Source: Cytophagales bacterium Ga0077538 (GTDB lineage Bacteria; Bacteroidota; Bacteroidia; Cytophagales; Cyclobacteriaceae). From it: a stretch of 39,283 nucleotides of DNA. The stretch covers positions 1 to 39,283 of the forward strand of contig LNEN01000259.1 of the NCBI GenBank assembly GCA_001464155.1, in the 5' to 3' direction. The number at the start of each line of letters is the position of its first letter. The first letter of the stretch is position 1. A program made the position numbers and the translations under genes. Below are positions 1 through 39,283 of the stretch, in pieces. The notes beneath the pieces are model-generated. The model ran no database searches. It was given only the letters and a program-made list of their open reading frames with translations, and was not told where the DNA came from.

Positions 1-435
1 ATCTGGTAATAAAACATAGGACTCCAGCTCCTGATAAAGGGAAGAATCCATACCATACATCTTGAGGAGATCTTTTTTTACTTTAAAATTTCCTCCCTTC
101 GCTCTATAATTTTGAATGCGTGCGGCCAGTCTTCCTGAAAAACCAAGCTCAATAAGTTCATTGCTGCTGGCTGTATTGGGATCAAAATTGAAGAGTTTTG
201 TTTGCTGGGTCGGAGTAGCTACCGATTGCTTGATTTGTTTTGTTTGCCATGTTGAAATCAAACTATCTAAAAGTGCTTGGTCAGCAGTGGACGTAACAAC
301 TTTTCTACTGATCCAGCTTCGGTAGACAGGTTCAGAGAAAAGCACCGCCAACATAATGGGTAGGAGAACCAAAAAGCCATTGCTTTCCTGCCGGGAAAAG
401 CCAAAAAAATTGCGCACGAGTTTTCGCAGATTCAT
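1..435 (-). CDS. Helix-hairpin-helix (ComEA-like) protein, 3' end cut off by the window
   Basis: The reading frame runs from an ATG at 435 down to base 1 without a stop, giving 145 residues; the C-terminus lies outside the window. The N-terminus has a basic stretch, then a hydrophobic segment (NGFLVLLPIMLAVLFSEPVY, about residues 20-39) that should anchor it in the inner membrane. From about residue 83 the sequence NFDPNTASSNELIELGF followed by LAARIQNYRAKGG is the usual helix-hairpin-helix pattern of ComEA-like proteins, which bind DNA without sequence specificity. Membrane-anchored HhH proteins of this shape are common in Bacteroidota, but their role there is not well established. The gene is divergent from hemA. 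The family call is fairly sure; the function is not. Confidence 0.75.
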   Translation of the reverse strand, partial: MNLRKLVRNFFGFSRQESNGFLVLLPIMLAVLFSEPVYRSWISRKVVTSTADQALLDSLISTWQTKQIKQSVATPTQQTKLFNFDPNTASSNELIELGFSGRLAARIQNYRAKGGNFKVKKDLLKMYGMDSSLYQELESYVLLPD

Positions 436-567
436 ATACTAAGGAGCCCTTCGAACTAAAATAGGAAGTTTACGTTCGAAGTCAAAGTGGGGGACGGCCG
501 GTTATTTAAAATAATTCTAAATAATATTTTGAGTGATTTTCATCACATCGCATAAGCCAGCAGACCT

Positions 568-575
568 TACTTTTG
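568..575 (+). promoter_or_regulatory. Candidate -7 box of hemA promoter (TACTTTTG)
   Basis: TACTTTTG matches the Bacteroidota -7 consensus TAnnTTTG at all fixed positions and ends 7 bases before the hemA ATG at 583. A start site at the usual distance would fall on or next to the ATG, making a leaderless message. No good -33 TTTG is visible at the usual spacing, so this is tentative. Confidence 0.35.
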
Positions 576-582
576 TGATCCG

Positions 583-1845
583 ATGAACGAGAATTTTAAG
601 TCTTTAGTCCTTACTTACAAAACCGCCCCCGTGGCAGTGCGCGAGCAGGTATCCTTGAACGAGGCTGGCGTAAAGCAGTTTTTGAAGTTTATAAGCGAAT
701 TCACTACAGCAACGGATGTTTTGGTAGTTTCTACCTGCAACCGCACGGAGATCTATTACAATTCAGAGCAGGATTTCACAAAAGAGGTATTTCAAGGCTT
801 GCGCCTGGTAAAGGGCCTGGATGTTGACCTAAGCAACTATTTCCAACCACTTTCCGGCAAAGAGGCAGTTCAACATTTATTTGAAGTTTCGTTGGGCCTG
901 GATGCCCAGGTGGTGGGTGACTTGCAAATTTCTGGACAGGTTAAAAGTGCATACCAATGGACTGCCGATGAAAATATGGCAGGACCTTTTTTACATAGAT
1001 TATTGCACACCATCTTTTTTGTAAACAAACGAGTGGTGCAAGAGACAGCCTTCCGCGATGGTGCTGCCTCTATATCGTATGCCGCAAAGGAATTGGCGGA
1101 AGATCTGACTTCCTCTCACCGCGATCCAAAAATTTTGGTAGTGGGGGTTGGAGAAATTGGTCAGGACGTTTGTCTCAATTTGAAGGAGTCGTCCTTAAAG
1201 AATGTTACTATTCTGAATCGTTCAGTTGACAAGGCTGAAAAGCTGGCCACAATTTGTGGTTTTCAGTTTGGTGGTTTAGAAAACCTGATTGCAGAAATAC
1301 AAAAGGCCGATGTGGTGATTAGTTCTGTCTCTGGAGAAAGTCCACTCATCAATCGCGACTTGCTGAAAGAAGTTTCTATCATCTCGCATAAATTCTTCAT
1401 TGACTTGTCCATGCCAAGAAGCGTGGAAGCATCTGTTGAAGAAATTCATGGCGCCATTGTCTACAACCTGGATGACATTCGCGAAAAAACAAATGAAACT
1501 GTTGAGCGAAGAAAGGCTGCCATCCCTCATGTGCAGTCCATCATTCAACAAGCCATTTTGGAATTCGAAGACTGGTCGAAGGAAATGGTAGTGTCTCCTA
1601 CAATTCAAAAACTCAAGAATACTCTTGAGCAAATCCGCAAAGAAGAAATAGCGCGCTTCTTGAAAAATGCTAAACCTGAAGAGGCAGAGAAGTTGGAAGA
1701 GATGAGTCGCTCACTCATGCAAAAAATTCTCAAGTATCCTGTACTTCAATTAAAGGCAGCCTGCAAGCGTGGTGACGCTGAATCTCTGACAGAAGTATTA
1801 CACGACTTGTTCAATCTGGAACGAGTGGAGGAGAAGAAGCATTAA
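583..1845 (+). CDS. hemA: Glutamyl-tRNA reductase
   Basis: This enzyme reduces glutamyl-tRNA(Glu) to glutamate-1-semialdehyde with NADPH, the first committed step of the C5 route to tetrapyrroles. The catalytic cysteine lies in the signature STCNRTEIYY (residues 50-59, Cys52). A conserved stretch with GLDAQVVGDLQISGQVK follows at about 105-121; many relatives have GE where this one has GD. The NADP-binding Rossmann loop is GVGEIG at 188-193, and the C-terminal dimerisation helices are rich in Glu and Lys. The length of 420 residues is normal. The ATG at 583 starts directly after a promoter-like box. No other heme gene is present in the window, so it appears to be a single-gene unit. Confidence 0.95.
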   Translation: MNENFKSLVLTYKTAPVAVREQVSLNEAGVKQFLKFISEFTTATDVLVVSTCNRTEIYYNSEQDFTKEVFQGLRLVKGLDVDLSNYFQPLSGKEAVQHLFEVSLGLDAQVVGDLQISGQVKSAYQWTADENMAGPFLHRLLHTIFFVNKRVVQETAFRDGAASISYAAKELAEDLTSSHRDPKILVVGVGEIGQDVCLNLKESSLKNVTILNRSVDKAEKLATICGFQFGGLENLIAEIQKADVVISSVSGESPLINRDLLKEVSIISHKFFIDLSMPRSVEASVEEIHGAIVYNLDDIREKTNETVERRKAAIPHVQSIIQQAILEFEDWSKEMVVSPTIQKLKNTLEQIRKEEIARFLKNAKPEEAEKLEEMSRSLMQKILKYPVLQLKAACKRGDAESLTEVLHDLFNLERVEEKKH

Positions 1846-1897
1846 TAATTTACGAAGTACGATTTTCATCCTCCTTAGTCGATTCTTGATATTGTAC

Positions 1898-1913
1898 ATT
1901 GTCAATTGACAAT
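1898..1913. repeat. 16-bp perfect palindrome downstream of hemA, possible weak terminator
   Basis: ATTGTCAATTGACAAT is its own reverse complement. As RNA it could form a 6-bp stem with an AATT loop, followed shortly by a T-rich run at 1919-1926. It sits between hemA and the sigma gene, so it may end hemA transcription, or it may be an operator just upstream of the sigma promoter. The stem is short and AT-rich. Confidence 0.35.
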
Positions 1914-1923
1914 TGTTCATTTT

Positions 1924-1952
1924 TTTGCCTGTAATTTTCTTTCCTATCTTTC
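1924..1952 (+). promoter_or_regulatory. Candidate promoter of the sigma/anti-sigma pair
   Basis: TTTG at 1924-1927, a 17-base spacer and TATCTTTC at 1945-1952 resemble the Bacteroidota promoter TTTG-N19-TAnnTTTG, with one mismatch in the -7 box. The predicted start near 1958 leaves a leader of about 25 bases before the GTG at 1983. Confidence 0.35.
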
Positions 1953-1982
1953 GACTCATCTCAACAAAACCACCCAGTACGC

Positions 1983-2471
1983 GTGTCTGAGGGCGAAAAA
2001 CCTTTCATTGATCTGATTAACCAGAACCAGGGACTTATTCATAAAGTGTGTATGCTTTATGAAAATGATCGCGAAGCGCGCAACGATCTCTTTCAGGAAA
2101 TTGTGCTACAACTCTGGCGATCCTTCCCTACGTTTCGAGGAGAGGCCAAAATCACTACCTGGATGTATCGCATTGCCTTGAATACTGCTATTTCAGGATT
2201 GAGAAGAAGAGGCCGTACCATTAAGACAGAAGATATTGCTGAGCGGCATTTTAACTTCTCAGATGTTTCAGACGATCATCAGGAAGAGAATTTTCAAAAG
2301 TTGCAATGGGCCATTAAGCAACTGACCGAGATTGAGCGAGCGATGATTATGATGGCCCTGGACGAGATTCCGTATGAAGAAATTGCCGAGACCATCGGTA
2401 TTACACAAAATAATGTTCGCGTGCGCATGAATCGCATACGCGAAAAACTAAGAAAGTTAATGACACCATGA
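1983..2471 (+). CDS. ECF-type RNA polymerase sigma-70 factor
   Basis: A 162-residue protein with the two-domain layout of an extracytoplasmic-function sigma factor. Region 2 (about residues 12-75) has the core-binding and -10-recognition pattern, including DLFQEIVLQLWRSF and TTWMYRIALNTAI. Region 4 (about 107-160) is a helix-turn-helix with EEIAETIGITQNNVRVRMNR. The frame opens at a GTG; there is no ATG near this point. Its end overlaps the next gene by 4 bases (ATGA), so the two are translationally coupled. That is the usual arrangement of a sigma factor with its regulator, although the partner here is not a recognisable anti-sigma domain. Targets cannot be read from the sequence. Confidence 0.88.
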   Translation: MSEGEKPFIDLINQNQGLIHKVCMLYENDREARNDLFQEIVLQLWRSFPTFRGEAKITTWMYRIALNTAISGLRRRGRTIKTEDIAERHFNFSDVSDDHQEENFQKLQWAIKQLTEIERAMIMMALDEIPYEEIAETIGITQNNVRVRMNRIREKLRKLMTP

Positions 2472-3103
2472 GTCTGGAACTAGATGATCTGAAATCTATC
2501 TGGAAGGGAAATAAACCTTTTGATGCAAAACCTGCAGAAGAAATTGCAGCCATGCTAAAAGGCAGAAGTAACTCTCCGATAGCAAAATTGAAAAGAAGTA
2601 CCTGGTTTGAATTGGTGCTGACGATGGTCTTTGGTGTGATCATGCTGTTCTACTCCTTTTCATTGCCCAGCGGATCGCTCAAATGGTCGGTGGTAGCAAC
2701 GCTTATCTTGTTTGTAGTATATTGTATTTATTACTTCAAGAAATTGAAATTGCTGAATCGTTTTGATGCATCCCATCAGAACATTCGCGAGAACCTGGAA
2801 AAACTGGTAAAGGATCTCAACACCTATCTATCTTTTTATAAGACGAGTTATGCTATCGTTTTTCCCGCTTATTTCTTTTTAGTACTTCTCTTCACCGCTA
2901 TCGAAAGAGGAGCCGATGCTTTTCTCCATCAATTGACCCAGCCTGAAACGATTCTCCGATTATCCATTGCCTCACTGGTATTCATTGCCATTATGGTGCT
3001 GGTATCCAAATGGTATTTGAAAAAATTATATGGCAATCACCTGGAGGCCCTGAAAGAATTGTTGAAAGATATTGAAGACTCAACCACGCAAGGCAAGGAG
3101 TGA
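2468..3103 (+). CDS. Membrane protein coupled to the sigma factor, possible anti-sigma factor
   Basis: A 211-residue protein that starts inside the stop codon of the sigma gene. The N-terminal 45 residues are soluble (SLELDDLKSIWKGNKPFD). Hydrophobic segments follow at about 48-66 (LVLTMVFGVIMLFYSFSL), 74-91, 125-145 and 160-180, so three or four membrane helices are likely. The opening ELDDLKSIWK resembles N-termini of Bacteroidota proteins encoded after ECF sigma factors. No zinc-binding anti-sigma motif (HxxxCxxC) is visible. The pairing with the sigma gene suggests that the cytosolic N-terminus holds the sigma factor at the membrane, but this is inference from gene order. The last 24 bases overlap the convergent gene. 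Confidence 0.7.
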   Translation: MSLELDDLKSIWKGNKPFDAKPAEEIAAMLKGRSNSPIAKLKRSTWFELVLTMVFGVIMLFYSFSLPSGSLKWSVVATLILFVVYCIYYFKKLKLLNRFDASHQNIRENLEKLVKDLNTYLSFYKTSYAIVFPAYFFLVLLFTAIERGADAFLHQLTQPETILRLSIASLVFIAIMVLVSKWYLKKLYGNHLEALKELLKDIEDSTTQGKE

Positions 3104-3763
3104 AAACGATAAGGCGGTGGTAACTTTGTCTATAGTTTCAGGTGTGAGTAATTTTTGATTGATCTCTATTGTTATCCCCAGGTATTCTTCTTCCGAAAAT
3201 CGAGTTCGCAAGTAAGCAGTAAATCCGTCAGTAGCATTTTCAGCTGAATCCTTAAATTCAATACGAAAATCTCCCAGAGCTTGTTCTAAAGAGCTCATGA
3301 GTTGCAGCGCCATCGTTTTTTCGAAAGTCCGCTGCGAATCAAAAACGATACCAATATCCGTTAAGTAAATTCTCTCTTGAAATGCAGGTGGGAGACTGCG
3401 AATGGATAAGTGCACAACCGGTTTGGGGAGCATGGCCAGCGCATGTTCTACCCGCAGCCGATACGGAAAATAGTATTTATCCAGCAGCAGCTGTTTGTCT
3501 TCATCACCGAGACCGGTAGTAAAAACAGAGAATAAATGTGGATTGCTTAAGGATTGATTCACATCCACCAATAAGCGCGTAGTTTGATGGGTGAAGCATG
3601 ATACATCAAGGGCTTCGGATAAAGCTACGGTAATGTCCAAGGCGCCTTCGTCCCAGCCTTCGGGTGAGTTAAGAATTTCGTCTGTTGGAAATAGCCCTCT
3701 ATATCGAATCGGCACCTGATTACCGGCATATTCGCACGAAAGAATAAGGGATAAGGAAGCCAT
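3080..3763 (-). CDS. N-formylglutamate amidohydrolase-like protein with altered active-site motifs
   Basis: 227 residues matching the N-formylglutamate amidohydrolase family. The landmarks are all there but altered: the N-terminal block reads SCEYAGNQVP where relatives usually have SCEHxGN, and the later block reads HLSIRSLPP where they usually have HxSxHSFTP. The blocks TTRLLVDVNQSLSNPHLFS, YYFPYRLRVE, TDIGIVFDSQR, TDGFTAYLR and GITIEINQKLL fit the family. Active members remove formate or other acyl groups from glutamate, often in histidine breakdown. Two usually conserved histidines are Tyr and Arg here, so catalysis is doubtful. No hut genes are nearby. The C-terminus overlaps the convergent membrane-protein gene by 24 bases. 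Confidence 0.75.
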   Translation of the reverse strand: MASLSLILSCEYAGNQVPIRYRGLFPTDEILNSPEGWDEGALDITVALSEALDVSCFTHQTTRLLVDVNQSLSNPHLFSVFTTGLGDEDKQLLLDKYYFPYRLRVEHALAMLPKPVVHLSIRSLPPAFQERIYLTDIGIVFDSQRTFEKTMALQLMSSLEQALGDFRIEFKDSAENATDGFTAYLRTRFSEEEYLGITIEINQKLLTPETIDKVTTALSFSLLALRG

Positions 3764-3845
3764 TCGGTATCAATTTTTTTTGCTAGTGATCGTGGAGTTA
3801 GTTTTTAGGATTGATTTAGACGCATCAAGGTGCGACCAGTGTTCT

Positions 3846-4643
3846 TTAAAAAACATGAAGCAGTTTACTGATAATGAGATCGAAGACTTCAAACAAGATG
3901 AGAATGATGATGATCCATTCAAGTCGACTGCTTTCTCTATGATTTGATATTTCTCTAAACACGGTAAGGTTGTCTTCAATAATGCGAAGCGTGTATTCCA
4001 ATTCACTAAAACGCAAACGCAAATCAAAGTGCTTGATCAGGCCTTGATGCAGTTTGTCTAAATACTCATCGTCCCATACCTGATCGGGGGCATCGAAGAT
4101 GTAAATGTTTTCAGCAATATCGTTTTGGGTGTTGAGGGCGCGACCCAAAAAACGCAGCATTTTTTTTCGACCAATTTTCAGCGTGCCGGTATGTTCTAAT
4201 TGATTTGAAAACCCCTTCACTTCTGTTAGCAGATTTTCTGCCACCAGATGATGGTAATCAATGGCTACAGATTGCGCCAGGTTAAACATGGCAATGCGAA
4301 TTACCTTATCGTCTACGCGGCCCAGGGTAACCTTATCATAATCGAAGAGTGTTTCACTGCCTGTATTCACCATGATCTGAAAGTCATCGCGAAGAGGATT
4401 CGCGAGGGGAGCTTTCTGGTATGGGTGCACGGTTTTGATGGCGTAGCGCATTTCCTCTTCAGTGAATCCCGCAAACACCACCACGCCAAAATTGAAGTAG
4501 TATTGGTACTTATTTTCACTGAATTTGTAAAACAACTCAGAGGAGGTCTCCGCGGAGGCTTTTATCTCCAGAAAGGACTTAATACCCTTTACTTCCAACT
4601 GGTTGGCAATTAAAAAGGCCGTTAGTTTGATGGAATCGGACAT
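3846..4643 (-). CDS. RMND1/Sif2/DUF155 family protein
   Basis: 265 residues, starting at an ATG divergent from the nuclease gene. The central block has FNFGVVVFAGFTEEEM (about 50-65) and then LAQSVAIDYHH, followed by a helical region with GRALNTQNDIAENIYIFDAPDQVW. The C-terminus has IIIILILFEVFDLIISKLLHV, a single membrane helix at the very end. This order is typical of the DUF155 family, which includes the yeast Sif2/Rmd proteins and the human mitochondrial RMND1. The bacterial role is unknown; the family is thought to be membrane-tethered by the C-terminal helix. The gene lies 82 bases upstream of the amidohydrolase-like gene and may be transcribed with it. Confidence 0.82.
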   Translation of the reverse strand: MSDSIKLTAFLIANQLEVKGIKSFLEIKASAETSSELFYKFSENKYQYYFNFGVVVFAGFTEEEMRYAIKTVHPYQKAPLANPLRDDFQIMVNTGSETLFDYDKVTLGRVDDKVIRIAMFNLAQSVAIDYHHLVAENLLTEVKGFSNQLEHTGTLKIGRKKMLRFLGRALNTQNDIAENIYIFDAPDQVWDDEYLDKLHQGLIKHFDLRLRFSELEYTLRIIEDNLTVFREISNHRESSRLEWIIIILILFEVFDLIISKLLHVF

Positions 4644-4723
4644 GAGGCAACCGCTTGTGAAATATAAAGTTAATTTAATGTACGAAGATTTTAGCTTGCG
4701 AACTTTTAGAAGAAATTAGCGCT

Positions 4724-5485
4724 ATGAAGACATTATTTCGCATTGCATTGATCATGATCCTTTCCGTTCAGGCTTTTGGTTGGGGACAAACAGGGCATAG
4801 AGCCATGGGGCTTTTAGCCGAGAGAAATCTTTCTAAAAAAGCCAAAAAGGAAATAGAGAGAATTTTGAAAGGAGAGTCGTTATCCATGACCAGTACCTGG
4901 ATGGATGAAATCCGTTCGGATTCTACTTATCGCTACTCCTATGATTGGCATTGGGTTACCATACCAGATGGACAGACGTATGAACAAACTGAGAAAAATC
5001 CGAAAGGAGATGTTATCGCAGCTATTGAAACGATAATAGCAGAATTGAAATCAGGAAAATTTTCTGGTAAGGAAGAGACGATTCGCCTAAAAATGTTGGT
5101 GCATCTGATAGGCGACATTCACCAGCCTTTACACGTAGGTCTTGGCCCTGATAAGGGTGGTAATGATGTGAAGGTAATGTGGTTTCGTGCGGACAGCAAT
5201 CTTCATCGCGTGTGGGATAGCGACATGATTGATGATAAAAACGTAAGCTATACAGAATTAGCAAATTGGATTGGTCAACCCTCTTCTACAGATTTAGCAA
5301 CTTGGCAAAAATCAACGGTGCGTGACTGGGCTAAGGAAAGTATGAGTTATCGCAAGCAAGTGTATGATTACGGCAATGGTAAAATGGGTTATCAGTATTC
5401 TTACAAATATTTTGATATTGTAAAACTTCGTCTGCAGCAAAGTGGCATTCGCTTAGCTGCCGTGCTGAACGAAATTTATGGATAG
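4724..5485 (+). CDS. Secreted S1/P1-type zinc nuclease
   Basis: 253 residues with a signal peptide (residues 1-19) predicted to be cut just before Trp20; in this family the N-terminal Trp of the mature enzyme is itself a zinc ligand. The other metal ligands of the three-zinc site can be found: His25 in GWGQTGHR, the Asp of TWMDEIR, the His of WHWVTIPDG, the His/Asp/His residues of HLIGDIHQPLH, and the His and Asp of NLHRVWDSD. These enzymes cut single-stranded DNA and RNA to 5'-nucleotides, here outside the inner membrane, probably for nutrient or phosphate scavenging. No type IX sorting domain is visible. The length is normal for bacterial members. Confidence 0.92.
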   Translation: MKTLFRIALIMILSVQAFGWGQTGHRAMGLLAERNLSKKAKKEIERILKGESLSMTSTWMDEIRSDSTYRYSYDWHWVTIPDGQTYEQTEKNPKGDVIAAIETIIAELKSGKFSGKEETIRLKMLVHLIGDIHQPLHVGLGPDKGGNDVKVMWFRADSNLHRVWDSDMIDDKNVSYTELANWIGQPSSTDLATWQKSTVRDWAKESMSYRKQVYDYGNGKMGYQYSYKYFDIVKLRLQQSGIRLAAVLNEIYG

Positions 5486-5490
5486 GAGAG

Positions 5491-5518
5491 TTGTAGGAGG
5501 TGTTTTATCCTCCTACAA
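5491..5518. terminator. Hairpin between convergent nuclease and PorE-like genes
   Basis: TTGTAGGAGG (5491-5500) and CCTCCTACAA (5509-5518) are perfect reverse complements around an 8-base loop. The hairpin sits between two convergent stop codons and includes the last codons of the minus-strand gene (Val-Gly-Gly-stop). There is no strong T-run on either side, so it may stabilise mRNA ends rather than act as a classical intrinsic terminator. Confidence 0.5.
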
Positions 5519-7496
5519 TTTCAACCTCTGTTCTTCTATTGATTTCACGTCCCTCCATCTCATCATCGTTTGATACCAAGGGGCGTTCCTCACCATAACC
5601 GACAGCGGAAAGGCGTGAGGGCTCAATTCCTTTACTCACCAGGAAAGCCACTACGGATTGTGCGCGCTTCAACGAGAGGGCTTTGTTCAAGGCGTCATCT
5701 CCTGCACTGTCTGTATGTCCGTTTACTTGTAATCGCAAGGCTTGATTTTTTTCCAGCATAGAAACAATGCGTTCCAATTCACCAAGTGATTCTTTCTTTA
5801 AATCAGATTTTCCGCTGTCAAAGAAAACGTTCTTCAACACAACCTTAGAGCCCGTTTCCGCCTTCGCCATTAAAATGTGCGTGTCAATTTCCTGGTATTC
5901 TGAAAAGGTTGGCACTTCAAAATTCATGGAATTGAAGAGATAACCATCAACGGAAGTATTGATACCATAGTTACCACCGTGAGGAATGTCAATGGTAAAT
6001 TCTCCTGTGCTGGAAGAAGAATAGACCCGCGCTATAATGGTATTGTTAGCATTATTGATCAAAACTATTTGCGCGCGCAGGGGAGAGGAAGAAGTAGCAT
6101 CAATTACTTTACCTTTTAAGGCTGTGGCAATTCCTAAATCTTTTTGAAGGCTGATCAGTGGATCAACAAAAGCATCGTTTACCGCTTCCGCTTCAGCTAC
6201 GGGTGCTGTATCAGCAATTTCCGTTTCCAATTCTACAATTGGTATTTCGGGTTCAATAAAGGTTACCATGCAAAGGTCTGTACGCCCCACGCCTTCTTGG
6301 CGAACAGAAGCATAGTAGCCACGCTTTTTATCTTCTGACAGGTGAAAGAAATTTTCATACTCAGCCGTGTTGATCGGATATCCCAGATTAACGGGTTTCT
6401 GCCATTTCCCTTTTACTTTTTCAGCTTTAAAGATATCGTAGCTGCCCAAGCCAGGGTGCGTATCGGAACCAAAATATAATGTGCTGTCATTAAATAAGAA
6501 GGGAGCATCTTCATCCCCAAGGGTATTAATAGCAGGGCCCAGATTTTCAGCGTTGTTCCATTCTCCGAACTGATTTATTTCGGCCACGTAGAGATCAAGA
6601 CCACCATATCCTCCGGGGCGATCGCTGGCGAAGTAGAATTTCTTTCCATCGGGTGTGAAACAACCTGAGGTTTCATTGCTGGCAGGTCCGTTTATAAAGT
6701 CTCCCATATTCACCGGCTTTGACCATTCGCTCCCATCAAAATCGGATCGGTACAAATCTCCACTTCCCTCTCCGTAATAGATAATGAGTGTATTTCCATC
6801 GCGCGAAAGTGAGGAAGCCGCATCATGAAATTGATTGTTAATGTTGCTGCTGATTTTTTTAGGTGCTGACCATTCCCCGTCTTTTAATTCAGAGATCAGA
6901 ATTTCTTCAAAAAGTACTTTGTTGCGCCTGTCGATAAAGGCAGAGTCGCGGGCTGAGGTGAAAATGAGTTTGTCCTCGGAAGCGTTCAGCATAGGGCCAT
7001 AGTCATCAAAAGCTGAGTTCACTGGCCACTCCATCACTTTTACGATGGCAGATACCGCATTGGCCATGAGTGAATCGGCACGTTGGCATTCTTCAATTTT
7101 ATGATCGCACAAGGGCCCCATTCTTTTATTTCTTTCCTTGTATAATTCGTAGTGCTTTTGTGCTTTTTTGAAATTGAAGTTTAGCTGATTGGACATGCCC
7201 AGGTAGTAATGAATGTCTTCATCAATCTGTTGGTTTATTTTGTAGGCACGCTCCAGGTGTGATAAGGATTGAAATTTTGGTGAGCTGGACAGATAAGTCA
7301 ACCCAATTTTGAGCTGTACCTTCGCGTCATTGGGATCTAGTTTTTCAGCTTCCGTGTAAGCAGCCAAAGCTTTTGTAAATTCTTGGCGGGCATAGAATTT
7401 ATCCCCTTGGTCAATAAATTTTTTACCAGGCTGTGCAAAAACCTGGGTAGCAAAGCAAGATAACAGGATTACGCTCGCTGTAAGGAGAGATCTCAT
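5505..7496 (-). CDS. PorE-like TPR / PD40 propeller / CRD / OmpA protein
   Basis: 663 residues in four domains after a signal sequence ending VFAQ (about residue 22). TPR repeats span about 24-130 (FTKALAAYTEAEKLDPND). PD40/WD40-like propeller blades span about 150-410, with recurring patterns such as LIFTSARD, FYFASDRPGGYGGLDLY and LYFGSD. A carboxypeptidase-regulatory-like domain (LKGKVIDATSSSPLRAQI) lies at about 460-540. A C-terminal OmpA domain at about 555-660 carries NGHTDSAGDDALNKALSLKR and REINRRTEVEI, the peptidoglycan-binding residues. This order is that of PorE, a type IX secretion component that anchors the machine to peptidoglycan. Paralogues with the same layout exist, and no other por/gld gene is in the window, so a direct role is inferred only. 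Confidence 0.82.
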   Translation of the reverse strand: MRSLLTASVILLSCFATQVFAQPGKKFIDQGDKFYARQEFTKALAAYTEAEKLDPNDAKVQLKIGLTYLSSSPKFQSLSHLERAYKINQQIDEDIHYYLGMSNQLNFNFKKAQKHYELYKERNKRMGPLCDHKIEECQRADSLMANAVSAIVKVMEWPVNSAFDDYGPMLNASEDKLIFTSARDSAFIDRRNKVLFEEILISELKDGEWSAPKKISSNINNQFHDAASSLSRDGNTLIIYYGEGSGDLYRSDFDGSEWSKPVNMGDFINGPASNETSGCFTPDGKKFYFASDRPGGYGGLDLYVAEINQFGEWNNAENLGPAINTLGDEDAPFLFNDSTLYFGSDTHPGLGSYDIFKAEKVKGKWQKPVNLGYPINTAEYENFFHLSEDKKRGYYASVRQEGVGRTDLCMVTFIEPEIPIVELETEIADTAPVAEAEAVNDAFVDPLISLQKDLGIATALKGKVIDATSSSPLRAQIVLINNANNTIIARVYSSSSTGEFTIDIPHGGNYGINTSVDGYLFNSMNFEVPTFSEYQEIDTHILMAKAETGSKVVLKNVFFDSGKSDLKKESLGELERIVSMLEKNQALRLQVNGHTDSAGDDALNKALSLKRAQSVVAFLVSKGIEPSRLSAVGYGEERPLVSNDDEMEGREINRRTEVEIVGG

Positions 7497-7600
7497 AGTA
7501 GGATAGGCTCAAAGACGGTAAATCTATGCAAAAAATAACAGCAGCAAAACTGGCATCCGTGCGAGATCTATTGCCTGAACTACTGAGTCAGCTGTTCCAT

Positions 7601-9070
7601 TTATGCAAATAGGTGGAGCATACCTTTTTCTTTGGCCTCCAGCAATGAATGATCCATTAGAAATTCATCAACGGCCCTCGCGGCTTCTCGCCCTTCACTA
7701 ATGGCCCACACCACGAGACTTTGTCCCCTTCTGCAATCGCCTGCGGCAAATACTTTGTTGACTGAAGTTTTGAATCGATTACTTTTTACGTTGCCCCGCT
7801 CATCATACTCTACTCCAAGTTTGTCTAACAGGCCATCGTGTTGTGTGTGTAAAAAGCCAAGTGCGAGTAAGGCAAGTTCGCAGGGGATTATTTTTTCAGT
7901 TCCCGGAATTTCTGAAAATGCCGGTACTTGACCAGCAGCGGACTTAGTCATTGCTACCTCAGCAACTTTAATTGCTGTTAGATTCCCTTGTTCATCTCCA
8001 ATAAATTCTTTGGTTACTATACTCCACTGACGATCGCAACCCTCTTCGTGTGAAGTGGAGGTTCGTAAAATTATGGGCCAATTAGGCCAAGGCATAGAGG
8101 CTGTTCTTTCTTTCGGTGGCTTTGTTAAAATTTCTAACTGTGTTACTGACCTTGCTTTATGTCGGTTGGAAGTGCCCACGCAATCAGAACCCGTATCTCC
8201 TCCACCGATGACGACTACATTCTTATTACTTGCCCAAATTTCTTCTTCGTTGATGTGTTTGTCACTTACCCTTCTATTCTGTTGAACCAAAAAATCCATG
8301 GCAAAATGAACTCCCTTTAAATTTCTTCCCGGTATTGGTAAGTCGCGAGGAATGGTGGAGCCTGTACAGAGCATGATTGCATCAAACTCTTCCTGAAGCT
8401 GCTGAACGGTATGCGTTACTCCAATAGTTGTGTGGGTGTGAAAGGTAATGCCTTCCTCCATCATTACGTTAATTCTTCTGTCCAGCATTTGCTTGTCTAG
8501 CTTGAAATCCGGAATGCCATAACGAAGCAGGCCACCTACTTCCTCCGCACGTTCATAGACAGTAACCCAATGGCCCGCATAGTTTAATTGCGCGGCAGCT
8601 GCCAAACCCGAAGGACCAGAACCAATGATGGCCACTTTTTTATGAGTGCGAGATGCAGGCACGCGAGGTTTTGCATATCCTTCTGCAAAGGCTTTTTCAA
8701 TAATCACCTTCTCTATGTATTCAATCGTAACAGGAGGTTTGTTGATGCCCAATACACATGAACTTTCGCAAGGAGCCGGGCAAATTCTTCCTGTGAACTC
8801 AGGAAAATTGTTAGTAGAGATCAGAATCTCATACGCTAAACGCCAGTTGCCTTGGTAAACGGCATCGTTGAATTCTGGAATGATATTGCCGAGTGGACAC
8901 CCCTGATGACAAAAGGGCACTCCGCAGTCCATACACCGCGAGGCTTGTTTTTGAGCAAGACCATTATCCGGAGTTGCCTCTACTTCATTGTAGTCCTTTA
9001 TCCTCACTTTTGGATCGCGCTTTTTAGGAAGCTCCCGTTCATGTTCTAAAAATCCTGTTGGTTTTCCCAT
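7601..9070 (-). CDS. gltD: Glutamate synthase (NADPH) small subunit
   Basis: 489 residues. The small subunit oxidises NADPH on FAD and passes electrons through iron-sulphur clusters to GltB. The N-terminal ferredoxin-like region has two cysteine clusters, CMDCGVPFCHQGCPLGN (about 42-58) and RICPAPCESSC (about 95-105). The FAD-binding loop is VAIIGSGPSGLAAAAQL (about 147-163), and the NADP-binding loop is VVVIGGGDTGSDC (about 286-298). A second FAD motif, VFAAGDCRRGQSLVVWAI, is near the C-terminus. It lies 54 bases downstream of gltB on the same strand and forms the usual gltBD operon. Confidence 0.97.
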   Translation of the reverse strand: MGKPTGFLEHERELPKKRDPKVRIKDYNEVEATPDNGLAQKQASRCMDCGVPFCHQGCPLGNIIPEFNDAVYQGNWRLAYEILISTNNFPEFTGRICPAPCESSCVLGINKPPVTIEYIEKVIIEKAFAEGYAKPRVPASRTHKKVAIIGSGPSGLAAAAQLNYAGHWVTVYERAEEVGGLLRYGIPDFKLDKQMLDRRINVMMEEGITFHTHTTIGVTHTVQQLQEEFDAIMLCTGSTIPRDLPIPGRNLKGVHFAMDFLVQQNRRVSDKHINEEEIWASNKNVVVIGGGDTGSDCVGTSNRHKARSVTQLEILTKPPKERTASMPWPNWPIILRTSTSHEEGCDRQWSIVTKEFIGDEQGNLTAIKVAEVAMTKSAAGQVPAFSEIPGTEKIIPCELALLALGFLHTQHDGLLDKLGVEYDERGNVKSNRFKTSVNKVFAAGDCRRGQSLVVWAISEGREAARAVDEFLMDHSLLEAKEKGMLHLFA

Positions 9071-9124
9071 GGTGGATACTGATGAGTATTAAACCTGTTG
9101 TTAAAAATTTTTTATTCCCCTGGA

Positions 9125-12100
9125 TTACTTCTTGCTAATCTGCTCATTCATCAGTGCTGCTTTGCGTTTCTCCAGCACAGCTTTATAGTCAGTGGGCATC
9201 ACCTTCACAAACTGTTTGAAGGTCGTGGGCCAATAGCTTAGTATATGCGAAGCCACCTTGCTTTGTGTGTTGTGCTGGTGCGATTGAATCATTCTTTTTA
9301 AAACGATTTCATCTTCTGGTTCAAGTGTATCCAGCAACACCATTTCCATGTTGCAATTCTTCACGAAGTTTTTGCTCACATCCCAAACGTACGCGACACC
9401 TCCACTCATGCCTGCAGCAAAGTTTCTTCCTGTTTCACCTAAGACAACTACGGTGCCTCCCGTCATGTATTCACAGCCATGATCGCCAACACCCTCCACC
9501 ACTACCTGCACGCCTGAGTTGCGCACGGCAAATCGTTCACCGGCCATGCCGTTGATAAAACTTTCACCGGAAGTGCCACCGAAGAAGGCCACATTTCCTA
9601 CGATGATATTTTTGGCTGGATTGAACGTGGAGCGTTTATTCGGATAGAGAATTAGTTTGCCACCCGAGAGTCCCTTGCCGAAATAATCATTAGCATCACC
9701 TTCCAGTTCAAAGGTGATACCACCAGTGGTGAAAGCGCCAAAGCTTTGGCCTGCAGTACCTTCAAACTTGAAATGGATGGTGTCTGTCGGCAAGCCAACA
9801 CCCCGGTATTTTTTGGAAACTTCGTTGGAGAGCATGGCACCAACGGAACGATCTTGATTGGTAATTTGGAAAGTGTTGGTTACCTGATCTTTATTTTTTA
9901 ATGCGGGCTCAGCGGCTTGTATCAGTTGCCTGTCTAACACCTTGCCTAGGTTATGATCTTGCTCTTCCTGATGAAAAGTAGCAGTATCTAAATGAGTAGC
10001 TTGTTTGTAGAGTAAAGGTGAAAGATCAATGTTGTTGTTTTTCCATTGCTTACTTCTTTCACGCAATGTTAAGCGATCTCGCTGCCCAACCATTTCGTCT
10101 ACGGTTCTAAAGCCAAGCTCAGCCATTATCTCTCGTAATTCTTCAGCCAGAAATTCGAATAGGTTAACTACGTGTTCCGGTTTGCCAGTGTAAAGTGAGC
10201 GCAGTTCTTTATTTTGGGTAGCAATGCCTACAGGACAAGTATTCAAATGACATTTTCGCATCATGATGCAGCCTGTAGTAACAAGGGCAGCAGTTGCTAC
10301 TCCCCATTCTTCGGCACCTAATAAGGCTGCGATGGCTAAATCTCTACCGGTTCTGATTTGTCCATCGGTTTGCAGCACTACTCGTCCGCGCAATTTATTT
10401 TTCACCAAGGTTTGATGTGCTTCAGCCAAGCCGAGTTCCCACGGCAGACCGGCATGACGGATAGAACTTAAGGGAGATGCACCAGTACCTCCATCGTGCC
10501 CGGCAATAAGAATCACATCCGCATGAGCTTTGGCAACACCAGAAGCAATTGTGCCCACACCGGCTTCGCTCACCAGCTTTACACTGATGCGAGCCTGCCT
10601 GTTAGCATTCTTCAAATCGAAGATGAGTTGGGCTAGATCTTCAATGGAATAAATATCGTGGTGATTCCCGATCCAGTCGTCTACTTTATGACCCGGCAAT
10701 TGTCCACCTTCACCTGGTTTGGCACCCTGTGCCATTTTAATTTGTAGTTCACTTGCATTGGTAAGATAGTAACTGGTTACCCCAAAGCGACCAGAGGCTA
10801 CTTGTTTGATGGCGGAATTTTCCCAATCCCCATTTTCTTTTTTGTGAAAGCGTATTTCATCTTCTCCACCTTCTCCGCAATTGCTCTTACCACCAATGCG
10901 GTTCATGGCAATGGCCAGGGTGCTGTGTGCTTCATGCGAAATGGAACCGAAAGACATGGCACCCGTAGCAAAGCGTTTAAAAATATTTTCTTTTGGCTCT
11001 ACCGCTTCCAGAGGAATAGACTTTCCTGTTTTAAATTTTAATAAGCTCCGAAGCGTAATCGCCTTTTCACTTTGCTCATTAATCAGGCTGGTGTATTTCT
11101 TAAAGAGTGTATAGTCTTTTGTTTTGGTGGATTGTTGTAATAGATGAATGGTTTGAGGATTGAAAAGATGAGCTTCCCCTCGTTGTTTCCATTGGTAGAC
11201 GCCACCCACTTCCAAATGTGGAAAGCCATTGCTGGTTTTAGGGAAAGCAAGTTGATGTTTGGCTAAAGCCTCTTTGGCAATGTCGTCAAGCAAGAGCCCG
11301 CCAATGCGTGAAACGGTTCCTGTAAAGTATTGATCAACTACCGTTTGATGAATACCCAACGCTTCAAAAATTTGTGCGCCATGGTAAGATTGTAACGTGC
11401 TGATGCCCATTTTACTCATTACTTTAAGTAATTCACCAGCCACTGCTTTTTTATAATGATAAAGTGCCTTCTCTTCAGTAAGATCTTCGCTGAAGAGATT
11501 GCGTTTTTTCATATCGTGTATCGTCTGATAAACCAGATAGGGATTTACACCAGATGCTCCATAGCCAATCAGTGTAGCGTAGTGATGTGTTTCCCACACG
11601 TCACCCGCTTCTACCAATAGACCAACTTTGCCTCTCAGACCTTTTCGAATCAAATCGTGATGCACGGCAGCCACAGCCAGCAACGAAGGAATTTGAGCAT
11701 GGCCACTATCAAAACTTCTATCGGATAAAATAATAATAGTAAAGCCATCTTCAATCGCATCGGTAACATATTGACAAACGCGATTCAATCCGTTCTCCAA
11801 AGCACCGGGCTGTCCATCGGCTCTAAAGTAGGTGTAAATCGTTTTTGTTTGTAAGTGACGATGATCGATGTAGCGAATTTTCTCCAGCTCGTTGTTGGAC
11901 AAAATTGGCGTGGGTAATTCGAGGGTAATACAATGTTCGGGCGATTCCTCCAACAAGTTTAAGGACCCGCCTACATGCGAAGCCAGAGACATCACGAGAC
12001 GCTCTCGAATGGGATCGATGGGCGGATTAGTAACCTGGGCGAAAAGTTGTTTAAAGTAATTAGATAGGTGCTGTGCCTGATTTGAGAGCACAGCCAGGGG

Positions 12101-13612
12101 TGTATCGTTGCCCATGGAGCCAAGCGCCTCTTTTCCGGTCTCACACATTTGCGCGAGGATGACGCGCAAATCTTCTGAAGTGTAACCGAATGAAACTTGT
12201 CTTTTTAAAAAAGTTATCGGGTCGTACTTATGAAAACTGCCTCCGGGTTCAGGCAAATCGACAAGTCGAACTTTGTTTTCTTTTACCCATTTGCCATAGG
12301 GTTGCCGAGAACAGATTTCTTTCTTTAGTTCATCATCGCTGACAATCTTTCCTCTCTCTAAGTCTACTACAAACATTTTACCCGGCTGCAACCTGCCTTT
12401 GGTAACTACCTTGGCAGGATCAATATCCAGCACGCCCACTTCCGATGCCATGATCACCATGTCATCTTCCGTAACCACAAATCGGGATGGTCGCAAGCCA
12501 TTGCGGTCGAGGGTAGCGCCCACAATTTTACCATCCGTAAACGTAATAGACGCTGGACCATCCCAAGGCTCCATTAAGTTGGCGTGGTATTCATAAAAAT
12601 CTTTTTTCTCTTGAGCCATTGCCTCATTACCATCCCAGGCTTCGGGAATGAGCATCATCATGACATGAGGCAAGGAGCGACCGGCATGCACTAACAACTC
12701 AATAGTGTTGTCGAGATTAGAGGAGTCTGATTGTTTGGGATTACAAATGGGCAAAATCATGTCTAACTCCTCTCGTGTAAAATGAGGTGAGGAGAAAAAG
12801 GTTTCTTTGGACTTTAACCAGTTGATATTTCCTTGAACTGTGTTAATCTCTCCGTTGTGGGCGATGTAGCGAAATGGCTGTGCGAGTCGCCACGAGGGAG
12901 AAGTATTAGTAGAAAAACGAGAGTGAATAACCGCCAACGCAGAAACGACTTCTTCGTTTTCCAAGTCGTGAAAATAGTTGCGCAGGTGCCCTGACATCAG
13001 CATTCCTTTATACGAAATGGTTTTGTATGAAAGAGAAGAGAAGTAGAATTGGTTGTCTACGCCTTTAACAGATTCGGTAACCAGGTGGGTGGAGTATTTT
13101 CGGAGGATGAATAGTTTGCGTTCAAAATCTTCAGGATTGGATCCCGTATCAAGTCGCTTGATGAAGACTTGTTCCATGGAAGGTTCTGCTTGTAAAGCAG
13201 TTTCACCCAGTTCTTTATTATTAGTAGGCAACACTCGATAACCGAGCAAGCCCATATTCATTTTTTTGATTTGTCGGTTTAATACGGTTCGGCACTCTTC
13301 CCGCACCTTTGGATCAGCCGGGAAAAAGACAAGGCCCACACCATACGATCCGAAGGAAGGAAGTTTGAATCCCAGTTTACGACACTCACTAATGAAAAAT
13401 TCATGAGGGACTTGAATTAGAATTCCTGCACCATCTCCTGTATTTGGTTCACATCCACAAGCCCCTCGGTGCTCCATGCGTTCCAACATGGTGAGGGCAT
13501 CACTTATCAGTTGATGAGACTTTCTCCCTTTGATGTTTGCGATAAATCCTACGCCACACGAGTCGTGTTCAAAGCGCGGATGATACAGTCCTTCAGGTAG
13601 CAATTCTTTCAC
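9125..13612 (-). CDS. gltB: Glutamate synthase large subunit
   Basis: 1495 residues, standard length. It uses glutamine-derived ammonia to turn 2-oxoglutarate into glutamate. The N-terminal class-II glutamine amidotransferase domain starts after a short propeptide at DSCGVGF (Cys19 becomes the N-terminal nucleophile), with HSRFSTNT and AHNGEINT further on. The central and FMN-binding domains follow, with MSFGSISHEAH, SGRFGVTSYYL and GEGGQLPGHKV. The cluster-binding CHLNTCPVGIATQ is near residue 1127. The C-terminal right-handed beta-helix carries glycine-rich repeats such as GGTSGESFINGMAGERFAVR. The frame opens at a GTG (13612), giving MKELLPEGLYHPRFEHDSCG; no upstream ATG fits. It is followed by gltD. 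Confidence 0.97.
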   Translation of the reverse strand: MKELLPEGLYHPRFEHDSCGVGFIANIKGRKSHQLISDALTMLERMEHRGACGCEPNTGDGAGILIQVPHEFFISECRKLGFKLPSFGSYGVGLVFFPADPKVREECRTVLNRQIKKMNMGLLGYRVLPTNNKELGETALQAEPSMEQVFIKRLDTGSNPEDFERKLFILRKYSTHLVTESVKGVDNQFYFSSLSYKTISYKGMLMSGHLRNYFHDLENEEVVSALAVIHSRFSTNTSPSWRLAQPFRYIAHNGEINTVQGNINWLKSKETFFSSPHFTREELDMILPICNPKQSDSSNLDNTIELLVHAGRSLPHVMMMLIPEAWDGNEAMAQEKKDFYEYHANLMEPWDGPASITFTDGKIVGATLDRNGLRPSRFVVTEDDMVIMASEVGVLDIDPAKVVTKGRLQPGKMFVVDLERGKIVSDDELKKEICSRQPYGKWVKENKVRLVDLPEPGGSFHKYDPITFLKRQVSFGYTSEDLRVILAQMCETGKEALGSMGNDTPLAVLSNQAQHLSNYFKQLFAQVTNPPIDPIRERLVMSLASHVGGSLNLLEESPEHCITLELPTPILSNNELEKIRYIDHRHLQTKTIYTYFRADGQPGALENGLNRVCQYVTDAIEDGFTIIILSDRSFDSGHAQIPSLLAVAAVHHDLIRKGLRGKVGLLVEAGDVWETHHYATLIGYGASGVNPYLVYQTIHDMKKRNLFSEDLTEEKALYHYKKAVAGELLKVMSKMGISTLQSYHGAQIFEALGIHQTVVDQYFTGTVSRIGGLLLDDIAKEALAKHQLAFPKTSNGFPHLEVGGVYQWKQRGEAHLFNPQTIHLLQQSTKTKDYTLFKKYTSLINEQSEKAITLRSLLKFKTGKSIPLEAVEPKENIFKRFATGAMSFGSISHEAHSTLAIAMNRIGGKSNCGEGGEDEIRFHKKENGDWENSAIKQVASGRFGVTSYYLTNASELQIKMAQGAKPGEGGQLPGHKVDDWIGNHHDIYSIEDLAQLIFDLKNANRQARISVKLVSEAGVGTIASGVAKAHADVILIAGHDGGTGASPLSSIRHAGLPWELGLAEAHQTLVKNKLRGRVVLQTDGQIRTGRDLAIAALLGAEEWGVATAALVTTGCIMMRKCHLNTCPVGIATQNKELRSLYTGKPEHVVNLFEFLAEELREIMAELGFRTVDEMVGQRDRLTLRERSKQWKNNNIDLSPLLYKQATHLDTATFHQEEQDHNLGKVLDRQLIQAAEPALKNKDQVTNTFQITNQDRSVGAMLSNEVSKKYRGVGLPTDTIHFKFEGTAGQSFGAFTTGGITFELEGDANDYFGKGLSGGKLILYPNKRSTFNPAKNIIVGNVAFFGGTSGESFINGMAGERFAVRNSGVQVVVEGVGDHGCEYMTGGTVVVLGETGRNFAAGMSGGVAYVWDVSKNFVKNCNMEMVLLDTLEPEDEIVLKRMIQSHQHNTQSKVASHILSYWPTTFKQFVKVMPTDYKAVLEKRKAALMNEQISKK

Positions 13613-13846
13613 GTTAGGCTTGGTGTAAGTGAATAAATTTAGAGAATGAAAAAGCGGTATCCTGTGTATTTGGAAAAAAGTGTTGAAAAAAATTTGAAAA
13701 GCAAACTAACGATCAGTAGCGAAAACGATTGATGCGATAGGTGTTGGTTTATGAGTGAGTTGAAGAGCGACAGTGTTGTACTGTAAAATCTCCTGTTGGC
13801 TGAAGTGCTGCAGAGCTCTTGCATTACAAGAAATGCATGATAATAG
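13613..13846. other. gltB upstream region without a supported gene
   Basis: About 230 bases between the gltB start and the terminator of the tRNA gene. A short minus-strand frame here (13639-13866) has no recognisable features and runs through the terminator, so I do not call it. The gltB promoter must lie here. TTAGTTTG on the minus strand near 13703-13710 fits the -7 box at 7 of 8 positions but has no convincing partner. Confidence 0.5.
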
Positions 13847-13881
13847 AAAAGCCCTTGCGCAATCATGGCACAAGGGCTTTT
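13847..13881 (-). terminator. Terminator of the tRNA-Arg gene
   Basis: An 11-bp perfect stem, AAAAGCCCTTG (13847-13857) with CAAGGGCTTTT (13871-13881), has a 13-base loop and T-runs on both sides. On the minus strand it begins about 9 bases after the tRNA 3' end, so it most likely ends the tRNA transcript. Its symmetry would allow it to work both ways. Confidence 0.8.
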
Positions 13882-13889
13882 TGTTTTTG

Positions 13890-13961
13890 TAGTCTCGCCC
13901 AGAATCGAACTGGGATCAAAAGTTTAGGAAACTTCTATTCTATCCGTTGAACTACGAGACC
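13890..13961 (-). tRNA. tRNA-Arg (anticodon CCU)
   Basis: 72 bases that fold as a full cloverleaf on the minus strand: acceptor GGTCTCG with CGAGACT, D-stem GTTC/GAAT, anticodon stem GAAGT/ACTTT around loop TTCCTAA, a 4-base variable region, and T-arm CCCAG-TTCGATT-CTGGG. The anticodon CCT reads AGG (Arg). The discriminator base is A and CCA is not encoded. The first acceptor pair is G-U rather than G-C, and D- and anticodon-stem closing pairs are also G-U. It lies 57 bases downstream of hflX on the same strand and may share its transcript. Confidence 0.93.
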
Positions 13962-14018
13962 AAATGTTTTTTGAAAATCGTCTGCCGGCTGCAGATGAAT
14001 GATCACAAAAATAGAAAA

Positions 14019-15227
14019 CTATTTATCTCCCTCCTCCGTGGGACTGCTGATAAAGGAAAACTCATAACCACTATTTATATAATTGGGATACAAGCTCATG
14101 TGCTTTTGCTTTACTTCTTCAAAAAGCAACTGTTTAAGTGCCTGAATGTTTTGTTTTTTTGAAGCCGCAATAAAAATCATTTTCTCAAATCCCATCTCCC
14201 GGTAGTAACCGATAGAAGTGGCTTCTTCAAAATCAGGTCGTTGTTTCTTGACGAGATCAACCTTGTTAAGCACCAAGATGACAGGAATATTTGCTGCGTT
14301 AAGTTCGGCCAATGTTTGCGAAACCACCTCGATATGATTTTCATGATAAGGGTGCGACATATCAACTACGTGAAGAATGATGTCAGCTTCTCGCACCTCA
14401 TCCAGCGTGGACTTGAAGGATTCGATCAAATGGTGAGGCAACTTGCGAATAAAACCTACAGTATCAGACAACAAAAAGGGGATATTGCCAAAGGTGATTT
14501 TTCGAACCGTTGCATCTACCGTGGCAAATAATTTGTTCTCAGCCAATACTTCTGAACCAGAAAGCAAATTCATAAGGGTTGATTTGCCGGCATTCGTATA
14601 ACCCGCGATGGCCACCCGAACAATGTTGTTTCTAGACTTGCGTTGAGTCGCGTGCTGACTCTCAATTTTTTTCAATTTCTCCTTCAATAAGGAAATTTGA
14701 TCCCTGATGATTCGCCTGTCCGTTTCTATTTCTCGCTCACCAGCACCACCGCGCGTTCCTGTTCCACCCCGCTGTCTTTCTAAGTGAGTCCAAAGCCTGG
14801 TAAGGCGTGGAAGCAGGTACTGATTGCGCGCCAACTCAACTTGTGTGCGCGCTTGGGAAGTTTGTGCGCGTTGGAGAAAAATATCCAGAATCAATAAACT
14901 TCGATCGTAGATCCTGACTTTTGCTTCGCTATCCTTTGGATTAAACTCTTTTTCCAAATTTCGAAGTTGGGATGGACTCAAGTCATCATCAAAAATTACA
15001 TGATTGGCCGGTAAAGCACGCACATATTCCTTCAGTTCCTCCAGCTTGCCCTTACCAATAAAAAACTTGCCGTCAGGCTTAGCCAGGTTTTGAATAAGTC
15101 TTTTCCCAGTTTTTATGCCAGCGGTTTCGGCCAGAAAAGCCAGCTCATCAAGGTGCTCATTAACCAATTCGGGCTGTCGGCTATCGCCTAAGCCCACAAG
15201 GACAGCAATTGTTTGTTTTTCAGCCAT
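14019..15227 (-). CDS. hflX: Ribosome-associated GTPase HflX
   Basis: 402 residues. HflX binds the large ribosomal subunit and splits stalled ribosomes, notably after heat stress. The N-terminal domain (about 1-115) has FIGKGKLEEL and VIFDDDLSPSQLRNLE, typical of the family. The coiled linker with RLTRLWTHLERQRGGTGTRG follows. The G domain (about 205-365) shows G1 GYTNAGKSTLMN, G2 TVDATVRK, G3 DTVGFIRKLPHHLIESFKST and G4 NKVDLV. The C-terminal tail is short. The ATG at 15227 lies in a 134-base divergent region shared with the exopolysaccharide operon. Confidence 0.96.
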   Translation of the reverse strand: MAEKQTIAVLVGLGDSRQPELVNEHLDELAFLAETAGIKTGKRLIQNLAKPDGKFFIGKGKLEELKEYVRALPANHVIFDDDLSPSQLRNLEKEFNPKDSEAKVRIYDRSLLILDIFLQRAQTSQARTQVELARNQYLLPRLTRLWTHLERQRGGTGTRGGAGEREIETDRRIIRDQISLLKEKLKKIESQHATQRKSRNNIVRVAIAGYTNAGKSTLMNLLSGSEVLAENKLFATVDATVRKITFGNIPFLLSDTVGFIRKLPHHLIESFKSTLDEVREADIILHVVDMSHPYHENHIEVVSQTLAELNAANIPVILVLNKVDLVKKQRPDFEEATSIGYYREMGFEKMIFIAASKKQNIQALKQLLFEEVKQKHMSLYPNYINSGYEFSFISSPTEEGDK

Positions 15228-15268
15228 TTATAAAAGGTGCGAAGTAAACGGAAAAATTGTATATACGG

Positions 15269-15299
15269 TTTCGAACAGGGTTACTTTTTACTAACTTTG
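15269..15299 (+). promoter_or_regulatory. Bacteroidota-type promoter of the exopolysaccharide operon
   Basis: TTTC (15269-15272), exactly 19 bases, then TAACTTTG (15292-15299). This matches the known Bacteroidota pattern TTTG-N19-TAnnTTTG at all positions but one. A start near 15306 would leave a leader of about 75 bases before the ATG at 15382. It is the best promoter match in the window. Confidence 0.65.
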
Positions 15300-15381
15300 T
15301 TGGATTGACGTTATAAAAAAATCAAAACAACGGATTTTTCGACTGACCATCGAAAATTCTTTGCCTGACCTTGAGCCCTCT

Positions 15382-16494
15382 ATGAAAGTCGCCATTGTAC
15401 TCAACACCTCCTGGAACATCTACAATTTCAGGCTCAATTTCATCAAATCTTTACTGGCGGAGGGTCACGAAGTCCATACTATCGCGCCTAAGGACGATTA
15501 TACAACACTTCTTGTCGAGATGGGGTGTACGCACCACAATGTGAAAATGGATAGTAGGGGGGCTAATCCTATTAAGGACTCTGCTCTAATTATAGAACTT
15601 TGGTCCATTTACAGGAAACTTCGTCCAGATGTTGTGTTGCATTATACCATTAAGCCCAATGTTTATGGTACGCTGGCCGCAGCGATGTTAGGTATACCCA
15701 CCATCAATAACGTTTGTGGCTTGGGCACCGTCTTTTTGAAAGACAACCTGGTGTCAAAAATTGCTATCGCGCTTTATAAAGTAAGCTTTCGCTTCGCTTC
15801 TAAAATATTTTTTCAAAATCCGGATGATCTTAAGCTCTTTGTATCTGAAAAATTGGTGAAAGAAGGTGTCGCTGATTTGGTGCCGGGTTCGGGAATTAAT
15901 CTTCAGCATTTTGCGCCTTTTGCCTTTAAGCGAAATGAGACTTTTACCTTTTTGATGGTATCTCGTCTGATCACGGATAAAGGTGTTTTGGAGTATGTGG
16001 ATGCCATCAGACGCCTTAAGGAACAAGGGATAAGAGCAAAATTTCAAGTATTAGGTGCGTTGGATCCAGAGCATAGAAGAGGCATAAAGGTTGAGGTAGT
16101 GAATAAGTGGGTAGAAGAAGGAACCTTTGAGTATTTAGGCACCACTGATGATGTTCGTTCTTACATTCAGGCAGCTGATTGCATTGTGTTACCCTCCTAC
16201 AGAGAAGGAACGCCACGTACCTTACTGGAGGCAGCGTGTTCTGCTAAACCGATTATTGCGACCGATGTTCCGGGCTGCAATCATGTAGTGGAGAACAACG
16301 TTAACGGTCTGCTCTGCAAGCTAAAGGACGAAAAAGATCTGGCCGATAAAATGGAACAGATGTCTTCTTTCGATGATGGAACACTTAAAAACTTTGGATT
16401 AAAGGGGCGTGCGAAAATGGAAGCTCAATTTGATGAGGAATTAGTCATCAACAAGTATCTTTCCGCTTTGAAAGAGATAAAAATTGCTTCCTAA
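15382..16494 (+). CDS. Family 4 glycosyltransferase of exopolysaccharide synthesis
   Basis: 370 residues from the ATG at 15382 (MKVAIVLNTSWNIYNFRLNF). A TTG 21 bases upstream is in frame, but would only add a polar tail. The N-terminal Rossmann half has the acceptor-side pattern of GT-B enzymes. The C-terminal half has the donor-site block VSRLITDKGVLEYVDAI at about 195-211 and SYREGTPRTLLEAACSAKP at about 275-293, with the E-x7-E arrangement of GT4. Relatives add N-acetylhexosamines to undecaprenyl-linked sugars, but the sugar cannot be told here. It is the first gene of the operon and overlaps the next by 11 bases. Confidence 0.9.
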   Translation: MKVAIVLNTSWNIYNFRLNFIKSLLAEGHEVHTIAPKDDYTTLLVEMGCTHHNVKMDSRGANPIKDSALIIELWSIYRKLRPDVVLHYTIKPNVYGTLAAAMLGIPTINNVCGLGTVFLKDNLVSKIAIALYKVSFRFASKIFFQNPDDLKLFVSEKLVKEGVADLVPGSGINLQHFAPFAFKRNETFTFLMVSRLITDKGVLEYVDAIRRLKEQGIRAKFQVLGALDPEHRRGIKVEVVNKWVEEGTFEYLGTTDDVRSYIQAADCIVLPSYREGTPRTLLEAACSAKPIIATDVPGCNHVVENNVNGLLCKLKDEKDLADKMEQMSSFDDGTLKNFGLKGRAKMEAQFDEELVINKYLSALKEIKIAS

Positions 16495-16993
16495 CGTCAT
16501 TTTTAGAGAAACCGGCTTTGCCGGGTTGATTGAAATTGTCCCCTCCGTATTTCCGGATGACCGCGGCATTTTTTTTGAAAGCTTTCGCGAGGAGTGGAAA
16601 GACTACCTTGGTAAAGAGATTTCCTTCGTGCAAGAAAACCAGTCCTTTTCTAAAAAGGGTGTCATCAGAGGGCTTCATTTTCAGAAGCCGCCTTTTGCGC
16701 AAGCAAAGCTAGTACGTGTGATTACCGGTAAAGTGCTTGATGTAGTGGTTGATTTGCGGAGAGAATCTAACACTTTTGGTAAATCCTATTCTCTGGTTTT
16801 AGATTCTGAAAAGCAAAATCAGCTTTTCGTACCCGATGGCTTCGCACATGGGTTGGCAGCGCTGGAGGATTCCATATTTTTTTATAAGTGCTCAAATGTC
16901 TATAGCAAAAGTTCTGAAGCGGGTATCCGTTGGGATGATTCGGAGCTTGACATTGAGTGGCCGTTTAAAAACCCCCTGGTTTCTGAGAAATAA
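16484..16993 (+). CDS. rfbC: dTDP-4-dehydrorhamnose 3,5-epimerase-like protein
   Basis: 169 residues. The family epimerises dTDP-4-keto-6-deoxyglucose on the way to dTDP-L-rhamnose. FPDDRGIFFESF (about 24-35), SKKGVIRGLHFQKPPFAQAKL (with the active-site His), GKVLDVVVDLR and the later FVPDGFAHGLAAL match RmlC. The frame has only a TTG start, 11 bases inside the preceding gene; no ATG lies nearby. The protein is slightly shorter than the usual 180 residues. The partner genes rmlA, rmlB and rmlD are not in this window, so the nucleotide-sugar product could be rhamnose or another deoxysugar. Confidence 0.9.
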   Translation: MLPNVIFRETGFAGLIEIVPSVFPDDRGIFFESFREEWKDYLGKEISFVQENQSFSKKGVIRGLHFQKPPFAQAKLVRVITGKVLDVVVDLRRESNTFGKSYSLVLDSEKQNQLFVPDGFAHGLAALEDSIFFYKCSNVYSKSSEAGIRWDDSELDIEWPFKNPLVSEK

Positions 16994-17016
16994 TTTAACT
17001 GCTAAAATTGTTCCTC

Positions 17017-17772
17017 TTGAAAAACGCATACGGTTTTATTGTTCTTCTTTTTGCCTTTGCGAGTTGTGCCTCCTACAAACAAAGCCTCATGTTTAAGACC
17101 GATGAAACAACGGCTATTAAACAGGCAGCAGAAACACTCAACAGGACGTACGCCCTCACCACCTTTGACGAAGTGAGCATTGAGGTGTTCACCAAAAATG
17201 GTGAAAGATTAATTGATCCTGATAAGGTCTTAATGATGACAGGGCCAAATGGCCAACGAATTTCACAAGAACAGGATGAAGAGGAAGAAAAATTCCTGAT
17301 CGATGAAAATGGAGTGGCCAAATTTCCCATGGTGGGTGAACAAAAGTTAGCAGGTCTTACTATTCGTGAAGCTGAGCTATTGCTGCAAAAGGAATTCTCG
17401 AAATTTTATGAGGATGTGTTTGTGAAGCTTACATGCGAAACCCGAAGAGTAGTAGTGCTGGGAGTGCCCGGTGGCCTGGTACTTCCGCTTACCTATGAAA
17501 ATGTTTCCTTAGTAGAAGTGGTGGCCATGAGTAAGGGCTTTATGACAGAAGGGAAGGCACAAGCCATCCGATTAGTAAGAGGAGACGATGTTTACCTGAT
17601 AGACTTGAGTACCGTGGAGGGTTATCGGAAGGGGAATATGACCGTTTTGCCTGGAGATATAATTTATATGGAGCCTGTGATTCGTCCCTTTGTTGAAGCC
17701 TTGGGTGATTACGGGCAACTTGTCTCTATTTCGATCTCACTTCTCACTCTGTTACTTGTGGTAGCTCAATAG
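17017..17772 (+). CDS. Wza-like polysaccharide export outer-membrane lipoprotein
   Basis: About 251 residues from a TTG at 17017, which gives a clean signal MKNAYGFIVLLFAFASC ending in a lipobox (FASC); an in-frame TTG nine bases earlier is possible. The Poly_export domain (about 45-140) opens with TFDEVSIEVFTKNGE and has DENGVAKFPMVGEQKLAGLT, and an SLBB-type block with VVVLGVPGG follows. The chain ends in a hydrophobic helix, LVSISISLLTLLLVVAQ, which could be the membrane-spanning end of the pore. Wza proteins form the octameric outer-membrane channel for exopolysaccharide and pair with Wzc, whose gene follows after 6 bases. Confidence 0.9.
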   Translation: MKNAYGFIVLLFAFASCASYKQSLMFKTDETTAIKQAAETLNRTYALTTFDEVSIEVFTKNGERLIDPDKVLMMTGPNGQRISQEQDEEEEKFLIDENGVAKFPMVGEQKLAGLTIREAELLLQKEFSKFYEDVFVKLTCETRRVVVLGVPGGLVLPLTYENVSLVEVVAMSKGFMTEGKAQAIRLVRGDDVYLIDLSTVEGYRKGNMTVLPGDIIYMEPVIRPFVEALGDYGQLVSISISLLTLLLVVAQ

Positions 17773-17778
17773 GATTTC

Positions 17779-20094
17779 ATGGAGAAGAACTTTAACGACA
17801 CGAACGAGACTATTGACTTTCCAAAGCTGAAGGCCATCTTCTTAAAGAACTCCCCCTGGGTTCTGGCGTTATTTTTAGTGTGCAACCTGGTAGCCTACTT
17901 ATTCATTCGGTATACAAAAAATGTGTACGAAGCGGAAGCGGAGATAAAGCTTGAGTTGAAAAACGAAGCGAATGAATTTGGGATCACCAAGCTTATTGAA
18001 GATCAAAACCTGAATCTGCTTTCCGGTGAGATTGAACTGATACAGTCCAATCTGTTTTTAAGTCGCGTTATTGATTCCCTCGACCTCCATGTTTCTTACT
18101 ACAGCATTGGTGATTTTCTGGATTATGAACTCTATAGAAATTCACCCTTTAGCGTAAAACCGCTTCAGGTGGGTCCTGCCCATTTCAATGTAAAGCATTC
18201 GATTAAACAGCTTAGTGATTTTCGCTATGAAATTGTATTGCATGACGAAACAGTTCTAGCAGGAGAATTTGGTAAACCATTGCGGGTAAATGGAGTAGCG
18301 CTACTTGTTGAAAAGTCGAGAAAATTCAACTTCGAATCGCAAAATAAGTACTCGTTTGTGCTTAATAATGAACAAGCTCTTCGAGCGTACTTCACCAAGG
18401 GCCTTATGGTAGAGCCAAAGAATTTCAACGCCAACACCATTCGGATTGCTTTTAAGGAATTCAATCCTGAAAAAGCAATGGATATCGTGAATAGAATCGT
18501 AAGTGTGTATCGCAATTTCAGCTACGAGCAGAAGAGTTTTGCGAATACCCAAAAAATTGGTTGGGTGAATCATGAACTCGAGCAGATTGAAAAGAAAATG
18601 GAGCAGTTCGAGAACTACTTTAAAGACTTTACACTGGAGAACAAAACGCAAAATCTTAATGAAGACCTCGCGCGTACCGTGTTGGAGATGAATGGGATCG
18701 ATACGGTTCGATACCAATTAAATCAGCAATTAAAATTAATTGCTGTTTTACAAGGCGACATCGCCTCCAAAAGTACGGAACGCCCGATCAGTATGGGTGA
18801 CAAGGATGTTTTACCTGAAGAAATCGTTATTGAATTATTGGCCTATCAGAAAAAAATAACAGAACTAAACAACCTACGTCTTTCACACAAAGAATCTACG
18901 TTTGCTTTCAAACAAGTGCAAAACGATATTGATTTTATTTCTAAGCAATTGGCATTTCAATTAAGCGAGATGGAGTCTCTGATTAAGATTCAACTCAAAC
19001 ATTTTGATCAAAGACGTAAACGCCTTGAAACGGAATTTGCGAACATGCCGGATAAGACAACCGAGTTCACGAAGAATCAACGCTTCTATAAATTGTACGA
19101 AGAATTTTACTTTACATTGATGAAGTCCCGCTCTGAGTTTGAAATAGCTCAGGCAGGAACTATCCCCGACTTTAAAATTCTTTCAGCGGCTACGTTACCC
19201 AATGTACCCATCTCGCCTAATCGTTTACTCATCACCGCTGCAGGATTCACCACTAGCTTGGTGGTTATCTTTTTCTTCATTGGCTTTTTATATCTGATTG
19301 ATGATAAGATTACAAGCGTACATGAACTGGAACGCATTGCGAAGGTCTCCATATTAGGAATCATTCCATCCTTTAGAAATTCACGTAAAGATGGCTTGCC
19401 TGTTCAAAATCAACCGCACTCAATGGTTTCGGAGTCTATTCGTACGCTGCGTACCAACCTCGACTTCTTTAATACAAATGGTGTGCAAAAAGTCATCACC
19501 ATTTCTTCAACGGTTTCTGGAGAAGGAAAATCGTTTGTTGCCAGAAATTTAGGAGCTGTAATCGCCATGTCACATAAAAAGGTGGTGTTAGTGGATTTGG
19601 ATATGCGCAAGCCAAAGGATGATCAGGCGCCACCGTTTAATAATAAGTCATTAGGCGTGAGCAGTGTTCTGATTAATAAAATTACCTGGCAGCAATGCGT
19701 GCAGGAAACTTCAGTAGAGAATTTCCATGTAATCCCTGCGGGGCCACATCCTCCTAATCCTTCTGAGTTATTGGTGAACGGTGTTTTTGAAAAATTAGTG
19801 AACGACTTAAGGGAGGCGTATGATTATGTGATTATCGACACCCCACCGGTAGGTATTGTAACGGACGGTATCATGGCGATGAAGCGTGCAGACATTTGTA
19901 TTTATCTGTTCAGAGCCAATTATTCGAAAAAAGAATTTTTACATAATCTTAAGCGCATCAATTCGCTGCATAATTTTTCGAATGTGACCGCCATCTTAAA
20001 CGCGTTGCCCCCCACCGCGCAGAGCTATGGATATGGTTATTACCATGAAGAGAAGAAATCTAAATATTTTGAATCAATATTTTTTAAAGACTAG
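17779..20094 (+). CDS. Wzc-like chain-length regulator and tyrosine autokinase
   Basis: 771 residues. An inner-membrane Wzz domain with a first membrane helix at about 30-50 (WVLALFLVCNLVAYLFI) is followed by a long periplasmic coiled-coil part (about 230-430) and a second membrane helix at about 490-512. The cytosolic BY-kinase domain has Walker A SGEGKSFVARNLG near 579, Walker A' VVLVDLDMRKP near 610, and Walker B YVIIDTPPVG near 684. The tail carries a tyrosine cluster (SYGYGYYHEEKKSKYFE), the autophosphorylation sites of this family. Phosphorylation state controls polymer length and export. The stop codon overlaps the start of the phosphatase gene by one base, so kinase and phosphatase are coupled. 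Confidence 0.94.
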   Translation: MEKNFNDTNETIDFPKLKAIFLKNSPWVLALFLVCNLVAYLFIRYTKNVYEAEAEIKLELKNEANEFGITKLIEDQNLNLLSGEIELIQSNLFLSRVIDSLDLHVSYYSIGDFLDYELYRNSPFSVKPLQVGPAHFNVKHSIKQLSDFRYEIVLHDETVLAGEFGKPLRVNGVALLVEKSRKFNFESQNKYSFVLNNEQALRAYFTKGLMVEPKNFNANTIRIAFKEFNPEKAMDIVNRIVSVYRNFSYEQKSFANTQKIGWVNHELEQIEKKMEQFENYFKDFTLENKTQNLNEDLARTVLEMNGIDTVRYQLNQQLKLIAVLQGDIASKSTERPISMGDKDVLPEEIVIELLAYQKKITELNNLRLSHKESTFAFKQVQNDIDFISKQLAFQLSEMESLIKIQLKHFDQRRKRLETEFANMPDKTTEFTKNQRFYKLYEEFYFTLMKSRSEFEIAQAGTIPDFKILSAATLPNVPISPNRLLITAAGFTTSLVVIFFFIGFLYLIDDKITSVHELERIAKVSILGIIPSFRNSRKDGLPVQNQPHSMVSESIRTLRTNLDFFNTNGVQKVITISSTVSGEGKSFVARNLGAVIAMSHKKVVLVDLDMRKPKDDQAPPFNNKSLGVSSVLINKITWQQCVQETSVENFHVIPAGPHPPNPSELLVNGVFEKLVNDLREAYDYVIIDTPPVGIVTDGIMAMKRADICIYLFRANYSKKEFLHNLKRINSLHNFSNVTAILNALPPTAQSYGYGYYHEEKKSKYFESIFFKD

Positions 20095-20822
20095 TGTTTG
20101 ACTGGCTTAAAAAAAAGGAAACCCCCAATTGGATACCACCTCTGACCACAGATGTGCACTCACACCTATTGCCAGGAATTGACGATGGGGTAAAGACCCT
20201 GGAAGAATCAGAACAGGTAATCAGGCATTTGCACGGCCTCGGATTCAATCGCTTTATCACAAGCCCGCATGTGCATGAGTTATACAGAAATACTACAGAA
20301 GTAATTCTCCAAAAAGTGCAGGATGTTCAGCAGCATCTGACAAGTCGGGGAATGAATGTTCAGATTTCTTCGATTGCCGAGTACAGTCTTGATGAATGGC
20401 TCATGCGTAAAGTGGAAGAGAAAATGAATTTCTTGACTTTTTCTCAAAACTATTTGCTGTTTGAGACTAATTTCTTTTCTGAGCCATTGGTGTTGAATGA
20501 TTTCATCTTTAAGATTACAACGTTGGGATACAAGCCTGTGCTTGCGCATCCGGAGCGCTACATGTACTTAACCAATAATAAAGATAGAATTGAGGATCTT
20601 CTTTCGCGGGGTGTGTTGTTTCAACTCAACACCTTGTCATTGGCAGGCATGTACGGTCCGGAAGTAGAAAAGCTTGCCCGTTTTCTGATCGATCAAAAGT
20701 TTGTGCACATGCTGGGCAGCGACTGTCATAACCTCCAACAGGCGCAGGTGCTGGAACGGGCACAAAAAACAAAGTATTACGCAAAGGTTATTTCATTGCC
20801 ACTCTTAAACTATTCTCTTTAA
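20094..20822 (+). CDS. CpsB/YwqE-type tyrosine-protein phosphatase (PHP fold)
   Basis: 242 residues starting at a GTG that shares its G with the Wzc stop (TAGTG). The PHP-type metal site opens with DVHSHLLPGIDDGVKTLEES (about 20-39). Further metal ligands are in FITSPHVHELY, AHPERY and LGSDCHNL, as in the manganese-dependent phosphatases CpsB and YwqE. It should dephosphorylate the tyrosine tail of the kinase encoded just upstream. The arrangement kinase then phosphatase is the common one in Bacteroidota and Firmicutes. This is a different fold from the low-molecular-weight Wzb of enterobacteria. Confidence 0.92.
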   Translation: MFDWLKKKETPNWIPPLTTDVHSHLLPGIDDGVKTLEESEQVIRHLHGLGFNRFITSPHVHELYRNTTEVILQKVQDVQQHLTSRGMNVQISSIAEYSLDEWLMRKVEEKMNFLTFSQNYLLFETNFFSEPLVLNDFIFKITTLGYKPVLAHPERYMYLTNNKDRIEDLLSRGVLFQLNTLSLAGMYGPEVEKLARFLIDQKFVHMLGSDCHNLQQAQVLERAQKTKYYAKVISLPLLNYSL

Positions 20823-21809
20823 ATGATTGCAGTAACGGGTGCCAATGGTTTGCTGGGAAGTTTTGTGGTGAGAAAACTACTTCAGGATAACATCGCCTTC
20901 GTGGCATTGAAGCGTAAGGGGAGCGACATATCACATTTACAAGATGTTAATCACCGTATTACGTGGAGGGAATCTGATGTACGCGATTATGTTAGCGTGC
21001 TGGAGGCGTTGGAGGATGTCACGGGAGTAATTCATACTGCAGCTGTTGTCTCTTATCATAAAAGAGATAAAGACTTAATTTTTGCTGTAAATGTGGAAGG
21101 CACGCAACATATAGTGGATGCTTGTTTGCAGTTGGGGATTAAGAGACTGCTTCACGTAAGTTCGGTTGCTGCCTTGGGCAAGGAGAAAGGACAATTGATT
21201 GTTGACGAAAGCAGTAAATGGATTGAAGGGGCTCGCTTCAGTAACTATGCAGCTTCAAAATACCAGGCCGAGTTGGAGGTATGGCGCGGGCAAGAAGAAG
21301 GACTGAGTACTGTGATTGTCAACCCGTCCGTAATCCTGGCTCCTACCGACTGGGGAAAAAGTAGTGCGCAACTTTTTAAGTATGCTTATCAGCAGCGACC
21401 TTTTTATACTGAGGGTTCGCTCAACGCGGTTGATGTGAGAGACGTAGCCACGTGCATTGTTGAATTGTACAAGTCTACTTTAGAAGCAGAACGCTTTGTA
21501 TTGTCGGCCGGGCAAATTTCCTACTTGAAGTTCTTTGAAAAAGCAGCCCTGAATTTTAATAAGCGTCCGCCCTTTCTTCGCGTAGCAAAACCACTGCTTC
21601 AGGTGGTGGCCATTCTGGAGGCCATTCGTAGTGTTTTAACCGGCTCCCATCCTTTGGTAACACAAGAAACAGCCCAATTGGCCGGAAAGAGTATTGTTTA
21701 CAGTAATGAAAAAGTAAAGAAGGCCTTAGGGGTTGAATTTCAATCGATTGAAAGCACCCTTCAGTGGTGTTGCGAGCATTATATGAAAAAATTAGCACTT
21801 AAAAACTAG
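20823..21809 (+). CDS. NAD(P)-dependent epimerase/dehydratase (extended SDR)
   Basis: 328 residues, starting directly after the preceding stop (TAA then ATG). The Rossmann loop is VTGANGLLGSFVVRKLL (about 4-20). Further on are DVTGVIHTAAVVSYH and the catalytic YAASK (Tyr-x3-Lys), then VNPSVILAP. It resembles dihydroflavonol-reductase-like members, many of which act on sugar nucleotides or small ketones. As the last gene of the block it may make a sugar precursor, but it could also be unrelated to polysaccharide. The substrate cannot be read from the sequence. Confidence 0.82.
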   Translation: MIAVTGANGLLGSFVVRKLLQDNIAFVALKRKGSDISHLQDVNHRITWRESDVRDYVSVLEALEDVTGVIHTAAVVSYHKRDKDLIFAVNVEGTQHIVDACLQLGIKRLLHVSSVAALGKEKGQLIVDESSKWIEGARFSNYAASKYQAELEVWRGQEEGLSTVIVNPSVILAPTDWGKSSAQLFKYAYQQRPFYTEGSLNAVDVRDVATCIVELYKSTLEAERFVLSAGQISYLKFFEKAALNFNKRPPFLRVAKPLLQVVAILEAIRSVLTGSHPLVTQETAQLAGKSIVYSNEKVKKALGVEFQSIESTLQWCCEHYMKKLALKN

Positions 21810-21865
21810 CTTTTCGTGCATAGTTTTGCTGCTGGATTTTATTAACTTTTGCAAACCGATAGCAC

Positions 21866-23272
21866 ATGGCAAAAGAATATCGTAAGCGGGAAGAAGAGAA
21901 CGAGCTGATCAAGACCTTTGAAGAGAACCTGCGAAAAAAGAATCACGGATTTTTCGACCTAGAGGCCTACCAAGAGATCATCGATTATTACCTTTTCAGA
22001 GGTAAGAATAATAAGGCTTTATATGCTGTAAATCTGGCCATTTCTCAATATCCTTTTTCAGTTGAATTAAAAGTGGTGAAGGCCCAAATCATGTCTAACC
22101 TGGGGGAGCATGAGGAGGCTTTAGAGATATTAGGTGAAGTTGAAAATCTGCAACCCAATGATGCAGAAGTATTATTGACCAAAGGGTCTATTCTTGCTTT
22201 GCAAAATAAACATGCGGAGGCCATCGAGTGCTATGAAAGAGCGCTGGCGGTGGCAGAAGATAAAGACGAAGTTTATTATAACATTGGGCTTGCCTATCAG
22301 CAAATGGAACAGTATCAATTGGCGATTGATGCCTACAAGCAAGCCATTGAATTGAATTTGAATCACGAAGGAGCACTCTACGAACTTGCATTCTGTCTGG
22401 ATGTAACCGACCAGTTGGAGGGAAGTGTTGAGTATTATAAGAAATTTATTGACGAAGATCCTTACTCGGCAGCAGCCTGGTATAACCTCGGAATTGTTTA
22501 TAATAAACTTGAAAAATTTGAGGAAGCGTTGATGGCCTATGATTATGCCATTACGATTGATGAAACCTTTGCTTCGGCACACTTTAATGTAGGAAACACC
22601 TACATGAATTTGGGAGAGTATACCAAGGCACTGGATTCATTCAAGCGCACGGTTGAATTGGAGGGGCCAAGTGCTGAAGTATATTGTTGCATTGGGGCTG
22701 CGTATGAAAGCTTGGAACAGTTTGAGTTAGGATTGAAATATTATCAAAAATCAACCAAGCTGGACAATCTATACGATGAAGCATGGTTTGGATGTGGAGC
22801 CTGTTTGGAGAAAATGGAGAAATGGAGTGAGGCTAACCATCACTACACAAAGGCATTAAAGCTACATACCGAAAACTCTGAATACTGGAAGGCAGTAGCG
22901 CATTCTGATTTCAAGATTGGCCACATCCCACAAAGCCTGGAGTCATATGAAGAAGCGGCCAAACTCGATCCAACCGATAAAGAGATTTGGTTGAACTGGT
23001 CCTTTATATACTATGATCAGGGTGAGTATGATAAAGCTATCGAAACGTTATTGGATGGCTTTACGGATATTCCGGATGATGCAGAAATGTTTTACCGCAT
23101 GACCGTTTACCTGATTGCAGGTGGTAAATTTAAAGAAGCCTTTAACTATTTAGAAAATGCATTAATTTTGGACTTTGATGGTCATACAACCCTCTTTGAG
23201 TTCTTTCCACAATTGGAAACACAGAAAGCGCTCTATAAGATCATCGAACAATTTAGAAAAGAAAACAGCTAG
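21866..23272 (+). CDS. TPR-repeat protein
   Basis: 468 residues almost wholly built of tetratricopeptide repeats, about eleven to twelve from residue 40 to the end. Examples are AEAIECYERALAVAEDKDEVYYN, split by periods of about 34, and KFEEALMAYDYAITID. There is no signal peptide or membrane helix, so it is cytosolic, probably a scaffold. The start MAKEYRKREEENELIKTF is highly charged. A possible promoter is TAACTTTTG at 21843-21851, one base longer than consensus. The stop is followed at once by the ATG of the sulfolactate-synthase-like gene, so the two are coupled. The partner is unknown. Confidence 0.85.
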   Translation: MAKEYRKREEENELIKTFEENLRKKNHGFFDLEAYQEIIDYYLFRGKNNKALYAVNLAISQYPFSVELKVVKAQIMSNLGEHEEALEILGEVENLQPNDAEVLLTKGSILALQNKHAEAIECYERALAVAEDKDEVYYNIGLAYQQMEQYQLAIDAYKQAIELNLNHEGALYELAFCLDVTDQLEGSVEYYKKFIDEDPYSAAAWYNLGIVYNKLEKFEEALMAYDYAITIDETFASAHFNVGNTYMNLGEYTKALDSFKRTVELEGPSAEVYCCIGAAYESLEQFELGLKYYQKSTKLDNLYDEAWFGCGACLEKMEKWSEANHHYTKALKLHTENSEYWKAVAHSDFKIGHIPQSLESYEEAAKLDPTDKEIWLNWSFIYYDQGEYDKAIETLLDGFTDIPDDAEMFYRMTVYLIAGGKFKEAFNYLENALILDFDGHTTLFEFFPQLETQKALYKIIEQFRKENS

Positions 23273-24076
23273 ATGAATTACGAGATTAAGAACCTGCCTG
23301 AGCGTACCCGTAAGCCCAGACAATACGGTTTTACCATGGCCATGGATAAGGGCCTTAGCGTTCGGGAAGCAGAAGATTTTGTGTCTACCTGTGCCGACCA
23401 TGTTGACATTGTGAAATTAGGCTGGGCCACTTCTTTCGTCACGCCCAATCTGAAGGATAAACTTAAAGTATTCAAAGATGCAGGTCTTCCGGTTTATTTT
23501 GGAGGAACTCTTTTCGAAGCCTTTATCATACGCGACCAATTTGACGACTACCGCAGGGTACTCGACAAATTTGACATGCAGTTTGCAGAAGTGTCTGATG
23601 GTTCAATTGATCTGGACCACGACAAGAAATGCGATTACATTGCCAAGTTATCAGAGCAAGTAACCGTGCTTTCGGAAGTGGGGTCTAAGGATGCAGATAA
23701 AATCATTCCTCCGTACAAGTGGATTGAATTGATGCAGAAAGAGCTGGATGCAGGTGCCTGGAAAGTGATCGGTGAAGCACGCGAAGGTGGAAATGTTGGT
23801 TTGTTCCGTTCTACCGGAGAGGTGCGCTCGGGACTTGTTCAGGAAATTTTAACGAAGATTCCATTCGAAAAAATTATTTGGGAAGCTCCACAGAAAGCAC
23901 AACAAGTGTGGTTTATTAAGCTATTAGGTACTAATGTAAATCTAGGCAACATTGCGCCTAACGAAGTAATACCGTTGGAGACCATACGTCTTGGCTTGCG
24001 AGGAGATACTTTCTTACATTTTCTGGGTATCGAGAGAAAGAAAGACAATTCAACACCACCTTTCGAGGTTGAATAA
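23273..24076 (+). CDS. Phosphosulfolactate synthase-like protein (ComA family)
   Basis: 267 residues. ComA joins phosphoenolpyruvate and sulfite into (R)-phosphosulfolactate, known from archaeal coenzyme M synthesis. Family features seen are FTMAMDKGL (about 22-30), HVDIVKLGWATSF, PVYFGGTLFEAF, AEVSDGSIDL, EVGSKD and VIGEAREGGNVGLF, all along a TIM-barrel-like order. Bacteroidota do not make coenzyme M, so the product is probably used elsewhere; sulfolactate or cysteate for sulfonolipids (capnine type) is an inference from the taxonomy. It sits directly after the TPR gene and 7 bases before the DUF368 gene. A different aldol-type substrate cannot be excluded. Confidence 0.85.
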   Translation: MNYEIKNLPERTRKPRQYGFTMAMDKGLSVREAEDFVSTCADHVDIVKLGWATSFVTPNLKDKLKVFKDAGLPVYFGGTLFEAFIIRDQFDDYRRVLDKFDMQFAEVSDGSIDLDHDKKCDYIAKLSEQVTVLSEVGSKDADKIIPPYKWIELMQKELDAGAWKVIGEAREGGNVGLFRSTGEVRSGLVQEILTKIPFEKIIWEAPQKAQQVWFIKLLGTNVNLGNIAPNEVIPLETIRLGLRGDTFLHFLGIERKKDNSTPPFEVE

Positions 24077-24083
24077 AATTACG

Positions 24084-25022
24084 TTGAAAAAACCTGCTGA
24101 TTATATTTTATTGTATCTCAAGGGTATTGCCATGGGCACAGCCGATGTAATTCCTGGCGTATCAGGAGGTACCGTTGCCTTTATTAGTGGTATCTATGAT
24201 GAGCTTCTGCACTCCATTAAAGCGATTGATGGAGAAGCATTTCGTTTACTCTTTAAGTTTAAGCTCAAGGACTTTTGGGTAAAAATTAATGGCAATTTCC
24301 TGGCTACTCTTTTTGCAGGTATTGTAACGAGTTTGCTGTCGTTGGCAAAGCTTATGACCTATTTGCTAACGCATCATCCGATTCTGATCTGGTCATTTTT
24401 TTTCGGACTTATCTTAGTAGCAGCACCACTTGTATTGCGAGAGATTAAGCATTGGTCTGTAAATGCTATTATTAGTTTTGTGTTGGGAATTGTTGTTGCC
24501 TACTACATCACCGTTGTGACGCCAACGGAAAGCCCGAACAATTTACTTTTCATCTTCTTTAGTGGGGCACTTGCTATTTGTGCCATGATCCTCCCTGGTA
24601 TTTCAGGTGCTTTTATTCTACTTCTCATCGGTAAGTATCAATACATGATTACTGCGTTGATAGAATTTAACATTCCAATCGTATTGGTATTTATGGCAGG
24701 ATGTGCGGTAGGTATTCTTTCTTTCTCGCGCTTATTATCATGGGTGTTGGATCATTACCACAGCGTGGCCGTGGCATTGCTGGCGGGCTTCATGCTCGGT
24801 TCGCTGAATAAGGTTTGGCCCTGGAGAGAAGTAAAAGAGTATGCTACGAATAGCAAAGGTGAACAAATATCCGTTTTTGATCAGAGCATCTGGCCGGGTA
24901 ATTATTTTGATGTAACAGGTAAGGACCCTTTACTCCTTCAGGCAATCTTAATGATGGCCCTGGGTGTGTTTATTGTGATTCTCATTGAGCGTATTGCCAC
25001 GCGTTTAAAACTAAAGCATTAA
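24084..25022 (+). CDS. DUF368 membrane protein, probable undecaprenyl-phosphate translocase (PopT-like)
   Basis: About 312 residues from a TTG at 24084 (MKKPADYILLYLKGIAMGTADVIPG). The frame is open further upstream, but this would overlap the preceding gene by about 30 codons, and the family usually starts here. The signature KGIAMGTADVIPGVSGGT and the paired ICAMILPGISGAFILLLIGKY are the two internally related motifs of DUF368. About eight to nine membrane helices are visible. DUF368 proteins have been shown in other bacteria to return undecaprenyl phosphate to the cytosolic face, so it can serve in peptidoglycan and polysaccharide assembly. The gene lies 7 bases after the ComA-like gene and 1 base before aroE. 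Confidence 0.88.
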   Translation: MKKPADYILLYLKGIAMGTADVIPGVSGGTVAFISGIYDELLHSIKAIDGEAFRLLFKFKLKDFWVKINGNFLATLFAGIVTSLLSLAKLMTYLLTHHPILIWSFFFGLILVAAPLVLREIKHWSVNAIISFVLGIVVAYYITVVTPTESPNNLLFIFFSGALAICAMILPGISGAFILLLIGKYQYMITALIEFNIPIVLVFMAGCAVGILSFSRLLSWVLDHYHSVAVALLAGFMLGSLNKVWPWREVKEYATNSKGEQISVFDQSIWPGNYFDVTGKDPLLLQAILMMALGVFIVILIERIATRLKLKH

Positions 25023-25023
25023 C

Positions 25024-25770
25024 ATGGAAAAAATATTCGGCCTGATTGGTCAAACCGTTAGTCATTCATTTTCAAAAGCTTATTTCGATGAGAAATTTTT
25101 CAGAGATGGATTGAGAGATCACCGCTATGAATTATTTCCGTTAGGCTCCATTACAGAAGTTGAGAATCTAATCAACAACACAAAAGGTTTAACAGGATTG
25201 AACGTTACGCTTCCTTACAAAGAAAAAGTAATTCAGTACCTGGATGTGATTGATGCAGCCGCTAAAGAAATTGGTGCCGTTAATGTTATCAAAATCGAAG
25301 AAGGGAAACTAAAGGGTTACAACACAGATTCAGCCGCCTTCTACGAAACACTGGAGCGTTGGCTTCCAAAGGGCACTGTTTTTAAAGGTTTGGTTTTAGG
25401 TTCAGGTGGCTCTTCTAAAGCAGTGCAACAGGCTTTGCGCAAACTAAACATTGATGCAAAAGTAGTGTCGCGCGAAGAAGGAAAGTCGGATCTAACATAC
25501 GAGCAGTTAAATAAGGACAATAAGAAATTATTGAGTGAGTGTAATCTCATTATCAACACCACGCCATTGGGCATGCACCCCAATACTGAAACGATGGCTC
25601 CCATTAGCATGGATAATATTGGTAAGCAGCATTTTGTATATGATCTTATCTACAATCCTGCCCGCACCTTATTTTTACAGAGAGCAGAAATGCACGGAGC
25701 TACTATAAAAAATGGTTTGGAGATGCTCCACGTTCAGGCTGAAAAATCCTGGGAAATCTGGAACAGTTAG
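25024..25770 (+). CDS. aroE: Shikimate 5-dehydrogenase
   Basis: 248 residues. The enzyme reduces 3-dehydroshikimate with NADPH in aromatic amino-acid synthesis. The shikimate-binding SHSFSKAYFDEKF (about 14-26), the catalytic Lys in NVTLPYKEKV (about 60-69), and YNTDSAAF (catalytic-pair Asp) are present. The NADP loop is LGSGGSSKAVQQAL (about 123-136), then NTTPLGMHP and the C-terminal GLEMLHVQAEKSWEIW. It is slightly shorter than the E. coli enzyme but full length for Bacteroidota. It is the last gene in the tight TPR-ComA-DUF368-aroE run; 81 bases separate it from uvrB. Confidence 0.95.
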   Translation: MEKIFGLIGQTVSHSFSKAYFDEKFFRDGLRDHRYELFPLGSITEVENLINNTKGLTGLNVTLPYKEKVIQYLDVIDAAAKEIGAVNVIKIEEGKLKGYNTDSAAFYETLERWLPKGTVFKGLVLGSGGSSKAVQQALRKLNIDAKVVSREEGKSDLTYEQLNKDNKKLLSECNLIINTTPLGMHPNTETMAPISMDNIGKQHFVYDLIYNPARTLFLQRAEMHGATIKNGLEMLHVQAEKSWEIWNS

Positions 25771-25851
25771 TGGCTCATTTCAACTTTCGGATTTCAGATC
25801 CTGCAACTGAGATTGTTTTGGAATTTGGAATTTGAAACCTGAAATTGTACC

Positions 25852-27876
25852 ATGGATTTTAAACTCACCAGCGAATACTCCCCTACAGGCGATCAGCCAA
25901 AGGCTATCGAACAATTGGTAAGTGGAGTAGAGCGTGGAGAGGCAAATCAAACCTTGCTCGGTGTTACCGGTTCGGGTAAGACCTTTACCATTGCCAACCT
26001 GATTGCAAAAACGAATCGACCTGCACTCATTTTAAGTCACAACAAAACTCTGGCAGCACAGCTCTATGGGGAGTTCAAGCAATTTTTTCCAGAGAATGCC
26101 GTAGAGTATTTCATTTCCTATTACGATTACTATCAACCAGAGGCTTTCATTCCAACCTCTGGTCTTTACATAGAAAAGGATTTATCGATTAATGAAGAGA
26201 TTGAAAAGCTTCGACTGAGTGCTACCTCCTCGTTGTTGACAGGCAGACGTGATGTTATTGTAGTGGCCTCGGTATCCTGTATTTATGGTATTGGTAATCC
26301 GGACGAGTTTGGAAAAAACGTGATCCGACTAAAGGCAGGCGAAACGATTGCGCGCAACCGGCTTTTGTTTGCCTTAGTGGACATTCTGTATAATAGAACT
26401 GAAGCCGAGTTTAAGCGCGGCACTTTTCGGGTGAAAGGTGACACAGTGGACATTTTTCTTGCCTATGCTGATTATGCCTTGCGCATTTATTTTTGGGGCG
26501 ATGAAATTGAATCGATCCAGCGCATTGATCCGGTCAGTGGCAAGAAAATTTCGGATGAGAAAATTGTGACCATTTTTCCGGCTAATCTTTTCGTAACCGG
26601 CAAGGAATCGCTCCATCAGGCGATTCGCGAAATACAAGACGACATGGTGCTGCAGGTGCAGATGTTTGAAAGTGAGAAGCGACACCTGGAAGCCAAGCGT
26701 CTGAAGGAACGAACAGAATTTGATATTGAAATGATGCGTGAACTGGGCTATTGTTCGGGCATCGAAAATTACTCACGCTATTTTGATAGGCGCAAAGTAG
26801 GGCAACGCCCCTTCTGTCTGTTGGATTATTTTCCAGACGACTACTTAATGATCATTGACGAGAGTCACGTAACGGTTCCTCAAATCCGAGCCATGTGGGG
26901 GGGGGACCGCTCGCGTAAGGTTAATTTGGTTGACTATGGTTTCCGCTTGCCCTCTGCGCTTGATAACAGACCTCTTACCTTCAATGAGTTTGAAGAAATG
27001 ATCGGCCAAACTGTTTATGTGAGTGCGACTCCCGCGGATTATGAGCTTGCTAAATCGGAAGGGGTAGTGGTGGAGCAGTTAATTCGACCAACAGGATTAT
27101 TGGATCCTGAAATTGATGTGCGCCCCAGCAAAAATCAAATTGACGATTTGCTGGAAGAGATTGATGAGCGTGTAAAGAAGAAAGAGCGGGTACTGGTAAC
27201 AACACTCACGAAGCGCATGGCAGAAGAGCTTACCAAGTACATGGAGCGAGTGGGTGTAAAATGTCGCTACATACATTCTGAAGTAAGTACGTTGGATCGT
27301 GTGGAGATTTTACGCGAATTGCGCTTAGGAGTATTCGATGTATTAGTAGGCGTAAACCTCTTGCGAGAAGGATTGGACTTGCCAGAAGTTTCGTTGGTGG
27401 CTATTATGGATGCTGACAAAGAAGGATTCTTGCGTAATCAACGCTCGCTGGTTCAAACCATTGGCCGTGCCGCACGAAATGAAAATGGAAGAGTAATTAT
27501 GTATGCCGACCGCATTACAGACTCGATGCAACTAGCGATTGACGAAACAAATCGAAGAAGGAAAATTCAAATCGATTATAATAAGAAGCACAACATTACC
27601 CCGAAGACGATTATTCGTTCTAAGGATTCTATTTTAGGACAGACGAAAGTGGCAGATTCAAAACGCAGCACTAAAAATTATTATGCTGAAAGTGAGGAGG
27701 TGTCACTCGCGGCTGATCCTGTGGTAGCATACTTGAGTAAGGAAGAGTTGCAAAAAATGGCCGATCGCACCCGCAAGGCTATGGAAAAAGCAGCGAAGGA
27801 ACTAGAGTTTATGGAAGCCGCAAAATTGCGCGATGAGTTCATGGCGATTCAAAAATTGATTGAAGACAAAAAGTAA
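25852..27876 (+). CDS. uvrB: Excinuclease ABC subunit B
   Basis: 674 residues, normal length. UvrB receives damaged DNA from UvrA, checks it and recruits UvrC. Walker A is GVTGSGKTF (37-45), the beta-hairpin region is ISYYDYYQPEAFIPTSGLYIEK in part, the DEAD-like box is IDESH, and helicase motifs V and VI are LLREGLDLPEVSLVAIMDAD and QTIGRAARN. The C-terminal UVR motif (ELEFMEAAKLRDEFMAIQKL) is intact and would bind UvrC. An odd point is a run of nine G at 26897-26905 in the codons for Trp-Gly-Gly-Asp. The promoter is probably in the 81-base gap after aroE. Confidence 0.98.
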   Translation: MDFKLTSEYSPTGDQPKAIEQLVSGVERGEANQTLLGVTGSGKTFTIANLIAKTNRPALILSHNKTLAAQLYGEFKQFFPENAVEYFISYYDYYQPEAFIPTSGLYIEKDLSINEEIEKLRLSATSSLLTGRRDVIVVASVSCIYGIGNPDEFGKNVIRLKAGETIARNRLLFALVDILYNRTEAEFKRGTFRVKGDTVDIFLAYADYALRIYFWGDEIESIQRIDPVSGKKISDEKIVTIFPANLFVTGKESLHQAIREIQDDMVLQVQMFESEKRHLEAKRLKERTEFDIEMMRELGYCSGIENYSRYFDRRKVGQRPFCLLDYFPDDYLMIIDESHVTVPQIRAMWGGDRSRKVNLVDYGFRLPSALDNRPLTFNEFEEMIGQTVYVSATPADYELAKSEGVVVEQLIRPTGLLDPEIDVRPSKNQIDDLLEEIDERVKKKERVLVTTLTKRMAEELTKYMERVGVKCRYIHSEVSTLDRVEILRELRLGVFDVLVGVNLLREGLDLPEVSLVAIMDADKEGFLRNQRSLVQTIGRAARNENGRVIMYADRITDSMQLAIDETNRRRKIQIDYNKKHNITPKTIIRSKDSILGQTKVADSKRSTKNYYAESEEVSLAADPVVAYLSKEELQKMADRTRKAMEKAAKELEFMEAAKLRDEFMAIQKLIEDKK

Positions 27877-27881
27877 ACGAA

Positions 27882-28619
27882 GTGAATTTTCTTAAGACTA
27901 TATTCTCTATACTTCATACAGCTTGGGTATTGCTGATTTTTACAACCTTTATGCTTGCCCTGTTACCGTTAATTGTTTTTCCTTTTCTATTAGGTGAGAA
28001 GTTTGGATGGATTGGATACAAGGGACTTTGGATTTGGGCTTGGATTTTCAGTAAACTCACGGGTATTCGTTTTAAACTCATCAATCAGCATTTTATTGAG
28101 CGTGGTCGCTCTTACATTTTTGTAAGTAACCACACGTCATTCCTGGATGGCCCGGGTGTTCGACTAATGATACCAGGCGAGTTTCGCCCATTAGCAAAGA
28201 AGGAGCTGGGGAAAATTCCTGTATTGGGTTGGATTGTGAGATCAGCGTGCATTATTGTAGATCGGGGAGATCACAACAGTCGCAAAAAGAGTTTGGCGAA
28301 ACTGGTGGAGGTGCTAAACCGTGGTATCTCTCCTCTGATTTTTGCAGAAGGTACTCAAAACAGAACCAAGGAAATCTTGCAACCCTTTAAAGATGGGGCG
28401 TTTAGAATTGCAGTGGATACACAGACGACCATTTTGCCAATGGTAGTAGTGGGTGCTTCAAAATTATTGTACCCAGGCACCATGCGAATTACCTCCCCAG
28501 GCACAGTAAAAGTAATAGCGGGTAATCCGATTGATGTCAGCACATTCGGCAATGATATAGCTGCGTTGAAGAACCACACCTTTCAGGTCATGCTTGATCT
28601 GATAAAGAAGAACTCATGA
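27882..28619 (+). CDS. plsC: 1-acyl-sn-glycerol-3-phosphate acyltransferase
   Basis: 245 residues starting at a GTG five bases after the uvrB stop. The PlsC/LPLAT domain has block I NHTSFLD (HxxxxD, catalytic His), the block FRPLAKKELGKIPVLGW, block III FAEGTQNRTK (acceptor site) and a later VVVGASKLLYPG. An N-terminal hydrophobic segment (about 11-36) holds it in the inner membrane. It makes phosphatidic acid from lysophosphatidic acid; related enzymes acylate other lipids, such as ornithine lipids. The end overlaps crcB by 4 bases (ATGA), so the two are coupled. Confidence 0.93.
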   Translation: MNFLKTIFSILHTAWVLLIFTTFMLALLPLIVFPFLLGEKFGWIGYKGLWIWAWIFSKLTGIRFKLINQHFIERGRSYIFVSNHTSFLDGPGVRLMIPGEFRPLAKKELGKIPVLGWIVRSACIIVDRGDHNSRKKSLAKLVEVLNRGISPLIFAEGTQNRTKEILQPFKDGAFRIAVDTQTTILPMVVVGASKLLYPGTMRITSPGTVKVIAGNPIDVSTFGNDIAALKNHTFQVMLDLIKKNS

Positions 28620-28987
28620 AAATTTTCCTGATTGTTTTTACCGGTGGAGGATTGGGAAGTGCGCTTCGCTACTTTAGCGGTTGTTGGATAAACAACTACT
28701 ACCTTCAGACTTTTCCGTTGGCAACCTTGTTTGCCAATGTGAGTGCGTGCTTTGTGCTGGGCTTAGTGATAGGATTTGCCGATCACAAACAGCTGCTATC
28801 AGCTTCCTCTCGCTTGTTTTGGGCGGTAGGTTTTTGTGGAGGTTTTAGTACCTTTTCAACTTTTAGTCAGGAGACGCTCACACTTTTTCAAGCCGGACAA
28901 CAGGGTTCTTCTCTACTGTATGTACTGGTAAGTGTAGCGTTGTGCCTCACAGCAACAATTGCGGGACAGTACCTTGCTAAGATCTAA
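28616..28987 (+). CDS. crcB: Fluoride ion channel CrcB/FluC
   Basis: 123 residues with four membrane helices. The glycine-rich start FTGGGLGSALRYF (about 8-20), the pore Asn in LFANVSACFVLG and the phenylalanine-track block GFCGGFSTFSTFSQE (about 73-87) are diagnostic of Fluc channels, which work as dual-topology dimers that leak fluoride out of the cell. In many relatives the Asn motif reads NxxG; here it is NVSA. I saw no fluoride riboswitch: the gene is translationally coupled to plsC (ATGA), so its expression seems constitutive. Confidence 0.93.
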   Translation: MKIFLIVFTGGGLGSALRYFSGCWINNYYLQTFPLATLFANVSACFVLGLVIGFADHKQLLSASSRLFWAVGFCGGFSTFSTFSQETLTLFQAGQQGSSLLYVLVSVALCLTATIAGQYLAKI

Positions 28988-28989
28988 GC

Positions 28990-29616
28990 TTAAAGTGGAA
29001 CGTATACAACCTTTTTGGTTTCAAAAAATTCTTCCTTGAAATGATCCGAAAGGTTATAAAGTTGATAGGGCTTCTTCAATTCATTTAATTCTTCTTCCAG
29101 ATCTCCCCCCTTCAGGTACAATATACCATTGTCTCTTTCGTGCATGGATTTCGCTTTTGTTTTGCGGTGAATCCATTGGTAAAATTCTTTAATACGTGTA
29201 ACCGCACGACTCACTATGAAATCGTATTCCCCTTTTAGTTGCTCAGCCCGAGCCTGCTCGGCTTTTACATTTTTTAAGCCTACGCCTTTAACCACTTCAT
29301 TCACCACGGTTATTTTTTTTCCAATGGAATCCACGAGATGAAAATTCGTTTCTGGAAAAAGAATGGCTAGCGGAATGCCAGGGAAACCACCACCGGTACC
29401 CACATCTAAAATGTCAGAACCAGGTTTGAAGGTTTGTATTTTGGCGATACCTAAGGAGTGTAAAACATGATTGATGTATAAGTTATCAATGTCTTTACGC
29501 GAAACGACATTGATCTTCTCGTTCCACTCGGCATACAATGTGTAAAGTGACTCAAATTGCTTTTGCTGAGTAGGACTAAGATCGGGGAAATACTGAAAGA
29601 TAATATCGGCCTTCAA
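28990..29616 (-). CDS. rsmG: 16S rRNA (guanine-527-N7)-methyltransferase
   Basis: 208 residues from a TTG at 29616; no ATG lies close by. RsmG methylates G527 of 16S rRNA using S-adenosylmethionine, and its loss gives low-level streptomycin resistance. VVSRKDIDNLYINHVLHSL (about 38-56) and the SAM-binding DILDVGTGGGFPGIPLAI (about 68-85) are family signatures, followed by YDFIVSRAVTRI. The stop codon lies only two bases from that of crcB, which converges on it. It follows the sigma gene by 42 bases on the same strand and may be in its transcript. Confidence 0.95.
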   Translation of the reverse strand: MKADIIFQYFPDLSPTQQKQFESLYTLYAEWNEKINVVSRKDIDNLYINHVLHSLGIAKIQTFKPGSDILDVGTGGGFPGIPLAILFPETNFHLVDSIGKKITVVNEVVKGVGLKNVKAEQARAEQLKGEYDFIVSRAVTRIKEFYQWIHRKTKAKSMHERDNGILYLKGGDLEEELNELKKPYQLYNLSDHFKEEFFETKKVVYVPL

Positions 29617-29658
29617 AAGAAATTATTAGTTAAGGTTATTTGAAAAGGGTGATCAACG

Positions 29659-30270
29659 CTAGATAAGATCTCGCTTGTTCTTCACCATCTCATACATTAA
29701 TTCACGCGCTCTATGAAGTTGTGCTTTTACCGTGCCAAGGGGTGCCTCGATCCGCTCTGCTATTTCTTCGTAAGAGAGCTCTTCATAGTAGCGAAGGCGT
29801 ACTAATTTTTGATACTTGCCCGGTAGCTTATCCACAAAGAGGAGTAAAATTTCTGCCTTTTGTGACCGAATAGTTTCCTCTTGCGGATCGTTGTTTTCGT
29901 CCTCTACATCAATGGAGACAGACTGTCCATCATCATCCGTGTAGGTGTTTTCAATGCTTAAGGTATTTAGTCTTTTCTTTCGGATGTAATCGATGGTGTT
30001 GTTGGTGGCAATGCGAAACAACCAGGTGCTAAAGGTGTAGTCCTTCTTAAAACGGTGCAGGCTTCGAAAGGCTTTGGCGAATGCTTCAATGGTAAGATCG
30101 TCTGCATCGTCAATATTGCGAACCATTTTAAGGACTACATGGTAAACAGCTCTTTTATACCGTTGCAATAATTTTGCATAAGCAACGTCATCCCCTTTTA
30201 CCGCACGGTCTATCAGCTGAAAATCTTCCAGTGCTTTGGGAGAAAACCTGCTTTCGTCTAGTTCTTCCAT
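29659..30270 (-). CDS. ECF-type RNA polymerase sigma-70 factor
   Basis: 203 residues. Region 2 (about 30-95) has RYKRAVYHVVLKMVRNIDDADDL in part, then IEAFAKAFRSLHRF and FSTWLFRIATNNTIDYIRKK. A spacer with acidic residues follows, and region 4 (about 140-195) has LSYEEIAERIEAPLGTVKAQLHRAR, a classical helix-turn-helix. Closely similar stand-alone sigma factors are widespread in Bacteroidota, and some are essential or linked to envelope functions. No anti-sigma gene is adjacent. The start overlaps the upstream broken glycosyltransferase by 13 bases, so it may be expressed from a promoter within or before that gene. Confidence 0.93.
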   Translation of the reverse strand: MEELDESRFSPKALEDFQLIDRAVKGDDVAYAKLLQRYKRAVYHVVLKMVRNIDDADDLTIEAFAKAFRSLHRFKKDYTFSTWLFRIATNNTIDYIRKKRLNTLSIENTYTDDDGQSVSIDVEDENNDPQEETIRSQKAEILLLFVDKLPGKYQKLVRLRYYEELSYEEIAERIEAPLGTVKAQLHRARELMYEMVKNKRDLI

Positions 30271-31327
30271 CGGATCTTTTTAGTTAACAGGGCAGCTGTA
30301 CCTGTGGTAAGATAGTAAATGGTGTAAATAATGTCTAACACAAAAAGACTCCAAAGTTCAAACTGTTCTCCAAGTCGCTTTTGGGCTATGTAAAAGGTCA
30401 AACTCATCAAGACTATGCGGCCCAGTAACAACCCTCCGATTAGCAGGAGGTTGTTGGACAAGAAGAGAAGTGTTGACCCCATTGGCCATATCAGTAGCCA
30501 GCTTGCCATGAATAATCCCAGCAGCAAACGATGTGAGAATTTATAACTTTTCCCTGCCGCAAGATGCCGTATTTTCTGATGGTAGAATTCCCGGAGCGTG
30601 GTTTTGGGAATGGACACCATAAGGGCTTCTGCTCCTAAGGCAACCTCTGTGTTTTTAGAGGTAGCGTGTTTATTTACAAAAAGATCATCATCGCCACCGG
30701 TAAGGGAAAGCATATTGGTAAAGCCTTTGGTTTCCATAAAAAGTGATTTACGGTAGGCCAAATTCCTTCCTACGCCCATGTAGGGCATCTTAAACAGGGC
30801 AAATGCAATGTATTGTGTGCCGGTAAGTAAGGCATCAAAACGTATAAAACGGTTTAACCAACCCGAGCTTTTTTTATACGGGGAGTAGCCCAATACAAAC
30901 TGTGTATCTTTTGTAAAGCGCTGGCTTAGCTTCTGTAACCATGCGGTAGAAGTGGGGCGACAATCTGAATCGGTGAGCACAATCCACTCATGAACAGCAG
31001 CCCGGATTCCTAAGGTAAGCGCATACTTCTTACCGTTGATGTGTTCGGGTGTGTGATCGACATGCACCATGCGCAAGCGTGAATCTTTTTTTGTTTCCTC
31101 CCGACAACAATCACTTCGAAAGATGGATGCGCTTGCGCTAATAGTTGAGGTACTAATTCTTGAAGATTTTCGTGCTCATCGTGGGCGCAAACCACCACAG
31201 AGACGGGTGTGGTTTCCACAACAGGAGATAAGGATCGCTGTCCTCTGGCGAACGCAATAAGGAAAAGCAGCAGGTATATGAACTGAAGGCCGATGACGGC
31301 AAAAAAGACTATTTCGATATAGAACAA
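30258..31327 (-). pseudogene. Family 2 membrane glycosyltransferase, frameshifted
   Basis: Two minus-strand frames make up one protein. The first (31010-31327, TTG start) has an N-terminal membrane helix and VSVVVCAHDEHENL, then reaches FEVIVV at about 31105 and continues out of frame. The second (30258-31076) resumes with REETKKDSRLRMVHVDH upstream of its nominal start, and has LTDSDCRP, GGDDDLFVNKHA, a QKIRHLAAG block and C-terminal membrane helices. In this family a DDxS motif normally follows EVIVV; here it is missing, and the frame differs by one base. A net loss of about 10 bases near 31100 would explain both. The rest is intact. It could be a recent pseudogene or an assembly fault. The acceptor is unknown. 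Confidence 0.8.
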
Positions 31328-31400
31328 AACAATAAAATTTGGGGCACAAGATACAGAAATGCTTTGGCCGACATAGACCTTGTAAAGAAATTAGCTACGA

Positions 31401-34388
31401 CTAATCGTACCACAGGCCAATCTCGCGCTTATCGTAGCGAGGTTTGCGAACCTTTTCTTTCACGCTTTCAGGTTGTGTTTCATTTTTGCGGAACAGCTTT
31501 GCCCAGGTCAAACGAATATTGGTAAATAGGCTTCGCTCTTCCTTCACGTTGTTCTTATTGGTTTTCACGAAATAAGAGTCAGGGTGATAGTTGGGATGCT
31601 TTAAGAAGTTAAACTTCTGCATCTTAATATTTCCCTGGTAGTCGCTCGCTTTTGCGAAGGCTTTGCCAGGCTCCCGAACGCGTAAGGCAGATTTACTGCT
31701 GGAGGGATTGGCTTTATAAGAATAGGCTTCGATGCGGCCGTAAATGGCATTGGTTTGATAAACACTTTTACTCGGCTTACGCTTCATAACAGAAGCATCA
31801 TGCGCATTTTTGTTTTGCGTATAACCGGGACTCTGCACCCGAATTTGGAAGCCATCTGTCTTAGACACATTACGTCCCAGATCGCGTTTTAACAGGGCAT
31901 CTTCGTGCGCATTTTTATTCCGTGCCCAACCGGGCTGTTTCATTTTAATGGTTAGGTTATTTACCATCATGCTTTCTGAGGAAGGCTTGCGCTTCATGAT
32001 GGAAGCATCATGTGCATTTTTATTTTGCGTATACCCCGGGCTTTGCATTCGAATTTGCAGTCCATCAGTTTTGAACACGTTACTCCCCGGATCTCTTTTC
32101 ATCAAGGCATCTTCATGCGCATTTTTATTTCTTGCCCAACCGGGTTGCTTCATTTTAATTGTAAGGTCGTTTACGGTTAAACTGCCACTGGATGGTTTGC
32201 GCTTCATCGCAGAAGCATCGTGTGCATTTTTATTTTGTGTATAGCCGGGACTCTTTACAGGGGTTTGAAAGCCATCTGTTTTGAAGATGTTTCCACCCGG
32301 ATCTCTTTTCATAAGCGCATCCTTATGAGCATTGTTGTTTCTCGCCCAACCAGGTTGGGGTGTTTTGATTTGAAGACCACCGGCATTCTGGGCTCCTTTT
32401 TGATCTTTCTTAAGGATAGCACCTGCATTCTGGTACGGACTCTTCACATATTTTCCACGCTTTTTGAATCCTGTAAATTCTTCTCCTTGGTCAACCATTA
32501 CCGGGTATAACTCAAATTTTTTAAAGCTGCCGGGATACTTACTTGCTTTAGCCGCTTGACCGGGCCCTTTTGACGGTAAAGGTTGTCTTGAATTATTCCA
32601 AACTCTACCGCTCACACTTCCACCTCCTTTAAGAGGTTTGGAGGCTTTTATATTTCCTGAATAGCCAACATCACGCGCACCAATGCCAGGTGATCGGGTG
32701 ATGATGGGCTGACCATTGTTGTTCCATACTCTACCACTAATGCTTCCTCCACCTTTCACAGGTTTTGTTGCCTTTTGTCTTCCGGCATAATCAATACCAT
32801 TAGCACCAATGCCGGGTGTTCTTGGACTGATGGGCTGACCATTATTGTTCCAGCGTCTTCCGCTTACACTGCCTCCACCTTTATAAGGCTTTTGTCCTTT
32901 TAAATTGCCTTGATAAGTCCCAATCTTAAAAGCACTATTACTAGGGTTCTTACCAGGAAGTGGTGATCCTACCTTTCCTAAGTATTGGGAAGAATAAGAT
33001 TTATGTCCTGAGAATTTTAGCTTGTTATGTTTCGGATGATCTCCGACTATTGCTTTGGCCAGCTTGGGAGGGTACACGGCTCGATTGCTGGGCCGATCTT
33101 TTGTCACGTAGTTACGTCCGCGTATTTTTCTTCCGGCAATATCACCTGACCAGGCGCGTGGTTGAGTACGAGTAGCGGATTTGTGAAAACCTCCTGCTTG
33201 CCCTTTGTAAGGCTTGTCACCCATTTGTTTTCGGCCGCTATAAACATCACGTTCAGGAAATTTGATGCTTTGAGGTGCCGACTTATAGTTGCGTGTGCGT
33301 AACGTTCTTCCGGCTATATCTTTATTGGTAGAGATCTCACCCTTTCTTTTTACCCGAAAGAAACCTGCATAGGGATTGGTACTCTTATTTCGGATAAAGC
33401 TGTGAGAGGCTGAGCGCGGTGTTACAGTTGCTTTACCTCTTGAGGAAGATGGCTTGGTGCCGAGACGTTGCGCCTTTGCCACTTGTGTTTTGTTAGAAAC
33501 AGGTTCTTGAATTGTAGGAGAACGGAAGTTTTTGAAATTGCCCCCTAGTTTGCTGGAGGTGTTTTGCTTCTTAACCTGAGAAGTAACTGAGCGCACTTTT
33601 ACTCTATTCCTGGCGGCTGTTCGCGAAGCAGCTCCTTGCGAATCGCGTGGTTTGGGAGAAGGGTTGTTTATGAATTGATATTTTCTTCCAGTGTATACAT
33701 TTCTGCGGCTGCTTTGGGAGCTTACACTTCGTGTGCCTTGCTGGGGATATACATTTCTTTTGGAAGTGATGGCCGATCGAGAGCGTACACCCACTCGTTT
33801 CGGTGGCCGACCGCCACTATTAACTCGTTCACTATCGCGAGGTCGTGGCGATGGATTGTTGACAAATTGATACTTCCTTCCAGTGTAGATGTTGCCACGA
33901 CTGGTTTGTGAACTTACGCTGCGAGTGCTTTGCTGAGGATAAACATTCCTTTTGGAGGTGGCAGCCGAACTGGAGCGTACTGCTACTCTTTTCGCAGGCC
34001 TGCTTCCACTGTAATTTCTTTCGCCATCGCGTGGCGATGAGCTATAGGTAGGACGGTAGGATTTTCCCTCCCGTTCTTTCCCATTGCGCGGACTTTTAGT
34101 GGCATAGCGAGGGGTGGGGTAATTGGTATTGGCTTTATTGGCCGAAGAATAATTTTTTGTGCGAAGGCGTCTGCCGGCAATATCTTTGGTTTTCGCCTTA
34201 TCGCCTTTCTTCGATTTTGTCTTAAAACGTGTTTCGCGCGATTGCTTCTTATTGGAAGCTGCTGGCCGGTCGCCCTTTGTGTTTTGAGCATTGGCAACCA
34301 TGGATGCACATAGCAAAAATGCAATGAGCAAGGTGGTTTTGCTAAGACCGCAAAGGTTGGAGGCAATATGTCGGATAACCGATTGCAA
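31401..34388 (-). CDS. Large secreted basic repeat protein of unknown function
   Basis: 995 residues from a TTG at 34388. The signal peptide (about 1-35) has a hydrophobic core LLIAFLLCASMVANAQ, cut after ANA. The mature chain is rich in Lys, Arg, Ser, Asn, Gly and Pro, with no further hydrophobic stretch, so it is probably extended and strongly positive. It has three unrelated tandem-repeat regions (64-residue period at about 130-253, 42-residue at 492-617, 35-residue at 679-888). A short motif DIAGRxLRTKNY recurs near 69, 357 and 416, and a Tyr-x-Gly-x-x-Lys pattern appears throughout. The end (GLWYD) is not a type IX sorting domain. I do not recognise a family. Binding of a negatively charged polymer is only a guess from charge. 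Confidence 0.8.
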   Translation of the reverse strand: MQSVIRHIASNLCGLSKTTLLIAFLLCASMVANAQNTKGDRPAASNKKQSRETRFKTKSKKGDKAKTKDIAGRRLRTKNYSSANKANTNYPTPRYATKSPRNGKEREGKSYRPTYSSSPRDGERNYSGSRPAKRVAVRSSSAATSKRNVYPQQSTRSVSSQTSRGNIYTGRKYQFVNNPSPRPRDSERVNSGGRPPKRVGVRSRSAITSKRNVYPQQGTRSVSSQSSRRNVYTGRKYQFINNPSPKPRDSQGAASRTAARNRVKVRSVTSQVKKQNTSSKLGGNFKNFRSPTIQEPVSNKTQVAKAQRLGTKPSSSRGKATVTPRSASHSFIRNKSTNPYAGFFRVKRKGEISTNKDIAGRTLRTRNYKSAPQSIKFPERDVYSGRKQMGDKPYKGQAGGFHKSATRTQPRAWSGDIAGRKIRGRNYVTKDRPSNRAVYPPKLAKAIVGDHPKHNKLKFSGHKSYSSQYLGKVGSPLPGKNPSNSAFKIGTYQGNLKGQKPYKGGGSVSGRRWNNNGQPISPRTPGIGANGIDYAGRQKATKPVKGGGSISGRVWNNNGQPIITRSPGIGARDVGYSGNIKASKPLKGGGSVSGRVWNNSRQPLPSKGPGQAAKASKYPGSFKKFELYPVMVDQGEEFTGFKKRGKYVKSPYQNAGAILKKDQKGAQNAGGLQIKTPQPGWARNNNAHKDALMKRDPGGNIFKTDGFQTPVKSPGYTQNKNAHDASAMKRKPSSGSLTVNDLTIKMKQPGWARNKNAHEDALMKRDPGSNVFKTDGLQIRMQSPGYTQNKNAHDASIMKRKPSSESMMVNNLTIKMKQPGWARNKNAHEDALLKRDLGRNVSKTDGFQIRVQSPGYTQNKNAHDASVMKRKPSKSVYQTNAIYGRIEAYSYKANPSSSKSALRVREPGKAFAKASDYQGNIKMQKFNFLKHPNYHPDSYFVKTNKNNVKEERSLFTNIRLTWAKLFRKNETQPESVKEKVRKPRYDKREIGLWYD
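31725..32354 (-). repeat. Six tandem 35-residue (105-bp) repeats
   Basis: Residues 679-888 of the repeat protein. Two alternating half-units of 35 residues, one beginning PGWARNKNAHEDALMKRD and the other PGYTQNKNAHDASAMKRK, make a 70-residue higher-order period present three times. Both share the core NKNAHxxAxMKRxP. The spacing is exact, without insertions. Confidence 0.85.
32538..32915 (-). repeat. Three tandem 42-residue (126-bp) repeats
   Basis: Residues 492-617 of the repeat protein. Each unit starts Tyr-x-Gly and has KPxKGGGSxSGRxWNNNGQP, with units at 492, 534 and 576. In the first two units this is followed by a PGIGA element. The third unit is the most diverged. Confidence 0.85.
33630..34001 (-). 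repeat. Two tandem 64-residue (192-bp) repeats
   Basis: Residues 130-253 of the repeat protein. RPAKRVAVRSSSAATSKRNV at 130 and RPPKRVGVRSRSAITSKRNV at 194 start the two units, each ending in YTGRKYQFxNNPSPxPRDS. Identity is high, suggesting a recent duplication. Confidence 0.85.
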
Positions 34389-34488
34389 AAAAATGACTTA
34401 TAAAGAGCTAAGGTAACGAAAAAAATGGAAGCTCCGTGTGCTGCTCCTAGCGGACTGTTGGCTCTAAAAAAAGAGAAAAACTCCCTGC

Positions 34489-36468
34489 CTAATAGGCAAG
34501 AAGTTTTTCAATGGCAGCCTTTATTCTCCCTTTTGGTAAAAAGTTGTTTTCCAACGTAGGAGCGAATGGAATAGGCGTGTCCAAACTCGCCACCCGAACA
34601 ACAGGAGCATCTAAATGTTGGAAGCAATGTTCATTGATCCATGCGCTGATCTCGCCACCGATGCCACCCGTCAACGTGTCTTCATGTAAAATCAAAACGC
34701 GATTGGTTTTCTTTACGGTTTCTTCTACCGCCTCTTTGTCCCACGGGAGAAGGGTTCGCAAATCCAACACATCGGCTTTTACTTCCGGTAGGGTGGCCAA
34801 TATTTCTTTTGCCCAATGAACCCCCATGCCATAGGTGATAATAGATAAGTCACTTCCTTCACTTACCAATTTCGCTTTGCCAATTTCTACTGTGTAGTAA
34901 TCGTCCGGAATCATTTCCTTGATCGAGCGATACATCAACTTATGCTCAAAGAACATAATGGGATTAGGGTCATCAAAAGAGGCGCACAGTAATCCTTTCG
35001 CATCGTAGGGATTGGAAGGGTACACAATTTTTAACCCCGGAGTATGAAAGAACCAAGCTTCATTGCTTTGAGAGTGAAAAGGTCCTGCAGCAGTACCCGC
35101 ACCCGTTGGCATACGCACCACCACATCGGCCGGCTGGCCCCAGCGCCAATGTGCTTTGGCTAGGTTGTTTACGATTTGGTTAAAGGCTTCTGTTACAAAA
35201 TCAGCAAACTGCATTTCCACCATGGCCTTCATGCCTTTAATGGAAAGCCCCAGACCAGCACCAGCAATAGCCGCTTCGCAAATTGGGGTATTGCGTACAC
35301 GTGGCTTACCAAATTTTTCCACAAAGCCCTCGGTGATTTTAAACACACCTCCATACTCAGCAATATCTTGCCCCATCAATACCAGGTTATCATGGCGCTC
35401 CATGCTTTGACGAAGTCCATCACTGATGGCATCTATAAATCGTTTCTCAGATTGAGTGTTGCTGGCAGGTGTAACTACTTGCTGAACATAAGGCGCGTGC
35501 ACATCAGTTAATTCTATCTCTGTGCTCGCCACCGGATGGGTTTCTTCAAAGGCTACAGCAAGCCCATCCTCAATTTCTTTCTTTATCTCTTTACGAAGAT
35601 TTTCGATGTAGGCAGTGTCAATGATACCCTCGTTGAGCAAGAATTTTTCATAGTTCTCAACAGGGTCTTTCTTGGCCCAGGTATCCATCAATTCTTTTGG
35701 CACGTACTTGGTGCCGCTGGCCTCTTCATGGCCACGCATGCGGAAGGTGAGGCACTCGAGAAGAACAGGTTTGGGGTCTTTCCGCATTTTCTCTGCTATG
35801 CGAACAACGGTGCTGTACACTTCTAAAATATTGTTACCATCTACCTGTACACCTTCTATGCCGTAGCCAATGGCCTTATCAATAAATTGTTTGCAGCGAA
35901 ACTGCTCGTTGCTGGGGGTGGAGAGTCCATATCCATTATTTTCTACAATAAAGATTACTGGCAAGTCCCATACAGCCGCCACATTGAGGGCCTCATGAAA
36001 ATCGCCTTCACTCGTCCCGCCATCGCCATTAAAAACGGCCGTCACCTTTTTCTCTCCCTTTAGTTTGGTTGCAAGGGCAATACCATCGGCCACCCCATTT
36101 TGCGGACCCAAGTGAGATATCATGCCGACAATATGATGTTCGTTTGTGCCAAAATGGAAAGAGCGGTCGCGCCCCTTGGTATATCCCATCATAGTGCCTT
36201 GCCACTGAGCAAAGAGACGGTCGAAGGGCATATCGCGTCCTGTAAAAACACCCAAGTTGCGGTGCATGGGTAAGATATATTCGTCTTTCTCCAAGGCCTG
36301 CGTTAGCCCCACAGAGATGGCCTCCTGGCCAATGCCGCTAAACCACTTGCTGATTCGGTTTTGGCGCAAAAGAATGAGCATTTTTTCCTCGATAAGGCGG
36401 GGAAAAAGAAGGGCTCTATAAAGTTTTTTAAGGGTCTCGGGGGTGAGTTGCTGACGGTCGAAATTCAT
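34489..36468 (-). CDS. Fused E1 alpha-beta subunit of a 2-oxoacid dehydrogenase complex
   Basis: 659 residues with both E1 halves in one chain. The alpha part (about 1-325) has the thiamine-diphosphate motif NGDGGTSEGDFHEALNVAAV (147-166), closing with VENNGYGLS (175-183), and the phosphorylation-loop-like RMRGHEEASGT. After a linker the beta part (about 340-659) starts EKRFIDAISDGLRQSM and has MGQDIAEYGGVFKITEGF, then GAGTAAGPFHSQSNE and EDTLTGGIGGEI. This fusion is common in Bacteroidota, where it is usually annotated as branched-chain 2-oxoacid (2-oxoisovalerate) dehydrogenase; pyruvate is possible. The E2 and E3 genes are not in the window. A possible -7 box is CGAAGATA (36484-36491, read on the minus strand as TATCTTCG). 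Confidence 0.93.
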   Translation of the reverse strand: MNFDRQQLTPETLKKLYRALLFPRLIEEKMLILLRQNRISKWFSGIGQEAISVGLTQALEKDEYILPMHRNLGVFTGRDMPFDRLFAQWQGTMMGYTKGRDRSFHFGTNEHHIVGMISHLGPQNGVADGIALATKLKGEKKVTAVFNGDGGTSEGDFHEALNVAAVWDLPVIFIVENNGYGLSTPSNEQFRCKQFIDKAIGYGIEGVQVDGNNILEVYSTVVRIAEKMRKDPKPVLLECLTFRMRGHEEASGTKYVPKELMDTWAKKDPVENYEKFLLNEGIIDTAYIENLRKEIKKEIEDGLAVAFEETHPVASTEIELTDVHAPYVQQVVTPASNTQSEKRFIDAISDGLRQSMERHDNLVLMGQDIAEYGGVFKITEGFVEKFGKPRVRNTPICEAAIAGAGLGLSIKGMKAMVEMQFADFVTEAFNQIVNNLAKAHWRWGQPADVVVRMPTGAGTAAGPFHSQSNEAWFFHTPGLKIVYPSNPYDAKGLLCASFDDPNPIMFFEHKLMYRSIKEMIPDDYYTVEIGKAKLVSEGSDLSIITYGMGVHWAKEILATLPEVKADVLDLRTLLPWDKEAVEETVKKTNRVLILHEDTLTGGIGGEISAWINEHCFQHLDAPVVRVASLDTPIPFAPTLENNFLPKGRIKAAIEKLLAY

Positions 36469-36483
36469 ATCCTAAATTGAGTG

Positions 36484-36491
36484 CGAAGATA
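36484..36491 (-). promoter_or_regulatory. Candidate -7 box of the E1 gene (TATCTTCG)
   Basis: Read on the minus strand, TATCTTCG fits TAnnTTTG at 7 of 8 positions and lies 15 bases upstream of the ATG at 36468. No clear -33 partner is seen. Confidence 0.3.
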
Positions 36492-36510
36492 AGAGATTTT
36501 GGCAGACGAA

Positions 36511-36542
36511 TTTGCGAACCATAGCAAGGCTGCCTATCTTCA
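36511..36542 (+). promoter_or_regulatory. Candidate promoter of the TerB-like gene
   Basis: TTTG (36511-36514), 20 bases, then TATCTTCA (36535-36542), which fits the -7 consensus at 6 of 8 positions. A start near 36549 would leave about 22 bases before the ATG at 36571. It shares the 102-base gap with the divergent E1 gene. Confidence 0.35.
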
Positions 36543-36570
36543 TACCTGACTACTAACCGAACCAACCCAC

Positions 36571-37008
36571 ATGAAATTTTCCGAAATCTTAAGCCTCTTC
36601 AAACAAGGCAAAGGAACCGCCAGAAGCCACATGAAAAATTTAATTGAAATGGCTGCTGTAGATGGAAATTTTGATCACATCGAATACGAGTTGCTCAAGA
36701 CCATTGCCAAGCGCAACGGCATTTCAGAAGCCCAGCTGAAAGCCATTCGAGAGAATCCTCAAGATATAGTATTTGAAATTCCAGCGGATAAAAAGGAACG
36801 CTTTCACCAGCTGTATGATTTGGTGCATATGATGAGTGTGGACAAAGCCATTCACGATGAAGAATCAAAACTGTGCCATTTGTATGCAGTTAAATTTGGT
36901 TATAACCGCGACCGTGTGAAGGAACTCATTGAGGCTACCCGTCTCAACATAGAAAATAGTCAGACCCACGATGAAACGATGAAACGCGTGGAGTGGATGC
37001 TGAATTAA
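36571..37008 (+). CDS. TerB-fold protein
   Basis: 145 residues, all helical, with no signal peptide or membrane helix. The pattern IEMAAVDGNFDHIEYELLKTI followed by LYDLVHMMSVDKAIHDEESK (part) matches the TerB-like domain, with two acidic DGxxxxxE/DxxxxxxE loops that bind metal ions in family members. TerB proteins are named from tellurite resistance but mostly occur as stand-alone proteins of unknown role. No other ter gene is near. The next gene, an M16 peptidase, follows after 66 bases and seems to have its own promoter. Confidence 0.82.
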   Translation: MKFSEILSLFKQGKGTARSHMKNLIEMAAVDGNFDHIEYELLKTIAKRNGISEAQLKAIRENPQDIVFEIPADKKERFHQLYDLVHMMSVDKAIHDEESKLCHLYAVKFGYNRDRVKELIEATRLNIENSQTHDETMKRVEWMLN

Positions 37009-37023
37009 TTTCGTAAACATTTA

Positions 37024-37052
37024 TTTCCTCCGTCAGTTAAGAACTATGTTTG
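37024..37052 (+). promoter_or_regulatory. Candidate promoter of the M16 peptidase gene
   Basis: TTTC (37024-37027), 17 bases, then TATGTTTG (37045-37052), a full match to the -7 consensus TAnnTTTG. A start near 37059 leaves about 16 bases before the ATG at 37075. Confidence 0.5.
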
Positions 37053-37072
37053 TTGTTGAATTTGTTCTTAAC
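37036..37072. promoter_or_regulatory. Inverted repeat bracketing the M16 -7 box, candidate operator
   Basis: GTTAAGAAC (37036-37044) and GTTCTTAAC (37064-37072) are exact reverse complements, 19 bases apart. The -7 box starts right after the first arm, and the second arm ends two bases before the ATG. Such a layout would let a dimeric regulator cover the promoter, or let an mRNA hairpin hide the start. There is no T-run, so a terminator is unlikely. Confidence 0.45.
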
Positions 37073-37074
37073 CC

Positions 37075-38285
37075 ATGATTGCATTCAAAGAATTTCAGCT
37101 AGCGAATGGTTTGCAAGTGATTGTACACGAAGATCCTAGTGTACAAATCGCAGTGCTTAATATCTTATATGATGTTGGCTCCCGCGATGAACGCCCTGAA
37201 AAAACAGGCTTTGCCCATTTATTCGAGCATCTCATGTTTGGCGGCTCAGTGAACATTCCGAATTATGACGAGCCCTTGCAACGCGTGGGGGGAGAGAACA
37301 ATGCCTTCACGAGCACCGATATTACCAATTATTACCTTACTGTTCCGGCTGCCAATATCGAAACCGGGTTTTGGCTGGAAAGCGACCGCATGCTGAGTTT
37401 GTCTTTCGACCCGCAAGTGCTGGAAGTACAGCGTAAAGTGGTAGTGGAGGAATTTAAGCAACGCTACCTGAATCAGCCTTATGGCGATGTGTGGTTAAAA
37501 CTTCGACCGTTGGCGTATAAGAAGCATCCCTATCAATGGGCCACCATTGGTAAAGAGATTAGCCATATTGAAGAGGCGACCATGGAAGATGTCCGCAGTT
37601 TTTTTTCGGAGCACTACGTGCCGAATAAAGCCATTTTAGTAGTGGCGGGAAATGTTACTCTTGAGCAAGTGAAGCAATTGTCAGAGAAATGGTTTGGTCC
37701 TATTCCACGGAGACCGTAAAAGCCAAAGTACCAGCCGATGCCTTGTACATGTCGTGGCACATGCCGGGTCGTTTTCATGAAGATTATTATGCGATTGATT
37801 TACTGAGCGATATTTTGAGTAGAGGAAAGTCAAGCCGGTTGTATAATGCCTTAGTAAAAGAGAAGGAAATTTTTACATCCATTTCCTCTTTTGTGATGGG
37901 AACAGTTGATCCGGGCATGTTGGTGATTAGCGGTAGAGTAAATGCCGGAATATCATTGGAGAAAGCAGAGCAGGAAGTGAACCTGATCTTGCAAGAAGTA
38001 ATGCAGAAAGGGATAACAGAAGAAGAATTACAAAAGGTAAAGAATCAAGCCTTATCAACCTTGGCCTTCGGAGAAGTAGAGGTGATGAACCGCGCGATGA
38101 ATCTTGCGTTCGCCAAACTATCGGGTGATGCCAATCTGGTAAATGAAGAGAAAGGAATTGTCGAAGCAGTTACAAAGCAACACATTGACCGTGTCGCTAA
38201 AGAGATCCTTATAAAAAGTAATTCCACTGTTTTGTATTATAAATCAGAACCTACTCAACAAATTGTTGATGCGGATAACGAATAA
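37075..38285 (+). pseudogene. M16 family zinc metallopeptidase, frameshifted
   Basis: Two frames make one peptidase. The first (37075-37719) has the inverted zinc motif HLFEH within GFAHLFEHLMFGG (about 43-55), the downstream EEFKQRYLNQPYGD and the end of the first M16 domain at KWFGPIPRR. It then hits a stop. The second frame (37689-38285) resumes with TVKAKVPADALYMSWHMPGR and GKSSRLYNALVKE, and completes the second domain. Relatives have about 15-20 more residues between GPIP and the VPAxALY region, so about 50 bases seem to be missing at 37704-37716, with a shift of frame. Everything else is well kept. It could be a recent pseudogene, an assembly error or, less likely, a split protein. Single-domain-pair M16 proteins of this size degrade peptides. 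Confidence 0.82.
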
Positions 38286-38316
38286 CTGTTAACAAGTAAC
38301 CAATAACAACCCGCGA

Positions 38317-38826
38317 ATGAACATTCGAATAGGCATGGGCTTTGACGTGCACCAATTGGAAGAAGGAAGAAATTTTTTTCTGGGTGGGATATTGCTGCCT
38401 GATGCACCGAAAGGGGCGGTAGGACATTCTGATGCAGATGTACTCATCCACGCACTTTGTGATGCTTTTTTAGGTGCCGCTAATTTGCGCGATATTGGTT
38501 TTCATTTTTCGAATACCGATGAGCGTTGGAAAGGCAAAGACAGTAAACACTTTTTGAAGGAGGTAATCAAATTGTTGGCGGATAAAGGCTGGCGAGTGGG
38601 TAATGCAGACTGTACGTTGGTACTAGAGAAACCAAAAATTAATCCGCACATTCCTGCTATGAAGAAAGTATTGGCACCGCTTATGAATGTATCGGAGGAA
38701 GAAATTTCTATTAAGGCCACTACTAATGAGACGCTGGGTTATGTCGGCAGACAAGAGGGGGTATGCGCCTATGCAGTAGCCTTAATCTATAAAGAAATCC
38801 CTTCGGTGATGATGAAAGCTGAATGA
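38317..38826 (+). CDS. ispF: 2-C-methyl-D-erythritol 2,4-cyclodiphosphate synthase
   Basis: 169 residues. The enzyme cyclises CDP-methylerythritol phosphate in the MEP route to isoprenoids. The zinc ligands are in GFDVHQLEEGR (Asp and His near 9-11) and His near 44 (GHSDADVLIHALCDAF). HFSNTDERWKGKDS is the substrate loop, and IKATTNETLGYVGRQEG is the family C-terminal signature. The length is normal. The stop overlaps the next ATG (ATGA), so it is coupled to mnmD. Confidence 0.97.
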   Translation: MNIRIGMGFDVHQLEEGRNFFLGGILLPDAPKGAVGHSDADVLIHALCDAFLGAANLRDIGFHFSNTDERWKGKDSKHFLKEVIKLLADKGWRVGNADCTLVLEKPKINPHIPAMKKVLAPLMNVSEEEISIKATTNETLGYVGRQEGVCAYAVALIYKEIPSVMMKAE

Positions 38827-39283
38827 GCAAGATTGAGTTAATTACAACTGGCGATGGTTCTCATTCCTTGCTGAACACAGCCCTGGATGAAACCTATCAT
38901 TCTCGTCACGGGGCCTTGCAGGAATCGAAGTATGTCTTTATAAAACAAGGTCTCGATTTTTTCAATGAGAAGACTCAACAGAAAACCATTTCAATACTAG
39001 AAGTTGGATTTGGTACAGGGCTCAATGCCTGGCTCACCCTGCAACGAGCACAAGAGCTCAACATCACTATACACTACACAACTTTAGAGACCTTTCCCTT
39101 GCCTTCTACGGTGTGGCCATCCTTAAATTATGCAGCAGGAAGTTCATTCGAGAATGATTTTCTCAAATTGCATGAGGCAACGTGGAACAAGGTCGAAGTG
39201 ATCACGCCTTTCTTTACGTTGCATAAAGTGGAGAGAAGTCTTCAGGATTTCGATGCATCAGGAAGGCAATTTGATATTGTGTA
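38823..39283 (+). CDS. mnmD: MnmD-type tRNA methyltransferase, 3' end cut off by the window
   Basis: 153 codons are visible. The start overlaps the ispF stop. YHSRHGALQESKYVFIKQG (about 24-42) and the SAM-binding ILEVGFGTGLNAWLTL (about 58-73) are typical of the methyltransferase half of MnmC (DUF752), which finishes the 5-methylaminomethyl-2-thiouridine modification at the wobble base of some tRNAs. Stand-alone MnmD, without the oxidoreductase half, is usual in Bacteroidota. The frame continues past the window edge just after FDIV, before the expected DAF motif. Confidence 0.88.
   Translation, partial: MSKIELITTGDGSHSLLNTALDETYHSRHGALQESKYVFIKQGLDFFNEKTQQKTISILEVGFGTGLNAWLTLQRAQELNITIHYTTLETFPLPSTVWPSLNYAAGSSFENDFLKLHEATWNKVEVITPFFTLHKVERSLQDFDASGRQFDIV

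Follow-up and report, generated by a model that had tools for sequence, protein, structure and literature searches.

What does an archaeal-type gene for phosphosulfolactate synthesis supply in a bacterium of the Cytophagales, and do its close neighbors bear on the answer? In the window, i.e., the whole stretch of 39,283 nucleotides that was analyzed, comA (23273..24076; assigned to PF02679 by Pfam and PDB matches) is the central gene of a run on the plus strand. Its conserved 5' neighbor, taken from the list of open reading frames, encodes a TPR-repeat protein (21866..23272), and it is followed by genes for a DUF368/polyprenyl-phosphate translocase (24084..25022) and an AroE-like shikimate dehydrogenase (25024..25770), the latter a conserved 3' neighbor. 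The coordinates bear out the tight run given in a preliminary description of this DNA, with gaps of 0, 7 and 1 bases (TPR-comA, comA-DUF368 and DUF368-aroE, respectively); the gap of 7 presumes a TTG start at 24084, the mechanical reading frame opening upstream at 23991. The co-directional block is larger than these four genes: a gene for an extended short-chain dehydrogenase/reductase (SDR) of 328 amino acids (20823..21809, plus strand; PF01370) ends 56 bases 5' of the TPR gene; at the 3' end, 81 bases separate aroE from uvrB, which has the same direction. The DUF368 protein matched PF04018 (E = 2.4e-102) and passed the NCBIfam model of polyprenyl-phosphate transporters, NF052564 (408.3 bits versus a cut-off of 400). 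The aroE product matched only the N-terminal shikimate domain in Pfam and scored 180.9 bits versus the TIGR00507 cut-off of 200.2; hence, we refer to it as AroE-like. A promoter scan was at chance level (11 found versus 11.0 expected in shuffled sequences) and was not used; terminator-like elements (8 found versus 4.4 expected in shuffles) were not used as evidence either.

The product of comA is a member of the phosphosulfolactate synthase family, and synthase activity is predicted from its sequence. The protein matched PF02679 with E = 7.6e-91 (304.3 bits, gathering score 25.2); among solved structures, PDB 1u83 was the closest (E = 8.4e-58), with 1qwg at E = 2.7e-50, the identity in the alignment being 40% and 44%, respectively. 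All 22 polar residues that are invariant across 14 Bacteroidota ComA proteins are kept in both structures, and among all invariant residues that align, 47 of 60 are kept in 1qwg and 56 of 64 in 1u83. The score on the archaeal equivalog TIGR03849 was 249.1 versus the curated 280 bits, and the protein was not filed as that equivalog. Assignment to the type II paralogues of PF02679 (presumably those named HSA32-like) was considered and rejected, the identity to the single type II example aligned, L177, being 22%. Since not every PF02679 match is a ComA, G077 (19 bits) was removed from the ComA set; the length of the match was the sole ground for classing G108, G116 and G383 as type II and excluding them, and the divergent G255 (126.8 bits) was retained among type I ComA.

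The preliminary description had named a check for genes of cysteate and capnine synthesis elsewhere in the genome; the cysteate fatty acyltransferase (CFAT) and ComB (2-phosphosulfolactate phosphatase family) are present, and no CapA was found. The CFAT/SulA gene is located on contig C209, and its product is closer to cysteate enzymes (594 and 592 bits, the former for the Alistipes SulA structure 7u7h) than to serine palmitoyltransferase (Spt; 223 bits). It contains the diagnostic Lys281 (YAKSLPMP), which replaces an alanine of Spt in CFAT/SulA/CapB (PMC9304779); this residue and the PLP lysine were found in all 76 sampled CFATs (55 from the 139 of the phylum draw described below and 21 from relatives). 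ComB, on contig C35, scored 268.9 bits on PF04029 (gathering score 26.4), although it is under the NCBIfam equivalog cut-offs (at best 201.8 versus 330; TIGR00298, 121.8 versus 175.05). A CapA-type cysteate synthase (NF053679, curated score 600) had no match in the genome at E 1e-145, and the archaeal cysteate synthase TIGR03844 had none at E 1e-60, with the control, Methanosarcina acetivorans, matching. An aminotransferase on the comB contig (L088) was rejected as a member of the route: it adjoins a prephenate dehydrogenase gene (351.1 bits versus a cut-off of 295) and lies on the opposite strand from comB. The best solved relatives of the upstream SDR are an oxidoreductase and cinnamoyl-CoA or dihydroflavonol reductases. 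It is at most a tentative candidate for a known 3-ketosphinganine reductase: those covered by the literature excerpts are either of ~31 kDa (BT_0972) or NDUFA9-like (CerR), and this is an extended SDR of 328 amino acids.

Using a draw of 395 genomes of the phylum, we counted the combinations of these genes. CFAT was found in 139 genomes, 81 of which have ComA only, 50 CapA only, none both as far as found, and eight neither as far as found (G122, G214, G218, G234, G309, G316, G418 and G434). ComB accompanies ComA and CFAT in 80 of 81 genomes (the exception is G355), versus one of the 50 CapA genomes; it is also kept in G309 and in the f22 genomes G316, G418 and G434, which share a genus, and occurs in 116 of the 297 genomes in which no PF02679 match passed the cut-off. 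Every genome of the draw in which CapA was found also has CFAT. The phylum-wide cut for CapA was E 1e-145, which missed the copy in G435, and weaker CapA away from CFAT is possible in other genomes. Proteins of G065, G122 and G214 (484-492 bits, 454-476 amino acids, CBS length) were left out of the CapA count, and nine of 508-552 bits, i.e., under 600, were kept because each adjoins CFAT (9/9). In the order to which the window belongs, CFAT was found in 22 of 22 tested relatives with ComA, and in neither of the two relatives without it (G049 and G057) at E 1e-75. G435, from a family that is otherwise of the ComA type, has no ComA and a CapA adjoining CFAT. Fourteen genomes (families f32, f54, f70 and f49) have type I ComA and no CFAT, even at E 1e-75. 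In the loci examined, ComA never adjoins CFAT. On the CFAT tree, the ComA/CapA labels change only six times, with three independent pairs; therefore, the genome counts overstate the statistics, and with three pairs significance is out of reach.

This pattern suggests that ComA supplies cysteate for sulfur lipids and that related bacteria use an unrelated enzyme for this purpose. We estimate at roughly two in three the probability that ComA and ComB supply sulfolactate, and from it cysteate, for sulfonolipids, and that CapA later replaced this route in some lineages. From gene presence, absence and order, and from conserved residues, we infer every reaction in the organism, including those of the dehydrogenase and the transaminase, and also which route replaced which. 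ComA would convert phosphoenolpyruvate and sulfite to phosphosulfolactate, from which ComB would take off the phosphate; a dehydrogenase would then produce sulfopyruvate, an aspartate-type aminotransferase would convert it to L-cysteate, and CFAT would join cysteate and an acyl group into 3-ketocapnine, the first committed sulfonolipid intermediate. This would be the cysteate source in Cytophagales and several other Bacteroidota, with the phosphoserine-dependent CapA having presumably taken over in families f24 and f25 (taken as Flavobacteriales) and part of f26, where ComA and ComB are absent. The idea of the preliminary description that sulfolactate could feed sulfonolipid synthesis fits well with CFAT and ComB in this genome, with no CapA found in it, and with ComA and CapA never being found together among CFAT genomes. 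We lean, a little beyond even odds, toward a broader version, in which ComA-ComB would be the ancestral cysteate source for Bacteroidota sulfonolipids, still used by Cytophagales (including Algoriphagus) and several families outside the class, some for CFAT-free sulfonolipids, and CapA would have arisen, or spread, alongside CFAT at a later time, replacing ComA and ComB, which were then no longer needed. One Algoriphagus species makes a sulfonolipid that triggers rosettes in choanoflagellates. As far as the literature search reached, the pathway assignment is new, each kind of enzyme being already known.

The alternative that survives best, although we regard it as unlikely, is that sulfolactate made by ComA has another use, for instance as an osmolyte, as a stress metabolite or for excretion, and that the link of ComA to CFAT reflects shared ancestry only. 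The 14 ComA genomes without CFAT and the few independent events on the CFAT tree are in line with it, as is Bacillus subtilis, a search control, which has ComA and, to our knowledge, no sulfonolipids. Against it, ComA and CFAT are jointly missing in G060/G414 and in G049/G057, with some or all cluster neighbors retained in G060, G414 and G049; moreover, in G435 CapA takes the place of ComA, and the two were never found together.

It is considerably less probable that cysteate is made by L084, a cystathionine beta-synthase-like protein and the best PALP relative of CapA among those scanned in this genome, with ComA being irrelevant. L084 scored 459 of the 600 bits on the CapA model and is just under the cystathionine beta-synthase cut-off (494.8 versus 510.25), but its C-terminal stretch matches a CBS-domain model. 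G095 contains both a protein like L084, of CBS length (462 amino acids, 486.8 bits), and a separate CapA beside CFAT, so the two are distinct, and the absence of ComA from CapA genomes would be left unexplained.

The run itself is not due to chance, because the gene order recurs in relatives: all four genes are present in 58 of the best-matching 80 named loci, mostly from Cytophagales, the TPR gene adjoins comA in 75 of them, and the SDR gene is directly 5' of this pair in 60 (absent in 14, no room in six). A search of the own genome and of relatives from its genus, family and order found ComA in 57 of 59 genomes. Neither of the outcomes named beforehand as speaking against the preliminary description, an order unique to this strain and a genome without sulfonolipid genes, was found. 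Among 32 ComA-less genomes examined, 10 keep the TPR gene in place without comA, as TPR-DUF368-aroE, often with a clean gap where comA would otherwise lie, or as TPR-aroE. ComA is gone from the cluster in G060 and G414, where CFAT is missing too, and in f25 loci, where CapA is present in the genome. Since TPR-DUF368-aroE often stays when ComA is missing, ComA tracks the sulfonolipid enzyme and not its neighbors; the run is a conserved neighborhood with ComA as a replaceable part. The preliminary view that all four genes work as a single operon serving envelope lipids draws on tight spacing and conserved order, but it is the least probable reading, and a shared process for TPR, DUF368 and aroE is not supported, since these genes stay wholly or partly together without ComA in the 10 loci, including CapA genomes, and ComA sits among other genes in those loci from outside the class that were inspected.

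If the ComA-ComB route to cysteate is correct, it gives a function to an archaeal-type gene, best known from methane-making archaea, in those 57 of 59 genomes, and identifies a cysteate source, so far missing, for bacteria with CFAT and without CapA. Two routes would then have converged on the same lipid precursor within a single phylum, and gene content would predict how sulfonolipid makers obtain their sulfonate.

Several known systems are comparable. The archaeal cysteate synthase (TIGR03844), another way to cysteate, is reported for Alistipes and Odoribacter in PMC10191378, whereas it matched none of the 80 genomes that we tested at E 1e-60. In the CapA-CapB-CapC capnine pathway, CapA makes cysteate from phosphoserine (Liu 2022, as cited in PMC10191378). 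The pathway shares its kind of condensing enzyme (CFAT/CapB/SulA) with the genome studied here, but differs in making cysteate via CapA, which was not found in this genome. Among solved structures, 1u83, which we take to be YitA, is nearest to the window ComA and belongs to the sulfolactate synthesis of Bacillus subtilis; sulfolactate is a spore component in that species, and we know of no link to CFAT there. The coenzyme M pathway of methanogens (ComA, ComB and ComC) has the same first enzyme family, with 44% identity to MjComA (1qwg), and the ComB family likewise occurs in the window genome; here, however, the proposed product is cysteate for a lipid, and the archaeal cut-off of TIGR03849 is not reached. 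Methanogens have two routes to sulfopyruvate, and the two cysteate routes of Bacteroidota, if confirmed, would mirror them.

This outwardly ordinary gene run contains a well-supported candidate source of the cysteate from which Cytophagales and some other groups would build sulfonolipids, a supply so far missing. The phosphosulfolactate synthase family protein of the run (ComA, PF02679), together with a 2-phosphosulfolactate phosphatase encoded elsewhere in the genome (ComB, PF04029), would yield sulfolactate, oxidation followed by transamination would convert this to cysteate, and cysteate would be the substrate of cysteate fatty acyltransferase (CFAT, also SulA or CapB). In some lineages, the phosphoserine-dependent cysteate synthase CapA would have replaced ComA and ComB. 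Gene calls on the window confirmed the four genes and the gaps of 0, 7 and 1 bases claimed in the preliminary description: a TPR protein (21866-23272), ComA (23273-24076), a DUF368 translocase (24084-25022) and aroE (25024-25770), all on the plus strand. An extended short-chain dehydrogenase/reductase (SDR) gene (20823-21809) ends 56 bases upstream, uvrB starts 81 bases downstream, and both share the strand of the run; the SDR is a candidate reductase. An aspartate-aminotransferase-like protein (locus L060) scored 403.8 bits, under its cut-off of 550. Farther upstream on the same strand (17008-20822) lie a 254-aa lipoprotein-like gene, a Wzc-like tyrosine kinase gene and a CpsB/CapC gene.

We surveyed gene order in the best 80 named loci by similarity, of at least 578 confirmed, with titles mostly from Cytophagales. 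The full order TPR-ComA-DUF368-aroE was found in 58 of these 80; the preliminary description had proposed this check of gene order across Cytophagales. The rest carried TPR-ComA-aroE (7), TPR-ComA alone (6), TPR-ComA-DUF368 (2) or ComA-aroE (4), or were interrupted by contig ends (3). Among the same 80, all 10 loci titled Algoriphagus (a set that does not include A. machipongonensis) had all four genes, and the SDR stood directly upstream of TPR-ComA in 60, was absent in 14 and had no room in 6. Among the matches listed, the closest named loci belong to Ohtaekwangia, Chryseolinea, Pseudochryseolinea and Cyclobacteriaceae MAGs, which points to a cytophagal source. Loci from further families of the class (L035, L036, L040 and L041) show TPR-ComA-aroE as well. 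Conservation is higher in ComA than in the genes around it: in loci of the same order, identities are 72-92% for ComA and 34-74% for TPR. In the relatives search, ComA was present in 57 of 59 genomes, own genome counted; the two relatives without it have small genomes (G049, 1.6 Mb; G057, 1.1 Mb), though G043, likewise 1.6 Mb, has ComA. Within the order, all 22 ComA-positive relatives tested (of 56 besides the own genome) carry CFAT, and the two ComA-less relatives gave no CFAT match at E 1e-75.

The window ComA matched the solved structures 1u83 (E 8.4e-58) and 1qwg (E 2.7e-50) and shares 22 invariant polar residues with both. It does not reach the archaeal ComA equivalog cut-off, and we therefore assign it to the ComA family but not to that equivalog. 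Other members of the phylum carry type II PF02679 proteins, a second kind that we take to be kin of plant HSA32; the single example aligned, a divergent paralogue (L177, 9271-10092) whose genome encodes type I too, is 22% identical to the window ComA. Several genomes of families f32, f42 and f54 have two PF02679 matches of such lengths.

The own genome is a 3.96 Mb draft, 93% complete, in 323 contigs, the window being one of them. The preliminary description had also proposed a search for cysteate or capnine synthesis genes, and CFAT was found there: it scored 594 bits to 7u7h (Alistipes SulA), 592 to 28eh and 223 to serine palmitoyltransferase, and it keeps the lysine described as diagnostic of this enzyme by Radka et al. 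(PMC9304779). A separate serine palmitoyltransferase (L064) is cut by a contig end; with both genes, the organism may, judging from gene content, make both sphingolipids and sulfonolipids. CapA gave no match at E 1e-145. Of six PF00291 proteins, two were covered by the NCBIfam scan, and the nearest CapA relative of these (L084) is cystathionine beta-synthase-like, with 459 bits versus a cut-off of 600. ComB is present in one copy, near gcvT with a TPR gene between (L088, 279-2696); judged from ORFs, comB is also near gcvT in an f42 genome (L176, 13862-15724).

A single draw of 395 genomes, one of them the own genome, was searched for ComA, CFAT, CapA and ComB. CFAT was detected at E 1e-100 in 139 genomes. 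CapA had 52 matches at E 1e-145, 40 of them over the curated cut-off; subtracting 3 CBS-length proteins gives 49, and adding G435, whose CapA homologue (50% identity) adjoins CFAT, gives 50. We found that 81 CFAT genomes have ComA only, 50 CapA only, none both and 8 neither. Among the 64 CFAT genera, 41 have ComA, 19 have CapA and none has both; 5 contain a genome with neither, one of which (g75) also holds ComA genomes. No CapA was found outside CFAT genomes in this draw, nor near CFAT at E 1e-5 in 23 loci of 22 ComA genomes or in the 8 genomes with neither. ComB accompanies ComA and CFAT in 80 of 81 genomes (the exception is G355) and CapA in 1 of 50 (G435). ComB was also present in 116 of the 297 genomes in which no PF02679 match exceeded the cut-off, so that ComB by itself is not specific. 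Archaeal cysteate synthase was found at E 1e-60 in none of 80 genomes (53 of the 81 with ComA and CFAT, 8 relatives, 9 then without either gene, including G435, 7 of the 14 with ComA and no CFAT, and 3 with CapA), a set that may not include Alistipes or Odoribacter.

For loss of ComA, we analyzed the aroE neighbourhoods of 32 ComA-less genomes. Among 12 CapA genomes of family f25, a TPR gene immediately precedes DUF368 or aroE in 8, and DUF368 is followed by aroE in the other 4. DUF368-aroE was also found in G095, G234 and G049, TPR-aroE in G060 and G414, and aroE alone at E 1e-5 in the remaining 15, including four f24 genomes. The TPR proteins of G060 and G414, genomes with no CFAT at E 1e-75, are 70 and 61% identical to the ComA-adjacent TPR of G179; the f25 match is only 26-31%, and orthology there is therefore partly positional. 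In the 10 TPR loci, the gap at the ComA slot is -4 to 70 bases, measured up to the most upstream start that the following gene could have, and no ComA remnant was detected there at E 1. TPR, DUF368 and aroE need not participate in cysteate supply.

Two groups of genomes count against the proposed assignment. ComA classed as type I occurs without CFAT in 14 genomes (f32, 3; f54, 6; f70, 4; f49, 1, a divergent copy), all 14 with ComB. One of the f54 genomes, G203, is presumably Salinibacter ruber DSM 13855, and one sulfonolipid of S. ruber reportedly retains its carboxyl group. As a lead, such a lipid would need cysteate but not CFAT. S. ruber is a described sulfonolipid maker (PMC2596770). The second group is the 8 CFAT genomes with neither ComA nor CapA found; three of these belong to one genus, in which both remaining CFAT genomes of the draw carry ComA.

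A CFAT tree was built by a quick method from 76 sequences, 55 sampled from the 139 in the draw and 21 taken from relatives; it has some long branches and needs 6 changes for the three labels. Its 22 CapA rows and four rows with neither form one group (support 90, not starred), and the swap between ComA and CapA may therefore be a single ancient event; the f22 rows with neither nest with ComA rows. The CFAT of G435 falls in the CapA group, though its family is otherwise of the ComA type. In G435, CapA directly adjoins CFAT (L194, 7957-10401), and that CFAT is 62% identical to that of the window genome, versus 47-54% in other f42 genomes; these sequences suggest horizontal transfer. In G309, G274 and G235 (L162, L163 and L164), the open frame that contains CFAT runs to 1158, 1113 and 1171 aa, respectively, suggesting fusion proteins, and G014 has two CFAT copies (L157 and L165).

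Sulfonolipid makers listed in PMC5591296 include Algoriphagus, Flexibacter, Sporocytophaga and Salinibacter, and RIF-1 is an Algoriphagus sulfonolipid (PMC3463246). Among open-licence papers, those pairing sulfonolipid with sulfolactate concern sulfoquinovose in the relevant passages; none was found pairing capnine with sulfopyruvate, and matches for phosphosulfolactate synthase and Bacteroidetes are unrelated by title and opening. According to PMC10191378, CapA converts phosphoserine to cysteate (citing Liu 2022), and Alistipes and Odoribacter use, as a third route, an archaeal-type synthase instead; the source cited there, PMC9304779, does not contain the phrase "cysteate synthase" in its main text. 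The Cys-CFAT-KCR pathway has been described, with six CFATs tested, one from A. machipongonensis (PMC11211663), and capABC has been reported in Labilibaculum (PMC12927429). The kinds of enzyme in the proposed ComA-ComB route are already known, and their assignment to this pathway is new within the open-licence literature searched.
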